Shown: positions 1 to 64,000 of the stretch, one piece after another
How positions within the stretch are numbered: the stretch's first letter is position 1
Layout: the number at the start of each line of letters is the position of its first letter
From: Hymenobacter profundi
GTDB lineage: Bacteria; Bacteroidota; Bacteroidia; Cytophagales; Hymenobacteraceae
DNA: 64,000 bases
Assembly (NCBI RefSeq): GCF_019334315.1
Contig: NZ_JAHWGL010000009.1
Coordinates: 1-64,000 of the forward strand
Direction: 5' to 3'
Program-made: the position numbers and the translations under genes
The notes under the pieces: generated by a model
The model's database searches: none
What the model saw: only the letters and a program-made list of their open reading frames with translations
Told to the model about the DNA's origin: nothing

Positions 1-609
1 ATCTTAGGATTACCCAAAAAGCGGTCAACGCAGTGGCGGACTAACTTCAAACGGTCAACTTATTTCAGGACGACACATTGCGGGCGTGGCGTCTCAACAT
101 ACGGACCTTTTTACAAGACGCTTGCCTTAACTGCTTAGCACCCCCGAAAGATATTGCCGATTTTCTCATTCCCTGTTCTCACTAATCAACAACTCGCAGA
201 CTTCACCCCCATTGACTTCGTGAGATAACTAGTAATACTTATAGGTTACGCTCGCATGTATCGTCGACCAATCCTGTCCACGTCCACGTAGCCGTAGCGC
301 AACAGCAAGTGATAGGCGGCGAATCTGCATGAAGGAAATAGATGGTCTGATGAGTCTACGCAGCAGCCGAGAAACATCGTGGTGGCCCGGCAAATAACCT
401 CCTACTCGACGATCCATCGCGAGGAAACATTACGGGATTAAGATAGCGCTCCCGCCATCCTAGCCCCCGTTGGGTCAGGAGGCACGAGGCCACCGCACAC
501 TTCCATGATGCAGCCTTGCACCGTCCCGTTGGGTAGCACAAATCAAGTAAGGAGTGGAGGACCAGCGTTGGCTAGCAGCTAGTGCCTACTGATTTAACCC
601 GTAGGCTAC
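1..609. other. Left-edge region without a convincing gene
   Basis: No intact gene is visible. The + strand frame starting at base 3 reads like soluble-protein sequence up to about base 191, broken by one TAA near base 54, so it could be the decayed 3' end of a gene lying left of the window. The two short minus-strand frames between 229 and 541 have unusual composition and look like chance frames. Family assignment is not possible. Confidence 0.3.
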
Positions 610-957
610 TCACGCATAGGCATAAGGCTGCAACTGTACACCCGCTAGGACCGGTACTGCCCGGCAGGCCCCTGTCGTGGGGTGCAGCCGTTCCGAAATC
701 TGCGTCCGGTAGCCATAGCGGCGAAATAGGCGCTGGAACACGCGCAACCGTGCCACCGTGAAGGCCACGCGGCTTAGGCCAGGCGAGGACCCCTTCGGGG
801 CGGTGAGCAGAGAACGCACTACGGCTTGCGGCATGCGCACCTGGCGGCTGATGGCTGACACATTCCAGGGCTGCAGCGGATCATTGGTGCGCTCAAACCA
901 CGCTTGCAGATGCTCCCAGGCTTCAGGCTGTTCGTAGATAGTACGGGCGGTGGGCAT
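610..957 (-). CDS. Hypothetical protein, truncated paralogue of the 12884-13690 protein
   Basis: About 115 residues from the ATG at 957; the frame stays open upstream but that part shows no similarity to anything recognised. The segment from EAWEHLQAWFERTNDP to GLSRVAFTVARLRVFQRLFRRYGY aligns without gaps, apart from one residue, to the last 80 residues of the 268-residue protein at 12884-13690. Shared positions include HLQAWF, TND, PW.VS.I.RQ, LL.APKG and RYGY/PYGY. The conserved block is basic and rich in helix-forming residues and may be a small DNA- or RNA-binding domain, which is inference only. The longer partner has an extra 180-residue N-terminal part missing here, so this copy is either a stand-alone domain or a 5'-truncated gene. 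It carries about 25 extra C-terminal residues after the shared block. Function unknown. Confidence 0.55.
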   Translation of the reverse strand: MPTARTIYEQPEAWEHLQAWFERTNDPLQPWNVSAISRQVRMPQAVVRSLLTAPKGSSPGLSRVAFTVARLRVFQRLFRRYGYRTQISERLHPTTGACRAVPVLAGVQLQPYAYA

Positions 958-1134
958 GCAAGGCGAAGAAGAGAGAGGAACGCCGCAAGGTACTGTATAC
1001 AGGGTCAAAAAGGGAGTGGGTCTGCGAAACAACGACTGAAAAGGCCCCCAATCCTGCCAACTGGGCCACGCTCATCTATCCCATCATTTGCTCCCAGAGC
1101 GGCATATGGTACGCGACCGGTAGGAATGAGAACA

Positions 1135-1878
1135 CTAGGAGAAGAAAGCACCCACCTGCTTTAGTTCCCAGCTGTCAGCAAGCTGATGACGCACCCGGGG
1201 TACGAGCACCGGTTCTTCCCGCAAGCTGGGGCGACGCGCTATCTCTGCCTCGAGACCAGGGGCCGGCGTCGTCACGGAGGCTAAGACCTGGGCCCAGTCG
1301 TTCCTATCTTTCATCGACGTAAGCCAACTATTCACGCCGGCTTGGTCTACTACCGTCTCGGCGAACTGTACGGTATACCCAGCGTGTTGCGCCAACTGTT
1401 CGATCACCAGCAGTAGCACGGCTGCATTACCTGCCTGGAAGGGCGCTACATGGTCATAATGATCGCAGTACGTGGCTAGACGCTGCACAAACTCGTCTTG
1501 CGCCAGCCCCCGCAGCCCGTTTTCCTGTTTCCACGCGACGCTGATCCTATCCAGTTCGTGGTGGACCGTCGTGGCCGCTGCAAAGGGGAAGGTATCCGGA
1601 CCAGTTATTCGTTGCGGGTAATCGAAAATAGCCGGCCCTCTATTCGATTTCACCTCGTGCCGAGTCTGGCCGGCCCAGGAGTAGAGGTCTTGTAACACAA
1701 AGGCATGAATCTGACAAAAATGCAGTGTGTCGAAACGGCCTCGAATCACCATTAACTTTTCCCGCATCTCTCCTGCGCGAAATGCGGTGGTCACTTGCTG
1801 GGCTGCCCAGAGCACTTCCGAGTCAATTATCCCCAGTTTATTGAGTGGCACTTCGCCCGTACCATCATTGTAGTTCAT
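1135..1878 (-). CDS. Fic-fold protein with degenerate catalytic motif
   Basis: A 247-residue protein from an ATG at 1878. Residues 52-75 match the N-terminal part of Fic domains (IHAFVLQDLYSWAGQTR, compare the usual IH..LF.D.Y.WAG..R). The expected active-site loop HPFxxGNGR lies at about residues 144-153 but reads VAPFQAGNAA. The catalytic histidine is alanine and the terminal Gly-Arg is Ala-Ala, while Pro, Phe, Gly and Asn are kept; a nearby histidine sits two residues earlier. Fic enzymes transfer AMP or other phosphate-containing groups to target hydroxyls, and the histidine is the general base, so this protein is probably not a normal AMP-transferase. The C-terminal 75 residues are not recognised. 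It lies just downstream of the mobilization genes on the same strand, a common place for Fic genes in Bacteroidota plasmids. The reading frame is intact, so it may have a non-catalytic role. Confidence 0.75.
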   Translation of the reverse strand: MNYNDGTGEVPLNKLGIIDSEVLWAAQQVTTAFRAGEMREKLMVIRGRFDTLHFCQIHAFVLQDLYSWAGQTRHEVKSNRGPAIFDYPQRITGPDTFPFAAATTVHHELDRISVAWKQENGLRGLAQDEFVQRLATYCDHYDHVAPFQAGNAAVLLLVIEQLAQHAGYTVQFAETVVDQAGVNSWLTSMKDRNDWAQVLASVTTPAPGLEAEIARRPSLREEPVLVPRVRHQLADSWELKQVGAFFS

Positions 1879-2119
1879 GTTGAAGGCGGTGATAAGCCAG
1901 CGTCAGTGACGGCCGGAGATGAAAAAAGAAGGTAGTTGCTGGTCGGGGTGGCTACATACCAGCAATAGCATCAACGCAATGAGCCGAATCGGGCCTCCAC
2001 TATTCTACAAGGGCCAGTTAAGTGGAATCTCCCGCGTGGCCGTAAGCGGGAGAAGTAGCGGCAAGAGTCTGCTTGTCATATGCCCGCAAGCTACTAAAAC
2101 TTTAATTACGCTATCAAAT

Positions 2120-3609
2120 TCAATCGCGTTCCTCATCACCACGAATATTCTGGGTGTAACCTTCCGTCTCCATCGCCCACCCAAGATCACGTCCTAAACC
2201 CGCTGTATTACGGCTAACAGAAGGGGTATGCTTGCGGGCTGTTCTACTACCAGCACGGTTGTAGGCAGGTGACAGTTGCCCTGATTGGCCAGTCCGATTA
2301 TTGGTTGTATTTGTTCTATCAAGTTGGTCTGGCGGCAGCGTATTCTCTATTCGCTGTATCCTTCCTGTGCGCAGGAATTCATAGGGTTCTCGCACTACTT
2401 TCGCCGTGTTTGCTTGCCGGCCTATTCTCCCTAACCGCCTATAAAAAGCCTTGCTGTAGTCCTCCTCCCGGGCTACTTGTAACACAATAGAGGGGTCTAA
2501 CTTCCCATTCTTCGGCAGCTTTGTATTTAGCCTTTCTACCTGCTCCAATAGCCGTTTATCTTGCTTCATCTGGGCGGCAATCGTATGAGCTGCCATCTTG
2601 GGATCTTTGCCCGTACGTAAGAATTTATATGGCAAATCATGGTAGTGCTGTTGCTTCGCCTCCCGCTCCAATTGCCCTAACCGGCCATAGAATGCTTTGC
2701 TGTAATCGAGTCTACGGGCTGCTTCCAACACCTTATTATGTTCCAGTTGTTGATCGACTGACCGTGCTTTATTGGCGCGGTCCACTTGGGCGAATAGCTG
2801 TCTATCCCGCTTCTCATCGGCTGGTTCATAGAATCGACAATTCACATAAGCACGCTTCGGACGTTGTGCACGGCCGTCTTTTACGGCGGCGCGGCGGCGA
2901 ATAGAGTCGGCTATTTCCTCGGCCGTTTGCGTTGTCCGGCGACGCGTTTGCTGGCTTTGTGCCTGCTTATCAGCCCAGCTATTCGCTGCGTCACGCCGTT
3001 GCGTTCGGTCCTGTTGCAGGGGGCCGAACACCTGTTCAAACGCGACATTGCTCTTGGCATAGAAACCCACTCGATTAAACCGAGCGGCTTGTCCGAGGGG
3101 GTTTAGGGTGATCTTTTGCTGCTTATTATGGGCTGAAACCATCACGTGGATGTGGGTCTGTAAGCCCTCTTTCAACTGGCCACTGGGGGCGCCATCGTGG
3201 CCCCGATGTTTGCGTTCTTCGTGCTTGGTAGCCACCCACACTAGGTCTTTTTCCCCGAGCGGCTGACCTGACTTCATGCGAAAGTTCGCTGCATACTCCT
3301 GCATCACGTGGGCCGTATATGCTTTCAGTTTCATCGGATCATTGCTAATGTGATTCAACTCTTTCTCACTCGGGCTGATGACCAGGGAGAAGAATTTCGC
3401 CTCGTCTTTCCGCAAGCCTTTCCGGTTGGAATCGAGTAGGTGTACTGCCTCCTCCCCACTTATTCCTTCTCGCTCCGAGTGAAAAAACGTGGCATTCTGC
3501 CCCTGCTTTTTCGCTTCTCCCTCCAGATAATTAGTTGCTTGGCGGGCACTTCCTCGATTAGTATAGGCGTGCTGGCCGTCGTTGCCGGATTAATAATCTT
3601 GATATACAT
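2120..3609 (-). pseudogene. DUF5712-type mobilization relaxase, frameshifted near its start
   Basis: The long open frame covers 2120-3583. It contains the HIHVMVS motif (HxHxxxS, around residues 90-97 counted from the TTG at 3415), expected for the metal-binding histidine cluster of these relaxases, followed by a long basic C-terminal region. That region has two related segments: (D/E)DYSKAFY.RLG followed by PY(K/E)FLRTG occurs twice. A start with the typical N-terminus MYIKIINP occurs at 3609 in a different frame. After AAT-CCG-GC the family-like sequence NDGQHAYTNRGSARQATNYL continues in the main frame, so a single base seems lost at about 3584-3588. There is no ATG, GTG or TTG in the main frame upstream of the TTG at 3415, so without the shift the first 65 residues would be lost. 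The gene sits 17 bp behind the BfmA/BtgA-like gene. Relaxases of this type nick oriT and lead transfer with helper conjugation functions. A sequencing error is possible. Confidence 0.75.
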
Positions 3610-3626
3610 GGTCAATAAACGAAGAT

Positions 3627-4358
3627 TTAGAAGTACTCCGGCAAACCGTCACTCACTGAGTTGGCAGGCGCCGGAGTAGACTTTTCCGCTCGGTTAGGTA
3701 TGGCTGTTAAGGGCGGCAACGAAGGCTCCGGCCGAAGGGGTGGGACTAAATTCGTTACGAATTGATCGACTTTCTTTTTGACATCCTCATCCCGTCGGCT
3801 GTTAAATTCACGGTGCTTAGCTGGGAACTCATCCGCCCGATTCAAGGCTGTGAGCATCAATTGTTCCCCTAATCGCCGGCCATACAAGGCCTCCACATTA
3901 GTCAGCATTGCCTCTTGTATCAAGGGCATCAGGAACATTTCTTCTTGGTCACTGAGGTGTTCGTGGACGTTCTGCTCCTGCTGTTGTAGGTAGCTGAACA
4001 GAGTCTTTTCATGCCCGCGTAAGTAGCCGAACAAGTCCCGGTTCAAGTTCATTTCATGCTGGGTGAGCCAGCCAAAAAGACGATTGCTTAGGGTCGCCAC
4101 GACCTTCTCCAAGTCATGAATTTTTGCTTGAATAACTAGGCCCTCCCGCTCCCGGTCAGTCACTGGATTTAGGCCGCGCTCGGCAAAAAAGCTGACGGCA
4201 GCAGACGCATATTCGGAGGCTGTTATCTCTGCCCTTTCGGCGGCTGGCAACAGCATAGCATGTGCCTCATAGGCTAAATAGACTTGGCGGCGGGCACTAG
4301 AAGCACAGCGTTTGCGCTTCTTTTCAGTTGGTGAGGTAGTTCGGCTCTGCTCACTCAT
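3627..4358 (-). CDS. BfmA/BtgA-family mobilization protein
   Basis: A 243-residue protein from an ATG at 4358. It has a basic N-terminus (KKRKRCASSARRQVY), then a segment typical of BfmA/BtgA accessory mobilization proteins (ITASEYASAAVSFFAERGLNP), then a long heptad-like helical region (about residues 75-150) that probably forms a coiled coil, and a Pro-rich tail. In known Bacteroides elements BfmA/BtgA-type proteins help the relaxase recognise oriT. It is the first gene of a two-gene operon with the relaxase 17 bp downstream. The AT-rich DNA just upstream (4380-5200) is therefore the natural place to look for oriT. The protein is intact although the relaxase gene carries a frameshift. Confidence 0.8.
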   Translation of the reverse strand: MSEQSRTTSPTEKKRKRCASSARRQVYLAYEAHAMLLPAAERAEITASEYASAAVSFFAERGLNPVTDREREGLVIQAKIHDLEKVVATLSNRLFGWLTQHEMNLNRDLFGYLRGHEKTLFSYLQQQEQNVHEHLSDQEEMFLMPLIQEAMLTNVEALYGRRLGEQLMLTALNRADEFPAKHREFNSRRDEDVKKKVDQFVTNLVPPLRPEPSLPPLTAIPNRAEKSTPAPANSVSDGLPEYF

Positions 4359-4840
4359 AAAGCTGATTGGTGTTACCGCTAATGCGGCTGATTTCTAATA
4401 AATTGTGTTTGAAAAGTAAGCTATTAATTTTAATATCAATAATTACGAGGGTAAATATTGTCTAAAAGAGGGGATGCTACACCGATCAAAACGTTGATTA
4501 TCAATTATTTAACTATCTGTTGGTGTCAGAAAATCTCTGATTTTTGCCCTAAATCACTTACTACCAACGCTTTAGCTTGGAGTATGTGATGCCCCTTTTG
4601 CTAACTAATCGTTAGCGCCTATTCAGGCGGCTTTTGGCTAGGGGCTACTGTCGTATACTTACGCCTGCTGACACTGGCTGAATTCGGGGAATTGCTGTTT
4701 CGGATGAATCGTTGCTTTTGGGGTCGTTATTGTTTCGCCTGTTTCACTGGTAGCGATAGTTTCATCAGATTTTGCCAGTTGCTCAGACTCACGAGTTTTG
4801 CAAAACCGCTTGCAAGCCCTGTATTGGTCTATTTGCGTTG

Positions 4841-4991
4841 GATGTTACCGTATGAAATAGCTATAGTTGACGTATGAAGTGTCCATAGTTGGGCAATCCA
4901 CTTTCTGAGTAATCGCCTCAATTCATTCAAAAGGCAACCCCAAGTTGCACTTGCTGGGCCAGATGTTGACGTATGCAACGTCCATAGTTCA
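4841..4991. repeat. Three copies of a ~24-bp direct repeat
   Basis: The unit reads approximately TTGACGTATGAAGTGTCC followed by ATAGTT. Copies lie at 4867-4890 and 4966-4989 (TTGACGTATGCAACGTCC then ATAGTT). A more diverged copy precedes them at about 4843-4868 (TTACCGTATGAAATAGCT then ATAGTT). The last two copies are 99 bp apart. They lie 500-650 bp upstream of the mobilization operon. Function unknown; binding sites for a mobilization or plasmid regulatory protein would fit. Confidence 0.6.
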
Positions 4992-5100
4992 CCCATGAAA
5001 TGTGGTCAGTACCTCCGCAAACGGAGGAGCATACATTCTGCTCAAAACAGTCACTATTGCTCAATAGCCATTTTCGAGAAATTAGCGCTTTTCCTCATTT

Positions 5101-5148
5101 TGATCAAAACTGTAAAATACACAATTTTGCATTTTACAGTTTTGATCA
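5101..5148. repeat. Perfect 18-bp inverted repeat
   Basis: The left arm TGATCAAAACTGTAAAAT (5101-5118) is perfectly complementary to the right arm ATTTTACAGTTTTGATCA (5131-5148), with a 12-base spacer. The arms are AT-rich and no T-run follows, so it does not look like an intrinsic terminator. A protein-binding site such as part of oriT, or a dimer operator, is more likely. No gene start is close by. Confidence 0.75.
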
Positions 5149-6274
5149 TATTTTATAAAATATCTCTTTCCTACGTTTTGATATTTTCGCGTTTTACGCC
5201 AACTTGACAAAGCGCTACTATTTGAACCTATGTTCACCTTCATTGGATGAGTATACTAGCTCAAAGCTGTTAGACTACTTCCGCTCGATGTATTGCGCTT
5301 ATGGGCCTATCGTAAAATCTGCACTTCTGGCATCAGCTTGGTTGAGTACCAAATTTGCTCTGACCTACAGATTTGCTTTTTTGGCTTCTGCTGCATCATC
5401 GTGGCCTGAGCAACTTGTTACTGTTGCTGATCCTAACAGCCTACAGATCATACGCAACTAGCCTCCTCAGCACGATCTGTGAGAATGCCCTACCTGGCTA
5501 GTTGAAGAAATCGATGCGTGTAGTAATTATGCTGCTCCAGCAGATTTACCTACATATGCTCAGCTGCTACTTTTCATGTTGCTGGCCAGTAGACCCTGGC
5601 TTGCGTTTCCCCGCTTTCAACAACTTCCGCATTTTGCTTCGATTTTCGGTTTTTAACGAATCAGCGTTTTGCGACTTCGCACTGGTGACCACATTATCTG
5701 CCATTCCGCAAATCAGTCAACAGTACTCCCGTGAGCAATTCTGGTCTTATGACCAACACGACGAAACCTTATCGTTCGCATAATACCGGGTTGAAGCAAA
5801 TTGCAGCAAGTCGCTCAAAGGGTTAAAATCACTCAGAGGGGAAATTCGAGAGATTCATAAAGTGGAGAAATCGATTTTTTATACTATCTGACGATTTCTG
5901 CAAAAATCTATAGCCCACTATTTTCTAGTTTCAGCTACTTTTTTGAAACTTTAAGTTTCTGTAGCGGCAGAAGCTGCCACTGGTTCTACATTTCACTTGA
6001 AGATATACTATTCTCTTATTTCTATAACAGGTATATATTAGTACATATGCGGCTTGTGCTCAAACACTAATAAATACTATTTTGTGCTTTATATTTCACT
6101 TTGATTATCCCCTCATTACAATCATATGTGATTTCTAACAAAATCACTCATTTTATTCTTTCTTCTATTTGTACCAATTATTAACTTTCCTTGATGCTAC
6201 AGAAGTTAGCTACCTACTTACGACCATATACTTCTATATTTTCCATTCTTCACCAAAACTTCAACTCACTATCA

Positions 6275-6619
6275 ATGGCAATTGATGAGCAGCACTCGAA
6301 TACAACTACAACTGTTTCAGATGAATCCAAAAACACAGTTACTAATGCGTCAGCAGCTACCATTCCTAACACGTCCCGTAGTTCTGGTAAGAAGACCCAC
6401 AAGACTAATAAGTCCACAAAGCCTGCGTTAGGGAAACTAAAGTTTTCGCTCACCCAATCCAGCGAACGAGCTCTTCGAGTAGCCGCCATCATGCTGGAGG
6501 ACTTTCCCAATGCCCCCAACACCCCGCAGGAAATTGTTGAGGCAGCCACTATCACATACCTGAAGAAACTGCGCAATTCGAAAGTCCTGGAGATATCCCT
6601 CTCTTTGCTCCCAGAGTAG
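6275..6619 (+). CDS. Small hypothetical protein with Thr/Ser/Lys-rich N-terminus
   Basis: 114 residues from the ATG at 6275; the open frame extends 28 residues upstream, but the ATG-GCA start fits the composition better. The first 55 residues are low-complexity (Thr, Ser, Asn, Lys) and probably disordered. The C-terminal part has a short strand-like stretch (LGKLKFSLTQ) and two predicted helices (SSERALRVAAIMLEDFP and TPQEIVEAATITYLKKLR). This layout resembles the small parB-like protein at 9996-10391: disordered N-terminus, short strand, helices. A ribbon-helix-helix-like DNA-binding role is therefore possible, but this is inference. It stands alone between the mobilization region and the GH43 pseudogene. 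Confidence 0.5.
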   Translation: MAIDEQHSNTTTTVSDESKNTVTNASAATIPNTSRSSGKKTHKTNKSTKPALGKLKFSLTQSSERALRVAAIMLEDFPNAPNTPQEIVEAATITYLKKLRNSKVLEISLSLLPE

Positions 6620-7153
6620 ACTGCGCTGATCATTTAGTTCTATTGGTTCACTCCTCTTACCACTCTGCTCTCCTCTTCTCCGCTTTAACAAGAACAAGTC
6701 GTAGTGGAAAGTATTACTATCTAGATGCACGTGAACAGCAAGACCATTTACGGCATCCGCCACTAGAAAATCTTTAGGGATGGCCCGTCCAAAGAAAGCA
6801 TGGCGACCCTCAACACGTAAAGCTTCAACGAGAGTAAACCCTTCAAAGCCGCAAATATCTGAATGACCGTAGGCTCTACCCCATAGCCCTGGGTAACCCA
6901 CCCACGGCCACCAGGCGCTTCCTACTCAAGACGCACCGTAGGCAAGCCGCAACATCAACCGCGTAGACCTACAGGGCACAACGAGCAAGCTCCAGTCAAG
7001 CATACCAAAGGTGGGCTGGCCGTGGTGCTACCCACGCAAAAGCCTAATGCTATTACCTACGCGCTGAAGATTGTACCGACCTAAAGCAATTTCAGCACAT
7101 GGTGCCAAATGCCTATCCGTTGGCCACGCTACCTCAACCCCTACAATCACCTA
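6620..7153. other. Intergenic region with no supported gene
   Basis: A 154-residue minus-strand frame (6437-6901) overlaps the small gene at 6275 and has no recognised motif. Between 7020 and 7080 the + strand could encode a short piece resembling the C-terminal part of IS66-type transposases (LPTQKPNAITYALK), followed at once by a stop. That is too little to name an element. The region may be an old insertion scar. Confidence 0.3.
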
Positions 7154-8749
7154 CTAGTAAGAAATCGCAAAAGAGTTGAATGTAGCCGGATCAGTTGTGG
7201 CCCCTTGGTGGAGCAAGCCTGGGCGGGGGCTACGGTCCCAGGGAGGTAGGAAGTCGGCCTTATAGTACGTACCGCCTGTCTTCACCTCTATCCAAGAATT
7301 ACTGTTGAGCCAGAAAAACCGGCACTTACTCCCCTGCTCTACGGTCATTTTCATCTGCACGGGCTGCTGGGCCTTGATGGCAACGGCTTGCAGCACCGTT
7401 CTTTTTTTGTCTTTCACTGCCCATACTTCCACCGTGTCGTTTCGTACCCCTACGCCTACTGCCTGGCTAGCATCTCCATACAGCACTAGGCTCTTCAGCG
7501 TCGCATTGTGCTTTGCTACCTCTGTGGTTACGGTGTAGGTGCCCATTAGCGGGCGAACTGTAAGTGCAGTACCGGCTAGGTTATCTGCCCCTACCGAGCC
7601 AGCCAACAACAGCGTCCCCTGCTTTATTTGCCACGTGGGCTGACTATGGCGGAAATCCCATTGCCACGCATTCGAGAGCGAGCCTGCGGAAAAATCATCC
7701 CGAAAATCTTGCACCGGCGCTGCCTTATCCCCTTCTGGGTGCAGGGTAGGCCAGCCTGTTGCTTTATTCCATTCGACCGCAGCCAACATCCCTTGGCGGC
7801 CGGTATACACGTCGGCCGTTTTGCTGTAGGCGTGGTACAGGAAAAAATCCTTGCCGTGGGCGGACGTCACCAGCGTGCCATGGCCAGCACACTTCCACGC
7901 CTCCGTTTCAGCCAGAATAGGATTGTTGGCATACCGCGTATAGGGTCCCCGCAACGTAGCCGACCGGGCCACCTGCACTTGGTAGGTACACTCGCGGCCG
8001 CAGCAGTTCCCCAGGGAGTAAAACAAGTAGTAGTAGCCTCCCCGCTTCACCACGCACTGTCCTTCTAAGCCTTTTTTTTCATCGTCGCGAAGAAGGGTAA
8101 AGGGCTCCCCTACCACCCGTACTCCATCGTCGGACAACCGACTGCCAAGTAATTCAATGGGCCGTTGGTCCAGCCCGTAGGCTTTCTAGGTGATGTACAA
8201 CTGGCCGTTGTCTTCCAGCACAAAAGGGTCGATGGCCTCCTTCCCAAACTCCAGAAAAATGCCGTGGTCGGCGAAACCTTTCGCTGGGTCTTGGGCCGTA
8301 GCCACACCAATGCAGGAGACGCCATTACTCTTTTTGCGGGCCACATAGTACACATAGTAGGTGCCGTTTCGGTAAAACAACTCGGGTGCCCAGAAAGAAG
8401 AAGCGGCCCAGGCCGGCGTTTGTGGCAACACATAGCCCATGGGCTGCCAGTGGAGCAAATCGGTGGATTGAAATAAAGGAAAATGCGGCGCCCACTCCGA
8501 TGAAGTCCCTGTGGCGTAGTACACTCTCCCCTTCCGGATAGCAGAAGGATCGGCAAAATCGCCGGGAATGACCGGGTTTTCCTAGCGCCGGCTGCTGTCT
8601 TTGCTCGCGCTCTTCACTACAAAGCCCCGCCTTTGCGGTGACCAAAAAGCAAAAGCAGGAGGTTGGAGAACGTAAGAGCTAAACACAAGTAGCAGAAAGA
8701 TCAACCCGCTCACCTGCCGACTCCCGATGCTGTGTGCCATATACCCCAT
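7154..8749 (-). pseudogene. GH43-type glycoside hydrolase, two in-frame amber stops
   Basis: One continuous frame runs from the ATG at 8749 to 7154 (about 530 codons) and is broken only by TAG codons at 8582-8584 and 8186-8188. The N-terminus has a hydrophobic signal-like segment (GLIFLLLVFSSYVL). GH43 hallmarks follow: NPVIPGDFADPSAIR with the catalytic-base Asp, FWAPELFYRNGTYYVYYVA, AIDPFVLEDNGQLYIT with the second Asp, and LEGQCVVKRGGYYYLFYS with the acid Glu. A C-terminal beta-sandwich-like part (RDDFSAGSLSNAWQWDFRH onwards) follows. Family members are usually arabinofuranosidases or xylosidases of periplasmic or surface location. Both stops can be explained by TGG-to-TAG changes, one at the well-known YxTW-type position. 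TAG ends many intact genes here, so read-through is not expected. The gene seems recently inactivated. Confidence 0.85.
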
Positions 8750-8879
8750 GCTATTTTGCGTGAATTGAAATGCCTAGCTCCTCCTTCTGATTGCGCCAAC
8801 GGGTGGCAGGGCTAATACTCTCGTCAAGCTAATCTTTCGAACAAGCTATCCGCTTGTGCCAAGATACATTTTGAAATTT

Positions 8880-9240
8880 CTAATGGATATGTATCTCAGC
8901 TTAATGTACATCAACATATACAAGCTGTTTTCATAATTGTCATAATTATGGTAATGATAAAGCCACGCTATTATATCATCTTTGTGACAATGATGATTAT
9001 ACCTTACAATGGCAATAATTGTTGAAATGATCATAATTATAATAACTATTATCATTATTTAAATATTTTGTGCTGATACGTAAATATTTATGTATCCAAG
9101 TTTAGATTAAGATAAAACTACAGTTATAGTAATTTTCATAATTATAAAAATTACTATAATGTTACATATTGTAATAATGCACACCATTGTTGCTATTACA
9201 ATAATGCGTATCATTGCCAACATTATCATAAAGACGCAGT
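8880..9240. promoter_or_regulatory. AT-rich repeat tract upstream of parA, candidate centromere/operator
   Basis: The 360 bp before parA are very AT-rich and full of short related motifs. Variants of CATAATTAT, AATAATG and ATTATCATT occur many times in both orientations (for example around 8935-8960, 9025-9058, 9130-9180 and 9190-9235). No gene is visible. In ParA/ParB-type systems whose ParB is small, the centromere often lies upstream of parA and also serves as the operator, so this is the best candidate. Inference from position and repetition only. Confidence 0.5.
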
Positions 9241-9999
9241 ATGTATACCATCACATTTGCTAATCACAAGGGGGGCGTTGGTAAGACCACATCCAATTTG
9301 AATGTGGGACAAACCCTAGCGCGCATGGGGAAGAAAGTCTTACTGATTGACTGCGATGCGCAGTGCAACTTGACCATGTCGTTTGCGCCCGATGGGGAAG
9401 CACACGTGGGCCAGGTGTTGCAGGGCGAAAAGACGCTAGCAGAGGTGATGCGCGTGGTAGAACCAAACCTATGGCTGGTTAATGCCACCCCACATCTGCA
9501 CTACCTGGAAAAGCTGATTGCTACCCAACTGGGCTACGAGATGTTACTGCGGGAAGCATTAGAACCCTTGGCCGACCAGTTCGACTTTTGCCTGCTAGAC
9601 ACGCCCCCCAGCCTGTCGGCCCTGACGTATGCGGCATTGGTAGCCAGCCAGTCGGTATTTATTCCCAGTCAGCCGGAATACTACGGTTTCGAGGGTCTCA
9701 CCACCTTGCTTGATGCCTGTGCCCGCGTGCGGAAGCACTTCAACCCAAACCTGAAGGTAGGGGGGGTGTTCTTTACAAAGTACTCGCCTACCTACCGGCG
9801 CAAGCTACACCACGACATTGTGCGCCTGATGAAGGAAGATGGGGTACTGAGCCAACTGGTGATGCAAACGACAATCCGTGAGAACGTAGCGTTGGCGGAA
9901 GCTCAGATTCAGAAGGAAAGTATCCATTCCTGGGCACCAGACAGCAATGGCGCCACCGACTACGAAAACCTTACCGCTGAAATCCTGACCCGGTTATGA
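9241..9999 (+). CDS. parA: ParA-family partition ATPase
   Basis: 252 residues from the ATG at 9241. The deviant Walker A motif KGGVGKTT lies at residues 10-17, the Walker A-prime motif LLIDCDAQCNLT at about 34-45, and the Walker B region FCLLDTPPS near 118. There is no N-terminal DNA-binding extension, so it belongs to the short (type Ib-like) ParA group. These ATPases bind DNA non-specifically and, with a centromere-binding partner, separate plasmid copies. The stop overlaps the start of the next gene by 4 bases (ATGA), so the two are translationally coupled. The repeat-rich tract immediately upstream is the likely centromere and operator. Confidence 0.93.
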   Translation: MYTITFANHKGGVGKTTSNLNVGQTLARMGKKVLLIDCDAQCNLTMSFAPDGEAHVGQVLQGEKTLAEVMRVVEPNLWLVNATPHLHYLEKLIATQLGYEMLLREALEPLADQFDFCLLDTPPSLSALTYAALVASQSVFIPSQPEYYGFEGLTTLLDACARVRKHFNPNLKVGGVFFTKYSPTYRRKLHHDIVRLMKEDGVLSQLVMQTTIRENVALAEAQIQKESIHSWAPDSNGATDYENLTAEILTRL

Positions 10000-10391
10000 A
10001 AAAGCAGAAACCTGATTTTGGGCGTAACCTACAGTCGCCAGCTCCTCTGCAACAAACGGATGCGTTACTATATGGCCTCCAATTGCCCCCTGCGGCTACC
10101 GTCTCGCAACCTAGTCCAAAGGCTCCTCCGGTTGCGCCAGAGCCTACCCCGGTGCCACCAGCCCCATCAAACGACGACGACGACGAGCTGATGGAGGTGT
10201 CTTTCACCACATTGATCCGCAAAAGCACTTTCCTGCGCCTGAAGCAGGCAGAGTTCTGGAAGCCTGGGTTCATGATTAAGAAGGCCACTGATAAGGCCCT
10301 GAGCGATTATCTGGATAACCTGCCGGAAGCCAACCGGACGTTGCCGGAGGAGGAAAAGCACCGCCTCGATTTAAAGAAGCTCCGGCGCTAA
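9996..10391 (+). CDS. Small ParB-like partner of ParA
   Basis: 131 residues overlapping parA by ATGA. The first 60 residues are Pro- and Gln-rich and probably disordered, then come an acidic run (DDDDELMEVSF) and a basic helical C-terminal part (TTLIRKSTFLRLKQAEFWKPG, then IKKATDKALSDYLDNL). It has no classical ParB nuclease-fold or HTH motif. Its position and size fit the small centromere-binding proteins that pair with short ParA ATPases, which often carry a ribbon-helix-helix domain; I cannot prove this fold. Such partners usually bind repeats upstream of parA and repress the operon. Confidence 0.7.
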   Translation: MKKQKPDFGRNLQSPAPLQQTDALLYGLQLPPAATVSQPSPKAPPVAPEPTPVPPAPSNDDDDELMEVSFTTLIRKSTFLRLKQAEFWKPGFMIKKATDKALSDYLDNLPEANRTLPEEEKHRLDLKKLRR

Positions 10392-10453
10392 CGTATCAGC
10401 AAGCCAAGCGGCGCCTCCTGATCTGCCAGCAAGCACCTGCTGCCCAAAACACC

Positions 10454-10750
10454 TATTACAAAAACCACGACAACCCCCGCCCCACGACCGCTACGTTGCC
10501 GCAACTCGTAGGAAATTGCAAGGCCAACGGGTTTCCATCGTGGTTTTTGTAATAGGTGCCCCCGCCTACTCCATGCTGGGAGGGTAGGGGAGGGGGTTGC
10601 GTCGTGGTTTTTGTAATAGATACCAGCTTAGAGAAGAGCTCGACGCAATATTTGATAAAGACACAAACATCTGATAATTAAATAGTTGGTTTGCATGTAC
10701 CCTCAGGAATCTGACGGATACCGAAAAAGCATCTATTACAAAAACCACGA
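10454..10750. repeat. Dispersed iterons in both orientations
   Basis: Four exact copies of TATTACAAAAACCACGA occur at 10454-10470 (+), 10538-10554 (-), 10602-10618 (-) and 10734-10750 (+). The first two face each other as an inverted pair 67 bp apart. They are identical to the repeats of the tandem array nearer the rep gene, so they are probably bound by the same initiator protein. They may act as a copy-control region that titrates or couples initiator molecules. Confidence 0.85.
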
Positions 10751-10759
10751 CGGCCGCGC

Positions 10760-10945
10760 GACGCAATAAACCTAAACCGTCGATGGTCCCGCCAACGCCT
10801 TGTTGCCTGATGTTAGGGGCCTTACCCTTTTCAAATTTAAAAAACGACCTCTTTCACCTTTTAAAAAGGTTGTTCCTTATTTATAAGGTTTATAAGGTTT
10901 ACAGGGATTGTAACTATTTGTTATACAATAATTTATAGGCCTCAT
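10760..10945. other. AT-rich segment, candidate origin-unwinding region
   Basis: Between the dispersed and tandem iterons lies an AT-rich stretch with short repeats: TTTATAAGG and TTTATAAGGTTTA near 10875-10900, TTTAAAAAAC and CTTTTAAAAAGG near 10836-10868, and a run with TTGTTATACAATAATTTATAGG. Iteron plasmid origins usually have such a duplex-unwinding segment beside the iterons. No clear DnaA box was found by eye. Confidence 0.5.
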
Positions 10946-10946
10946 C

Positions 10947-11147
10947 TATTACAAAAACCACGACAATCTATTACAAAAACCACGACAATCTATTACAAAA
11001 ACCACGAACCAGCTATTACAAAAACCACGACAATCTATTACAAAAACCACGACAATCTATTACAAAAACCACGACAACCTATTACAAAAGCACGAAACGG
11101 GGGTAGTAGGGTAGGTGTGAACAACGTTTGCTATTACAAAAGCACGA
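10947..11147 (+). repeat. Tandem iteron array of the replication origin
   Basis: Six exact copies of TATTACAAAAACCACGA start at 10947, 10969, 10991, 11014, 11036 and 11058, spaced 22-23 bp, about two helical turns. Two variants, TATTACAAAAGCACGA, follow at 11080 and 11132. The array ends about 110 bp before the Rep gene start. This is the classic arrangement of an iteron-controlled plasmid origin in which Rep binds the iterons to start replication and, through the promoter-proximal variants, may repress its own gene. Confidence 0.93.
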
Positions 11148-11259
11148 ATAGCGAATGAAAAATAGACCCGCTGCTACAGCTTCCATGTATTACAGCTGAT
11201 AAGAGTTGTAATAGATGCAAACGTTTTGCATCTTTCGCTCGCTTACTTAGCGCTTGACA

Positions 11260-12456
11260 ATGCAAACTGTTCTGTTCGACTCTACCCCTTCCGAAGAGCC
11301 TAGCGGCAAAATTGTAGTTCAGCACAATGCGCTGGTAAATGCTCGCTTCGATCTTAGCACCGTGGAGATGCGCCTGTTTATGGCCATGCTTTCCCGCATT
11401 GGACGCGACGACAGCGAGTTTCGGGAGATGTGCATTCCGCTCACCGAAATTGTGGCCTTGTCGGGGCGGCGGCCAAGCAGTAAGGACTACCAGCAGGTAG
11501 CCAGCATGTGCGACCAACTGGTTAGCCGTATTTTGCATATTGAGCGCCCTACCCTGACCCAGCGCAAAGAGCGGCGCAACGCGCCCGACTTCGATAAGAT
11601 TCCGCTAATGGCCTACGCCAAATACCGCGGAGAGGAGGGGGCCCTGCGGGTACGTTTCAACGACGAGGTGATGCCGTATCTACTGCAATTGCACCGCAAC
11701 TTCACCAAGGCCCAGGTGGTGCAGCTGCTCAAGCTGAAAAGTCCCCACTCGTACCGGATTTACTGGCTGCTGAAAGAATATTCCACGTTCGGTAACCGCG
11801 TTATGAGCGTGGAGGAACTGAAGGGCTTGTTGAACCTTGATGGGCAATACAAGCAGTTTCCACTGTTTCGGCTGCGGGTTTTGGACAAAGCCCAGATCGA
11901 ACTGAGCCAGACAGATCTGCCGTTTGAATACGAGCTTATCCGGCAAGGAAAGAGCGTGTTTCAGATTCGGTTTATCTTCAAGCAAATGCCCTTGCTAGTG
12001 GAACCGCTGCCTCCAGCTCTGGCCGGTTGGCAGGAGGTACTGCATCAGGTTGGACTGGCCCCAAGCAGTTTGGCTACGATTGTGAGCCTAGTAGAACAGG
12101 GCGCAATAGAGCCAGAATACGTAGTTTTTGTGGTGAAGGCGCAGCGTGAAAAGCACCGGCTGGGCAAAGTCAAGAGCTTGGCTGGTTCTGTTTTCACCGC
12201 CATCACGAAACGTCATCTGGTCACCGAATATCAGCAGGCCCAAGAACGCCACAAGGTCCGGCAGGTAGCAGTTGTGGAAAAGGTAGATGCAGTACGCTTC
12301 CAGGTGAGCGATCTAGAGCCTGTGTATCAGACTCTCGTAAAGAAAAATAAGACTGCTGACGCCACATTCGAAGAGCACTTGCAACGCGTGTATCTGAGTC
12401 AGGGATTCGTCTTGCGCAAAGATCAGGAAGGCAAAAGCTGGGTGATCAAGCAGTAA
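11260..12456 (+). CDS. Plasmid replication initiator (Rep_3-type)
   Basis: 398 residues from the ATG at 11260; a TTG two codons earlier is less likely. The N-terminal half carries the typical initiator pattern: KIVVQHNALVNARFDLSTVEMRLFMAMLSRI, then LTEIVALSG, then a segment ending YAKYRGEEGALRVRFNDEVMPYLLQL. A second winged-helix region follows (LLKLKSPHSYRIYWLLKEYSTFG, VEELKGLLNLDGQYKQFPLFRLRVLDKAQIEL). This is the two-winged-helix layout of iteron-binding Rep proteins. The C-terminal 130 residues are less conserved. With the iteron array upstream it makes a complete replicon, the strongest evidence that the DNA is or was a plasmid. Confidence 0.93.
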   Translation: MQTVLFDSTPSEEPSGKIVVQHNALVNARFDLSTVEMRLFMAMLSRIGRDDSEFREMCIPLTEIVALSGRRPSSKDYQQVASMCDQLVSRILHIERPTLTQRKERRNAPDFDKIPLMAYAKYRGEEGALRVRFNDEVMPYLLQLHRNFTKAQVVQLLKLKSPHSYRIYWLLKEYSTFGNRVMSVEELKGLLNLDGQYKQFPLFRLRVLDKAQIELSQTDLPFEYELIRQGKSVFQIRFIFKQMPLLVEPLPPALAGWQEVLHQVGLAPSSLATIVSLVEQGAIEPEYVVFVVKAQREKHRLGKVKSLAGSVFTAITKRHLVTEYQQAQERHKVRQVAVVEKVDAVRFQVSDLEPVYQTLVKKNKTADATFEEHLQRVYLSQGFVLRKDQEGKSWVIKQ

Positions 12457-12509
12457 CAAAAATTGCGTAGCCAAGCCAATACAGTCTGAAACCCAACCAG
12501 GGTCTCAAA

Positions 12510-12850
12510 TTATACCGATGTAGTGAGTTGAACTGACCGTATCGGAAACGATTTACAACTCCAATGTATGACTAGGTAGAAAGCTTGCTCAGAAAAGTAA
12601 GATAGGATTTGCTGGTAGTCGAGTTCAAATTGGTGGGGTAAGCGGTAGCCCAGAGCGGAGTGTCTGCGGTCGAGATTGAAGTACGTATCGAGGTAGTAGG
12701 CTACTTCCAGGCGAGCCTCTTCGAGCGAGGCAAAAGGCGCTCGCAAGGGCAGTAATTCCGTTTTGAGCGTGCTCCAGCCAGCTTCGGCCTGCGCATTGTC
12801 ATAGGGAATACTGCTACCTAATGGATAAGAAAGCGTCAGCGCTACTTGGC
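12510..12850 (-). pseudogene. IS3-family transposase fragment (C-terminal end)
   Basis: The frame reads, from about 12850 down, PYDNAQAEAGWSTLKTELL, then a stretch ending YYLDTYFNLDRRHSALGY and LPHQFELDYQQ, which is the end of the integrase core of IS3-type OrfB proteins. It contains the last catalytic-Glu region (YDNAQAEA). The rest of the transposase and the ends are missing. Its sequence differs from the other three IS3 types in the window, so it represents a fourth one. Confidence 0.8.
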
Positions 12851-12883
12851 CATTACGTTTGCTGTCGCATCTAATGCATGGAC

Positions 12884-13690
12884 TTATGAAATCTTATAGC
12901 CATATGGTTTGAAATAGCGTTGAAGGCGCCGCAATCGAACCTTTGTAAACGCCGTGCGACTGAATCCCGGGGTACCCTTCGGGGCTAGAAGCAAAGCTCG
13001 CACGAGCGGCTGAGTCAGTTTCAACTGCCGAGCAATTCCGGACACGCTCCAGGGACGGGCTGAGTCATTGGTCTGTTTAAACCAAGCTTGTAAATGATCC
13101 CATTGTTCAGGTAGTTCTTGGATGGAACGTTGATTGCGCGACGGTGATGCTACGGAGACAGTAGGCTCTACTGCCTCCATAGCAATCGATTGTACATAGA
13201 CCCGACGGGGTGGCGCCCAGTTGGGGTCTCGGAAAGCAAAGGCTAGGCAAATGTTGTCGGCTACTGCGTCACCACTAATCATTCCTTCCAGCGCGAAACG
13301 ATATAACTCAATTGCTTCGTGCTGTTGGCTGGCTGGTAACGCTGACCCTTGCGTCAAAGCTCGGCTAGCTCGTTTGAAAACGCCATTCAGCTTATGAGCG
13401 ACAGGGCAATAGGCTAGGCTGAGGGGGGAAGCAACGTTGGTATGCATTACATATAGATAGGTAGTTAAACGGGATAAATCCTCTTTTCTAATCTCCACAT
13501 TTGACTCACCTACCTCTAATACCGGATAACAAGTGGCTACCACATGTGGCCACTGGCGAGAAGTTAAGGTAGGAAAGTCCTGCTGGAACACATTCTGAAC
13601 AATGCTTACCGCCGCCGCTTGTAGGGCTTGGGAAGCCAGATGGTATGGAACACTTTGGTATGGCGGTAGGTGTTCAAAAGAGGATGACAT
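12884..13690 (-). CDS. Hypothetical two-part protein with conserved C-terminal domain
   Basis: 268 residues from an ATG at 13690. No family is recognised. The N-terminal 180 residues are mixed helical with no motif, and a Ser/Pro/Arg linker (VASPSRNQRS) follows. The last 80 residues, from LPEQWDHLQAWFKQTNDS to PYGYKIS, are the same domain as the truncated gene at 610-957. That domain contains a possible helix-turn-helix (VSGIARQLKLTQPLVRALLLAPKG). The gene lies 3' of an IS3 fragment and about 260 bp from a divergent XRE regulator. It may be a plasmid-borne lineage-specific regulator; that is a guess from the domain pattern. Confidence 0.6.
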   Translation of the reverse strand: MSSSFEHLPPYQSVPYHLASQALQAAAVSIVQNVFQQDFPTLTSRQWPHVVATCYPVLEVGESNVEIRKEDLSRLTTYLYVMHTNVASPLSLAYCPVAHKLNGVFKRASRALTQGSALPASQQHEAIELYRFALEGMISGDAVADNICLAFAFRDPNWAPPRRVYVQSIAMEAVEPTVSVASPSRNQRSIQELPEQWDHLQAWFKQTNDSARPWSVSGIARQLKLTQPLVRALLLAPKGTPGFSRTAFTKVRLRRLQRYFKPYGYKIS

Positions 13691-13918
13691 AGGCAGGGAA
13701 AAGAAGGGTAGGGGGGAGAACCTTTTCTAAAAGTAATTCATGTAGTTGGTGAGCATAAGCGCACGTGCTAGTTGACGACCATATGAGTCTAGCTGGTTTA
13801 TGAGTGACATGCAGAAGAAAGCAATTCTTAACTCGACTAACTGATGCTCGCCCAAAGTCAATCTTGAGCCGACGTTGGCACTTATTGCGAATAGGCACAC
13901 GCAAATTAAGAAATAAAA

Positions 13919-13950
13919 AAAATTTAAGGGCGTATACACCCTTAAATTTT
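13919..13950. promoter_or_regulatory. Palindromic operator-like site
   Basis: A 12-bp perfect inverted repeat, AAAATTTAAGGG / CCCTTAAATTTT (13919-13930 and 13939-13950), surrounds the 8-base centre CGTATACA, which is itself almost palindromic. It sits directly before the ATG at 13951 and 26 bp before the GTG of the XRE-type gene, in the divergent region. Autoregulation by the XRE protein is the simplest reading. A short terminator is less likely because it lies at a gene start. Confidence 0.65.
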
Positions 13951-13975
13951 ATGGCTACAGGCAGCAGCTTGCCTC

Positions 13976-14221
13976 GTGAAAAATCCTGCTGGCTTGAAGG
14001 CTTTCTCTGAGAGGTTGCGCTATCTACGCAAGCAACATGGCTACTCGCAGCAGAAACTGGCGGACATTGCTAACGTGGAGCAGTCCACCATCAAGCGTAT
14101 CGAACTTGTGCAACTGGCTCCAACGTTGGACCTGCTCATCTCCCTAAGCCGAGCACTAGAATTAGAGGTACGAGACTTAGTAGATGATCCGGCTATTACC
14201 AATTCAGATAAACAGTCATAA
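13976..14221 (+). CDS. XRE-family helix-turn-helix regulator
   Basis: 81 residues if started at GTG 13976. It carries one clear HTH_3 domain: LRYLRKQHGYSQQKLADIAN, then VEQSTIKRIELVQLAPTLDL, then LISLSRALELEVRDLVD. Such small proteins usually repress their own or neighbouring genes. The start is uncertain: an ATG at 13951 directly after the operator reads 19 codons in another frame (MATGSSLPREK...) and stops. A one-base change in the run of five A at 13978-13982 would join the two frames, so the gene may be slightly frameshifted or may use the GTG. Confidence 0.8.
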   Translation: MKNPAGLKAFSERLRYLRKQHGYSQQKLADIANVEQSTIKRIELVQLAPTLDLLISLSRALELEVRDLVDDPAITNSDKQS

Positions 14222-14485
14222 TGTTAAAAGGTACAATTACACAGCGGTAGGGCCGAAATAGGCCGTATGCCTTATTCTCATACGAGCACGAATGGTTCGC
14301 GAGATTATTGTTGAATGAAGCTAGTGAATAGCAAGTCTTCCCTCCACTGATTACACAAAAAAATCGACTACAAACATTCAGCCCCACTGCCCTGCGAAAT
14401 ACAGGAAGGGAGTTGAATCTGAGTGCGTGCGCTCGAATAACTAAAAGTCGGGAAGTGCTGAACAGACTTAGCTTGTACCCAAGAT

Positions 14486-15115
14486 TTATTGTTCGCGTTC
14501 ATCAGCAGCTGGAAGCGTGACGCCTTGGTGGGGTCTGGCACTGCTGCCTGTAGGTACGTCTAAGAGGAGGAGGTAGCGGTAAATCGTGGCGCGGCCTACA
14601 CCCAGCAACTGCCCGATTTCCGCCACCGTCTTGTCTTGTTGCAAGTATAGGGTTCGAGCGGCCTGCGCTTTCGACAGCGCTTCTTTCGACAGGCCCTTGG
14701 GCCGACCACCCTGCCGACCCCGGGCGCGGGCCGCGGTGAGTCCGGCCTTGGTGCGCTCGCGGATTAAGTCCCGTTCAAACTCGGCTAAGGAAGCAAACAG
14801 ATTGAATAGAAGTCGGCCCTGGGCAGTGGTTGTGTCTAGGTGGTCTTGCAGACTGATGAACTGCACCCCGCGCTCCTGCAAACCCGTCACCAAGGTCACC
14901 AAGTCTTTGAGCGAGCGCCCCAGTCGGTCGAGTTTCCACACCACGAGCGTATCGCCCGCGCGTAGCCGCGTGAGCAGGTGTTGCAGTGCCGGCCGCTCTT
15001 TCACAGAGGACACTTTCTCCTGGGCTATTTCAGCGCAGCCGTAGGCCTGCAAGGCATCGGTCTGCAGGTATAACTGCTGGCCAGCGGTACTCACGCGGGC
15101 GTAGCCAAAAATCAT
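14486..15115 (-). CDS. Serine recombinase (resolvase/invertase type)
   Basis: 209 residues from the ATG at 15115. The N-terminal catalytic domain starts MIFGYARVSTAGQ with the nucleophile Ser at residue 9. It continues with VVWKLDRLGRSLKDLV, then AEFERDLIRERTKAGL, the E-helix region. A C-terminal helix-turn-helix (KTVAEIGQLLGVGRATIYRYL) binds the recombination site. Length and layout match small resolvases and invertases of the Tn3/Hin type. On plasmids these often resolve multimers; the site itself (usually next to the gene) may lie in 15116-15238, but I could not identify it. Intact. Confidence 0.92.
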   Translation of the reverse strand: MIFGYARVSTAGQQLYLQTDALQAYGCAEIAQEKVSSVKERPALQHLLTRLRAGDTLVVWKLDRLGRSLKDLVTLVTGLQERGVQFISLQDHLDTTTAQGRLLFNLFASLAEFERDLIRERTKAGLTAARARGRQGGRPKGLSKEALSKAQAARTLYLQQDKTVAEIGQLLGVGRATIYRYLLLLDVPTGSSARPHQGVTLPAADEREQ

Positions 15116-15238
15116 CGGTATGTTCTCAGAAAGTCAGGGCGCACGAAGATAGCGAGCCGTTGATTGCTGGGAACAGGAAACGAGACAAAACCAAGCAGAT
15201 AGGCTGCTACCGGATCGGCGGCAGTGGGCATCTCGTGA

Positions 15239-16878
15239 AAACGTCCGTGGCTGTTGCAGAACTCAAGCGCTGCTAGGTACTTTCGCGACCACTAAGTCTG
15301 TTTGTCAGTTGGCGGCTCCTTTTGCCTCGCTGGAACAGGCAAATCGGACAAGGTATAGGAGGCCTGGGTAGGGCTACTGCCACGCCTAGGAGCTGCTTCG
15401 GCTGATACTTCAGGAGCTTTTTCAGATTGTAGGCCATCGCCGCCAGCAGCATCGTCTTGTGGGCACTGGCGCGACCACGCGTGTTGAGCCGGCGCAGACC
15501 GTACTGGTGTAACAGGCTGCCAAACACGGGTTCCACCGTGCTTTGTCGCCGCAGGCGCATCTGCTGGCCTAGCTGGCTCTGCTGTCGTTGCAGGGCCCGT
15601 CGATAGTGCGCGTCGTAGGCCGTGCGCGTAATCTGGCGGCATTTGCTCTTGGGGGCACACGCCCCTTTGCGCGGGCAGTGCTGGCAGGCTTGATAGGGTG
15701 CGCGGTAGATCTTCTGCAACCCGCCGTCGGCATTCGTATCGTACGTCTTGAAGGGTAGCGTCTCGCCCGCCGGACAGGTAAACTGATCCGTCTGCGGATC
15801 ATAGGGAAAGCCCTCGATGATGGGTTTGTACTTGCCGAACACGGGGATCCACGGGGTAATACCTTGTTGCTCGAGCAGCGCATAATTCACGCCATTGGAG
15901 TAGCCGGCATCGGCCAGCACAGCCTGTAAGTACAACCCGTTGGCGCCTAAGCGCTGTTGCAGCCCCTGCACGATGCCGGGCAAGTGCACACTGTCGCGGC
16001 TGTCGGCGAAATCCGCTTGCACCTGACTGATCACGCCCCGGGCGGTGTCCACAGCCAACGAACACAGGTAATTCAGGGCCCGCGCTTTACCCGGCTTGAC
16101 GGAGATACGGGCCTCGGGATCGGTGGGACTGTAATGCGTTTTATTGCTCACCAGCTGCGCCTGCGCGTGTTGCGCCCCTAACGGGCTACTGGTAGTAACG
16201 TGGCGACGGGCACGGCGCGCAGCCTCCCGCCGCAAGCGATGGGCTGGGGCTGATAACACCGCGCTGGGGTGCGGCGGCTTTGGGGTGGCCCCCAGGGATG
16301 CCCTCTCTACCGGCTCGGACGCCACAGGGACCGGCGGTTGCTTTTCTTGGAGGCGGTCCAGTGACGCGTTGGCCTTCACGGGGGCCGAATCGACGGCCTG
16401 TGTGTCTCCGCTCACCAAGCCGCGGGCCACGCACTGGGCAAACACGTGGTCGAACAGGTGCTCAAAGACAGTGGCTGGGATGAGCTGGCGGGTGCGGCTC
16501 ACCGTCGAGTGCCACGGTAAGTTCTCATCGACCTCGTAGCCCAGAAAGAAGAGGATGTCGAGCCGTAGGGCACAGTGCTCGATCAGGCGGCGGTCGCTAA
16601 CCAGGTTTTCCAGCCGGCCCACGAGCACGAGCTTGAAGAAAACCACCGGGTCGAGCGAGGGCTGCCCGGTGTGACTATAGAGGTCTTGGGTCTGCTCGTA
16701 GAGAAACGACCAGTCCACCACCTCGGCCAGCCGGCGGTAGAGATTATACGACGGAACGCGCTCGGAGAGCCGAAAGCGAGCCACCTCTTTGTCGAGAAAC
16801 TGCTTCTTGCCTTGCATCCACTCTCTACGGACTAGGCAAGGGAAAAGGATAGGCCTTCTGCAACAGCCACGTCCGTTT
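15239..16878 (-). mobile_element. Complete IS1182-family insertion sequence
   Basis: A 1640-bp element. Its 23-bp terminal repeats are exact reverse complements: the left end begins AAACGTCCGTGG (15239-15261) and the right end finishes with the complement (16856-16878). The transposase gene fills nearly the whole length on the minus strand. No flanking target duplication is obvious. The same 23-bp ends bound a 167-bp miniature element at 53984-54150, and a related, damaged end is present near 56574. Confidence 0.88.
15273..16817 (-). CDS. IS1182-family transposase
   Basis: 514 residues when started at the ATG encoding MQGKKQFLDKEVARF (16817). The frame is open further upstream but crosses the terminal repeat, so that start is rejected. 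The N-terminal domain of unknown function typical of this family is clear (QPSLDPVVFFKLVLVGRLENL, then LRLDILFFLGYEVDENLPWHSTVSRTR). The DDE core includes QAVDSAPVKA, AVLADAGYSNG, a Cys-rich insert (PYQACQHCPRKGACAPKSKC) and RRQSTVEPVFGSLLHQYGLRRL with the last Glu. The gene is intact and likely active, and could act in trans on the miniature element at 53984-54150. Confidence 0.92.
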   Translation of the reverse strand: MQGKKQFLDKEVARFRLSERVPSYNLYRRLAEVVDWSFLYEQTQDLYSHTGQPSLDPVVFFKLVLVGRLENLVSDRRLIEHCALRLDILFFLGYEVDENLPWHSTVSRTRQLIPATVFEHLFDHVFAQCVARGLVSGDTQAVDSAPVKANASLDRLQEKQPPVPVASEPVERASLGATPKPPHPSAVLSAPAHRLRREAARRARRHVTTSSPLGAQHAQAQLVSNKTHYSPTDPEARISVKPGKARALNYLCSLAVDTARGVISQVQADFADSRDSVHLPGIVQGLQQRLGANGLYLQAVLADAGYSNGVNYALLEQQGITPWIPVFGKYKPIIEGFPYDPQTDQFTCPAGETLPFKTYDTNADGGLQKIYRAPYQACQHCPRKGACAPKSKCRQITRTAYDAHYRRALQRQQSQLGQQMRLRRQSTVEPVFGSLLHQYGLRRLNTRGRASAHKTMLLAAMAYNLKKLLKYQPKQLLGVAVALPRPPIPCPICLFQRGKRSRQLTNRLSGREST

Positions 16879-17032
16879 AGCGGGACGGACAAGACAGCAA
16901 AAAATTTTGGACCACAGCCCAACCAGGGATTCAGGTTCGTACGTTTGTGCTACCCTGAACAGGAATATAAGGTTACGATAGCAGCCACGTAACGGAACCA
17001 GCCATTTTTTAGTAGCTCGCCTGTTTAACGCC

Positions 17033-17040
17033 TACATTTG
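17033..17040 (+). promoter_or_regulatory. Bacteroidota -7 promoter element
   Basis: TACATTTG matches the TAnnTTTG -7 consensus and lies 35 bp before the ATG of the Schlafen/AlbA-type pseudogene. No good -33 TTG was seen. Confidence 0.4.
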
Positions 17041-17074
17041 ACGGCATCATTTTTCTGCTGTTACCCCCGTCCGC

Positions 17075-18421
17075 ATGCTGCCTATTACCCACGAAAGTCA
17101 AAATACTGAATGGAAAGAGTCGTGGCGCGACGAGTATATCAAGTGGCTTTGCGGCTTTGCCAATGCGCAAGGCGGCACGCTTCTGATCGGGGTGAATGAC
17201 GAGGGCCAGGTGGTGGGTATCAAGAACAGCCGCCAGCTGCTGGAAGAAATACCGAATTAGGTTCGTGACCTGCTCGGCATTCTCGTGGATGTGCACAGAG
17301 CCGCCAGGAAGAGGAGCGGAACTATTTGGAAATTGTCGTGGAGGCGTACCCGTATCCGATCAGCTACAAAGGCCAGTACCACTACCGTAGCAGCAGTACC
17401 AAGCAGTACCAAGCAGGAGCTAAGAGGCGCGGCCCTCGACAAGTTTCTACTACGTAAGCAAGGTAAACATTGGGATGGAGTGCCCGTGCCCGGTATCACG
17501 CTGGCAGACTTGGCCCCCGAGGCGCTAGCGTTGTTCCGCCAGCGCGCTGCCCGCAGCGGGCGGGTGGACGCACAGGTGCTAGAGGATAGCATTGAGGCGC
17601 TGCTGGAAAACCTACACCTACTAGAGGGCGAGTACCTGAAGCGGGCCGCCGTGCTCTTGTTCCACCCCCGGCCGGAGAAATACATTACTGGGGCTTAGGT
17701 AAAGATTGGCTACTTCACCACCGAGGAGGACTTAAGCTACCAGGACGAAGTGCATGGCCCCTTGCTGCAACAGATCGAGCGGACCTTGGAGTTGCTACGC
17801 ACTAAGTATGGCAAAGCGCACATTCGCTACGAAGGCGCTAACCGCATCGAAGAGTATACGTTTCCGGAAGCTGCGCTACGCGAAGCTTTGCTCAATGCCC
17901 TGGCTCACAAAGATTATAGCGGGGGGACGCCCGTGCAGATCCGCGTGCATGAGGACCGCATCGTGTTCTGGAACGAGGGGCACTTACCCGATAGCTGGAC
18001 GGTGGAGAATCTGCGGCACCAGCACCCCTCCAAGCCCTTCAACCCGGATGTCGCCAACACGCTGTTTCGAGCAGGTTATATTGAATCCTGGGGGCGCGGC
18101 ACGCTGAAGATGATTCATGAGTGTCGGGTGCGGCAACTGCCCGCGCCCCGCTACTATTTCGAAACATCGGGCATGGTGGTGGAATTTGTCCGTTACACGG
18201 AAGCCTATCTGCGCACGCAGGGTCTGCGCCCGGAGTTGATTCCGCTGGTACTCTACGTGCAGGAGCACGGGGTACTGACAAACTCGCTGGTACAACAGCT
18301 CACCGGTCTGAGCAAGCCAACCGCCACACGCTACCTAACGGAATTAGAGAAAACAGGCTATCTACAGAAAACCGGTACCCGGGGCACTGGCACGGCATAT
18401 CACTTAGTGGGCTCAGTATAG
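17075..18421 (+). pseudogene. Schlafen AlbA_2 / RecG-like ATP-binding regulator, several lesions
   Basis: The ancestral protein of about 445 residues can be read in pieces. The start (QNTEWKESWRDEYIKWLCGFANAQGGTLLIGVNDEGQVVG) is a typical AlbA_2 (Schlafen-like) domain, followed by YPYPISYKGQYHYRS and ELRGAALDKFLLRKQG. The second half has the HATPase_c_4-like part (FPEAALREALLNALAHKDY, then WGRGTLKM) and a C-terminal winged helix (LVQQLTGLSKPTATRYLTELEKTG). Lesions are a TAG at 17258-17260, a one-base loss near 17305, a 10-bp tandem duplication (AGTACCAAGC twice, 17395-17414) and a TAG at 17696-17698. The first indel and the duplication together restore the frame. Family members are putative transcription regulators. 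The ORF is clearly dead. Confidence 0.88.
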
Positions 18422-18898
18422 GCTCATAGGCTCCTATTCAAGAAAGCAACTGGTGGTTACAGATAGGCGCTACGTGACTAAAAAAGCACTTTTTGGCTAT
18501 GTATTGCTGATTCATGATTGGCTCACGAGAATTCTCGCTTACCCTAATGACGTAGCTTCAGCTTCTTATTCACTATAAAGAGAGCATGCCACAACGTAGC
18601 GGAACCGATTCTGTCTGCCATAGCCAGCACATCCTAGTCTGGTTGTAATCTTCAGACGGGTTGGCGCTGAGTATGCTATCTAATAGGACTGTATTCGAGC
18701 TACTTTTAAACGATTCTTCTAGCAGGATAAAGTTAACAGATGTCAATGCGTCGTACTAGCTTTTCTGCCTCCGCTAGGTACACACTTACTAGTTGGAAAT
18801 TCATCTGTACACTACAGCTTAGCAGTGTCCGGCTTAGCTAGCCACTTCATTAATTTATTATCGTTTATTTTGTTACTAAATAATTGGTAAATAGTATT
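18422..18898. other. Intergenic region with no gene seen
   Basis: About 480 bp of mixed composition between the decayed Schlafen-type gene and the 3' end of the AraC gene. No open frame or RNA gene is recognised. The motif TAAATAGTATTTT at 18888-18900, at its right end, is one of the copies discussed for the mannan locus. Confidence 0.5.
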
Positions 18899-19774
18899 TT
18901 AAATAAAAATTCGCGTACCCGAGAAGTTCTGGCGAAACTCCTTGGGTGTGCAGCTCTTGCGTTTTTTGAAGATTCGGTTGAAGTTGGAAATGTTGTTGAA
19001 ACCGCACTTGTACGCCACTTCGGCCACGCTATGCGTGGTGTCAATGAGCATGCGGGAGGCATGCCCCAGCCGGATTTCGTTGAGGCTGTCGATGAAGGTA
19101 GTGCCGGTGCGCTTTTTCATGAAGCGACTGAAGGATACTTCCGGCATGTTGGCAATTTTGGCTACCTCTGCCAGCGTAATCTGGCGGTTGTAGTGGGCGT
19201 TCATGTACTCGAACACCTTCTCAATGCGGCGGCTGTTGTAGTGGAACTGCTCATTGGTGAAGGAGGCGTCGGAGAGGATGCGCATGTTGCGCGAGGCTGA
19301 CAAATCGTGCAGAATAGACAATAGCTCCAGTACCGAGTCGAAGCCTGTTTTGTGTTCCAGGGACAGAATGCGCCCGCGCAGGCGCTCCGCCGTTTCGCGC
19401 GAGAACAGAACGCCGCGCTGCGCATTCTCGAACATTTTCTGAATGAAGTGGAGCTGATTACGGCGCAGAAACTTGTCGTCCAGCAAATCTTTGTGAAACT
19501 GGATGGTCACTTCTTTGATTTCCTCGCTCTGACACTGGTACGTAAACCAGGCGTGATTTAGGTTGGGGCCTACTAAAACCAACTCCAAGTCGTCGATATC
19601 CTCAATATGGTCGCCCACGATGCGGCGGGCACCGGGCGCATTCAGGATTAGGTTGAGCTCGTACTCCTCATGGTAGTGCAGCGGAAAATTAAACTCTTTC
19701 TTCACCCGCGTAAACAAGGTAAAGCAGTCGTTTTGCGTCAGCGGGGTGATTTCCCGCATTAGGTTGTGCGTCAT
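18899..19774 (-). CDS. AraC-family regulator of the mannan locus
   Basis: 291 residues from the ATG at 19774. The N-terminal half is a cupin-like sensor domain (FNFPLHYHEEYELNLIL at about residues 29-45, then GPNLNHAWFTY). The C-terminal 100 residues hold the double helix-turn-helix (ITLAEVAKIANMPEVSFSRF, then HSVAEVAYKCGFNNISNFNR), ending with the usual PKEFRQ motif. It is divergently transcribed from the SSS symporter gene that opens the mannan operon, so it most likely senses a manno-oligosaccharide or mannose derivative and controls both sides. The 200-bp divergent region has a palindrome TATCAGATTCTGATA and two copies of a TAAAATAGTATT motif that could be its targets. The ligand is inferred from context only. 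Confidence 0.9.
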   Translation of the reverse strand: MTHNLMREITPLTQNDCFTLFTRVKKEFNFPLHYHEEYELNLILNAPGARRIVGDHIEDIDDLELVLVGPNLNHAWFTYQCQSEEIKEVTIQFHKDLLDDKFLRRNQLHFIQKMFENAQRGVLFSRETAERLRGRILSLEHKTGFDSVLELLSILHDLSASRNMRILSDASFTNEQFHYNSRRIEKVFEYMNAHYNRQITLAEVAKIANMPEVSFSRFMKKRTGTTFIDSLNEIRLGHASRMLIDTTHSVAEVAYKCGFNNISNFNRIFKKRKSCTPKEFRQNFSGTRIFI

Positions 19775-20037
19775 AACAGTAGGAATAAGGAGCGAAATTT
19801 ATCAGATTCTGATAAAATAGTATTTCATTTCTGCCCTAAGTGTTATTATGATAAGTGCGCTAAAAACTACCTGAATGCGCATTTGCGCACGATTCGTGAT
19901 TCGCTGTTGTCAACAGAGTGTCAGATAAGGTTAAAATAGTATTATAAATAGCATAAAGTAGGAGCATACATTTGAGCATTCCGCATCTGCTGCCGCTACG
20001 GTTGATGGATGTCGGGCTTTGCTCTTTCCCTACCCAC
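19775..20037. promoter_or_regulatory. Divergent araC/symporter control region
   Basis: This AT-rich region contains the palindrome TATCAGATTCTGATA (19800-19814), TAAAATAGTATTT at 19813-19825 and TAAAATAGTATTA at 19932-19944. A Bacteroidota -7 element TACATTTG at 19967-19974 faces the symporter gene. The element would give a leader of about 55-60 bases before the ATG at 20038 and argues against the TTG start at 19972. The paired TAAAATAGTATT motifs are candidate binding sites of the AraC protein. Confidence 0.55.
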
Positions 20038-21870
20038 ATGCGTCTGCACCTACTCGACCTGCTTATTATTGCCGCCTACCTGCTATCCACGGTGTTTATT
20101 GGCCTGTGGTACCGCAAGAAAGCCCGCGAAAACAAAGACAGCTATCTGCTTGGCGGCAAAAGCCTACCCTGGTACAAATTGGGTCTGAGCGATGCCTCTG
20201 ATATGTTTGACATCAGCGGTACCATGTGGATGGTCAGCCTGTGCTTCGTATACGGCATGAAAAGCATCTGGATTCCGTGGCTCTGGCCGGTATTCAACCA
20301 GGTATTCCTAATGATGTACCTCTCGCGCTGGCTGCGTCGCTCCAATGCCAGCACCGGCGCCGAGTGGCTGGCCACCCGCTTCGGTACCCGCGGGCCGGGG
20401 GTAGGGGCCTCGCACCAGGTTGTCATTGCCTTCGCCCTGCTGAGCTGCCTGGGATTTTTGGCCTACGGCTTCGTGGGATTAGGCAAGTTCATTGAAATAT
20501 TCGTACCCTGGGCTTTGGTGCAGGACTACGTGCCGTTTGCCGTGGCCCCGCAGTACGTACCGCACGTGTACGGCATTGTATTCACGCTGTTTGCCATGTT
20601 CTACTCCATTATTGGGGGCATGCACAGCATTGTACTCGGCGACATCATCAAGTACGCCATCATGACGGTGGCCTGCCTGGCCATTGCCGTCATTGCTTAC
20701 CTGGAGCTGCAAGGCAAGACCCTGAATGTGCCTGCCGGTTGGTACGACCCCTTCTTCGGCGCGCGCCTCGATCTGGATTGGTCCAACATCATCAGCCAGG
20801 TAAATCAGAAAATCGACGAGGACGGCTACTCCTTGTTCGGGGTGTTCTTTATGATGATGGCCTTCAAGGGGGTATTCGCATCGTTGGCGGGCCCGGCGCC
20901 GAACTACGACATGCAGAAAATTCTCTCTACCCGCTCGCCCGAGGAAGCCAGCAAAATGAGTGGCTTCGTGTCGATTATTCTGCTACCCATTCGCTACTCG
21001 CTCATTGTGGGCCTCACCATTCTGGGTTTGCTCTACTACAACCAGATGAACCTGGTAGGCCCTACCGGCGTGCTGGATTTCGAGCGGATTCTACCCGAAA
21101 CCATCAATAAATTTCTGCCGGTGGGGCTGATGGGGCTGGTGCTCACGGGGCTGCTCGGTGCCTTCATGGGGACGTTCAGCGGCACCGTGAATGCGGCCCA
21201 GGCCTACATCGTCAATGATATCTACCTGAAGTACGTCCGCCCGGATGCCACCACCAAGGAGGTTATTTCGCTGAACTACGTGGTGGGCGTCGTCGTGGTG
21301 GCGGTGGGGGTGCTGCTGGGCTTCATTGCCAAAGATGTGAACAGCGTGTTGCAGTGGATTGTGTCGGCGCTGTACGGAGGCTACATCGCGGCCAACGTGC
21401 TGAAATGGCACTGGTGGCGCTTCAACGCCACGGGCTTTTTCTGGGGGATGCTCGCGGGCATCGTGTCGGCCCTCATCTTCACGCGCTTTTTCGAGGGGGT
21501 CGAGTTTCTCTACTACTTCCCGGTACTGTTTGCGTTGTCGCTCACGGGCTCCATTGTGGGCACCTACCTGGCGCCCCCCACTGACGAAACGGTGCTGAAA
21601 ACCTTCTACCGCAACGTGCGCCCCTGGGGCTTTTGGGGCCCCATCAACGACCTGGTGATGGCCGAAGACCCCGCGTTTCAACCCAACCGCAACTTCCGCC
21701 TGAATATGTTCAACGTGGTGTTGGGCATCATCGCGCAGCTCTGCCTCACCATTTTGCCCATGTACCTGCTGCTTTCCCAGCACGTGCCCCTGCTGATTAC
21801 GGTTGCCATTTTAGCCGTGGTGGTGCTGATTCTGAAAAAGACCTGGTGGAACCGCTTGACCGAATATTAG
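20038..21870 (+). CDS. SSS-family sodium:sugar symporter
   Basis: 610 residues from the ATG at 20038; an ATG at 20005 is a second possibility. It is a polytopic membrane protein with about 13-14 hydrophobic helices, beginning LHLLDLLIIAAYLLSTVFIGLWYRKKA. Typical SSS features follow: LLGGKSLPWYKLGLSDASDMFDISGT early on, and GLLGAFMGTFSGTVNAAQAYIVNDIYLKY in the middle, matching the sodium-binding region. In the known Bacteroides fragilis type mannan locus a symporter of this class sits beside the epimerase and GH130 phosphorylase and is thought to import mannobiose over the inner membrane. The same role is inferred here. It heads the set symporter, GH130, epimerase. Intact. Confidence 0.9.
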   Translation: MRLHLLDLLIIAAYLLSTVFIGLWYRKKARENKDSYLLGGKSLPWYKLGLSDASDMFDISGTMWMVSLCFVYGMKSIWIPWLWPVFNQVFLMMYLSRWLRRSNASTGAEWLATRFGTRGPGVGASHQVVIAFALLSCLGFLAYGFVGLGKFIEIFVPWALVQDYVPFAVAPQYVPHVYGIVFTLFAMFYSIIGGMHSIVLGDIIKYAIMTVACLAIAVIAYLELQGKTLNVPAGWYDPFFGARLDLDWSNIISQVNQKIDEDGYSLFGVFFMMMAFKGVFASLAGPAPNYDMQKILSTRSPEEASKMSGFVSIILLPIRYSLIVGLTILGLLYYNQMNLVGPTGVLDFERILPETINKFLPVGLMGLVLTGLLGAFMGTFSGTVNAAQAYIVNDIYLKYVRPDATTKEVISLNYVVGVVVVAVGVLLGFIAKDVNSVLQWIVSALYGGYIAANVLKWHWWRFNATGFFWGMLAGIVSALIFTRFFEGVEFLYYFPVLFALSLTGSIVGTYLAPPTDETVLKTFYRNVRPWGFWGPINDLVMAEDPAFQPNRNFRLNMFNVVLGIIAQLCLTILPMYLLLSQHVPLLITVAILAVVVLILKKTWWNRLTEY

Positions 21871-21944
21871 GCCAGGCGCATCGGCTGTCGTTTCAGTACC
21901 AGAGAAGGCTAAAAAAGCATTACCCTGCCTGTGGTAGCCAGCGC

Positions 21945-21952
21945 TACATTTG
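21945..21952 (+). promoter_or_regulatory. Bacteroidota -7 element before the GH130 gene
   Basis: TACATTTG, followed by AG exactly as in the symporter promoter (19967-19976), lies 158 bp before the GH130 ATG. It could give a separate transcript for the phosphorylase-epimerase pair. No -33 element was identified with confidence. Confidence 0.4.
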
Positions 21953-22109
21953 AGTTAAACGCCTGTAGGGTAGGGGTAGTACCGTTTGATTTTGAGCTGT
22001 TGGTTCCCCACATAGGCTCGGTGCCAACCCTATGGGAAAGAGCGTGCTATTGCCCCCCACCCAGCCTACTTCCACCCGTTATTTTCTCGCTTAACTTTTG
22101 TTTTCTGCC

Positions 22110-23333
22110 ATGGAAAACCACTTCCATCAACGCCGCCACGACCTGGAAAACCTCCACCACACGCTGCTGACCCGCCCCAACGAAAAGCAAGGCCTTGGCA
22201 ATGGCATTATTGACCGTTACCGCTATCCGGTGCTCACCGGGCAACACGCCCCGCTCTGCTGGCGCTACGATTTCAACCCCGCTACCAACCCCTACCTCCT
22301 GGAGCGTATAGGGGTGAATGCGGCCTTCAACGTGGGTGCCATCAAGCTCGATGGGAAATACTTGCTAGTAGCCAGGGTGGAAGGGCTGGACCGCAAATCG
22401 TTTTTTGCGGTGGCCGAAAGTCCCAATGGCATCGACAATTTCACCTTCTGGGAGCGGCCCATCACAATGCCCGATACCGACGAACCGGCCACCAACGTGT
22501 ACGATATGCGCGTGGTGCAGCACGAGGACGGCTGGATATATGGCTTGTTTTGTGCCGAGCGCAAGGACCCCGCGGCCCGGCCCGGCGACGAGTCGGCGGC
22601 GGTGGCCCAGTGCGGCATTGCCCGCACCCGCGACCTGGTGACCTGGGAGCGGCTGCCCGACCTGCAAACGCCCTCCCCCCAACAGCGCAACGTGGTGCTG
22701 CACCCCGAGTTTGTGCAGGGCAAATATGCGCTCTACACCCGTCCGCAGGACAGCTTCATCGAGGCGGGCGCGGGGGGAGGCATTGGCTTCGGCCTTTCCG
22801 ATTCGATGGAAAACGCCGTGGTGCCGCACGAGAGCATCGTGGACCGCAAGCGGTATCATACGGTGTACGAGGCGAAAAACGGCCAGGGCCCGGCCCCGCT
22901 CAAAACCGACAAAGGCTGGCTGCACCTGGCCCACGGCGTACGCAACACGGCCGCCGGTCTGCGCTACGTGTTGTACCTGTTTATGACCGATTTAGCTCAG
23001 CCCGACCACGTAACGCACAAGCCCGGCGGCTACTTCCTGGCGCCCGAGGGCGAGGAGCGGGTAGGGGACGTATCGAATGTGGTGTTCGGCAACGGCTGGA
23101 TTTTGGACGACGACGGCACCGTGTTTATCTACTACGCTTCCTCCGACACGCGCACCCACGTGGCTACCTCTACCCTAGACAAGCTGGTAGATTACGTGCT
23201 GCACACGCCCCCCGATGAGTTTACCTCGGCAGCCTCCGTTCGACAGATCAACGAGCTGATTGACAGAAATGTAGAATACCTGGAGCAGACGCAGCTAACG
23301 AGCGTGCCTTCCTATAACGGGGTAGGAGCATGA
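22110..23333 (+). CDS. GH130 4-O-beta-D-mannosyl-D-glucose phosphorylase
   Basis: 407 residues from the ATG at 22110. It matches GH130 subfamily 1: [67 protein letters not shown], an [16 protein letters not shown] segment, and the C-terminal [22 protein letters not shown]. The Asp in YDMRV is at the position of the catalytic acid. Enzymes of this group (EC 2.4.1.281) split mannosyl-beta-1,4-glucose with phosphate into mannose-1-phosphate and glucose in the cytoplasm. No signal peptide is present, as expected. The stop overlaps the epimerase start by ATGA, so the two enzymes are coupled, matching their consecutive steps. Confidence 0.93.
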
Positions 23334-24601
23334 GCCAGCCCCTACCCTCTACTTCCCTAGAGCTGCTGCTTGCCTACCAGCGGGAAATGGAGGCCGAGCT
23401 AGCCCGCATCGCGCAGTTTTGGCTGGAAAAAACCGTGGACCACCAGCACGGTGGGTTTATTGGGCAGATGACCGGCGCCGGGGAGGTAGACCCCGCGGCC
23501 GATAAGGGGGGCATTCTGAACGCCCGCATCCTGTGGACGTTTTCGGCCGCCTACCGCCACACCTCCCGTCCCGACTACCGGGAGGCGGCTACCCGCTCCT
23601 TCCGCTACCTGCTCGATCATTTCATCGATGCTGAATATGGCGGTATTTACTGGCTGCTTGATGCCCAGGGCCAGCCCCTGAACACGCGCAAGCAGATTTA
23701 CGCCCTTGCCTTCGCCCTCTACGGATGCAGCGAATATTATCAGGCCACGCAACACCCGCAGGCCCTGGAAGTTAGCCAATCGTTGTTCCAGTGGATTGAG
23801 CAGCACAGTTACGATGAGCAGTACGGTGGCTACTTCGAAGCCTTTAGCCGCACGGGGGAACTACTGGAGGATTTGCGCTTGAGCGAGAAGGACCACAATG
23901 CGCCCAAAACCATGAATACGCACCTGCATATTCTGGAGGCTTACGCCAATCTGTACCGCTGCTGGCCTGATGCCCACCTGGCCGAGCGCCTGCACGGACT
24001 GCTCACTACCTTCCTCACCCATATCATGGATGCCGAAACGGGCCACTTGCGCCTGTTTTTCGCCCGCGACTGGACGCCGACTGTCGACCTGATTTCCTAC
24101 GGCCACGACATTGAAGCGGCCTGGCTGCTGCTGGAAGCCGCCGAAGTGCTCGGCGACGAGCAGTTGCTACAGCAAGTGAAAACGGCGTGCCTGGCGCTAA
24201 CCAATGCCACAGCCGCTGCCCTACTACTCGACGGCAGCCTCCCGCACGAGCGAAACTGCGAAAGCGGCCACCTCGACACCCACCGCGAATGGTGGGTGAG
24301 TGCGGAGGCCATGGTAGGGTTCCTGAACGCCTACCAGCTCACCCACGAGGCTACGCTGCTGGAGCACTCCTACAAAGCCTGGCAGTTTGCCCGCCAGCAC
24401 CTGCTGGACTTCGACCTGGGCGAGTGTCGCTGGGGGGTGTGGGACGACTACCGCCCCATGGCCGACCACGACAAGGTAGGCTTCTGGAAATGTCCTTACC
24501 ACAACGCCCGCGCCTGCTTGGAAGTGAGCCGCCGGTGCAAAAATGAATCAATGCGCTACGCCCAAGCCGGCGTCTCGGGGGCAGCTACCGCCACGTTCTA
24601 A
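23330..24601 (+). CDS. Cellobiose 2-epimerase (AGE family)
   Basis: 423 residues, no signal peptide. It is an (alpha/alpha)6-barrel protein of the N-acylglucosamine 2-epimerase family. Visible signatures are [11 protein letters not shown] near residue 40, [70 protein letters not shown] with a catalytic His, and [17 protein letters not shown]. The last active-site part is [16 protein letters not shown] with the second catalytic His. Cellobiose 2-epimerases (EC 5.1.3.11) turn beta-1,4-mannobiose into mannosylglucose, the substrate of the GH130 enzyme encoded just upstream. The tail after CLEVSRRC differs from the family and may be slightly altered by drift. Confidence 0.92.
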
Positions 24602-24965
24602 AAGCGGGTGGAAATACGGTAGCTGCCAGCGCACAACGCTCGTCGAGCGACGTCTTTTGTCGGCTCAATAAGTAACCCAGCAACTTGTGAATAGCGCTTT
24701 AATGGCAAGTAATTGATAAAAAAGTATCATTATCAGAGAAGGGTAAATAGTATGTTTGTATTACCTCTTCGTTAATTAATTATTGCTGTTTCGCTATCAA
24801 TAATAATCAGCGAATAGCAGTAAAATAATACCTATGCGGTGCCTATAGGTAGATGTAGCAAGTGTATTGCTGCCGCACTCGAACACAATAGTTTTTTTAA
24901 AAAAAACTATTACTCGCCTGACCCAACTCCCACTCAACTTTTCTTTTACACTTGACACAACGTAT
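24602..24965 (+). promoter_or_regulatory. Control region upstream of the susC operon
   Basis: No gene. It contains TGATAAAAAAGTATCA (24714-24729), TAAATAGTATG (24744-24754) overlapping a -7-like element TATGTTTG (24751-24758), and an A/T palindrome TAGTTTTTTTAAAAAAAACTA around 24891-24910. The first two motifs resemble those at the araC/symporter promoter, so the AraC protein probably acts here too. A promoter at 24751 would give a leader of about 200 bases before susC. Confidence 0.5.
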
Positions 24966-27900
24966 ATGAGACAGCGGTACCTTTTTTCTCTGTTCTGGTT
25001 GTTGCTGTTGCCAGCATTTACCTGGGCACAAACGCTGACGGTGCGCGGCGTAGTGAAAGACGCGACAACCGGCGAAGGCCTACCCGGCGTGACGGTGCTG
25101 GTGAAGGGCACCCAAAACGGCACCGCCTCCCAAGCCGACGGCGCCTACTCCATCGCCGTGCCTTCAACCGATGCGGTGCTCACCTTTTCCTACATCGGCT
25201 ACCTGCCGCTGGAGCTGCCCGTCGGCGGGAAATCGGTGCTGGACGCCAACCTGAAAGTGGATAACAAGAGCCTGGATGAGGTAGTGGTGGTCGGCTATGG
25301 CACAGTGGCCAAGAGCGACGTGACCGGTTCCGTGGCTTCGCTGAAAGGCAGCGAGCTGAACAAGCAGCCCGCTTCGTCGGTCGACCAGCTGTTGCAGGGC
25401 AAGATTGCGGGCGTGCAAGTGGTAGCGCCCTCCGGCGAGCCGGGCGCGGGGGCCACGGTGCGCATCCGGGGCTCTAGCTCCATCAACGGGTCCAACAGTC
25501 CGCTGCTGGTTGTCGACGGTTTTCCCTGGGGCGATGCCGGCAACCTCAAGCAAATAAACCCCGAGGACATTGCGAGCATTGAGGTGCTGAAAGATGCTTC
25601 CTCGGCGGCTATTTACGGCTCCCGGGGCGCTAACGGCGTCATTCTGATTACCACCAAGCGCGGCAAGGCCGGCAAAACCAGCATCACGCTGAGCACGCTG
25701 AACACCCTTTCGACCCTACCCAGCAAGCTGGATGTGTGGTCGGATCCGGTGGACGTGGCCGTTATTGATAACGAGTCGCGCCGCAATGCTGGGCTGGCGC
25801 CGCTTTTTGTGGGCGAGAACTACCTGGGCACCTACTACCCCTCGGTGGCTGAGTTGCGGGGCGAAGACCCCAACAAACCCGCCTGGCCCTACCGCACCTA
25901 CTGGCCCGACGAGGTGTACCGCAACCCCTTCTCGCAGAGCTACACCCTGACTGCCACCGGCGGCACCGACCGCACCAAGTTCTCCATGTCTGGCAACTAT
26001 TACCGGGAGGAGGGCTTGGCTATCAAGAATTACTACGACCGCTACAACGGCCGCCTGAACCTGGAGCAGAAGCTGACCGATAAGTTAACGGCTGGCGTAA
26101 ATCTGATCCTGACCCACACGCAGCGCAACGGGGGTAGTCTCTCCGCTGACCGCTCGCCGGTATTCCCCATCTACAACCCCGATGGCACCTACTTCCGCAT
26201 CGGCCCGCGCGACTTCGGCAACCCGGTTGCCTACGCCAACGAGGTGCTGAACAAGAACAAAACCATTGACGTGCTCGGTACGCTGTTCGTGAGTTATGAT
26301 ATTACCAAATGGCTGAATTTCCGGACGCAGCTGAGCGATAAATACGGTAATTCAATTGGCGATGTGTACGAACCGCGCAACATTACCAATACCGGGTATT
26401 TATATAATGGATTTGGCGTAATTGATAATTATTCGAGCAATGAATTACTGAGTGAAAATTATTTTACGGTTAATAAAAATTTCAACGAGATTCATAATTT
26501 AAATGTTGTGGCTGGCTACACCACGCAGACATTTAATATCCGCACGTCGCGGCTGGAGGGTAGAGGATTCATCAATGATGCGCTGGAAAATGAGAACCTG
26601 AATACGGCCCTCACGCAGTACACCACCAACGGCCTCACCAAGTCGCTGCTGAACTCCTATATCGGCCGCGTCAACTACTCGCTGCTCGACCGCTACCTGT
26701 TCACGTTCACCAGTCGCGCCGACGGTTCCTCCAAGTTTGGGGCGAATAATAAGTGGGCATTCTTCCCTTCGGCCGCCGTGGCCTGGAAACTCAATGAGGA
26801 AGCCTTTTTGCGCGCCGTGCCTACCATTTCGGAAGCGAAGGTGCGCGTGAGCTACGGTCTGACCGGCAACCAGGGCATCAGCCCCTACCAAACGCTCGAC
26901 CGCCTGGGCGCGGGCCGCTACTACACGGGCGGCAACTTCCAGACCGGCTTCGGCCCCGGCATTTTTGGCTACGATGGGTTCAACAAAATCTGGGAAGGCG
27001 TGCCCAACCCCGATTTGAAGTGGGAAACCACCTCGCAGCTCGATGCCGGCCTGGACCTGGGCTTCCTGAACCAGCGCATCACGCTCAGCGCCGACGTGTA
27101 CTACAAGCGCACCCGCGACCTGTTGCGCCAGACCTACATCACGCCTTCCTCGGGCTACGACCGCCTGTGGGTGAACGACGGCGTGATTGAAAACAAAGGC
27201 GTGGAGTTGGGCCTGAACGCCGAAATCCTGAACGGCCCGGTGCAGTGGAGCGTGGGCGGCAATTTCACTCTGAACCGTAACAAGCTCATTAGCATGGGCG
27301 AAGACAACTTCGTGTGGAATGGCAGCAGCATCGAAATGCTGCGGGCGCCGGTGAATGCCTACATCGTGGGCGAGCCCATCAACGTGTTCTACGGCTACAA
27401 GACCAACGGCATCATTCAGACGGAGGAAGAGGGTAGGGCTTCGGGCCTGACCGGCGACATGGCCCGGCCTGGCGAGATTAAGTACGTGGACCTAAACGGC
27501 GACGGCGCCGTGAACGACCAGGACCGCACCATCATCGGCAACCCCAACCCCAAGTTTCTCTACAGCCTCAACACCAGCTTGCGCCACAAGGGCTTCGACT
27601 TATCGGCCCAATTCTACGGCGTGTCGGGCAACGACGTGTTCGACATGCGCAAGTTCTCGCCCAGCCGCCAGCTCCAGCGCTGGACGCCCGACAACCCGAC
27701 CAACGACTACCCCAGCGTGAATGCGACCCGCGCCTACTACGGCTCCGATTGGTTTGTGACCAGCGGCTCGTTTATGCGCATCCAGAACGTGACGCTGGGC
27801 TACAACTTCAAGTCGAATATGATTAAGGGGCTGGAAACGCTGCGCATCTACTTCTCAGGCAGCAACCTCTATACCTTCACGGGCTTCCACAAAGGCTTCG

Positions 27901-27986
27901 ACCCGGAGGTGCCCTACAATGGCCTGCAATACGGGTCCTACCCCCGGCCCCGTGCTCTGTCGGTGGGGGTAAATATTGGAATCTAA
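24966..27986 (+). CDS. SusC-type TonB-dependent outer-membrane transporter
   Basis: About 1006 residues from ATG 24966; the upstream part of the frame is leader. A signal peptide (YLFSLFWLLLLPAFTWAQ) is followed by a carboxypeptidase-regulatory-like domain (VRGVVKDATTGEGLPGVTVL). The SusC TonB box region VVVVGYGTV comes next, then the plug (KSDVTGSVASLKGSELN, EVLKDASSAAIYGSRGANGV), then a large barrel ending with GFHKGFDPEV and LSVGVNIGI. With SusD it forms the importer that moves manno-oligosaccharides over the outer membrane using TonB energy. The following SusD gene starts 20 bp after the stop. A patch of about 270 bp (26290-26560) is far more AT-rich than the rest of the gene. Confidence 0.95.
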   Translation: MRQRYLFSLFWLLLLPAFTWAQTLTVRGVVKDATTGEGLPGVTVLVKGTQNGTASQADGAYSIAVPSTDAVLTFSYIGYLPLELPVGGKSVLDANLKVDNKSLDEVVVVGYGTVAKSDVTGSVASLKGSELNKQPASSVDQLLQGKIAGVQVVAPSGEPGAGATVRIRGSSSINGSNSPLLVVDGFPWGDAGNLKQINPEDIASIEVLKDASSAAIYGSRGANGVILITTKRGKAGKTSITLSTLNTLSTLPSKLDVWSDPVDVAVIDNESRRNAGLAPLFVGENYLGTYYPSVAELRGEDPNKPAWPYRTYWPDEVYRNPFSQSYTLTATGGTDRTKFSMSGNYYREEGLAIKNYYDRYNGRLNLEQKLTDKLTAGVNLILTHTQRNGGSLSADRSPVFPIYNPDGTYFRIGPRDFGNPVAYANEVLNKNKTIDVLGTLFVSYDITKWLNFRTQLSDKYGNSIGDVYEPRNITNTGYLYNGFGVIDNYSSNELLSENYFTVNKNFNEIHNLNVVAGYTTQTFNIRTSRLEGRGFINDALENENLNTALTQYTTNGLTKSLLNSYIGRVNYSLLDRYLFTFTSRADGSSKFGANNKWAFFPSAAVAWKLNEEAFLRAVPTISEAKVRVSYGLTGNQGISPYQTLDRLGAGRYYTGGNFQTGFGPGIFGYDGFNKIWEGVPNPDLKWETTSQLDAGLDLGFLNQRITLSADVYYKRTRDLLRQTYITPSSGYDRLWVNDGVIENKGVELGLNAEILNGPVQWSVGGNFTLNRNKLISMGEDNFVWNGSSIEMLRAPVNAYIVGEPINVFYGYKTNGIIQTEEEGRASGLTGDMARPGEIKYVDLNGDGAVNDQDRTIIGNPNPKFLYSLNTSLRHKGFDLSAQFYGVSGNDVFDMRKFSPSRQLQRWTPDNPTNDYPSVNATRAYYGSDWFVTSGSFMRIQNVTLGYNFKSNMIKGLETLRIYFSGSNLYTFTGFHKGFDPEVPYNGLQYGSYPRPRALSVGVNIGI

Positions 27987-28005
27987 GCGCGCAAACTCCC
28001 ACCCC

Positions 28006-29484
28006 ATGAAACGCATCACTCAACTGGGCCTGGCCGCGGCCGTCGCGCTGCTGGCAGGCTGCTCGCTCCAGGAAGAGCCCTACGGCTTCAACTCCACCAC
28101 CAACTTCTACAAAACGGAGGCCGACGCCAACGCGGCCCTGGTGTACGCTTACGCCATCTTGCCGGAGATTGAATACTACTCCCGCAACTTCATTCTGATT
28201 ACGGAGCTGCCAACCGAAAACATTACCCTGAAGCCCGACGCCGGCGCCAGCAACTTCGAGTTCGACCGCCTGGCCGTGCGCCCCGACAACCCGGAGCTGA
28301 CCACCGCCTGGCGCTACGCCTACATCGGCGTGAACCGCGCCAACGCCGTCATTGCCAACGTGCCAGGCATTACGGAGATGAGCGACGCCAGCCGCAACCA
28401 GCTGGTAGGGGAGGCGCACTTCCTGCGGGCGCTGCACTACTTCAATATCGTGCGGCTGTTTGGGGCCGCCCCCGTGCATACCACGCCCGTTACGTCGCTG
28501 GACCAGACCAGCTCGGCGCGGGCTACCATGCAGGAAATCTATGCCCTGATTACTGACGACCTCAAGAAAAGCATCGAGCTGACCGATGCCGTGCGTCGCG
28601 ATGGCCGCGCCAACAAGGTGGCCGCCTGGGGCCTACTGGCCAAGGTAGACCTGACGCTGGCCTCGGGCAAAGCCACCAACTCGCCCGGCTACGACTTCGT
28701 GCCCAATGCCGATGCGCTCTACGCCGAGGCCAAAACCTACGCCGGCAACGTGCTGAGCAACAGCGGTAGCTACGGCCTCGACCCTAGCCTAAAGGCCATT
28801 TTCGACGTGGACAAAAAGAACGGACCCGAGCACATTTTTGATGTGGCCACCGACCGGTCTGGCCTCTCGGAAGGCAACTACTCTAAGCTGCCACTGATGT
28901 TCATTCCCTACATCGACGGAGCCGTGTTCAAGCTCGCCGACAGCACCAGCGTGCGTTCGGGCTACAACCACTTCGTGACGGAGCCGGCCCTCTACAACAG
29001 CTTTGCAGCGGACGACAAGCGCAAAACCGAGCTGATTCCGAGCCGCGTGTACGTGGGCAACAAGGAAACGGTGCTCAGCATTACTGGCTACAGTCGGCCC
29101 TTTACTCGCAAATACCTCGACCCTAAGCAGGTAGGCGAACAGACCAGCGCCAACACCCCCGTGCTGCGCTACTCTGATGTGCTTCTGCTCTACGCCGAAG
29201 CCTGCGGCCCCACGGCAGAAGGTTACGCGGCCGTAAACCGCATCCGGACCCGCGCGGGCCTAACCAACCTGCAACCCGGCCTGAGCGTGACGGCCTTCCG
29301 CGACGCCGTTATTCAGGAGCGGGCGTGGGAACTGGCCTTCGAGGGTAACCGCCTGTTTGACTTGCGCCGCACCCACAAAATGGAAGAGGTGCTGGTGCAG
29401 AAATACGGCAAGACCATTCAGCCCGATAACGCCTATTTCTTCGCCACGCCTACCCGCGAAACCGACCTCAACCCCAACCTCTAA
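28006..29484 (+). CDS. SusD/RagB-type surface glycan-binding lipoprotein
   Basis: 492 residues from the ATG at 28006; an upstream start in the same frame overlaps susC and is rejected. It has a lipoprotein signal LAAAVALLAGC with the lipidated Cys at about residue 18. SusD signatures include RANAVIANVPG, GEAHFLRALHYFNIVRLFGAAPV and, near the C-terminus, RYSDVLLLYAEA and VIQERAWELAFEGNRLFDLRR. These proteins form a lid on SusC and bind the sugar at the cell surface. The TPR-like helical regions are intact. Mannan specificity is inferred from the enzymes of the operon. Confidence 0.95.
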   Translation: MKRITQLGLAAAVALLAGCSLQEEPYGFNSTTNFYKTEADANAALVYAYAILPEIEYYSRNFILITELPTENITLKPDAGASNFEFDRLAVRPDNPELTTAWRYAYIGVNRANAVIANVPGITEMSDASRNQLVGEAHFLRALHYFNIVRLFGAAPVHTTPVTSLDQTSSARATMQEIYALITDDLKKSIELTDAVRRDGRANKVAAWGLLAKVDLTLASGKATNSPGYDFVPNADALYAEAKTYAGNVLSNSGSYGLDPSLKAIFDVDKKNGPEHIFDVATDRSGLSEGNYSKLPLMFIPYIDGAVFKLADSTSVRSGYNHFVTEPALYNSFAADDKRKTELIPSRVYVGNKETVLSITGYSRPFTRKYLDPKQVGEQTSANTPVLRYSDVLLLYAEACGPTAEGYAAVNRIRTRAGLTNLQPGLSVTAFRDAVIQERAWELAFEGNRLFDLRRTHKMEEVLVQKYGKTIQPDNAYFFATPTRETDLNPNL

Positions 29485-29496
29485 CCCACCCTCGTT

Positions 29497-30381
29497 ATGA
29501 ACCTGCGAATCACAACTATAGGGGCTGGTATGCTGCTGGGCCTAAGCTGCCTGAGCGGTTGCACCGACGACCCCTTCGAAGACATTGAGAGCAACGAGCG
29601 CGCCATCACCGGTTTCTCTCTCGACAAAGGGCAGATTGGGGTAGCCGATATCGTTCGCACCCCTGAAACCGGCACCGTCACGGTGTACGTGGTGCGGGGC
29701 ACCGACCTGACCAACGTAGTGCCCCGCATCGAAACATCGTACAAAGCCCACGTATCGCCGGCTTCGGGCGAAGCAGTGGATTTTTCCACCGGCAACCGTA
29801 CCAAGACGTATTCGGTCACCTCCGAATCGGGCCAGACGCGGGAATGGACGGTGCAAGTAAAAGACTACCAGTCGGATATGGACGGTACGTGGAAGGTGAC
29901 TAACATGCAGTTTCAGTACTTCATTGGGGAGGGCGAAAGCTGGGGCTGGAATGGCACCAAAAACGTAGCCAACAACATTGCCGATGCCACCAAGGAAAAC
30001 GATAATACGCTGGCATTCACGACGACCGGCGTAACGGACGACGGTAAAATTACGGGCACCTACACCCACAGTCCCGGCCCGGATGGCGCTTTTGCTGACT
30101 TCAACTACAAGGGCACCGACTACAACTACAAGTTCCGCCGCCTACCCAAAAACCAAGGCACGTTTGTGCGCGATTTCGCCGCTAATACCATCACATTCAG
30201 CCCCGGCGGGCAGGCCGCTGGTCAGACCAAAACCATTACCATCGAGTTCAATGCAGATAAATCGACGCTGAAATTGCCCTTCAACGTGCAGCCCTACGAT
30301 ATTGATTGGGGTGGCGACGGCAACAAGCAAGAACTAGGCGGTGCCAAGACGACATGGTATATGTTGCAGAAAGAGAAGTAA
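29497..30381 (+). CDS. Surface lipoprotein, probable glycan-binding protein
   Basis: 294 residues with a lipoprotein signal (LLGLSCLSGC, Cys at about residue 22). Residues 35-120 look like a DUF5018-type beta-sandwich (ITGFSLDKGQIG, then TVTVYVVRGTDLTNVVPRIETS, then RTKTYSVTSESGQTREWTVQV). The second half (DMDGTWKVTNMQFQYFIGEGESWGWNG onward) resembles lipocalin-like or calycin folds found in small Bacteroidota lipoproteins. It starts 12 bp after susD, the usual place of SusE/F-like surface glycan-binding proteins, and it may bind mannan chains. There is no catalytic motif. The exact family is uncertain. Confidence 0.75.
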   Translation: MNLRITTIGAGMLLGLSCLSGCTDDPFEDIESNERAITGFSLDKGQIGVADIVRTPETGTVTVYVVRGTDLTNVVPRIETSYKAHVSPASGEAVDFSTGNRTKTYSVTSESGQTREWTVQVKDYQSDMDGTWKVTNMQFQYFIGEGESWGWNGTKNVANNIADATKENDNTLAFTTTGVTDDGKITGTYTHSPGPDGAFADFNYKGTDYNYKFRRLPKNQGTFVRDFAANTITFSPGGQAAGQTKTITIEFNADKSTLKLPFNVQPYDIDWGGDGNKQELGGAKTTWYMLQKEK

Positions 30382-30433
30382 CTAGCTGCTAACGTTCCAT
30401 CCGCTTCGTCTTCTCCCACCAACTTCCGTCCGC

Positions 30434-31399
30434 ATGCACTCGCATCTCCTTAAAACATTCTTTCTCCTCTATCTGCTGAGTACGACCAGTGCCTTCGCCC
30501 AATCCAAGAAAGTGCTGCCCTACCTTCAGCGCATTTCGGGCAAGCAAACCCTAGCTGGGCAGCATAACAAGGAACCTAACGCCGAGCCTACCAAGTGGAC
30601 CGACTACATCCACCGGACCACCGGCAAATACCCGGCGCTGTGGAGCGGTGATTTTCTATTTCAGCAGGAAAACATCGACAACCGCTGGAAAATGGTGCAG
30701 GAGGCCGAGCGGCAGTACAAGGCGAGCGCGGTGGTGAACATCATGTGGCACGCCTGCCCACCCGGCTCCGGCGAACCCTGCGGCTGGGACCCCGGCCTAC
30801 TCAACCAGCTGCTTACCGACGCGCAGTGGCAGGAGTTGCTAACCGACGGCACCCCGTTGAACAAGACCTGGAAGTCGCGCATGGACGACATTGCCGTGTA
30901 CTTGCAGTACCTGAAGGACAAGCAGGTAGAGGTGCTGTTCCGGCCGCTGCACGAGATGAACCAGGGGAAATTTTGGTGGGGCGGGCGGCCCGGTCCCAAC
31001 GGCACGGCCCGCCTCTACCAAATCACCCACGACTACCTGCGCAACACCAAGGGTTTAACCAACCTGATCTGGGTGTGGGATATGCAGGACATGAGCCGCG
31101 ACTTTGCCCAGTATAACCCCGGCCCCGAGTACTGGGACGTGTTTGCCTTCGACGTGTACGACAAGGGCTACGACCAGTCGTGGTACGACTACATCCTACC
31201 CCTTGTGGGCAACAAGCCCATGGCTATTGGCGAATGCGCCGTGCTGCCTACCCCCGAACTGCTGACGAAACAACCGCGCTGGGTATTCTTCATGGACTGG
31301 GCCGAGCTGGTGCAGGAAAAGAACTCCGTAGAAGTCATTAAGCGCATCTACAACGCGCCGCGCGTGCTCACGCGCGACGAAATGCCGCAGTGGAAATAG
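30434..31399 (+). CDS. GH26 beta-mannanase, single domain
   Basis: 321 residues with a signal peptide (TFFLLYLLSTTSAFAQ) cut near residue 22. It is a compact GH26 (beta/alpha)8 domain. The acid/base Glu is in FRPLHEMNQG (E174) and the nucleophile Glu in MAIGECAVLP (E267). Aromatic residues of the substrate cleft (KFWWGGRPG, LIWVWDMQD) are present. There is no binding module and no T9SS signal, so a periplasmic location is likely. There it could trim imported oligosaccharides to mannobiose. It is closely related to the GH26 domain of the gene at 33231 (around 55-60% by eye), indicating a duplication within the locus. Confidence 0.92.
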   Translation: MHSHLLKTFFLLYLLSTTSAFAQSKKVLPYLQRISGKQTLAGQHNKEPNAEPTKWTDYIHRTTGKYPALWSGDFLFQQENIDNRWKMVQEAERQYKASAVVNIMWHACPPGSGEPCGWDPGLLNQLLTDAQWQELLTDGTPLNKTWKSRMDDIAVYLQYLKDKQVEVLFRPLHEMNQGKFWWGGRPGPNGTARLYQITHDYLRNTKGLTNLIWVWDMQDMSRDFAQYNPGPEYWDVFAFDVYDKGYDQSWYDYILPLVGNKPMAIGECAVLPTPELLTKQPRWVFFMDWAELVQEKNSVEVIKRIYNAPRVLTRDEMPQWK

Positions 31400-31447
31400 C
31401 CCCCAACGTGGCTACCAACCAAGGGTAGGGCGCGCAAACCAAACACC

Positions 31448-33133
31448 ATGATACACCGCAACCTTGTGTTGCTGACGCTGCTGTGGCTGCTGTCAGCACG
31501 GATGGGCTATGCCCAAAAAGTCATCGGGCAGGCCGTGCTGCGCACGCCTACCATCCAGCAGTATGAGAAGACCGAGTGGGATATTGTGCTGAGTCAGCAG
31601 TTTCAGAACCCCTACCGGCAGCAAGAAGTGACACTGGATTTAGTACTGACCTCACCGAGCGGAATGCCAGTAGTCGTGCCGTGCTATTTCGAGCAGAACA
31701 CTGGCGCCGCTTCGGCCTGGAAAGCCCGGTTTGCGCCCCGCGAAGCAGGCCCCTATACGGGCCTGTTTCGGCTCACGCGAAAAGATAAAACGGAGGAGAA
31801 ACCCGTTGACCGCTTCACAGTGGTGGCGAGTACGAAACCAGGTTTTTTGCACGCAAACGACCTGTATACCTTCCGCTTCGACAACGGGGACTTATTTCGA
31901 GGGGTAGGGGAGAACTTGGGGTGGGAGGCGCGCTCGTTTGAGAATCAGAAGTGGACTTACGACTACCTGCTGCCTACCCTGGCGAAGAACGGCGTCAACT
32001 TCTTCCGCACTTGGATGTGCTACTGGAATCTGCCGCTGGAGTGGCAGAAAGTCAGCTCCACGAAGCGCTACACCAACACCACCGACTACTTCAACCCCGG
32101 CGCCATCCGGCGTATGGACGAGTTGGTGCACCTCACCGACTCGCTGGGGCTGTACTTCATGTTGACCTTCGACTGGCACGGCCATTTGATGGAGCAGGGC
32201 GGCTGGCGCAATAGTCCTTACAACCAACTCAACGGCGGTCCGGCCCGCACGCCTACCGAGTTTTTTACCCTACCCGCCGCCCGCGACAAGTACAAAGACA
32301 AGCTGCGCTACGTGGTGGCGCGCTGGGGCTACAGCACCAACATTGGCGCGTGGGAGTTCTTCAACGAAATCGACAACGCCGTGTTCACCCAGCAGGATAG
32401 CCTGCTGATTCCGCACGACGCCGTGACGCTCTGGCACGGCGAGATGAGCCGCTACCTCAAGGACATCGACCCCTACCAGCACCTGGTTACCACCAGCATC
32501 TCGCACCGCGACATTCTGGGAATGAACTCTATAGCCTATATCGACTTCAACCAGAAGCACATCTACAAGCACACCGAGAAGATTCCGGCCATCTACCCCA
32601 GCTACATTCAGACTTACGGTAAGCCCTACGTGGTAGGCGAGTTTGGCTACCGCTGGGAAGACGCCGACCCTACCTACAAGGAAGGCTTCAACTACGACTA
32701 CAAACGCGGCCTGTGGTACGGCCTGTTCAGCCCTACCCCCATTTTGCCCATGACGTGGTGGTGGGAGCTGTTCGACGACCAGCAAATGACGCCCTACTTC
32801 CAGGCCGTGCGCACCATCAGCAACCAAATGCTGGCGGCGGGCCACGGCGAGTTTGAGCCATTTACGGTGTCGTCGGGAGCGGTACAGAGCTTCGGTATGC
32901 GCTGCGGCGACACCTACTTCGTGTACCTGCTCAACAACGGCCCAAACAGGGCCAGGGTGCCGGTTCGCTTCGACGTCCGTGGCAAAAAGCTCGCGGTGCA
33001 GTCCTTTGCGCCTACCACTCGGCAATACAGCAAGCTCACCCAGGTTGAGCAGAAACGTGAGCAGCTGACCCTACCCGATGTAACGCTGGACCCGCAACAA
33101 GAAGTGGTACTGCTTGTGAAAGCGACGAAGTAG
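31448..33133 (+). CDS. DUF5060 plus GH5-like glycoside hydrolase
   Basis: 561 residues with a signal peptide (LVLLTLLWLLSARMGYAQ). Residues 28-128 form an immunoglobulin-like N-terminal domain of the DUF5060 type (WDIVLSQQFQNPYRQQEVTL, then WKARFAPREAGPYTGLFRLT). The core is a clan GH-A TIM barrel with the acid/base Glu in AWEFFNEID (E307) and the nucleophile Glu in YVVGEFGYRW (E398). A short beta domain closes the protein. The barrel is in the wide GH5-like group, which includes mannanases, mannosidases and glucanases. Given its place between two mannanases, action on beta-mannan oligosaccharides is likely, but the exact specificity cannot be read from the sequence. Confidence 0.82.
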   Translation: MIHRNLVLLTLLWLLSARMGYAQKVIGQAVLRTPTIQQYEKTEWDIVLSQQFQNPYRQQEVTLDLVLTSPSGMPVVVPCYFEQNTGAASAWKARFAPREAGPYTGLFRLTRKDKTEEKPVDRFTVVASTKPGFLHANDLYTFRFDNGDLFRGVGENLGWEARSFENQKWTYDYLLPTLAKNGVNFFRTWMCYWNLPLEWQKVSSTKRYTNTTDYFNPGAIRRMDELVHLTDSLGLYFMLTFDWHGHLMEQGGWRNSPYNQLNGGPARTPTEFFTLPAARDKYKDKLRYVVARWGYSTNIGAWEFFNEIDNAVFTQQDSLLIPHDAVTLWHGEMSRYLKDIDPYQHLVTTSISHRDILGMNSIAYIDFNQKHIYKHTEKIPAIYPSYIQTYGKPYVVGEFGYRWEDADPTYKEGFNYDYKRGLWYGLFSPTPILPMTWWWELFDDQQMTPYFQAVRTISNQMLAAGHGEFEPFTVSSGAVQSFGMRCGDTYFVYLLNNGPNRARVPVRFDVRGKKLAVQSFAPTTRQYSKLTQVEQKREQLTLPDVTLDPQQEVVLLVKATK

Positions 33134-33230
33134 AATACCGCATCCTTCATGTGGCATCTAGCTGATAGATAGCAACAAAGAATAAATAAGTTCTACCCTT
33201 ATCACGCTTCCTACCCCAAATCCTACCCGT

Positions 33231-34913
33231 ATGAAAACTCTCTACTCGTTGGCGCTGGTTGGCGCATTGTTGGCTGGTAGCACGGCCGCTGTGGCCCAAA
33301 CGGCCTACAAAAGCCTGAACTTTCTGTATAGCATCAGTGGCACGCGCACGGCCTCCGGCATGCACAACCGTCAGCCCATTGCTACCCCCAGCACCTACAC
33401 CAACCGCGTGCAGGCCATCACGGGCCAGTATCCGGCGCTGTGGAGCAGCGACTTTCTGTTCGAGCAAAGCGAAATCAACAATCGGTGGGCCATGACCAAC
33501 GAGGCCAAGGCGCAGTGGGCGCAGGGGGCACTTATCAACCTGATGTTTCACGCCTGCCCGCCTACCCAGGCCGAGCCCTGCCAGTGGGAGGGCGGCATCA
33601 AGAGCAGCCTTACCAACGCGCAGTGGCAGGAGCTGATTACCGATGGTACCCAACTCAACCGCAACTGGAAGGCTCGCCTGGATGCCATTGTGCCCTACCT
33701 ACAAGACCTCAAGAACAACGGCGTGGAGGTCCTGTTTCGGCCCCTGCACGAGATGAACCAGGGCGTATTCTGGTGGGCTGGCCGGCCCGGCCCCAACGGC
33801 ACGGCCCGCCTCTACCAAATCACCCACGATTATCTGCGTAACACCAAAGGTCTCACCAACCTCATCTGGGTGTGGAACGTGCAGGATTTCGGCTCCTTGG
33901 CCTCGGATTTGGCCAACTACAACCCCGGCAGCAGTTATTGGGACGTACTGAGCTTGGATATGTACTACACCGATGGGCAAGGCTACACCACGGCCAAGTA
34001 CAACGCCATGCTGAACGCGGCCGGCAGTAAGCCCATTGCCATCGGCGAGTGCGAGGTGCTACCCTCCCCGAGCCTGCTAGCATCGCAACCGAAGTGGAGC
34101 TTTTTTATGGGCTGGTCGGAATTGGTGTTTGAAAAAAACTCGAATACCACTATTCAGAACACGTTCTGGGCCAGCAATGTGCTTGTGCGCGATGAAATGC
34201 CGGGCTGGGGCAGCGGCGGCAGTACGCCCACGGCGCCCAACATCGCGTACCGGCGACCCGTTTCGGTTTCATCTTCCGAGAACAGCACGAATACGGGCGA
34301 CAAGGCCGTGGATGCCGATGGCAATACCCGCTGGTCGAGCGCCTATGCCAACAACCAGTACCTCTACGTTGATTTGGGCGCCACTTATTCCATCAACCGG
34401 GTGCGCTTGGCCTGGGAAGCTGCCTACGCCAAAGATTACCAAGTGCAGGTATCGACCGACAACGTGACCTGGACGACCATCAAGGATGTGTGGGGCAAAT
34501 CCGCCGCCGCTCCCGACGACCACACGGGGCTGAACGCGCGCGGGCGGTACGTGAAAGTATACTGCATCAACCGAGCCACCCCATACGGCTTCTCGTTGTA
34601 TGAAGTAGAGGTATATGGTACTTCGGTTGTTACATCGGCCCGCACGGCCACCATGCCCGTTCAGGAAGGACGCGCTGCATCGTTGCTGGCAATATATCCC
34701 AACCCTACCAGCGGCATGCTTCAGGTGCAGCTACCCGCCGCTCAGCAGCCTAGCAGGGTAGTACTCCGAAATGTGCAAGGGCAGGAAGTACTGCGCAAAA
34801 CCACAAACGGACCCACCTTCGCGCTCGACCTGAGTCACTTACCGGCAGGCATCTACTGGCTAACCGTTGTGGGCGCTGCTAGCCAAACCGCACAAAAAGT
34901 TGTGAAGCTATAG
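33231..34913 (+). CDS. Multidomain GH26 beta-mannanase with CBM and T9SS signal
   Basis: 560 residues with a signal peptide (LYSLALVGALLAGSTAAVAQ). The GH26 domain spans residues 25-330 with the acid/base in FRPLHEMNQG (E174) and the nucleophile in IAIGECEVLP (E273). A Gly/Ser/Pro linker leads to an F5/8 type C (CBM32-like) domain at about 345-480 (RRPVSVSSSENST, DADGNTRWSSAY, then a segment ending YEVEVYGT). A type IX secretion C-terminal domain closes the protein (LAIYPNPTSG, then LSHLPAGIYWLTV). This enzyme is therefore exported to the surface or medium and probably makes the first cuts in mannan, while the single-domain paralogue at 30434 works inside. Confidence 0.93.
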   Translation: MKTLYSLALVGALLAGSTAAVAQTAYKSLNFLYSISGTRTASGMHNRQPIATPSTYTNRVQAITGQYPALWSSDFLFEQSEINNRWAMTNEAKAQWAQGALINLMFHACPPTQAEPCQWEGGIKSSLTNAQWQELITDGTQLNRNWKARLDAIVPYLQDLKNNGVEVLFRPLHEMNQGVFWWAGRPGPNGTARLYQITHDYLRNTKGLTNLIWVWNVQDFGSLASDLANYNPGSSYWDVLSLDMYYTDGQGYTTAKYNAMLNAAGSKPIAIGECEVLPSPSLLASQPKWSFFMGWSELVFEKNSNTTIQNTFWASNVLVRDEMPGWGSGGSTPTAPNIAYRRPVSVSSSENSTNTGDKAVDADGNTRWSSAYANNQYLYVDLGATYSINRVRLAWEAAYAKDYQVQVSTDNVTWTTIKDVWGKSAAAPDDHTGLNARGRYVKVYCINRATPYGFSLYEVEVYGTSVVTSARTATMPVQEGRAASLLAIYPNPTSGMLQVQLPAAQQPSRVVLRNVQGQEVLRKTTNGPTFALDLSHLPAGIYWLTVVGAASQTAQKVVKL

Positions 34914-34973
34914 AAAGTAGTCAGACTGTAATGCTGAGCGATGCCAAGGAGTGGCAAGGGGCATGGAGCGCCA

Positions 34974-35714
34974 CTACCTAGGCAACCGAACTCGTTGTCC
35001 ACTGCCATTGGTGAGGGTAGAGTCTACCCCGAACTGCAACAATAGCCCCAACACGCGTTGCTTATCTGCCGGTAGCTGGGCAGCGTAGAACAAGACGGGC
35101 GTTGAATTCATGAAGGCGCTGCTGCGGCCGTTTGGGTCAGCGCTATGCCGCAGCAGGGTTTCCACCAGGTCGGCCCGACCTAATTGTACCGCGGCAATCA
35201 ACGGGGTTTCGTCTTGGGGGCGTTCGTTGGGGTCGGCACCACACCACAACAGCAACTTCAGGTGGGCCTCGTTGCCGGCCGCAATGGAGGGCAACATGCT
35301 GGTGTGACGTAGCACAACCCACGGCAGCACGAAGAAGCAGGCCGTGGCGGCGAGCAATGCCCACCGCCCGGTTTGCGGTAGGGGTGCAGCAAGCAGCATC
35401 AGGACGCTGGTCAGGCCCACAAACCACCCGGCAAAAAGCGTTGGGGACGCGGCGAAGTAGCATAAGGCGATTCCAATTGCTCCGACCCCCAGTGAGTAGA
35501 GTAGCCACGCGGGCGTCGCCGCTCTATTCCAACTCAGCCTAGGAGATTGGGCCACTAGTGTGCAGAATCCAGTGGCCCACAACAGAAAAGCGCTCAGCCA
35601 GTACAACGGTCCAACATAGGCCGTCACCGAGCCCAACGCCACCGAGAGGAACGTGAGGGTCCAAAGAAGGGCCAGCAGGCGTTTGCGAGTCATAACGGAA
35701 AGATAATGGCGCAA
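34974..35714 (-). CDS. Membrane protein with C-terminal ankyrin repeats
   Basis: 246 residues from the ATG at 35714; another start at 35693 (MTRKRLL) is possible. The first 140 residues contain about five hydrophobic helices (ALLWTLTFLSVALGSVTAYV, WLSAFLLWATGFCTLVA, LLYSLGVGAIGIALCYFA and others). The last 100 hold two to three ankyrin repeats (HLKLLLWCGADPNERPQDET, PLIAAVQLGRADLVETLLRH, SADPNGRSS). Ankyrin repeats bind other proteins; the partner is unknown. It is convergent with the last mannanase gene and not clearly part of the sugar locus. Confidence 0.75.
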   Translation of the reverse strand: MRHYLSVMTRKRLLALLWTLTFLSVALGSVTAYVGPLYWLSAFLLWATGFCTLVAQSPRLSWNRAATPAWLLYSLGVGAIGIALCYFAASPTLFAGWFVGLTSVLMLLAAPLPQTGRWALLAATACFFVLPWVVLRHTSMLPSIAAGNEAHLKLLLWCGADPNERPQDETPLIAAVQLGRADLVETLLRHSADPNGRSSAFMNSTPVLFYAAQLPADKQRVLGLLLQFGVDSTLTNGSGQRVRLPR

Positions 35715-35853
35715 GCTCTAAACACCAGGAATCAACCCAGTATTTGGCGGCTAGCTTACACCTGTAACGTGTGCCGAGTTCACCAAATGCTTTAATCGGA
35801 GCCTAAATCTTCACAATCCACAGGTAGGGCCAGTAGGGGTAAAGGGGTAAAAC

Positions 35854-36360
35854 TGAGGTGGTCGGATAAATCTAGACAGAATAGGGTCTACTCTTTCCAA
35901 CGTCATGAAAGCCAGCCCCCACCTGCCAAACGTCGGCGTTATGATGCCGACGTTTGGCAGGTGGGGGCTGGTTGATGAAAGCCGCTCGACGCAAGCCGCC
36001 GCGCACTCTCAACATCAGTCCCAAGCTGCTCTACAAGTAGCAGAAAGAGGCGCTCACCCCCATCGCGGCCGCCCGCGGGGCGGAGTTAAATCTGGCCACG
36101 GCAGCTCGCATTGCGCCAGCTGCGGGCCTTGGCGCGCCGGCAGGCGCAAGAGCTGGACATTTCAAAAAAAGTCATTGCCATCAGAATGCTGTAGCCGCAT
36201 TATCGCAGACCCCAGACCAATGAGCCACTACCGCTTTATCCAGGCCCAGCAGGAGCAGTACCCCGTGCGCCTCCTGTGCCACGTGTTGGGCGTGGTGGTC
36301 GGTGGGTATTATGCTTGGCAAAGCTGGCGCACGGGCACCTGGGCGGCGCGCTGGGCGATG
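35854..36360 (+). mobile_element. Remnant of an IS3-family element (type b)
   Basis: The end TGAGGTGGTCGG at 35854 and the following 60 bp match the right end of the composite element at 42494-44951 (opposite orientation). An OrfA start (ATGAAAGCCAGCCCCC, 35905) and pieces of OrfA and OrfB follow with stops and shifts. OrfA-like SPKLLYK and ELNLATAAR pieces and the OrfB start-like MSHYRFIQAQQEQYPVRLLC can be read. At about 36350 it fuses to another IS3 remnant in opposite orientation. It carries the long palindrome at 35912-35971. Confidence 0.7.
35912..35971. repeat. 26-bp perfect palindrome inside an IS3 remnant
   Basis: Left arm 35912-35937 and right arm 35946-35971 are exact complements, separated by eight bases (GTTATGAT). 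Compared with the related OrfA at 44900-44860 (minus strand), only the left arm and part of the centre are ancestral. The right arm replaces about 35 bases of coding sequence with an inverted copy of the left arm. Confidence 0.85.
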
Positions 36361-36713
36361 TGACGGTAGGTGCTCACCGGGTCGGCTAAGGCTTTTTTTA
36401 AAATATCGAGCGCTTGCTCGGCCCGCTTGAGGCGGGCGCGCAATGCACGCACTTCCGGGTAGCCGGCTACTTCTTCACTGCCCACTTCGGCCATCACTTG
36501 CTCCTACTGCCAGTGGTAGAGTAGTTTGGGATTAATGCCGAGCTCACGAGCGGCCGCTTGAGTGGAACAGCTCTCGTCAACTCGGCACAAGGCCTCGGCC
36601 TTGAAGGCCGCGTCGTATTTACGCCGTTTGTCGGGCGACGCCCCGCTCTTTTTTGCTGTCATCACAGAAGAAATATACCTCCTTCTTTTGTCCGCCTTGC
36701 CTAGACCACCTCA
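36361..36713 (-). mobile_element. Remnant of an IS3-family element (type c)
   Basis: The minus strand carries an OrfA piece (GSEEVAGYPEVRALRARLKRAEQALDILKKALADPV) and the left part of OrfA, whose end matches the element at 56930-58182. The last bases CTAGACCACCTCA (36701-36713) are the terminal repeat. A stop-like gap around 36500 breaks OrfA. No OrfB survives. Confidence 0.7.
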
Positions 36714-36875
36714 TTCCTCCCTTCGCGTGGTGCGGGGAATCGTGCTCGTGTACTCCTTGGTGTTTCTCATCGGCACGTACACGCATCTGCCCGGCGTACT
36801 CACTTATGGCTGGCTCGCCTGGCCTGTGCCGCGGGCCATTGGCCTGTATTCTAATCACAGGTCCTTGACAGCCAG

Positions 36876-37382
36876 CTAGTGAGCACGCCGGGCCTCAGCG
36901 GCGGTGTGCAACGCGGCACCTAGCAGCTCCAAGTCTTTGAGGATAAAGCCACCCGCCCCACCCGGTACCCATAAGCCATCGACCACGGCAAACGCGTTAG
37001 GCGTCGTGAACAGGAATGACAGCGTAACGCCAAACATAAAGACGGCTCCTAGGCTCCCAACATAAGACAGCCGCGGCGCTACTGGTCGCAGGGCAATCAG
37101 CAGGGCAATCAGAATTTCAGCCGTGCCAACAAGGTTGGACAGCATCCGCACGCTGACAATATCGTAGAGCCACGCAAACAGCGGACTATTGACAAATAGC
37201 GGCTGAATACCAGCAGCCTCAGTCGGCGTGAATTTAAACAGGCCAAACCACAGGATGAGGAGCACCAAACCGTAACGCAGGACGAACGTGCCCGCACGGT
37301 CTAGGGGCGTGGACGGAGCAGGCGAGTGGTGGAGCCAAGGAACTGCGGTAGGCGATTGAGAAGCAGGGGAAGTGGGTTGCAT
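36876..37382 (-). CDS. DUF417 / YkgB (RclC)-type membrane protein
   Basis: 168 residues from the ATG at 37382 (MQPTSPAS...); the frame is open 18 residues upstream. It contains four hydrophobic helices, and the typical DUF417 stretch LVLLILWFGLFKFTPTEAAG is followed by PLFVNSPLFAWLYDIVSVRM. In E. coli, the relative RclC belongs to the reactive-chlorine resistance operon rclABC; other members are uncharacterised. Here it is the last gene on the minus strand before a run of redox genes (DUF1223, peroxiredoxin, molybdoenzyme, cytochrome b), which agrees with a stress role by context only. Confidence 0.85.
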   Translation of the reverse strand: MQPTSPASQSPTAVPWLHHSPAPSTPLDRAGTFVLRYGLVLLILWFGLFKFTPTEAAGIQPLFVNSPLFAWLYDIVSVRMLSNLVGTAEILIALLIALRPVAPRLSYVGSLGAVFMFGVTLSFLFTTPNAFAVVDGLWVPGGAGGFILKDLELLGAALHTAAEARRAH

Positions 37383-37538
37383 AAGCGAGAGCCAACGCGT
37401 GGCCGGGTAAGGGGTAGAAGGGGAGGGGTACTGCAACTAGTATATCGCCCGACTCGGTGCTCAGAACGGACCACATCGAGCTCGCGGGCTCAAGCTACGA
37501 ACAGCGTAAAAAGCCGTTTTTTTTGATAACTGCACTAC

Positions 37539-38321
37539 TTACTTAACCGCCGTACTACCATCGCCTAGCGAGAGGCTCCCTACCCCCACTACGTGGTGCG
37601 AGGCGACTTCCTGCACCAGCACCACGGCCCGTAAGGAGTTGGTTTTCCAGTCAGCCTGCAGGTGGAGCAGGGTACTGCCGGTGAAGGTGCCCTCGGCCCC
37701 CACCGTGCCGAGGGTACGCAGGCTGCGCACTACAGCAGCGTGGCGCAATAGGCGGCCCGTGTTTTCGCCCCGGCCTATGTGCGAAGACAAACCCGTTTCG
37801 GTGAGGGCTAACTCGACACTAGCGGCCTTAATGCCGGCGGGCAAGTGACTAACCTGCACGACGATAGCACCAGTGGCGGCGCGAGTTAGCGTCACGGTAG
37901 CGCGGGGCGTGTGTGCAGCTTTGGCCACGGTGCTACGCTGGCTGCCGACGAACTCGTACCGGCCATTTACGACGGCCTGGGGCGTGTAGTGACCTGCCTT
38001 AAATCCCTGGGCGTATCAGCGCTGGCGGGCCGTGAATTGGGCTGACGAAAACGGGTCTTTCCAGCCCAGCCTGTTCCAATAATCGACGTGCTGGCCCAAG
38101 GCGATAACCTTGACGCCGGGCACCGACTGTACCGTTTCCAGTTCGCGCAGCGCCGCATCGGCGGCGGGGCACAACGAGCACCCTTCCGAGGTGAATAGCT
38201 CCACGACCACCGGCACGGCAGCGGGTACGGGTAGTTTGGTGGCCGGCCCCGAAGACGACGTAAGAGCTACGCTCGCAGCAGCAGCCAGCACGGGTGCCAG
38301 GGCAAATAGGATACGAATCAT
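37539..38321 (-). pseudogene. DUF1223-family protein with one premature TGA
   Basis: The frame runs from the ATG at 38321 to 37539, about 260 codons, with a single TGA at 38016-38018. The first part has a signal-like segment ([19 protein letters not shown]) and the thioredoxin-like DUF1223 core with [21 protein letters not shown], a CSLC motif. After the stop the family sequence continues at once (YAQGFKAGHYTPQAVVNGRYEFVGS). The stop probably replaced an Arg (CGA) or Trp codon. DUF1223 proteins are secreted thioredoxin-fold proteins of unknown function. A sequencing error or a recent mutation cannot be told apart; the flanking genes are intact. Confidence 0.85.
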
Positions 38322-38547
38322 GCTAAGAAGGGGAAAGTTGTCAAGCCCGGAAGCCGGCTTTTGGAATTGCTAGACGCGCCGCTTGCCACTTCCTTGCAGC
38401 GGTAAGCAGAAAAAGAACGTGGGGCCGGCGGCATAGGTACGGGCAGACAGTGGGCGCTGGGGTACCCACTAGCTAGGCAGCAGGACCAGCAGAAACAAAA
38501 CTTCAACTACGCAGTTATCAGCTGCTTACCTGGATTACCTTGGGCCG

Positions 38548-39144
38548 TTATAGTGCTTGCGTTACCTGCTTCACGCTGGCGCGGTGGCGGTAGTCGGGGT
38601 TGAAGTAGGCAAATTTGATTGTGCCGTCGCGGCCGATCACGTAGGTGGCCGGCACGGGCAGCACCGCCACATCGGCTCCATTGGCCCCTTTCAAATCCAC
38701 GCCGAAACCTTGGTATTTCTGCACCGTGGCGTCATCCACGGTGAAGGCGGTTTTGTATGCCTTCATGATGGCAAAATCCTGGTCGTGGACGACGGGAATG
38801 CGGAGCTGGGTTTTCGCTACCGTCTTGTCGATGTTGGTTTGGATTTCGGGTGTTACCACCACTACTTGGGCCCCCTTCGCGGTCAGGGTTTGCAGCGAAT
38901 CCTGTAATTGGCTGAGCTGCTTGTTGCAATACGGGCACCACTGTCCGCGGTAGAAATAGAGTACCACGGGGCCTTTTTTCAGGAGTTGAGCCAGTTCGAC
39001 GGGCCGCCCAGCCGTATCCTGGCTTTTGAAAGCGGGCGCGGTCTGCCCCACCGTCAGGGCGGAGGCCGTAAGGGGGGGCGTGGTTTGGGCCAGAACGGGC
39101 GTGGCGAGCAGCAGACTGCCCGCGAGATAAAGGAACTTGGTCAT
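38548..39144 (-). CDS. Periplasmic peroxiredoxin (AhpC/TSA-like)
   Basis: 198 residues from an ATG at 39144 with a signal peptide (FLYLAGSLLLATPVLAQ). The thioredoxin-like fold is clear: VGQTAPAFKSQDTAGRPVEL, then VVLYFYRGQWCPYCNKQLSQL with Cys70 and Cys73, then QVVVVTPEIQ and PATYVIGRDGTIKFAYFNPDY. The WCPYC motif is that of the peroxiredoxin-like group that reduces peroxides or disulfides. Signal peptide and neighbours suggest an extracytoplasmic stress role. An inverted repeat at 39211-39248 separates it from the molybdoenzyme gene, so it likely has its own promoter. Confidence 0.88.
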   Translation of the reverse strand: MTKFLYLAGSLLLATPVLAQTTPPLTASALTVGQTAPAFKSQDTAGRPVELAQLLKKGPVVLYFYRGQWCPYCNKQLSQLQDSLQTLTAKGAQVVVVTPEIQTNIDKTVAKTQLRIPVVHDQDFAIMKAYKTAFTVDDATVQKYQGFGVDLKGANGADVAVLPVPATYVIGRDGTIKFAYFNPDYRHRASVKQVTQAL

Positions 39145-39210
39145 CGTGAAAAAGGAGGGAAAAGTGCACTTCTTACCTGCTAGACGCCCTACCAGCCCTT
39201 ACCTTACACC

Positions 39211-39248
39211 CTACGCTAAGATTTTTTGTATAAAAATTCTTAGCGTAG
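39211..39248 (-). terminator. Hairpin between molybdoenzyme and peroxiredoxin genes
   Basis: The arms CTACGCTAAGA and TCTTAGCGTAG (39211-39221 and 39238-39248) are perfectly paired, and the inner part is AT-rich with T- and A-runs on either strand. It lies 80 bases after the molybdoenzyme stop in its direction of transcription and could also end transcripts on the other strand. Confidence 0.65.
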
Positions 39249-39328
39249 AGTATGCAGTTAGCTGGCAAGAGGCAGGAAAATTGTATGAATTTCCTTACGT
39301 ACTTATTCAAGTGAACTACTTTGCCCGC

Positions 39329-40180
39329 TCAGTGCCCAGCGTACCAATCGTAGCCCCGCTCGGCCCAGTAGTCGGCGGGGCGGGTATCGGTGAAGGCGAT
39401 GGTACCGATGCGCTTGAGGTGCTTGATGCCGTACTTGAGGGGCGTGACCAGGCGCAGCGGGGCGCCGTGTTCCAGCGGTAGCGGCTGGCCGTTCAACTCG
39501 TAACAAAGTAGGGTTTGAGGATGCAGTACCGTTTCCTGCTCCAGGCCCACGTAGTACGCCTCGTCGGGCGTCACGAAGCTAGCGTAGCGGGCCACATCGG
39601 CTGGGGGCGCCGCGGGGTTTAGGATGGGCTGACCCGAGGCCGTGGCCAGGGGGTAGCGGGCCAGAAAATCGGTAAGCCGTACCCCGGCCCAGGTCACCAC
39701 GACGCTCCAGCCCTCGATGCACTTAAACTCGGTGGTCATCTCGGTGCGCGGCAGGGCTTTTACGTCGGCTAGGGTGACGTGCTGGGTGCGGGCCGGCGCG
39801 CCGGGGGCAGCGTAGCCTTGCACGGTAAGCTGCCAGGTAGCCGGGTCGAACTCGTTACCTAGGCCCACGTCGCCGTTAGCACGCAAGCGGCGGGCGTGGC
39901 CTTTGGTAAACTCGGGGGCTAGGCGCGTATGTTTAGAGTAGGCCTGCGTGAGCTGCGCGTTGAAATCCAGTACATTGCGCAAGCCCACCGGAAGGCCGTC
40001 GGCCTCAGGGGTATGCAGTAGGTAGCGCCAGCCGGCCAGCCCCGCTAGGCCGGCTAGGCCCAGCCCGATAAAAGAGCGTCTCGAGCGCTTCGTAGCTGCT
40101 TGTAGGGCCGCCGCTTCGGAAGCAGGAGCTGGCACGGCGACGTTAACGGCTGGCGGCGCGGGGGGCGTTTCGTTGGTCAT
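39329..40180 (-). CDS. Molybdopterin-dependent oxidoreductase, sulfite-oxidase fold
   Basis: 283 residues from the ATG at 40180. Residues 31-50 are a Tat-type signal (KRSRRSFIGLGLAGLAGLAG with the twin Arg). The molybdenum-ligand Cys lies in TTEFKCIEGWSVVVTWAGV (C154), and the family motif PLRLVTPLKYGIKHLKRIG comes near the end, with TRPADYWAERGYDW closing. It belongs to the group of MsrP/YedY-like and sulfite-oxidase-like periplasmic enzymes. The adjacent cytochrome b gene 60 bp upstream in the same direction encodes a likely electron-donating or -accepting partner. The substrate may be sulfite or oxidised methionine; the sequence does not decide. Confidence 0.88.
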   Translation of the reverse strand: MTNETPPAPPAVNVAVPAPASEAAALQAATKRSRRSFIGLGLAGLAGLAGWRYLLHTPEADGLPVGLRNVLDFNAQLTQAYSKHTRLAPEFTKGHARRLRANGDVGLGNEFDPATWQLTVQGYAAPGAPARTQHVTLADVKALPRTEMTTEFKCIEGWSVVVTWAGVRLTDFLARYPLATASGQPILNPAAPPADVARYASFVTPDEAYYVGLEQETVLHPQTLLCYELNGQPLPLEHGAPLRLVTPLKYGIKHLKRIGTIAFTDTRPADYWAERGYDWYAGH

Positions 40181-40240
40181 AGCAAAAGCCAGCAGCCTGC
40201 TGGTAGTTAGTAGTTAATAGAAAAGAAAAGCGGATGCTTG

Positions 40241-40966
40241 CTACTGCTGTTTGCTCGGGGTATCGCCGGCGGGCAGGGCTGTCGGGCCAGCTAGTACGTT
40301 GCGAGTAGCGGGGTCGACGTCTTTCAGCTCGAAGCCGGCTACCATTGCTCGGAAATTGTTCCAGCCCGCCCGCACTACCTGCGCGATGTGCACGATAAAA
40401 AAGAGCACGTATCCCACCGTAAGCGCGAAGTGCAGCAAGCGCGCCGTTTCGTAGCCGCCCAGCAGCTGCGTAAGCCAGCCCAGCTGCACGGGTTGATACA
40501 TAGCCAGGCCTGTCAGTACCGAGCCCACGCCCATCAGGATGACGGCGGTATAGGCAAGCTGCTGGGCGCCGTTGAACTTGCGGATTGGCGGCCCGTTCTT
40601 CCGCAGGCCCAGGTCGTGGAGCGTCACCTGAACGGCTTCCTGAAACGAGTGCCGGGTAGGCAGCAAGTAGCGCCACTCGCCGGAAATAGCCGTGTAGAGC
40701 ACGTAGAGCAGTCCGTTGAGCAAGAAAGCCCACATCAGCACAAAGTGCCACGCCATGCCCTGGGCTAGCTTGTGGTCGAGGTGAAAGGCTTGGTAGAAGG
40801 AAGTAGGGAAGAACTGAAGCAGCGTCGTGCTGCCCCAGCCGAGGCGATATACGTCGTTGGCCCAATAGATCCAGAGCCCACTCCATAGCATGAGGCTGAG
40901 GATGGGAAAATTGAGCCAGTGAAACCAGCGAATAGCCAGCGGGTGCTTTTCGACAACGACTTTCAT
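40241..40966 (-). CDS. Cytochrome b/b6-type membrane haem protein
   Basis: 241 residues from the ATG encoding MKVVVEKHP (40966); the frame extends upstream over the strong hairpin at 41042 and that start is rejected. It has four hydrophobic helices with His pairs suitable for two b-type haems: HPLAIRWFHWLNFPILSLML, then HLDHKLAQGMAWHFVLMWAF, then LLHFALTVGYVLFFIVHIAQ. Such proteins are electron partners of periplasmic molybdoenzymes, comparable in role to MsrQ/YedZ although of another family. Operon with the molybdoenzyme gene just downstream. Confidence 0.87.
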   Translation of the reverse strand: MKVVVEKHPLAIRWFHWLNFPILSLMLWSGLWIYWANDVYRLGWGSTTLLQFFPTSFYQAFHLDHKLAQGMAWHFVLMWAFLLNGLLYVLYTAISGEWRYLLPTRHSFQEAVQVTLHDLGLRKNGPPIRKFNGAQQLAYTAVILMGVGSVLTGLAMYQPVQLGWLTQLLGGYETARLLHFALTVGYVLFFIVHIAQVVRAGWNNFRAMVAGFELKDVDPATRNVLAGPTALPAGDTPSKQQ

Positions 40967-41041
40967 ACGCAACAGGAAACAAGAGGGCACTACCCTCTCA
41001 TGCGAGGGGCAGCTGGTCCGGTAGACGGAGTGTTGGGCCAC

Positions 41042-41089
41042 TCCTTACAGGGCGGGGGCGGTAAAAAAATCACCCCCGCCTTGTAAGGA
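41042..41089. promoter_or_regulatory. Strong GC-rich hairpin between divergent redox and sigma genes
   Basis: Left arm TCCTTACAGGGCGGGGG (41042-41058) pairs with CCCCCGCCTTGTAAGGA (41073-41089) in 16 of 17 positions around a 14-base A-rich loop. It lies 76 bp before the cytochrome b start and 208 bp before the sigma factor start, in the only divergent region of the islet. It could be a leader attenuator for the redox operon or a boundary; no gene ends here, so a plain terminator is unlikely. Confidence 0.6.
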
Positions 41090-41296
41090 TGGAGGCCCGA
41101 AGGCGTCTAGGCTAGGGTAAGCCGACGAGCAGCCGAATCATACCCAATAGAAGTGCCCTGCTGATGCAAGCGAGCCACCGGCCTCTTTTACCTCGCCTGT
41201 AAGAGTTGTCCGGTAGGCAGGCCGTCGACTTACATAGGCTACGCTGGCTTTTACTTTATTCGTACTATACTCCTTACTTACTTGACTTTTAGCGCA

Positions 41297-41905
41297 ATGC
41301 GAACGCCGCTCATTGGTTTGGAGCCTCAGCAGTGGCTTGCTCGCTTCGGCGACGAGCTGTACCGCTACGCACTGGGCCGCGTGGCGGAGGCAGGTATGGC
41401 CGAGGAACTGGTGCAAGACACATTCGTCAGCGCCCTAGAAGCCCAGGCGTCTTTTCGCGGGCAGGCCTCGGAGCGCACGTGGTTGTTTGTCATCCTGAAG
41501 CGCAAAATTATTGACCACTACCGGCGGCAGGCCCGCTCGCCCTTCGTCCCGCTCACCCTCACGCCCGAGCAGCTGCCGGAAGCCGAATTTTTTCGGCCGG
41601 CCGACGGGCATTGGCGCGAGGAGGAATACCCGGCCCCCTGGGACGGGGTAGGCGACGAAGGTCGGGGGGATGTGCTGGTAGAACAGGCTGAATTTCAACA
41701 TATCCTAAAAAGCTGCCAGGAGCGGCTTTCGCCGCAGCACCTGGCCGTATTTGTGCTGCGCTTCGTAGAGGAACTGCCGGCCGAGGCTATTTGTCAGGAA
41801 CTCGGCCTCTCGCCGTCAAACTACTGGGTCATCGTGCACCGGGCCAAGTTGCAGCTGCGCCGCTGCCTCGAAAAGAACTGGTTTCAGTCCCCCCCCGCAT
41901 CATGA
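41297..41905 (+). CDS. ECF-type RNA polymerase sigma factor
   Basis: 202 residues from the ATG at 41297; a TTG five codons earlier is less likely. Region 2 is clear (FGDELYRYALGRVAEAGMAEELVQDTFVSALEA, then FRGQASERTWLFVILKRKIIDHYRR). Region 4 follows (LSPQHLAVFVLRFVEELPAEAICQELGLSPSNYWVIVHRAKLQLR). There is an acidic linker of about 50 residues between the two. The anti-sigma gene overlaps its end by 4 bases (ATGA), so the pair is coupled. It is divergent from the molybdoenzyme-cytochrome operon and probably controls it. Confidence 0.92.
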   Translation: MRTPLIGLEPQQWLARFGDELYRYALGRVAEAGMAEELVQDTFVSALEAQASFRGQASERTWLFVILKRKIIDHYRRQARSPFVPLTLTPEQLPEAEFFRPADGHWREEEYPAPWDGVGDEGRGDVLVEQAEFQHILKSCQERLSPQHLAVFVLRFVEELPAEAICQELGLSPSNYWVIVHRAKLQLRRCLEKNWFQSPPAS

Positions 41906-42183
41906 GCATTCCCTCGCCCCTCTTCAACTGCCAGCAAGCCACCCTGCTCCTGGAACGCCGCGCCGACGCACCACTGCCAGCCAAAACCAATGCTCAGCTC
42001 TGGGCGCACCTGCGCCTTTGTCCCTACTGCCGGCGCTATGCGTTTCAAAGCTCCTTCCTGGCTCGTCAGGCCAAAGCGGCAGCCGAGGCCGTTGTGCCAG
42101 CCGACCTGCCATTACCGGTCAGCTTGCGCGCCCGCTTGCAGCAGCTCATCGACACGCACGAGGCGGGGCTCCAGCAGGAATAG
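41902..42183 (+). CDS. Putative zinc-binding anti-sigma factor (soluble)
   Basis: 93 residues from the ATG that overlaps the sigma stop. It carries the zinc-anti-sigma motif H-x3-C-x2-C in AHLRLCPYCRRY (about residues 37-48). No transmembrane helix is visible, so it is a cytoplasmic protein like the thiol-redox switch RsrA rather than a membrane anti-sigma factor. In RsrA-type proteins, oxidation of the zinc cysteines releases the sigma factor. Its place after the ECF gene makes the role likely, and the redox neighbours agree with a disulfide-stress signal. The exact stimulus is inference. Confidence 0.75.
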   Translation: MSIPSPLFNCQQATLLLERRADAPLPAKTNAQLWAHLRLCPYCRRYAFQSSFLARQAKAAAEAVVPADLPLPVSLRARLQQLIDTHEAGLQQE

Positions 42184-42272
42184 AGGTTTTTTAAGTAAGA
42201 TGTAAGTTCCTATTAAGTGGGGCGTCTGTCTGCTGGAAACTACTTTATTGCTCACTTTTTCACCCCTCTCAC

Positions 42273-42446
42273 ATGCGTACGTTCCTCGTTTCCGCTTCTT
42301 CGGTCCTACTCGTCCTCACACTCGTGCTGGCCACACCGCTTGCCCACGCCCAGAATGGCGGTAAAAAGCAAGATGAGAAGATGGCACAAAGCAACATGAG
42401 CCGCGGTAAAAGGGCAAAGGACAAAATTCGTGACAACAAACTGTAA
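42273..42446 (+). CDS. Tiny secreted basic protein
   Basis: 57 residues starting ATG-CGT-ACG at 42273. It has a textbook signal peptide (FLVSASSVLLVLTLVLATPLAHA) and a short charged mature part of about 30 residues (QNGGKKQDEKMAQSNMSRGK, then RAKDKIRDNKL). It lies 90 bp behind the anti-sigma gene on the same strand and likely belongs to the same stress unit. No family is recognised. In another bacterium (Azospira) a chlorine-stress sigma locus encodes a small secreted methionine-rich scavenger; here only two of 32 mature residues are Met, so that function cannot be claimed. Confidence 0.6.
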   Translation: MRTFLVSASSVLLVLTLVLATPLAHAQNGGKKQDEKMAQSNMSRGKRAKDKIRDNKL

Positions 42447-42891
42447 GATCTTATCAACAAGGCTATATAAGGGAGCTATCCTGCATGCAGGATTGAGGTG
42501 GTCCGATTACGCTGGACAGTTTAGGGTGCTAAGTGGAAGCAACTGTTGATGAGTGTGATACGGCGTCTGGTAGCCAATACTGGAGTGCAGGCGCTCGTGA
42601 TTGTAGTAGTCAAAATACTCAGCCACGCTGCGTTGGGCGTCGGCTAGGTCGGCAAAAACGGGCCGCTCGCGGACTTCGAGTACCTCCGTTTTGAGGCGCG
42701 ACCACAGACTTTCAGCTTGGGCGTTATCGTAGCAGTCGCCGCGGCGACTCTGCGAGCGCAGGACGTGATGGTCGTGCAGCAGTTTACGGTAGGCATTGCC
42801 GCAACACTGCCCGCCCCGGTCCGAGTGGACGAGCAAGCCGGGCGTGGGTGGCTGCGCCCAAAAAGCCCGCTGCAAAGCCGTGTTAATCAGT

Positions 42892-44080
42892 TGTACGCTT
42901 CCCCAAACCGAGCGCCAGTTGTGAGTAGAGAAAGATGTAACTTTCCCTACCTGACGACTGAGAAATGAAAAAAGGACGATTCAGCGAGGCCCAGATTGTG
43001 GCCATTCTTCAACAGCAAGCCAGTGGGCAGACGGTGGCCCAGATTGCGCGCGAGCATGGCTTGAGCGAGGCCACGTTTTATGCCTGGAAAAGCAAATACG
43101 CCGGGGCCAGCGTCGCCGAGCTCACCCGGCTCAAGCACCTGGAAGAGGAGAATCGTAAGCTCAAGCAGATGTTCGCCGACCTAAGCCTAGAGAATCAGGC
43201 CATTAAGGAGATCCTGCGAAAAAAGTAAGTAGCCCTGCGGCGCGGCGCCAGGCAGCGCAGGGCTTAGTAAGGAAGGGCTGGAGCCAGCGCCGGGCGTGTG
43301 CCCTGGTGGGGCTGGCGCGCGGCAGCTATCATCCCGTGGCGCAGGGGCGAAACGATGCGCCCGTGCAGCAGGCCCTGCGGGCGTTAAGTGGGCGGCATCC
43401 GGGCTGGGGGGTCTGGAAACTGCACCACCGCTTGCGCAAAAATGGACTGCTAATCAACCATAAACGCACGTTACGCATCTATCGGGCCCTGGCCCTTAAC
43501 CTGCCTCGGCGCCTGAAAAAGCGTGTGCCCGCCCGCATCAAGCAGCCCCTAGTGGTGCCCGAGGCCGCCAACGAGTGCTGGTCACTCGACTTTACGAGCG
43601 ACGTGTTGACCGACGGCCGCCGGTTCCGCACGCTCAACGTGCTCGACGACTACAACCGCGAACTGCTGGGCGTGGAAATCGACTTCTCTTTGCCTGCTAG
43701 TCGCGTCGTGCAGGTACTCACGCGCTTAGTCGAGTGCTATGGTCGCCCCCTGCAGCTGCGCACCGACAACGGCCCTGAATTTATCAGCGCCAAGCTGAGT
43801 GAGTGGTGTGAGCAGCAGGGCATTTCCCTGCACTGGATTCAGCCCGGTAAGCCGACGCAGAATGCCTACATCGAACGCTTCAACGGCTCGTTCCGCCGCG
43901 AACTGCTCGACGCCCACCTGTTCCGCTCGCTGGCCCACGTGCGCCAGCTGGTGGACGAGTGGCGGCACGACTATAACACCCAACGGCCCCACCAGGCCTT
44001 GAATTTTATGACCCCACTCGAATTTAAACAAGCCGCTTAACCTCTGCCTACCACTGGCTTATCGAAGAGGGAAGCGTACA
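42892..44080 (+). mobile_element. Intact IS3-family element, IS407 group
   Basis: 1189 bp with short terminal repeats TGTACGCTTCCC (42892-42903 and complement at 44069-44080). It is flanked by the 4-bp duplication CAGT (42888-42891 and 44081-44084), as expected for this group. It splits the transposase of the older element between codons for EEL and INTAL; joining the flanks restores that frame. It is the youngest insertion in the window. Confidence 0.92.
42965..44040 (+). CDS. IS407-group OrfAB transposase with -1 frameshift
   Basis: OrfA (42965-43228, 87 residues) is an IS3-type helix-turn-helix and leucine-zipper protein (FSEAQIVAILQQQASGQTVA, then LEEENRKLKQMFADL) ending CGA-AAA-AAG-TAA. 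The slippery A AAA AAG at 43219-43225 lets ribosomes move one base back. They then read on as VSSPAARRQAAQGLVRKGW into OrfB, which is open to 44040. OrfB has the DDE core: WSLDFTSDVLTDG, LRTDNGPEFIS and NAYIERFNGSFRREL, plus HQALNFMTPLEF at the end. Every frame is intact, so the element can probably move. Confidence 0.9.
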
Positions 44081-45072
44081 CAGTTCCTCGGGCATCGTGG
44101 CCATCACGTGCCAGCCCAGCACCTGCTTGCTGGCCATGTCCTGAAAGGCGCACCGGTAGGCCCAGTCGCCATTGGCCAGCGGCAAATACGTGATGTCACT
44201 GACCCAGACCCGGTTGGCTTGCGTCGGCTTGGGCTGATCGAGCAGTCGGTTGGGCGCGCAGCGCAGCCCGTGGGTTGAATCGGTGGTGCGCTGCGTAAAG
44301 GCTTTCGGCTGGAGCGCGTGCAGGCCCCGGCGGCCCATAGGTGCTGACGCCCCACCCGGTGTCCCTTGTTGCGCAGCGCTACCTGCAGGCGGCGCGTGCT
44401 ATAACAGCGCTTATGCACCCCAAACGACTTCACCAGCGCCGTTTTTCACGCCGGTTCCGGCTTGGTTGCTGCCTGCTGCCACGCGTAGTAGCCACTGGCC
44501 GGCACCTGCACCAGCTGGCAGAGCCGCCGCACGGCGTACTGTTCTCGTTGCGCCTCAATGAAACGATAGCGGCTCGTTGTTCCGGTGTCTGTGAGAGCCT
44601 GCGCTCATAACAAGCAACTGGCAATGGCTTTTTTTAAAATGTCCAGCTCCTGCACCTGCCGCCGAGCCAAGACCCGCAGCTGACGCAATTCAGCTGCCGT
44701 GTCCAGATTTAACTCCGCTCCGCGGGCTGCTGCGACTGGCGTGAGCGCCTCTTTTTGCCACTTGTAGAGCAACTTGGGGCTCATGTTGAGCGCACGGGGG
44801 CCGCCTGGGTCGAGCGGCTTTCGCTGGCTAGGCGCAACGCTTCGGCGCGGAAGGCGACGTCATAGCGCCGACACTTGGCGGGTGGGGGGCTGACTTTCAT
44901 GGCGTTCGAAAGAGTAAAACCTATTCTGTCCAGATTTACTCGACCACCTCATCTTGGCTATCCATGTTTGGAGGCAGTGCGTGCTCAATAAAGCTACTTC
45001 CTTCCCGTTCCTCTTTCTGGACGTATGTATGAGCTTGTCGTTTACAGCTAAGCCCTTTTGACAAGCTCTACT

Positions 45073-46650
45073 TTAGCGGAATTCCAAAGGAATCTCTGTA
45101 ATTGGCCTGATCCATATATTGCGATAGTAAGCTTCTGCTGCTTCAGACTGGAGTTGAATTTTGCCATCTACAAGCGGGCTCCAAGAGCCATCTAGCTTCC
45201 ATTCTCGGGAGTCTTCTAACACCATTACAACCTCCCCGTTCACAACATGAATGCTTTTTTGACCTAAACAGATTAGTTCAATGGTGTTCCATTGCCCTAA
45301 TGGTTTTTCTCTATTTTGTCTTCGACGGCAGCGGCCGCCATTTGGCTGATTCAGACCGAACAATTTTGACGGAGCCGTTGGCTCATAAATCCAACCACTC
45401 TCCCCTTCTATATTTTTAAAAATGGCATTTATAGTCATGCTAGGCCCCAACCCGAAATAATCTCCTATATCGGCTTCCTGAATCTGTAGTTCATGCGACA
45501 GCATCCACACGTTCCAAAAGGCGCCCTGATTACCTTTCGCATGGTATAAAATGCCACTGTCCCGTTTGTCGTTCAAGCGAGGTTCGTACTTGCGAGTACC
45601 CCATTTGAATTCTGCTTTAAAATGATAATTGCTGAATTCCTGTTTAGTGCTTAACCCACCGTAAATTTCTCCAGAAATATGCAGCACCGGGAGGCCATTT
45701 TCTGAGATTACCTGAAATACATTTAAAGGGTCCTGGTTCAGGCCAATTGGTGTACCTGTTACGCCATCGCCTTTGGGGTAACCGGGCAGATTAACGCTGT
45801 AATGTGGCACTCCAATGAACTTGTTCCAGTGGGTTAGATGCTGATCTAGCAAATTCGTCCATAAATACGTTGGCTTTGGGTCTGGATGAGTCTCTCTTTG
45901 GGAATCCCCCATAGCATAGCGTATACCGCCCAAGAGATGCTGTAAAAACAGTGGTTCCTGATAGCTTTCGTCTGTATGACCACCAGCTGTATAAAATGAC
46001 CGCCCGCCTTGATATGTATGATACCAGGTGATTGGATGAGTATCTCCATGAATGCCACCAGAGTAGCTTTGTTCATCCAGCGTTGCTAGTACCCGAATGT
46101 CAGGATTTAGATCTTTAAAATTATACCATTCATCCGTCCGTTGCCAGGTATCGGGAAGAAAAGCAGTTGCTTCATGATTTTTGTCTGATACGTGCAGGGT
46201 AGCGAGCTGAATAGCAGGGTGTCCGTTGAAATAAGCGCCTACTAATCCGTTATACCATGGCCAGTCATATTCTGTGTCGGTAGCCGCATGGATACCAACA
46301 AAGCCATTCCCGTCTTTTATGTAGTGTTCGAACGCCTGTTGTTGCGCATCGTTCAGTACATCTCCGGTGGTGCTTAAAAATATTACCGCCTTGTATTGCG
46401 CTAGATTGAGTTGGTTAAAGCTTGCCCCTACCTTAGTCGTATCGACGTGTATGTTATTTTCGGCACCTAGCTTTTGCAAGGCTGTAATAGCTACCGGAAT
46501 CGAAGAATGAAAGAAGCCAGCCGTCTTATAAAAGACCAGAATCTTTGGTTTGGGTCTAGGCTCACTGGGATTGTCTTTCTTGTCAGAGGCACAACTGCAA
46601 AAAGTAAAAACTGCAAAAAGCAAAAAACAAGAACGTAGAGCTACACTCAT
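45073..46650 (-). CDS. ThuA domain fused to DUF1080, lipoprotein
   Basis: 525 residues from the ATG at 46650. It has a lipoprotein signal (CFLLFAVFTFCSC, Cys at about residue 20). Residues 35-250 form a ThuA-type domain (KILVFYKTAGFFHSSIPVAI, FEHYIKDGNGFVGIHAATDTEYDWPWYNGLVG, then GGRSFYTAGGHTDESY). Residues 270-525 form a DUF1080 (concanavalin-like, 3-keto-disaccharide hydrolase type) domain with the RDSGILYHAKG and LSHELQIQEAD motifs. Such fusions are found in Bacteroidota and Planctomycetota and are thought to act on oxidised (keto) sugars. It is monocistronic and lies downstream of the IS cluster. Confidence 0.87.
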   Translation of the reverse strand: MSVALRSCFLLFAVFTFCSCASDKKDNPSEPRPKPKILVFYKTAGFFHSSIPVAITALQKLGAENNIHVDTTKVGASFNQLNLAQYKAVIFLSTTGDVLNDAQQQAFEHYIKDGNGFVGIHAATDTEYDWPWYNGLVGAYFNGHPAIQLATLHVSDKNHEATAFLPDTWQRTDEWYNFKDLNPDIRVLATLDEQSYSGGIHGDTHPITWYHTYQGGRSFYTAGGHTDESYQEPLFLQHLLGGIRYAMGDSQRETHPDPKPTYLWTNLLDQHLTHWNKFIGVPHYSVNLPGYPKGDGVTGTPIGLNQDPLNVFQVISENGLPVLHISGEIYGGLSTKQEFSNYHFKAEFKWGTRKYEPRLNDKRDSGILYHAKGNQGAFWNVWMLSHELQIQEADIGDYFGLGPSMTINAIFKNIEGESGWIYEPTAPSKLFGLNQPNGGRCRRRQNREKPLGQWNTIELICLGQKSIHVVNGEVVMVLEDSREWKLDGSWSPLVDGKIQLQSEAAEAYYRNIWIRPITEIPLEFR

Positions 46651-46902
46651 GACTGTTGCGTTTAAAAGTTTAACTCTGCCTTATAAAGAGATTCAGAGTG
46701 CAAAGCAACGTTGCGACATAAGATATAGCGTACGTGATCTGGTCACTAAAGTATCTTTTTACAGGAGTTGTAATTACATCCCAATTTTCTCTCATTCAAC
46801 TAGCCCCCTGACTCTACCCTGTAGGAAAATCTCCGCTAATGCAGTACAACACAGTAGGCGGATAAGTAACTTGGAGTGCAAACGCTGACGCAGGTTCTCT
46901 AA

Positions 46903-47694
46903 ATGGGAAGAGCGAAGATGGGCAATATTATCCTTTACTTTGATGCAAACCGTATCCCTTTCTCTGCTTTGGTAGAATTTAAGACCCTCTCCATCGTGGT
47001 GCCGATGTATAATGAGCACCGCTCTATCCACCTTATCTTAGATGTACTGCGCGAGGTGGACTTGATCCAAGGCATCCGCAAGGAGATTATTGTCGTGGAT
47101 GATTGTTCGACCGATCAGTCTGCGGCGCGGGTCGAGGCATATGCACACCAATACCCTGCTATGGAATTGCGCCTGTTCAAGCACCAAGCTAACCAAGGGA
47201 AGGGCGCGGCCCTGCACACTGGCATCCGCGAAGCAACCGGCGATTATGTTATTATTCAGGATGCCGACCTGGAGTACGATCCGCAGGAGTACAATCTGCT
47301 GCTCACACCAGTGCTACGAGGTTTTGCTGATGTAGTGTATGGATCGCGCTTTATGGGAGGTAATCCACACCGCATTCTGTTCTTCTGGCATAGCATCGGC
47401 AACAACCTCCTCACGTTCTTGTCGAACATATGTGCGGACCTGAATCTGACCGATATGGAAACATGCTACAAGCTGTTCCGGCGCGACATCATTCAGGGTC
47501 TACAGCTGGAAGAAAAGCGCTTTGGATTCGAACCGGAAGTGACGGCCAAAGTAGCGCGGGTGCCTGGGGTGCGTATTTATGAAGTCGGCATTAGCTACTA
47601 TGGTCGCACGTACGCCGAAGGCAAGAAGATTGGCTGGCGCGATGGGGTCCGGGCCATCTACTGTATTCTGAAGTATGGTTTACTGAAGCGCTAA
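46903..47694 (+). CDS. GT2-family glycosyltransferase, dolichol/polyprenyl-phosphate type
   Basis: 263 residues from 46903; the family part only starts at [19 protein letters not shown] (about residue 28), so a later start is possible. It has the GT-A nucleotide-sugar motif ([14 protein letters not shown]) and the metal-binding DxD ([10 protein letters not shown]). [20 protein letters not shown] and [14 protein letters not shown] follow, as in polyprenyl-phosphate sugar transferases. No C-terminal membrane helices are visible. Such enzymes load a lipid carrier with a sugar that a membrane glycosyltransferase then uses; the GT39-type gene at 48002 would be a suitable user, but it lies convergent, not in the same operon. 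Confidence 0.9.
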
Positions 47695-47731
47695 ATCTCT
47701 TGAAGTAGGGATTCGACTACGTTATGCTCAG

Positions 47732-47761
47732 GCCCGCACTTGGATGAGTGAAAGTGCGGGC
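47732..47761 (+). terminator. Hairpin after the GT2 gene
   Basis: GCCCGCACTT (47732-47741) and AAGTGCGGGC (47752-47761) pair perfectly around a 10-base loop, 37 bases after the GT2 stop. There is only a weak T-run afterwards, so termination strength is uncertain. Confidence 0.55.
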
Positions 47762-48001
47762 TGACCTTATTGGTAAAGCGTTTCTGACCTTGCGTCTACC
47801 TTCTACGAGCAGCGTACCTATGCAACAATCAAAGAAGTTTTCGCGCCTCTTTAATTGTTTATTGTGTCTAATACACGGGCCAAGTGCGACTTCGATACCA
47901 GCCTTTCAACCAATCCATTGCTGTATGTGTATCGCTCCGGTTGCTAATACAAGGCCTTATCGCCGCACTTACCAAGTCGCTCCATAACGGTTGCTGCCAA
48001 A

Positions 48002-49597
48002 TTATAATGCCTTCAGGCTATTTTCATACAAAAACATTTTTTCATTAGCCACTTCTACACTATCAATAATTTTATACTTATTATTTCTTGCGCCTAGCAC
48101 CATCAAAACTCTAGATGATTCGCTATTTAATTTGTTATCAATCTCTGAAGCGCTTAAAAAATAAAATTTACCAAGTTTTTTGAAGTTATCCCATCCGTAT
48201 TTATTTATTTCTTTATCGGATATTTGAAAATATTCTGGCTTTATCGAGCAATAAGTAGCTACAAAAATATAATCCTGTCCATCGCCGTTATCTTCTTGAA
48301 TAAATATTTTATTATATTTATTCTGATAAATATTAACTTTCTTGCATGCCTCTACAAAGGTATGCCGCATTCCAACATTTCTTAGTTCTTCAGAAGAAAT
48401 ATATTTATTAATAAAATAATAGCTATTTAAAGTAATTAGGGTAGTAAGAAAAATCAAATACGCACTCTTAAGCACTGGTGTATTGATGTAGTTATAAATG
48501 AAAACTATGCCTGCTGCTGTTATTAATGGTGCCAGTACAATTAAACAGGAAGCACGTAGCGCGTTCGGATTTTCTTGCGTTAAAGCACTAGGTATTATAG
48601 CTATAATTAATATACTATAGAAATACATAGGGCTTATCACTTGTTTTTTATCTATGATTTTGTAAATAAAAAACAAGCCTATATAAAAGAAGACAAACTC
48701 GAGCATTAGCAACCTATCTACAGTAAAATAATTATAATTACCAAACTCAAAAAATAGAAAGTTAGGTGATATATTAGAAAGTATATTTTTGAATATACTA
48801 TTTATGTAATCAAAAGAGAAGGAGAACTTCATCATACTTCCTTCAGCCCTAGAAAAGAACTGCTTCGGCATGGTGAGTGCAGCAATAATCTGAGGACTAG
48901 CGCCGACTAAACAGCTAATTGCAAAAGCTACACCCTTCTCCAAGGCTTTATTAGCATGCCGAAATAAATCATAGAAGACAAGAAGTGTAAATAAGAAAAA
49001 AATAAGTTTACTAGATTGGTACGTGCTAGTTCCAAGGCCTATGCATACTCCTAACAGGAGCAAGCTTTTAATATTATAATCTTTCTCTTTAACTCTTTGC
49101 CATAGATAGCATGTACTAATTAAAAAGAATGAAGGTAACAGAGTTCCTTCTGACGCTATTCGAGAAAACAATATATGCCATGGAGAAAGCACAATGAGAA
49201 GTAAAGCAAAAAAAGCAAACAATTTTCCTCCCATTTTTTTGGCAACTAAGTAAAGTATAATTAGAGAAAAACAGCCTAATATGACTGATACTAATCTACC
49301 AGAAGCAACCGAAAATCCGAAAAGACTAATAGTTATAGCACTCAACCAAGCGTACATGGGAGGACGATAGTCTAACGTCCCAAATCCTCTCAGAATTAGC
49401 GGGTATTTCTGACCCCACCGGTCGGCTCCAGTCTCTGCAATGGAATAACCATCATATATATTAGAAAGCTCATCATGATGTGCAGATAATGGATAGTTTT
49501 CTAGCTGTAGGAATCTGAGCAGAAAGCCGACTAGGAGTATAAAAAATAATCCAATCTGTAAGATATTGATAAATCTATTTCGAATATTTACTTGCAT
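48002..49597 (-). CDS. GT39-like (ArnT/PMT_2) membrane glycosyltransferase
   Basis: 531 residues from the ATG at 49597. It has about 11-12 hydrophobic helices and a first loop with HHDELSNIYDGYSIAETG, where the acidic residues after the first helix match the catalytic Asp region of lipid-linked-sugar transferases. RPPMYAWLSAITISLFG follows, the usual P-x-Y region. The C-terminal 120 residues are hydrophilic. Such enzymes transfer a sugar from a polyprenyl-phosphate donor to lipids or proteins. The gene is very AT-rich, far below its neighbours, with Lys/Ile/Asn-rich composition, suggesting acquisition from a low-GC donor. Confidence 0.82.
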   Translation of the reverse strand: MQVNIRNRFINILQIGLFFILLVGFLLRFLQLENYPLSAHHDELSNIYDGYSIAETGADRWGQKYPLILRGFGTLDYRPPMYAWLSAITISLFGFSVASGRLVSVILGCFSLIILYLVAKKMGGKLFAFFALLLIVLSPWHILFSRIASEGTLLPSFFLISTCYLWQRVKEKDYNIKSLLLLGVCIGLGTSTYQSSKLIFFLFTLLVFYDLFRHANKALEKGVAFAISCLVGASPQIIAALTMPKQFFSRAEGSMMKFSFSFDYINSIFKNILSNISPNFLFFEFGNYNYFTVDRLLMLEFVFFYIGLFFIYKIIDKKQVISPMYFYSILIIAIIPSALTQENPNALRASCLIVLAPLITAAGIVFIYNYINTPVLKSAYLIFLTTLITLNSYYFINKYISSEELRNVGMRHTFVEACKKVNIYQNKYNKIFIQEDNGDGQDYIFVATYCSIKPEYFQISDKEINKYGWDNFKKLGKFYFLSASEIDNKLNSESSRVLMVLGARNNKYKIIDSVEVANEKMFLYENSLKAL

Positions 49598-49868
49598 ATT
49601 TTACAGAGAAAGTTGGTTTTGCTTACAAATATAGCTGCCTTAAGAAAAACAAATACTATTTGACATACATTAGATGTTCTAGGGGGCGTACTAGAGCTAG
49701 AACAAAAAACCACGCTAAGGAATTCGAGAGTCTACCGAACGCATGTATAAGCCTCATTTCCGGGGTTTTGGTCACAACGGGGCGAAAAAGTATGCTACAC
49801 ATTGAGTGATATCTTTTACGCTCTTTTTTGGAAGCAAACATCCCCTCTACCCCGTGCTGTCCTCCCGT

Positions 49869-50825
49869 TTATAGTGCCGAATACTTCTTCGGCTTCAGGC
49901 CGATATACTGCTCAAATACCCGCGAAAAATGGCTCATGTTGGTAAACCCCAACTGGTAGCCCACCTCCGAAACCGTCAGGCGTTGCTCTCTCAGTAGGCG
50001 GGCGGCTTCCTGCATGCGTAGCGTCTGATAATAGTCAAACACGCTTTTGCCAAAGGTCTGCCGGAACAGCTTTCGCAGCTTCGGCTCGCTCATGCTAGCC
50101 TCTTTGGCGAGGGCTGCAATGTGGGGGGCTTCCCCCAAAGACGACTGCAAACGCCGTTTGATGGCATAAATCGCCTGGAGGTCGGCCAAGTGCATTTTGC
50201 CCGGCGCAATGGCCTCGCGCTGCAGCAACAAGGCCACCGTATGACAGAGCAGTTCTTCGCACTTGAGCTTGCAGTAGGGGCTGGCCAGCATCTCCGGCAC
50301 CGCCAGCAGCAGCAGGTCGCTGGCGGTGTGGAGGATGGCGGGGGAAGTACCCGTTTCAACGGCGAAGGTGGCGCTGGTGGCCAGCAGGCTGGCCACCAGC
50401 GGGTGGTCCAGTTCCCCGAACAGGTGCCGCAGGTAGGGCCGGGAAACGGCAATGGTCACACTGTTAAACAGCATGTTAGCCGGCATATCGATAACCGAAG
50501 AGGCCGCGTGCTGGCAGATCAGCACGCTGGCGGGTTCCGGCAGTACAGAGGGTGCCGGCTGGGCGACCGGGGGGAAAATACCCCGCAGCAGAAACACCAC
50601 CTCCTCCGGCCGTTCGGCCAGGTCGGTGGTTTCCACCAGCACCGCCTCGTGCAGGTAGTAGTGTCGCACCATCATACGCAACTCGCTGCCCCAGGCAAAG
50701 CCGGTAATGTACCCGCCGCCCTTGCTGGCTGGAATATCGACGAAACGCCCCCGCACGGTGGCCCCGAGGGCTTGGGCTAATTGCAAGACAATACCAGCGC
50801 CGGTATCCGTCACAGCTATTTTCAT
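49869..50825 (-). CDS. AraC-family regulator divergent from TetX-like gene
   Basis: 318 residues from the ATG at 50825. The C-terminal 100 residues hold the double HTH (HIAALAKEASMSEPKLRKLF, then LTVSEVGYQLGFTNMSHFSR, ending GLKPKKYSAL). The N-terminal 200 residues form a sensor part without clear cupin motif. It is divergent from the flavin monooxygenase gene with about 100 bp between starts, so it probably controls that gene. The ligand is unknown. Confidence 0.88.
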   Translation of the reverse strand: MKIAVTDTGAGIVLQLAQALGATVRGRFVDIPASKGGGYITGFAWGSELRMMVRHYYLHEAVLVETTDLAERPEEVVFLLRGIFPPVAQPAPSVLPEPASVLICQHAASSVIDMPANMLFNSVTIAVSRPYLRHLFGELDHPLVASLLATSATFAVETGTSPAILHTASDLLLLAVPEMLASPYCKLKCEELLCHTVALLLQREAIAPGKMHLADLQAIYAIKRRLQSSLGEAPHIAALAKEASMSEPKLRKLFRQTFGKSVFDYYQTLRMQEAARLLREQRLTVSEVGYQLGFTNMSHFSRVFEQYIGLKPKKYSAL

Positions 50826-50922
50826 TCGCGACTATTTTTAGAGCAATACGGGCTATTTCACCCCTGAAAGTAAGCCCACTTTTGCATGGTCAACACCAAC
50901 GTTGATTTTTAATGCAGCTTCG

Positions 50923-52101
50923 ATGCTTTTACACAATAAGAAAGTGGTCATTGTAGGCGGGGGGCCGGGCGGCCTGACCTTGGCCCGGCTGTTGCAGCAG
51001 CAGGGCGTGAGCGTGCAGGTCTACGAACGCGATGCCTCGCCGCATGTCCGGCTGCAGGGCTCGGCCCTGGACCTGCACCACGACTCGGGGCTAAAAGCCT
51101 TGACTGCAGCGGGCTTACTAGAGGAATTCAAGCAGACCTACCGCCCGGGCGCGGACGCCATGGTCGTTGTCAACGGCCAGCTGGAAGTCCTGCTCGATCA
51201 ACATACTGACAAGGTCGCCCAGGATTTCGGGGACGAGGGCTTCCGCCCGGAAATTGACCGGGGGCCGCTCCGAGATCTGCTCCTAGCCTCCTTGCAGGAG
51301 GGAACCATGATGTGGGATGCTCACTTCAAGGCGATGCAGCCAGCCGGTGCGGGCTGGGACCTCTACTTTGAAAACGGAACCCACGCCTACGCCGACGTGG
51401 TGGTGGCGGCCGATGGAGCCAATTCCAAGGTGCGCGCCTACGCTACCGAAGTGCGGCCGGTTTATTCCGGCTTTGTCCTGTTGGAAGGCTCCCTTCCCGA
51501 CGCGGCGCAGCGGGTACCCGCGCTATGGCAGCTGCTGCAGGGAGGTAGTCTTACGGCACTGGAAAATGGCCAAACCATCAGCTTCATGACCAAGGGCGAT
51601 GGCACGCTTAACTTTTGGATCTGGGTGAAAAAGCCCGAAAACTGGTTGGCCACCTCGGGCATCACCTGCACCGACCGGGCCGCGGTCGCCGCGTGGTTTA
51701 CGCACGAATTCAGCACGTGGAGCCCCACCTGGCAGGAAGTATTTGCCAACGAGGTCCTGACCGTGGTGCCCCGTCCGAGCTATTACTTTCCGCTAGACCA
51801 GCCCTGGCCATCGCAGCCCAATCTCACCCTGCTCGGCGACGCAGCACACCAAATGCCACCCAACGGGGAAGGGGTTAACCAGGCGATGGTCGATGCTCTG
51901 GACTTGGCCGAGGCGCTGGGCAGTACACACTTGGAAACGACTGGACAAGCCATTGCCGCATATGAGGAGAAGATGCGCCAGCGCATGGTGGGCGTCGAAG
52001 CGGACACGCGGGAGCTGTTGGACCTCATGCACGCCGACAACAACCAGGAGGTCTTTCTACGCATCTTTTCCGGGAACCCCGACGTGGCCCCCAACGCGTA
52101 G
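50923..52101 (+). CDS. FAD-dependent monooxygenase related to TetX
   Basis: 392 residues from the ATG at 50923. The N-terminal Rossmann motif is VVIVGGGPGGLTLARLLQQ, followed by VYERD. LQGSALDLHHDSGLKALTAAGLL and PEIDRGPLRDLLLASL follow, and the second FAD motif is LLGDAAHQMPPNGEGVNQAMVDALDLAEAL. The order and wording follow TetX-type tetracycline-inactivating flavoproteins closely (LDLH..SG, EI.R..LR..LL.SL, GDAAH.MPP...GVN). TetX itself has residues around the substrate pocket that I cannot verify here, so tetracycline hydroxylation is only a possibility. Many relatives degrade other aromatic compounds. The gene is intact. Confidence 0.9.
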   Translation: MLLHNKKVVIVGGGPGGLTLARLLQQQGVSVQVYERDASPHVRLQGSALDLHHDSGLKALTAAGLLEEFKQTYRPGADAMVVVNGQLEVLLDQHTDKVAQDFGDEGFRPEIDRGPLRDLLLASLQEGTMMWDAHFKAMQPAGAGWDLYFENGTHAYADVVVAADGANSKVRAYATEVRPVYSGFVLLEGSLPDAAQRVPALWQLLQGGSLTALENGQTISFMTKGDGTLNFWIWVKKPENWLATSGITCTDRAAVAAWFTHEFSTWSPTWQEVFANEVLTVVPRPSYYFPLDQPWPSQPNLTLLGDAAHQMPPNGEGVNQAMVDALDLAEALGSTHLETTGQAIAAYEEKMRQRMVGVEADTRELLDLMHADNNQEVFLRIFSGNPDVAPNA

Positions 52102-52180
52102 CGAGGATTTTAGTAAGGCCGTGTTCCTAGCCAGCCCTTGGTAGCATACGTGCCGGAATGCATGCAGCAAAAAGTGTAAG

Positions 52181-52730
52181 TTACGGGGCACAAGCGGTTA
52201 GGATGGCCGCCAGGCGCTGCTGGCGGAGTAGCCGGTCGTTTGGCTAGCACCAGTCCCAGCAGGAGCGCACGCCTAGCTGTATGACCCAAGTGTAGGAAGG
52301 CCGCCTGTGCGGCGGGTTGGTGGGCGAAAGCCTGAGCGAGGTTGGCCGGTAGGTGCAGCATCTCCACCTCATCCAGCAGCGCCCAGGAGCCATTTTGTTG
52401 CGCTGCTGCTACCCGGGCCAGTCCGTCAGGATCATCTGTCCCGCCGCCAACAGGCGCTAAATTTTTCTCCTTGTTGACCTTAGACCAACCGCTGGTGGCT
52501 TTGCGTGGACTAGAGTATTGCCGATAAGTAGGCTCATCCATGGGCTTCGCTTGGCTGTCTATCCAGCCGAAGCATAGCGCCTTATCTACGGCTTCACTCC
52601 ACCGCAGGGTAGAGATACCAGCAATTTTCTTATGATACACCAGCCAGACCCCCGATAAGTGGCCGTGGTGCAGCTGCAGCCATTGCCGCCACTGATGCTG
52701 GTTCTGTGGGCAGATTAAGGCACTTTTTCC
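52181..52730 (-). pseudogene. YdeI/OmpD-associated-like protein, start lost and 3' frameshift
   Basis: The family block is clear (WLQLHHGHLSGVWLVYHKKI, then LRWSEAVDKALCFGWIDSQAKPMDEPTYRQY, then WSKVNKEKN). The frame is open back to the TAA at 52731-52733, but no ATG, GTG or TTG comes before the family region, so the start codon seems lost or is non-standard. Near 52226 an extra C shifts the frame after LVLAKRPAT. Without it the protein would end RQQRLAAILTACAP with a stop at 52181. With it, unrelated residues follow down to 52110. YdeI-type proteins bind small molecules or give peptide resistance in E. coli. Probably not functional. Confidence 0.75.
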
Positions 52731-52789
52731 TTATTCATAGGATAAGTAACGGTTTACCTGCATAAAGAAAAAGGCAAGCGACGACTCGC

Positions 52790-53695
52790 TTACGCCACTG
52801 GAATTGCCGTCCTCCGCTCGTGAGCCAGAATCGCCGTGCTGATTTCTTGCGGAGCGTTTTCCTGAATAAAGTGTTTGACCTGTGGCAGCAGCAATACCTG
52901 GTGCGCGGGCAAATGCTGTTGTAGCCGGCGGCGGTCTGGCTCCCGAAATGCCCCATCTGCCTCGCCCCAAATAAGTAGGGCCGGCTTTTCCCGTAGCTTC
53001 GCCAGCCCAGCTTCTACCTCCGCCAAATACGCGTGGCTATGCGTAATCTCTTTGGGCAGTATCCATGTGGGCAGGCGGGAAGCCGGTGTGGCGAAAGGCC
53101 CCAGATAAGCGGCTAATTCCGCCTCGTTAAGCTGGCGATTCATGCCGGCTGGGATGAGCAGCCGGGCTATTAGGTTGTAGTACCTGTTCAGCCAGCGGAA
53201 AAGAGAACTGCCGAAGAGTTTAGAGAAGGCTACCATACCGACTTGAGCGGGCCAGGCAAAGGTGTTGCCTATGATAAGGGAGTGAATCAGGTCTGGGCGG
53301 CGGCCGGCAAAACCCAATCCAATTGGACCGCCCCAATCTTGCACCATGACACGCAGGTCGCACAGACCCAGATGCTCGACTACCTGCTCCACGACCTGCG
53401 AGTGCTCGCGCGGCGTGAAGCCATACCCCGGCCCGGCAGTACTAATCCCGAAGCCAGGGTAGTCCAAGGCGATACAGCGAAAATGTGGGGCCAGCTTCGG
53501 CACCAAGTGTCGATATAAGAAAGACTAGGTTAGGTTGCCATGCAGCAGCAACAGGGTGGGGCCGTGACCCTCATCGAGGTAATGAATGGTGTGACCAGCC
53601 AGTTGGAGCCAGTGGCTCTCAAAAGGAAAGAGGCGGCGATTAAGCCAACCGGGTACCAGACCGGAATGGTGCAGCGAAGAGGACTGAGGAGCCAT
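52790..53695 (-). pseudogene. Haloalkane-dehalogenase-like alpha/beta hydrolase, one amber stop
   Basis: The frame from the ATG at 53695 to 52790 (about 300 codons) has a single TAG at 53525-53527, in the motif HGNLT-stop-SFLYRHLVP, where the family has HGNPTWSFLYR. TGG-to-TAG is the simple explanation. The rest is intact: FRCIALDYPGFGIS, the nucleophile Asp in VQDWGGPIGLGFA, LLIWGEADGAFR, and the catalytic His in QVKHFIQENAP. The lost Trp borders the halide-binding Asn in true haloalkane dehalogenases. Translation could only restart at GTG 53506, which would lose the oxyanion region, so the enzyme is likely dead. Confidence 0.85.
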
Positions 53696-53983
53696 ATAGG
53701 AGCGAAATAGGTATTATTGTCAGGTGATGCACAAAGGTGCAGGGGACCAGTGACAGCCCTATGTCAGTATAGATGACCTCGGTTACTATTTTGAGCAAAA
53801 AATTAAGCTGAACTATGCGGCATTGAGCGCGAGTTGATGAAGGAGCGTACTCATGCGGGGCTGGCCTCGGTCCGGGCCGGGGTCGGGTGGCCGCTGGTAG
53901 GGGCTGTCGGAAGAAACCGAGTTGAGCCGCATCGAGCAGCGAGAGATGGTAGGCCACGAGGTATGGCAGGCGTAAGAGGCACG

Positions 53984-54150
53984 AAAACGTCCGTGGCTGT
54001 TGCAGAACTCTTCGAAGAGTACTCCAATCGTAAGTTTATCTGGAGGTGCTGCTCGGAAAAGAGCCAAAAACAGCATTTCTTCTTGTCAAAGCTCGCGGCC
54101 AACGCGTTCCAGACCCGAAATATGGACTTCTGCAACAGCCACGTCCGTTT
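53984..54150. mobile_element. 167-bp miniature element with IS1182-type ends (MITE)
   Basis: Both ends carry the exact 23-bp terminal repeat of the intact IS1182 element at 15239-16878 (53984-54006 and 54128-54150, beginning AAACGTCCGTGG). The 121 bp between them hold no coding sequence and no visible similarity to the interior of the full element beyond the shared GAACTC after the left end. It should be movable by the transposase encoded at 15273-16817. No target duplication was seen. Confidence 0.85.
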
Positions 54151-54200
54151 TATAAGACCGACTAGACAGGCTGTGTCCTTAATCGTAAAGCGCGAGAGTA

Positions 54201-55100
54201 TTATACTTGCCCCATACTTTCTGATGCTCTCCAAGTGTCTTCCAGTCCAGCGCGTAGGGCAGCCAGTGTAGCTAGGCAAGTAGCTAGTTCAGGTCCTTGG
54301 CGACTCATGACCTGAGCTAGGGGACTTTGCTCTCTTAGAGCGAGCTGATCGGTTAACAGCATCAGCAGACGCAGCTGTACTGGGTGGCCAGTCAGCAACT
54401 GTTGCACTTGACGGCCCAGAACCCGTGCGCCTACCACCAGCTTTAGGTTGGTGATATCCGTATCGTCCTCGTCAAATAGGTCGGAATGTAACGTGTATAT
54501 CTCGTTGTATATCAGATCAAAATATACGGCCAGTAGATTCCATACATCAACTGCATCTTTTCCACGCATTTCTGGGCGGTCTTGCCAAGCTACCAGCTTC
54601 AGCACTACGATGCCGGGTAGCGTCACCACCCGCCACTGCTCGCCCGTGGGCGTAGTTACAGTTGCTGCGTCGGCTAGCACCTCCGCAAAACCTACCGTTG
54701 AAATGTGCTCCTTGCCCTGTCCTGAAAAATATACGTTGCCGAATTCGTCGGCAATAGCACCGAAGGGCATCAGATCGACTGTCACGCTGCCGACGGGCGA
54801 AGAGTAGAGCAAGCAGAATGCACTACTCGAAGCTCGCACAAAGCCTTCGTGCTCGACCAACCACGTTTGTAGGGCTTCGTACTCGTTCGTATCGTTGATG
54901 AACACTGCTAAGTCTAGGTCTTTGGTCGTGCGCCGGTCCGGCTCATCGTATATCTGAGTCAGCCAAATGTCGCGAGCCACCGCGCCCACAATGTAAAAAT
55001 CGATGCCGAAGTGGTCAAACCCGCGTTGTAAGGCTTCCATGGTCTCGCTCATGCCGGCTGGCTTTAAGCGCTCAGGTGAGATAGGATAAATACTGCTCAT
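54201..55100 (-). CDS. AbiEii-type nucleotidyltransferase toxin
   Basis: 299 residues from the ATG at 55100. The nucleotidyltransferase part is clear: FYIVGAVARDIWL at about residues 35-47, then TTKDLDLAVFIND with the catalytic DxD near 60, and later LPGIVVLKLVAWQDRPEMRGKDAVDVW, where a further Asp is expected. AbiEii-family toxins transfer nucleotides to cell targets such as tRNA and stop growth. The start overlaps the end of the antitoxin gene by 29 bp, so the toxin is translated after its antitoxin. The pair makes a type IV (AbiE) toxin-antitoxin and phage-abortion system. Confidence 0.87.
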   Translation of the reverse strand: MSSIYPISPERLKPAGMSETMEALQRGFDHFGIDFYIVGAVARDIWLTQIYDEPDRRTTKDLDLAVFINDTNEYEALQTWLVEHEGFVRASSSAFCLLYSSPVGSVTVDLMPFGAIADEFGNVYFSGQGKEHISTVGFAEVLADAATVTTPTGEQWRVVTLPGIVVLKLVAWQDRPEMRGKDAVDVWNLLAVYFDLIYNEIYTLHSDLFDEDDTDITNLKLVVGARVLGRQVQQLLTGHPVQLRLLMLLTDQLALREQSPLAQVMSRQGPELATCLATLAALRAGLEDTWRASESMGQV

Positions 55101-56121
55101 GTAGGAGTTGGGCCACTTCCCGATTGCGCGGGTCGGTAGTTCTAATTAAATCGGCGTAAGCCAGTAGCGGATGGACGGCGTGCGGTTGAGGCTTTTCTGC
55201 TCCTAACGTGGTATCCATCGGACGCAGCACTTCTACTTTGCCATTAGCATCAGGCACTAGCCGCAGCCGGCGCATTACTTCACCCCGTGCAGCAGTTGTA
55301 TAAAGGGTGAAATATTCGGGTAGCAGATAGCCTTCTAGCAGCAAATGCGCGGCGGGTTCACCTCCCCAAGCCATGTCAGGGCCTAGCTCTAGGTGCTGCC
55401 AACCCTGCCGAGCCATGCCAGAGTCGAGCCAGCGGTAGCGCTGTGCCGCCAGCTTTGGGCGCACCACTTCACAGTAAGCATCTACCCAACGACGTAACAC
55501 CTGTGCGGGCTCCGTCCACCGGCGCTTGCCCGACTCGTCACGCAATAGGCCCAGCTGTTGTAAGCTTCGCAGTAGAATGCTTACCGAACCCAACGCAACC
55601 TGCGCCTGCTCGGCCATTGCCCGGTAGCTAGCTTGCAGCAGTGCCGGCTTACTTAGCAAGTGGTAAAGTAGCTGTACCCCTGCTGGCTGGAATGCTCGGT
55701 GCTGAGTTGGTTGTTCCGCTAGCGGTTGTCGCTGCCCTTTTACCAGTACAAAAAAACTTCTTTCAGCTGCGTGCAAATAGGCGTTTCCAGCTGTGTCAAG
55801 ATATTGTATGCCATGCTGCTGCAACTTTTCGCCCTGTCGGTCACTTACGTAAGGTACCACTAACACTACCGGTTCGTCGGCCTTATTATTAATGGTACGG
55901 AGCTGCCCCACAGTGTCTGGTCTGAGATGAGGCTTCGCTTCGACTAAGAACAGATGTCCCTGCGGACCGATACTTAAACATCCATCAGCTTGGTAACTGC
56001 CGTGAGGCACTAGTTGCGTTGCCTGCTCCGCAAAAGCAACTAGGTGTGCGTTCAGCTTCGTGCAGCTTTCGAATGCACGGCAAGCCTGTAGCAGCAACTG
56101 TTCTTTCTGGAATACGTTCAT
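55072..56121 (-). CDS. AbiEi-type antitoxin and autorepressor
   Basis: 349 residues from the ATG at 56121 (MNVFQKE); the TTG at 56151 is less likely. The N-terminal 130 residues resemble the AbiEi_2-type domain with ADGCLSIGPQGHLFLVEAKP, which looks like the D...ExK core of PD-(D/E)XK nuclease folds, and ILQYLDTAGN-like sequence (GIQYLDTAGNAYL). A winged-helix segment follows (YRAMAEQAQVALGSVSILLRSLQQLGLL), then a C-terminal dimer-like domain. Such antitoxins repress their promoter by binding inverted repeats; one 22-bp repeat pair lies exactly at this start. First gene of the operon. Confidence 0.85.
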   Translation of the reverse strand: MNVFQKEQLLLQACRAFESCTKLNAHLVAFAEQATQLVPHGSYQADGCLSIGPQGHLFLVEAKPHLRPDTVGQLRTINNKADEPVVLVVPYVSDRQGEKLQQHGIQYLDTAGNAYLHAAERSFFVLVKGQRQPLAEQPTQHRAFQPAGVQLLYHLLSKPALLQASYRAMAEQAQVALGSVSILLRSLQQLGLLRDESGKRRWTEPAQVLRRWVDAYCEVVRPKLAAQRYRWLDSGMARQGWQHLELGPDMAWGGEPAAHLLLEGYLLPEYFTLYTTAARGEVMRRLRLVPDANGKVEVLRPMDTTLGAEKPQPHAVHPLLAYADLIRTTDPRNREVAQLLHEQYLSYLT

Positions 56122-56166
56122 TATTTTTAATCGTTCATAAATAGTGAACAATCAAAAATAATGAAC
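56116..56166. promoter_or_regulatory. 22-bp inverted-repeat operator of the AbiE-type pair
   Basis: Left arm 56116-56137 and right arm 56145-56166 match in 20 of 22 positions when one is inverted. Each starts GTTCATTATTTTT on its own strand. Seven bases separate them. The antitoxin ATG (56121) lies inside the left arm, so binding would block both promoter and start. Confidence 0.75.
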
Positions 56167-56256
56167 AGGGAAATAAAAAGCAATATGCTGCTTCGCTATT
56201 ATACTATACTACTGTTACAGGTACTTAATTCGCACATACTACTCCCGAGGCCCTCA

Positions 56257-56583
56257 AGGCAACTCCTCATCTACTTCGTAGCCTAAGAAGTAGAGAATAT
56301 CGAGCCGTAAGGCACAATGCTCCATCAGGCGGCCCACCAGCACCAGCTTGAAAAACACGACCGGGTCGGGGAAGGCTGTCCGGTATGGCTGTAGAGGAAT
56401 TGCGTCTCTTCGTAGAGAAAGGTCCAGTCCACCAGTTCTGCTAGTTGGCGATAGAAAGTATGCGCCGGGACCCGTTCGGAGAGCCGAAAGCGGGTCACAA
56501 CTTTATCGGTGAAGTGCTTCTTGCCTTGCATCCTCTTGCTACGGACAGCACAGCAAATAGGATGGCCGTTCTGCAACAGCCAC
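56257..56583 (-). mobile_element. Remnant of a second IS1182-family element
   Basis: The minus strand encodes MQGKKHFTDKVVTRFRLSERVPAHTFYRQLAELVDWTFLYEETQFLYSHTGQPS, near-identical to the start of the intact transposase. A frameshift follows at about 56375, then a piece of LRLDILYFLGYEVDEEL. The outer end TTCTGCAACAGCCAC (56571-56585) is the start of the terminal repeat but diverges where an IS3 end has cut it. The remaining 1.3 kb are missing. Confidence 0.8.
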
Positions 56584-56926
56584 ATTCGAAAGAGTAGACC
56601 TTATTCTGTCCAAATTTACCCGACCACCTCAGATGAGCTGGGCTCGGCAGTTGCTCTGCGACCGCCACGCCGTACGCTCGCAGAGCCACCGCGGCGACTG
56701 CTACGATAATGCGCAGGCCGAAAGTCTGTGGTCACGCCTCAAAACCGAGGTCCTAGAATTGCGCGAACGGCCCGTTTTTGCCGACCTAGCGGATGCACAG
56801 CGCAGCGTCGCCGTACTGCAATCACGAACGCCTGCACTCCAGTATCGACTACCAGACACCCTATCACACTCACCAACAGCTTCTTCCACTTAGTGCCCTA
56901 AAGTGTCCAGCCTAACTAGACCACCT
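56584..56926 (+). mobile_element. Two end pieces of a type-b IS3 element
   Basis: 56584-56632 is only the outer 49 bp of one end (…GACCACCTCA). 56633-56926 carries the last part of OrfB on the + strand (HRGDCYDNAQAESLWSRLKTEVLELRERPVFADLADAQRSV, then a shift) and the opposite end CTAGACCACCTCA. Sequence agrees with the element at 42494-44951. The central part was deleted. Confidence 0.75.
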
Positions 56927-56929
56927 CAC

Positions 56930-58182
56930 TTTGAGGTGGTCTACCTAAGCCGGATATAATTGGGACGTTGTTTTGAGTTGGGTTTCGAAATGATTAGGAG
57001 CTAAGTAGCCGAGGGCAGAATGTCGGCGCTCGGCATTGTAGTAAGCAATACGGCGGCAGCTTCCCCAGCTTGGCCAAAGCCAAGCTGGGGAAGCTGCCGC
57101 CGTCGAACAGTTCGGCTTTAAATCGACTCCATAACGATTCAGCGTGGGCGTTGTCGTAGCAGTTACCGCACCGGCTCATGCTTTGCTGGGTGCCGTGTTG
57201 GGCGACTAGGTCTTTGAAGCGGGTGGCCGAGTACTGGATACCCTGATCGGAGTGGACGACGAGCCCGGCCGGTGGGCGGCGCACGGCCAGGGCGCGGCGT
57301 AGGGCTTCGCTGACCAGGTCTTCGGGCATGGTCTCGCGTACATCCCAGCCCACGATTTTGCGCGAGCAACGGTCGAGCCACACGACCAGGTACAGCCAGC
57401 TGCCGCCCTGCTGGGGCAAGTAGGTGATATCGCCTACCCACACCCGGTTGGGGGCCGTAGGCGCCGGTTGACCCAGCAAGCGGTTGGGCGCGGCCCGTAC
57501 GGCCGTTGGAATCGGTGGTGCGGGCCGCCGCTAACGAACGGGGCTGCTGAGCGCGCAAACCACGGGCCTTGAGCACGCGACGGATGTGCCAGCGACCTAC
57601 CCCAGATGGCCCTGCGCTTGCACTTCCACGCGCAGTCGGCGCGTACCGTAGTGCTGGCTGTGGTCGGCAAACGCCTCGCGCACAGATATTTTTCAAGCCA
57701 GCAGCTGCCGACGGCGCTGCCAGCCGTAGTAGGCAGCCGGGGCCACGCGCAGCACTTGGCAAAGCTGGCGGATGGGCACGTAAGCGGCCCGTTGGGCGAT
57801 GTGGCGGTAGGCGCTCACCGGGTCAGCTGGCTGAGCCTGCGCCTACAGCAGGCAACTGGCCAAAGCTTTTTTAAACTGTCGAGTTCCTACTCGGCCCACT
57901 TGAGGCGGGCGCGCAGGGCTCGCACCTCCGGGTCACGGGCCACTTCTTCGCTGCCTACCTCGGCTACGAGCTGCTGCTACCAACAGTAGAGCAGTTTGGG
58001 GCTAATGCCCAACTGCCGGGCCACGGCCTGCGTGCTGCGGCTCTCGGAAGCCAAGCGCAGGTCCTCAGTCTTGAATGCTGCATCGTATGTACGCTGTTTG
58101 TCGGGCGATGCCCCGCTGGTTTGTGCTGCCATCACAGAAGAAATATACGTCTTTCTTCTGTCCGTCATCTCTAGACCACCTC
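56930..58182 (-). mobile_element. IS3-family element (type c), decayed
   Basis: The left end is TGAGGTGGTCTACC (56930) and the right end CTAGACCACCTC (58171-58182). OrfA (minus strand, start at 58132, MAAQTSGASPDKQRTYDAAFK) has stops after LLYCW and in the middle. OrfB is broken by stops and shifts near 57485 and 57600. A good core remains at 57100-57479 (NRVWVGDITYLPQQGGSWLYLVVWLDRCSRKIVGW, VHSDQGIQYSA, NCYDNAHAESLWSRFK). The OrfB end is damaged by the palindrome at 57051-57102. Not active. Confidence 0.85.
57051..57102. repeat. 24-bp perfect palindrome inside an IS3 transposase gene
   Basis: Left arm 57051-57074 and right arm 57079-57102 are exact complements around CAAA. On the minus strand the coding sequence FDGGSFPSLALAKL runs into its own inverted copy (GKLPPYC) instead of the expected EI..RRIAYYNAERRHSALGY, which resumes out of frame right afterwards. 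Confidence 0.85.
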
Positions 58183-58353
58183 GCCCAAGTGAGTGAGAGA
58201 ACAAGCATTTTATCCTGCACTGAATTTAGGAAGGCAGCCTAGCTCGTTTCGCCTTGCGCTGCTCGATACTTTCCTGCTTAGCTCATTGGCTTATGTGTAT
58301 CACCTCGTAGGCAAGTGGATGTGGATATTTGACTACACCACTTAGCAGATAAG

Positions 58354-59076
58354 CTACGATAGTAATCTAGCCTGTAAGGCCGTAATTTGTCGTTGTAGAG
58401 TGTATACGATGGTATCTGCTCGCTGCTGAATCTTATGCTGATAAAGCGACGCGGCCCAGCCAGCAGTATGGACGTGGCGCAGTTGTGCGTCTGACTCGTC
58501 TAATTGAAGCAGGGCTGTATAAAGGCCATCGTAAAGAGAAGTCCAGTCCGGCGAAGGCACCGGTTGACGCTGTTGCAGGTGAAGCCGCAGTTCCAGAAGT
58601 TGGCTGGTCAGACGGGCCAGCAGTTGCAGACGGTGTTGCTCCGGCGAACTGAGAGTCCGAGGGTGAGAGTCTAGCAGACAAAGCGCGCCAATATTATAGC
58701 CAGTAGAGGTTGGTAAGGGGTATCCTGCGTAGAAACGCATATGCAGGGAACGGACAAACGCAAAATCCAGTAATGTAGCGGGCTCCTGGTCTAAGTCTTC
58801 CACAATGAGGATGGCATCCTGTAGAATGGTTAGCGCGCACAAACTCTGCTGCCGCGGAATCGTGTGCTGCGTTACGCCATAGCTCGCTTTGATGCTGGTG
58901 TGCTCTTCGTCTACAAGGGTGAGTAAGACCAGTGGCACATCGAAGAGACGAGAAACTAAATCGGCTAACGCACTAAAAACCGCATCCGGAGCCACTCTCA
59001 AGCTTCTATAAGGCTGCAATGCCTGTAGCCGGGCCGGCTCACAGGGCGGAATCAAGGAGGAAACGCGTGGTAGCAT
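58354..59076 (-). CDS. GAF-domain sensor protein
   Basis: 240 residues from the ATG at 59076. Residues 20-165 are a GAF domain (FSALADLVSRLFDVPLVLLTLVDEEHTSIKASYG, then RQQSLCALTILQDAILIVEDL, then FYAGYPLPTSTGYNIGALCLLDSHPR), the type found before histidine kinases or in free GAF proteins. The remaining part is helical with no output domain. It may sense a small molecule and pass the signal by protein contact. The group of signalling genes around it (STAS-like, kinase remnant, response regulator) suggests a signalling cluster. Confidence 0.85.
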   Translation of the reverse strand: MLPRVSSLIPPCEPARLQALQPYRSLRVAPDAVFSALADLVSRLFDVPLVLLTLVDEEHTSIKASYGVTQHTIPRQQSLCALTILQDAILIVEDLDQEPATLLDFAFVRSLHMRFYAGYPLPTSTGYNIGALCLLDSHPRTLSSPEQHRLQLLARLTSQLLELRLHLQQRQPVPSPDWTSLYDGLYTALLQLDESDAQLRHVHTAGWAASLYQHKIQQRADTIVYTLQRQITALQARLLS

Positions 59077-59305
59077 AACCAGTAGGAATAAGGTAGATCA
59101 GGCAGAAACGATGCCTTCGGACAAACCAACAGCGCGCAGCCCGGCATACGCTGTTTGGGTTATTGAGTCTTGCAATACCGTTAGGTAAGGATGCTCGGAA
59201 ATACAGAGCCATTCACCCCAATACAGTCTACAGCTATTCCCGCATCAAACAGGCGACGGTTATACCGCTACTGTCTTCAGTAGGGTGCCGCCTACCCCTT
59301 GGCTG

Positions 59306-59767
59306 TTATTTATTCTGCCGGTGGGTGGAGGTGGAAGCCCTGTTTGGCGCTGCAGCCAATTGCTGACAACTGCGTAGCCAATCTTGAGCTTCCGTTACAT
59401 CATGGAAGAGTTGCAATTCAAGAAAACCATTCATATGCGTAGAGCTCGTAAGGGTGAGAATATCATACCCACTATTAGCTTGCACAACGTGCGCGATATA
59501 GCGCAAACCCAGTTTCTGAGCCTGTGGTAGCCATGTGCGTTCAAGCCACTCTACAGAGTTGAACCAAGGGCCTTGTAGGGCTAGATTGTTATTGAGTAGA
59601 AAAGCACTGCGATGATTCGGTACTTTGTCCAAGTACCCAATGGCTCCCTGCAACGCCTCAGTGTGACCAATTAGACCGCTCCACTTAGCATACAGCCAGT
59701 GCGAGGATTCATCATAACTCAGAACACAGGCTCCCCCAGAACTAAACTGTATAGCGTTCAGTAGCAT
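59306..59767 (-). CDS. STAS/SpoIIAA-like small protein
   Basis: 153 residues from the ATG at 59767. The pattern SYDESSHWLYAKWSGLIGHTEALQGAIGYLDKVPNHRSAFLLNNN, then WLPQAQKLGLRYIAHVVQ and MNGFLELQLFHDVTEAQDWL is common in Bacteroidota proteins annotated as STAS- or SEC14-like (SpoIIAA fold). These are often beside signalling genes but have no defined role. The Ser typical for phosphorylation is not obvious. Fold assignment moderate. Confidence 0.65.
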   Translation of the reverse strand: MLLNAIQFSSGGACVLSYDESSHWLYAKWSGLIGHTEALQGAIGYLDKVPNHRSAFLLNNNLALQGPWFNSVEWLERTWLPQAQKLGLRYIAHVVQANSGYDILTLTSSTHMNGFLELQLFHDVTEAQDWLRSCQQLAAAPNRASTSTHRQNK

Positions 59768-60289
59768 ACGTCTTCTACTAATGTTTCGTAGATAATTACC
59801 GCCGCAATACGTTTACTCAACTAACTTTATACTAACGAGTTAGTCACCTGTATTGTGCAGCTGTAAATTTGGGAGAGGATCTAACGCAAGACAAGGTGGC
59901 GAATACCAATTCTTCCTCCGTATTCTCCTCAAATACGTCGGCGGTTTTTACGTAGCCTAGCCAGCCAACGAAGTATGGGGAAGCAGTTCCAACCTTACGT
60001 ATGTAAGTAGTATAATCGCAGCAAACCTGTGCCGCGCGCCTTTAAAGCCATCCGCGACGAACATAATCATCTTATTGATCTGGGGTACATCTTCGTTAAC
60101 TCTCCCGTCGAGCAGCTTGCCGATAGCCAGCCGTTGCTAGGTCAAGGTCACACAGCGCAATTATCTGATAAATAGCACGATAATTTACTAGATGTGTGCC
60201 ACCATATCATCGAGGCGGGAGTAGCAGAGGGCGGGAGTTTGCGCATCCCACTGAGCAATCAACAAGTTGGTTTCGCACTATTGTAAGTG
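59768..60289. other. Region before the kinase remnant, no supported gene
   Basis: About 520 bp. A few + strand stretches read like degraded protein (for example RAFKAIRDEHNHLIDLGYIF near 60030-60100), perhaps the lost front part of the histidine kinase, but stops occur in all frames. Nothing else is recognised. Confidence 0.4.
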
Positions 60290-60596
60290 CTCCTACCCCA
60301 GCCGCTACAAGTTGCGCTTTATCGTTTGGCTCAGGAGTTCGCCCACCACAGTCTCAAGTACGCTGGGGCCAGTCAAGCGATGCTAGAACTGGAAACCACT
60401 CCTGGTTGGAATCGTGCTACGAGCCGAAGATAACGGCCGTGGCTTTGAGCTTGGTGTTACCACCAAGGGCCTTGGTTTACGTATGTTGCATGAGGCCATT
60501 GACCTGCTGGGTGGCACCATCACCACAGATTCTTCTCCTGAGCACGGTACTCATATTCGCTTGCGCATTCCCCTTTCTTTAGTTTCCCCTTCATGA
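60290..60596 (+). pseudogene. Histidine kinase remnant (ATPase domain)
   Basis: Two frames are needed. 60290-60420 reads LLPQPLQVALYRLAQEFAHHSLKYAGASQAMLELETTPGW, matching the N-box helix of NarX/DesK-type kinases. GTG 60414 to 60596 reads VLRAEDNGRGFELGVTTKGLGLRMLHEAIDLLGGTI, then EHGTHIRLRIPL (the G boxes). One base was gained or lost near 60410. The N-box shows HH where LNN is expected, so ATP/Mg binding would be lost in any case. Sensor and dimerisation parts are missing. The stop overlaps the response regulator start (ATGA), showing the old operon. Confidence 0.8.
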
Positions 60597-61246
60597 TTCG
60601 TGTTTTTTTGGTGGATGACCACCCTATTGTGCGCGACGGTCTGCGGAACGTGCTCACAGCGGAGCTTTTGCTCGAAGTAGTGGGCGAAGCCTCCAATGGG
60701 CAAGAGTTACTGACGCAGTTGCCAATCACTCCGGCCGACGTTGTCCTGTTAGACCTGAACATGCCCGTACTAGATGGCTTGGCTACCACACACGAATTAC
60801 AAAAACAGCACCCAGACTTGCGCATCCTCATGCTGTCGATGATGACGCACGAACGCACCATTGGGGAACTATTAGAAGCTGGCGCGCACGGCTACTTGCT
60901 CAAAAACGCGGATAAGGCCGAAATTGTGACGGCAATTCATGCCGTGGCGGCGGGCAAGCGCTTTCTATGCTCGGATATCGGCCTAGTCTTGCTCGAAAAA
61001 CTGCTGGTCAGTGAAACGGAAAGTTTGGCCGCCTCCCCCGAAAATGCGATTCATCTCACCCACCGTGAACGTGAGATTCTGCAACTGGTCGCCAATGGGC
61101 TGACCAACCAGCAAATTGCCGATCAGCTCTTCACCAGCCGGCGCACGGTGGAAACGCACCGGCAAAGTCTGCTCGAAAAAACCGGCGTCAAAAATACGCC
61201 AGCCCTGATTAAGTACGCCATGGAGCAAGGCTTGCTGGACTCGTAG
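60593..61246 (+). CDS. NarL/LuxR-type response regulator
   Basis: 217 residues. The receiver domain is intact: VFLVDDHPIVRDGL with the acidic pair, VVLLDLNMPVLDGL with the phospho-acceptor Asp54, MLSMMTHERTIGELLEAGAHGYLLKNADKAEI with the conserved Thr/Lys region. A linker leads to the LuxR-type HTH (LTHREREILQLVANGLTNQQIADQLFTSRRTVETHRQSLLEK). Its kinase partner directly upstream is a remnant, so it is an orphan unless another kinase serves it. It is translationally coupled to that remnant. Confidence 0.93.
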   Translation: MIRVFLVDDHPIVRDGLRNVLTAELLLEVVGEASNGQELLTQLPITPADVVLLDLNMPVLDGLATTHELQKQHPDLRILMLSMMTHERTIGELLEAGAHGYLLKNADKAEIVTAIHAVAAGKRFLCSDIGLVLLEKLLVSETESLAASPENAIHLTHREREILQLVANGLTNQQIADQLFTSRRTVETHRQSLLEKTGVKNTPALIKYAMEQGLLDS

Positions 61247-61536
61247 GGCATTGCCAACGCATCTGCATAGGTAGCAATAGGGGTAGGAAAACAGACGGTA
61301 TTCCGTATTTATTCGAGCGAACAAGGAAACGTCCTGAATAAATACGGGTTGAAAATCACGCATTTACCACAGGCAAAAAGCGTATTTCAGCGGGCTAGTG
61401 GGCGCTTGTGCTGCTATTTCTTTGTGTCGTCAACTGTGTTGACCACGCGGATGGCTTTTCCTAGTCAAATGGATTCGCATCCTGCCGCGCTGACGAACTG
61501 CTACCAATCCTTCCTTTCCTCCTTACCACTATTCCT

Positions 61537-61821
61537 GTGTTAAATCCTAGCTTGTTACAGCCAGCTAATATGCTGCCTGTGAACCTGGCTGCTGTCGATG
61601 CGGCCCACTTGGTACGTATCCTCGTCCCCCCACACGCCCCGTTACTGGTAGACTGTGGCGCCCTACCCTGCCAACGTACGCAGGGAGTTTGCTTTCTGGT
61701 ATCGCAACTGTTAATACTCCGCCAGCGCGGGGCCAGCGTTAGGCTATGCAATGCAAGTCTCACATTGCAGCGGTGCCTGCATACCCTACAGCTGGACTCA
61801 GTCTTCCCTACAGTGGATTGA
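61537..61821 (+). CDS. STAS-domain protein
   Basis: 94 residues from GTG 61537; ATG 61570 is an alternative. The sequence LVDCGALPCQRTQGVCFLVSQLLILRQRGASVRLCNASLTLQRCLHTLQLDSVFP has the layout of STAS domains of anti-anti-sigma factors. The usual DSSG loop, which holds the phosphorylated Ser, is replaced by CQRTQG, with Thr as the only hydroxyl residue nearby. Its partner is unknown. It lies 290 bp behind the response regulator on the same strand. Confidence 0.65.
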   Translation: MLNPSLLQPANMLPVNLAAVDAAHLVRILVPPHAPLLVDCGALPCQRTQGVCFLVSQLLILRQRGASVRLCNASLTLQRCLHTLQLDSVFPTVD

Positions 61822-61854
61822 AGAGCGCATGAGCGTTAGCAAGTAGCAACATTG

Positions 61855-61929
61855 CATACAACAAAGTGGGACGCGATGGCGGTAGGTAATAAATTGCCTG
61901 ACCACCAGCGCGTCCCACTTTGTTGTATG
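61855..61929. repeat. 75-bp palindromic unit between convergent genes
   Basis: The outer arms CATACAACAAAGTGGGACGC(G) at 61855-61875 and the complement at 61909-61929 are perfect over 21 bp. The 33-base centre is itself roughly self-complementary (GGCGGTAGG against CCTGACCACC). The flanks (CATTG / CAGCATTG) extend it imperfectly. It sits between the convergent STAS gene and the FdhF-type gene and could be a double terminator or a small mobile palindromic unit. Confidence 0.75.
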
Positions 61930-62015
61930 TGCAGCATTGCCTGCGCCGTAACAATCTCATGGCCAGCCTTATCAGGCTAACTTAAACCGCTTGGTAAAGG
62001 AATTGGTTGGGCTGC

Positions 62016-64000
62016 CTAGCCCGGTACGGCCACCCGTTGCGCGGAAGTAGCCTTGCGAGTGCCAACGGGCTCCTCGACGGGCGTTACGGTCACCACCACG
62101 TACTTGGAGGTAGGCGTATTGCTCTTGTACGCCACGCTGCCAATAGGCACCAGCACATTGGCCTCGGGAAAGTAGGCCGCGCAGTTGCCCCGCGGAATAT
62201 TGTAGGGAATGGCGATAAACTTCTCCGCGTGGCGCTGCTGGCCCTCAAAGTGACTGGTAATATTCACCACTCCCTTCTCCCGAATGCCCCGCTCGGCCAT
62301 ATCCTGGCGGCTGAGGAAGATGACGCGCCGCTCGTTATGCACGCCACGGTACCGGTCGTTGTAGTCGTAGATGGTGGTGTTGAATTGGTCGTGGCTGCGG
62401 ATGGTGGTCAGCACCAGCTGATCGGGCTCCAGCACGTGCTTCTCGTAGGGCGTGCAGGTGAAGTTGGCTTTGCCATTGGCCGTAGTGAAGTTACGCTCGC
62501 GGGGGCCGTTGGGTAGGTAGAAACCGCCGGGACGGCGCACCTTTTCGTTGAACTTATCGAACCCGGGAATTACGCGCCCGATATGGTCGCGGATGGTATC
62601 GTAGTTCTCGGTGCAGGCTACCCAGTCCACGGTGCTCTTGCTGCCCAGGGTAGCGAGGGCCATGCCGCTCACAATGGCTACCTCGCTCAGCATTTCCCCC
62701 TGAAGAGGCGTGAGCACGCCCTTGCTCATGCTCACTACCCCCATCGAGTTCTCGCAGGAGGTGAACTGCTGCTGGCCATGCTGCCGGTCTACATCGGTGC
62801 GGGCCAGGCAAGGTAGGAGCAGCGCCATTTCACCGTTGACGAGGTGGCCGCGGTTTAGCTTCGTGGTGATGTGCACCGAAAGCCGCAGCTTGCGCATGGC
62901 CTCAGCCACAAACTCCGTATCCGAGCAGGCTGAAAGCATATTGCCGCCCAGCGCAACGTACACCGGCACCTTGCCGTCGTGCATGGCCTTCACGGCCTCC
63001 ACCGTGTCGTAGCCGTGCTCCTGGGGCGGGTGAAAGTTGAATTCCTTTTCCAAGTCGTCCAGAAAGCTTTGCTCGGGCCGTTCCCAAATGCCCATCGAAC
63101 GGTCGCCCTGTACGTTGGAGTGGCCCCGCACCGGGCACAGCCCGGCGCCCGCCTTCCCCACGGCGCCTTTCAGAAAATGCAGGTTTACAATTTCCTGAAT
63201 GCTGTAAACCCCATTTTTCTGCTGCGTGAGGCCCATGGCCCAGCAGGTAATAATTTTCTTGTGACGAGCAATCAGGTTGGCTGCTTCGGTGATGTCTGCG
63301 CGGCTCACCCCGCTGGCCTCCACAATGTCGTCCCAGCTTGTATTGTTCAGGTTTTCAATCAGTTCCTCGTAGCCAGTAGTAAATTCCTGAATGAAGGCAC
63401 GGTCGAGCACCTTGCCTGGGTTTAGGGCTTCGGCTTCGAGCAGTCCTTTCATCAGGCCGCGCACCACCAGCAGGTCCGAGTTGATGCGCACTTGCAGGTA
63501 GAGGTCGGTTATCTGGGTGCCGTCGCCGAGTAGGGCGCCCAGCGCCCGCAGCGGATTCATGAAGTCCTGCGGATTCTTGAAGTGCTGCAAGCCAGCCTCA
63601 ATCAAGGGGTTGATGCTGATGATTTTGGCCCCGTTGCGCTTGGCTTTTTGCAGAGCCGTGAGCATACGCGGGTGGTTGGTGCCGGGGTTCTGCCCAATGA
63701 TAACGATGACCTCCGCTTCGTAGAAGTCGTTGAGCGTGACGGAGCCTTTGCCCAGGCCAATGGTAGGGCTTAGGGCCGAGCCGCTGCTCTCGTGGCACAT
63801 ATTGGAGCAATCGGGCAGGTTGTTGGTGCCAAACTGCCGCACAAAGAGCTGATATAAAAAGGCGGGCTCGTTGGGCACCTTCCCCGAGGTATAAAAGATG
63901 GCCTCGTCGGGTGAAGCCAGGGCATTCAGCTCCTGCCCCACCAGCGCAAACGCCTCTTGCCAACTAATTGGCTCGTAGTGCGTACCGCCGGGCCGCACAA
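62016..64000 (-). CDS. FdhF/YdeP-type molybdopterin oxidoreductase, cut by the window end
   Basis: About 660 residues are visible; the N-terminus lies beyond base 64000. Molybdopterin-enzyme motifs are clear: YEPISWQEAFALVGQEL, AFLYQLFVRQFGTNNLPDCSNMCHESSGSAL, IVIIGQNPGTNHPRML, KGAVGKAGAGLCPVRGHSNVQGDRSMG and, near the end, the cofactor-binding FTCTPYEKHVLEPDQLVLTTIRSHDQFNT. It is of the FdhF/YdeP group, related to formate dehydrogenase alpha chains, whose natural substrates are mostly unknown; E. coli YdeP is linked to acid resistance. A second molybdoenzyme is encoded at 39329, so the strain must make this cofactor. No FdhD gene is in the window. Confidence 0.92.
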   Translation of the reverse strand, partial: VRPGGTHYEPISWQEAFALVGQELNALASPDEAIFYTSGKVPNEPAFLYQLFVRQFGTNNLPDCSNMCHESSGSALSPTIGLGKGSVTLNDFYEAEVIVIIGQNPGTNHPRMLTALQKAKRNGAKIISINPLIEAGLQHFKNPQDFMNPLRALGALLGDGTQITDLYLQVRINSDLLVVRGLMKGLLEAEALNPGKVLDRAFIQEFTTGYEELIENLNNTSWDDIVEASGVSRADITEAANLIARHKKIITCWAMGLTQQKNGVYSIQEIVNLHFLKGAVGKAGAGLCPVRGHSNVQGDRSMGIWERPEQSFLDDLEKEFNFHPPQEHGYDTVEAVKAMHDGKVPVYVALGGNMLSACSDTEFVAEAMRKLRLSVHITTKLNRGHLVNGEMALLLPCLARTDVDRQHGQQQFTSCENSMGVVSMSKGVLTPLQGEMLSEVAIVSGMALATLGSKSTVDWVACTENYDTIRDHIGRVIPGFDKFNEKVRRPGGFYLPNGPRERNFTTANGKANFTCTPYEKHVLEPDQLVLTTIRSHDQFNTTIYDYNDRYRGVHNERRVIFLSRQDMAERGIREKGVVNITSHFEGQQRHAEKFIAIPYNIPRGNCAAYFPEANVLVPIGSVAYKSNTPTSKYVVVTVTPVEEPVGTRKATSAQRVAVPG

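What the first reader, a model, noticed from the sequence alone, without database searches (positions are those of the whole stretch)
39211..42446. Redox-stress islet under a possible thiol-switched ECF sigma factor
A molybdoenzyme of sulfite-oxidase fold with cytochrome b, a secreted peroxiredoxin, DUF1223 and DUF417/YkgB genes stand back to back with an ECF sigma factor, a soluble H-x3-C-x2-C anti-sigma protein and a tiny secreted protein. The logic resembles known chlorine- or disulfide-stress units (RclC; MsrP/Q with sigma/anti-sigma control in Azospira; RsrA-type switches), but the combination of parts is different. It may be an undescribed Bacteroidota system against reactive chlorine or sulfur species.
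Basis: partly seen in the sequence, partly recalled or inferred. Interest (0 to 1): 0.6.

Follow-up and report, generated by a model that had tools for sequence, protein, structure and literature searches.

The report
Sigma-controlled methionine-repair islet in Bacteroidota
A small gene islet in a Hymenobacter-like bacterium looks like one switchable unit, in which a sigma factor held by a zinc-and-thiol protein would turn on envelope repair enzymes through one shared promoter motif, and related bacteria seem to use the same switch for methionine-repair or sulfur-peptide genes.

Summary
The ECF sigma gene (41297-41905) overlaps a gene for a zinc-type anti-sigma protein (C-x25-H-x3-C-x2-C), followed by a small secreted protein. 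Divergent are a b561-type cytochrome and a YedY/MsrP-like molybdoenzyme, then a redoxin, DUF1223 (in-frame stop) and DUF417. New here: TGTAAGG-N15-CGTC lies before the sigma, cytochrome and redoxin genes and, with one mismatch, before the small gene and DUF1223. In 76 related loci the motif before cytochrome b tracks the sigma gene (39 of 46 with, 1 of 30 without). In five site-rich genomes 32 of 37 sites precede recurrent targets, 18 of them MsrA/MsrB. The set recurs, without DUF417, in two Mucilaginibacter species. Promoter and anti-sigma match published Neisseria sigmaE and Haemophilus RpoE2, which control MsrAB. So this is probably a Bacteroidota variant of a known methionine-repair regulon, with an MsrP-like enzyme, a b561-type partner and, in relatives, a methionine-rich peptide where Chitinophaga has a cysteine-rich one. 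Against: in the window's genome the peptide is methionine-poor and three Msr genes checked lack the motif. Inducer, thiol switch and substrate are inferred.

The parts
41297..41905 (+). ECF sigma factor (202 aa)
   Evidence: Sigma70_r2 and r4_2; TIGR02943 147.6 bits, below cut-off 162.2; next best TIGR02943 match in its genome 67 bits
41902..42183 (+). soluble zinc-type (ZAS) anti-sigma factor, 93 aa, C10-H36-C40-C43; start overlaps the sigma stop by 4 bp
   Evidence: NCBIfam antisigmaE 49.5 bits against cut-off 50, a relative 52.4; four ligand residues invariant; the model's three best PDB matches are anti-sigma factors, but E 0.34 or worse
42273..42446 (+). 57-aa secreted protein (signal seen by eye), methionine-poor homologue of MXKDX/MrpX-like peptides
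   Evidence: 63% to the L039 peptide over 49 aa, 46% to L038, 50% to L141; only hit of the L141 peptide in its genome, E 7.9e-10
40241..40966 (-). cytochrome b561-type membrane protein
   Evidence: PF01292 64 bits; beside the molybdoenzyme in 74 of 75 gene-called loci
39329..40180 (-). YedY/MsrP-like molybdoenzyme, twin-arginine signal by eye (RRSFIG), C154-I-E-G-W-S
   Evidence: PF00174; MsrP model 92.4 bits (cut-off 207); E. coli YedY is best PDB match by sequence and by Foldseek
38548..39144 (-). secreted AhpC/TSA-type redoxin with WCPYC
   Evidence: PF00578 101 bits; directly upstream of the sigma gene in L152 and L155
37539..38321 (-). secreted DUF1223 protein, interrupted by one in-frame stop
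   Evidence: PF06764 on both halves; in-frame stop
36876..37436 (-). DUF417 membrane protein (start uncertain)
   Evidence: PF04224 106 bits; own motif 37 bp upstream of the relative in L037
41082..41107 (+). predicted sigma-dependent promoter of the sigma/anti-sigma operon, 189 bp upstream
   Evidence: TGTAAGG-N15-CGTC
41024..41049 (-). predicted sigma-dependent promoter of cytochrome b/molybdoenzyme, 57 bp upstream
   Evidence: relatives
39183..39208 (-). predicted sigma-dependent promoter of the redoxin gene, 38 bp upstream
42201..42226 (+). predicted sigma-dependent promoter of the small secreted protein, 46 bp upstream (TGTAAGT, one mismatch to the 7-base -35)
38372..38398 (-). candidate promoter of DUF1223 (one mismatch), 50 bp upstream

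Best explanation
The islet is the core of an ECF-sigma regulon for repair of oxidised (methionine) sulfur in the envelope. At rest a soluble zinc-binding anti-sigma protein holds the sigma factor (inferred from family and residues). Oxidation of its thiols, most likely by hypochlorous acid or a similar strong oxidant, releases sigma (inferred). Sigma then transcribes promoters TGTAAGG-N15-CGTC(T) in front of its own operon, cytochrome b/molybdoenzyme, redoxin, DUF1223 and the small secreted protein (motif shown, transcription inferred). The Tat-exported MsrP-like enzyme, fed with electrons by the b561-type cytochrome, reduces methionine sulfoxide in the envelope; redoxin, DUF1223 and DUF417 keep exported thiols reduced; in relatives MsrA/MsrB and a methionine-rich sacrificial peptide join the regulon (functions inferred from families). 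It is a Bacteroidota variant of the sigmaE/NMB2145 (Neisseria) and RpoE2/HrsE (Haemophilus) systems.
For: Motif: 4 of the genome's 9 TGTAAG-N16-CGTC sites lie in the 3-kb islet; the reversed control pattern gives 20 in the genome. The motif was defined on the window and then tested elsewhere: 74 hits at N16 against 0, 0, 1 and 0 at N14, N15, N17 and N18, and 5 for the reversed pattern, in 76 loci (75 from other genomes, one the paralogue locus L088); one of the 74 lies inside the L037 sigma gene. Motif upstream of cytochrome b in 39 of 46 loci from sigma-positive genomes against 1 of 30 from sigma-negative, Fisher p 2.6e-13. Sites per genome: in the genus 4.62 (47 sigma-positive) against 0.79 (73 sigma-negative), reversed control 4.34 against 4.04, p 5e-17; in the whole family 4.60 (50) against 1.03 (154). 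In five genomes chosen for many sites, 32 of 37 strict sites precede recurrent target genes (27 of 32 fetched plus 5 cytochrome b); over all 39 fetched sites 20 precede MsrA or MsrB. Gene set without DUF417, with three motif-like promoters each, in Mucilaginibacter L255 and L258. The published Neisseria promoter GTMAGBWTT / CGTCTAAH with 12-13 nt spacer has the same geometry; RpoE2 is tied to HOCl and controls MsrAB and the molybdenum MetSO reductase MtsZ.
Against: No expression or biochemistry. In the window's genome the motif, at up to one mismatch, has 13 sites (reversed control 31), 5 in the islet; three Msr genes whose starts I could place (of seven Msr-like loci fetched) have at best 4 mismatches, the background mode. 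Raw site counts in sigma-positive genomes do not exceed the reversed control by much (4.62 against 4.34 in the genus); the contrast is between genomes. The window peptide has only two methionines after its signal. DUF1223 is interrupted. The molybdoenzyme is below the MsrP cut-off and its partner is not MsrQ. In meningococcus oxidants did not alter sigmaE expression (abstract), and a Haemophilus rpoE2 deletion resisted oxidants like wild type in vitro (abstract). Two genomes without a detected sigma gene have a motif site before cytochrome b (G129) or MsrA (G042). Fisher and Mann-Whitney tests treat related genomes as independent, and the sigma search scored at most 15 candidates per genome.
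Confidence: 0.72

Rival explanations
1. The same sigma regulon answers copper or another thiophilic metal: metal displaces zinc from the anti-sigma thiols, and the secreted peptides (cysteine-rich in Chitinophaga, methionine-rich in Hymenobacter) bind the metal.
For: Near the same sigma gene, 9 of 44 non-Hymenobacter loci hold an HvfA-like cysteine-rich peptide and 8 a DUF692 enzyme; bufferins made by such enzymes help growth under copper stress (start of abstract of PMC12452194). Methionine-rich peptides can bind Cu(I) (recalled).
Against: 20 of 39 fetched motif sites precede MsrA/MsrB; none of the 33 identified targets is a metal exporter, six sites have no recognised target. HOCl and H2O2 raised rpoE2 expression.
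Confidence: 0.15
2. The molybdoenzyme-cytochrome pair is a sulfite dehydrogenase and the islet serves sulfite or sulfur-species stress.
For: Sulfite-oxidase fold; the structure comparison does not separate YedY (Z 16.1) from Starkeya sulfite dehydrogenase (Z 15.4).
Against: Only PF00174 found, no second domain; SorT 42.5 of 570 bits, SorA 41.2 of 600; by sequence E. coli YedY scores 67 bits against 32.4 or less for sulfite oxidases. In relatives the regulon is rich in Msr enzymes.
Confidence: 0.08
3. In the window's own genome the islet is decaying: interrupted DUF1223, a peptide that lost its methionines, transposases alongside.
For: In-frame stop, methionine-poor peptide, transposase genes from 42507 on.
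Against: All five candidate promoters are present, the other reading frames are open, and the anti-sigma zinc residues are kept. The stop could be a sequencing error. This rival concerns this strain only.
Confidence: 0.2

Closest known systems
Neisseria meningitidis sigmaE / NMB2145 (PMC2893595; passages read, abstract in part)
   Same: ECF sigma with downstream ZAS anti-sigma, the same Cys-His-Cys-Cys spacing, the same promoter elements and spacing, methionine sulfoxide reductase in the regulon
   Different: No molybdoenzyme or methionine-rich peptide was seen in the passages read; its regulon carries a DoxX-containing cluster, which the window lacks
Haemophilus influenzae RpoE2 / HrsE (PMC7907618; passages read, abstract in part)
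   Same: Small cytoplasmic ZAS anti-sigma, MsrAB plus a molybdenum MetSO reductase (MtsZ) in the regulon, linked to HOCl
   Different: MsrP-like enzyme with a b561 partner instead of MtsZ; Met-type peptide instead of the DoxX cluster with a periplasmic protein, UPF0276 (DUF692, recalled) and DUF2063
Brucella BcrS/AbcS-BcrXQP (PMC8315932, passages read) and Azospira SigF/NrsF-YedYZ-MrpX (paper PMC4436054 not held; known from citing passages and recall)
   Same: Sigma/anti-sigma next to an MsrP-type enzyme and a methionine-rich MXKDX peptide
   Different: In Brucella the anti-sigma is a six-helix membrane protein (NrsF family) with two conserved cysteines, recognition sequences read TGTAACC...CGAA, and the cytochrome partner is an MsrQ homologue
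HvfABCD / bufferin clusters (PMC12452194, PMC12668002; passages read)
   Same: Cysteine-type counterpart found downstream of the same kind of sigma/anti-sigma pair and promoter motif, e.g. in Chitinophaga
   Different: No DUF692 enzyme seen near the window's sigma; no cysteine in the mature window peptide

Membership tests
Neisseria sigmaE / Haemophilus RpoE2 type sigma-ZAS regulon | ECF sigma followed by a soluble anti-sigma with C-x25-H-x3-C-x2-C | tested here: met
   Window and 18 of 18 aligned. A reading frame found by this motif follows sigma in 80 of 80 loci, Cys-His distance 26 in 74 of 80
Neisseria sigmaE / Haemophilus RpoE2 type sigma-ZAS regulon | promoter GTAAG(G)..CGTCTA with matching spacing | tested here: met
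   against the published consensus
Neisseria sigmaE / Haemophilus RpoE2 type sigma-ZAS regulon | MsrA/MsrB in the regulon | tested here: inconclusive
   Yes in other Hymenobacter genomes (20 of 39 fetched sites); no near-motif at three Msr genes placed in the window's genome
Neisseria sigmaE / Haemophilus RpoE2 type sigma-ZAS regulon | release of sigma on oxidation | not testable with these tools
   needs biochemistry
ECF16 SigF/NrsF with MrpX-MsrPQ | six-transmembrane NrsF anti-sigma | tested here: not met
   93-aa protein, four-helix model, no NrsF match in Pfam or NCBIfam
ECF16 SigF/NrsF with MrpX-MsrPQ | methionine-rich MXKDX peptide | tested here: inconclusive
   Window peptide homologous but methionine-poor, TIGR02953 17 of 41 bits; relative L141 30.9 of 41
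MsrP (YedY) | curated MsrP score | tested here: not met
   92.4 bits, cut-off 207
MsrP (YedY) | Tat signal and C-x-E-x-W-S at the molybdenum cysteine, no second domain (features recalled) | tested here: met
   window sequence, alignment to 1xdq, Pfam. C154, E156, W158 in 12 of 12; in the two Mucilaginibacter copies Asp stands in place of the Ser
MsrQ | ferric-reductase-type cytochrome (PF01794, recalled) | tested here: not met
   cytochrome matches PF01292, b561 type; no PF01794 match
Sulfite dehydrogenase SorT/SorA | curated score and dimerisation domain | tested here: not met
   42.5 of 570 and 41.2 of 600 bits; only PF00174
RclC | curated RclC score | tested here: not met
   73 of 275 bits; DUF417 membership itself met
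RsrA | curated RsrA score | tested here: not met
   13.9 of 62.5 bits

The most novel reading that the evidence does not exclude
One sigma/ZAS switch with one promoter code runs a sulfur-peptide regulon across Bacteroidota in two interchangeable chemistries: a cysteine-rich HvfA-like RiPP with DUF692/DUF2063/DoxX (Chitinophaga), or a methionine-rich repeat peptide with an MsrP-like/cytochrome b561 recycling pair (Hymenobacter, Mucilaginibacter). The b561-type cytochrome and the molybdoenzyme form a second kind of quinol-driven methionine sulfoxide reductase besides MsrPQ.
Probability: 0.35. Interest if true: 0.75.

Novelty: new variant of a known kind. Interest (0 to 1): 0.6.

Why it matters
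It gives Bacteroidota a defined, testable candidate oxidant regulon with an exact promoter. It links this phylum to a regulon known experimentally in Neisseria and Haemophilus, and it puts uncharacterised proteins (DUF1223, DUF417, the WCPYC redoxin, the b561-linked MsrP-like pair) into one proposed pathway. It also shows the same kind of switch beside either a cysteine-rich or a methionine-rich secreted peptide. Among the titles and abstract starts listed by eight searches of the paper library (some searches listed only 15 of 25, 112 and 21 papers) I saw no description of such a regulon in Hymenobacter or other Bacteroidota; most subscription papers are not in that library.

Tried and rejected
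RclC and RsrA as closest models: curated scores far too low. Sulfite dehydrogenase: rejected by sequence scores, not by fold, since the structural Z-scores are nearly tied. The molybdoenzyme model is of moderate quality (mean pLDDT 69.6). The anti-sigma model found no PDB match at E 0.001 or better.

A large motif signal in non-Hymenobacter loci was mostly an artefact: 39 of 50 hits lie inside the sigma gene, where the pattern is encoded by a conserved peptide. Only the 11 hits outside were kept: 7 upstream of HvfA-like genes (in L215 inside an over-long reading frame), 2 of a fused MsrB/MsrA lipoprotein, 2 others. The Mucilaginibacter variant (CGAC or CTAC) was chosen after looking at the sequence. 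A fifth loose window match (41198-41226, 19-base spacer) was dropped because relatives keep 16 bases after TGTAAG.

The methionine-rich peptide search gave 18 of 50 sigma-positive against 9 of 154 sigma-negative genomes, but it misses known cases such as G120 (L090), so it is only indicative. Six of 39 fetched motif sites (L126, L127, L139, L140, L150, L156) precede no recognised regulon gene. The family libraries found no HvfA family in L239; 'HvfA-like' rests on its GKCG repeats and on the neighbouring DUF692/DUF2063/DoxX genes. The regulator's kinship to Neisseria and Haemophilus rests on published descriptions; I had no sequence of theirs to align. Partial molybdoenzyme hits (such as G104 and G118) were not fetched.


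Full report
What is there. On the + strand: ECF sigma (41297-41905), a 93-aa anti-sigma protein whose start overlaps the sigma stop (41902-42183), and a 57-aa secreted protein (42273-42446). Divergently on the - strand: cytochrome b561 (40241-40966), a molybdoenzyme with a Tat-like signal (39329-40180), a secreted redoxin with WCPYC (38548-39144), DUF1223 with one in-frame stop (37539-38321) and DUF417 (36876-37436).

Conservation. The molybdoenzyme search hit 93 of 204 genomes of the family, weak matches included. From it I fetched 76 loci besides the window, among them the paralogue in the window's own genome; partial hits were mostly left out. Of the 75 loci with a called molybdoenzyme gene (window included; L102 and L103 fell out), 74 have the cytochrome beside it and, under strict clustering, 22 DUF1223, 18 the sigma gene, 17 the anti-sigma gene, 7 a secreted MsrA and 6 a methionine-rich peptide. 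The window's own DUF1223 is not among the 22, because it is broken. The sigma gene itself is found in 50 of 204 family genomes. A scan of named genomes gave 332 sigma relatives, of which the best 80 were kept: 36 in Hymenobacter and 44 elsewhere. All 80 have, directly after sigma, a reading frame with the ZAS motif, by which it was sought. In Mucilaginibacter frigoritolerans (L255) and M. pedocola (L258) the locus reads DUF1223-cytochrome b-molybdoenzyme on one strand and sigma-anti-sigma-methionine-rich peptide-redoxin on the other, with genes that look like a molybdate transporter nearby (transporter identified by eye). DUF417 was not found there.

Promoter. By eye I noticed TGTAAGG-N15-CGTC before several islet genes. 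The window holds five TGTAAG-N15to20-CGTC matches, all in the islet, against 0.58 expected. The genome holds nine strict TGTAAG-N16-CGTC sites, four in the islet; the reversed pattern gives 20. Allowing one mismatch in TGTAAGG-N15-CGTCT gives 13 sites (reversed control 31), five in the islet, among them one 50 bp before DUF1223. Because the motif came from the window, the fair test is elsewhere. In 76 other loci there are 74 hits at the exact spacing, 0, 0, 1 and 0 at neighbouring spacings, and 5 for the reversed pattern; one of the 74 lies inside the L037 sigma gene. Cytochrome b carries the motif within 260 bp in 39 of 46 loci from sigma-positive genomes and 1 of 30 from sigma-negative ones; 15- and 17-base spacers and the reversed pattern give none there. 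Of the seven sigma-positive exceptions, L034, L074 and L077 have the motif before a short gene that precedes cytochrome b, L039 has it at about 309 bp, L088 is the paralogue in the window's own genome, and L040 and L080 remain. Genome-wide, sigma-positive genomes of the genus have 4.62 sites and sigma-negative 0.79, with reversed controls of 4.34 and 4.04; over the whole family it is 4.60 in 50 against 1.03 in 154. The raw count in sigma-positive genomes is thus hardly higher than the reversed control; what speaks is the contrast between genomes and where the sites lie. Relatedness of genomes makes these p-values optimistic.

Regulon. In five genomes chosen because they had many listed sites (G030, G053, G055, G056, G066) all 37 strict sites were considered: 5 before cytochrome b and 32 fetched, of which 27 precede recurrent target genes. 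Over all 39 fetched sites, including seven from other genomes taken partly around their sigma genes: cytoplasmic MsrA 5, cytoplasmic MsrB 4, secreted MsrA 6, secreted MsrB 5, thioredoxin-reductase-like flavoprotein 4, DUF1223 6, redoxin 2, methionine-rich peptide 1, none recognised 6 (one example each of the Msr types, flavoprotein, redoxin and peptide checked by family models).

Against the simple story: in the window's genome none of the three Msr genes whose starts I could place has a near-motif, the peptide is a homologue that has lost most methionines, and DUF1223 is interrupted. In this strain the regulon may be limited to the islet or be eroding. Two genomes without a detected sigma gene, G129 and G042, carry motif sites before cytochrome b and MsrA.

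Regulator. The anti-sigma residues C10, H36, C40, C43 are invariant. The passages read for Neisseria NMB2145 and RsrA give the same relative positions (Cys4/His30/Cys34/Cys37 and Cys11/His37/Cys41/Cys44), and the NMB2145 cysteines are important or essential for its activity (PMC2893595). The structure model (mean pLDDT 88.1) has four helices; its three best PDB matches are RsiW, DdvA and MucA, with weak E-values. The published Neisseria sigmaE promoter, GTMAGBWTT and CGTCTAAH with a 12-13 nt spacer, coincides with the motif found here. Haemophilus RpoE2 with its 67-aa ZAS anti-sigma HrsE controls MsrAB, the molybdenum MetSO reductase MtsZ and a DoxX cluster, and HOCl raises rpoE2 expression (PMC7907618). 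Against assuming the inducer: in meningococcus, oxidants did not change sigmaE expression, and the Haemophilus rpoE2 deletion had wild-type resistance in vitro.

Effectors. The molybdoenzyme resembles E. coli YedY/MsrP most (67 bits in PDB, against 32.4 or less for sulfite oxidases) and keeps the Cys-x-Glu-x-Trp motif, but it scores below the MsrP cut-off. Its partner is a b561-type cytochrome, not MsrQ. Among non-Hymenobacter sigma loci, 9 of 44 have an HvfA-like cysteine-rich peptide; DUF692, DUF2063 and DoxX genes occur in 8, 8 and 6 of 44. The two Mucilaginibacter loci have the methionine-rich peptide in the same place, under the same -35 element and spacing with CGAC or CTAC instead of CGTC. 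So the same kind of switch appears with a cysteine-type or a methionine-type secreted peptide. Whether the peptides are related by descent is not shown.

Conclusion. It is best described as a Bacteroidota variant of the sigma/ZAS regulon that repairs oxidised methionine. Shown: gene content, co-conservation, promoter motif and its association with the sigma gene. Inferred: sigma binding, thiol switching, the inducer, the enzyme substrate.

Noticed in passing
window 42507-44338: Integrase-core transposase genes and fragments (rve, HTH_Tnp_1) stand directly beside the islet.
   Followed up: partly
window 38016-38018: In-frame stop in the DUF1223 gene; the relatives seen read through at this place. 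True mutation or sequencing error unknown.
   Followed up: partly
G000:C18:307-1766 (L088): A second cytochrome b/molybdoenzyme pair in the window's genome (molybdoenzyme 59% identical) without the strict promoter motif.
   Followed up: partly
sigma genes of non-Hymenobacter loci, e.g. L218:7463-7488: The promoter motif with exact spacing occurs inside the sigma coding sequence in 39 hits over 44 loci, just before the anti-sigma gene. Codon constraint explains it most simply; an internal anti-sigma promoter is not excluded.
   Followed up: partly
L034 and L039 (gene divergent from cytochrome b); L074 and L077 (short gene before cytochrome b): Further motif-bearing genes (clusters F38 and F99) of unidentified function.
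   Followed up: no
G000:C110: Motif-like sites and MsrA copies lie mirror-symmetrically about position 95,597 on this contig, which suggests a long inverted repeat or an assembly artefact.
   Followed up: no
L255:11471-13597 and L258:9562-11609: Genes resembling a molybdate ABC transporter (by eye) next to the Mucilaginibacter islet, fitting a molybdoenzyme.
   Followed up: no
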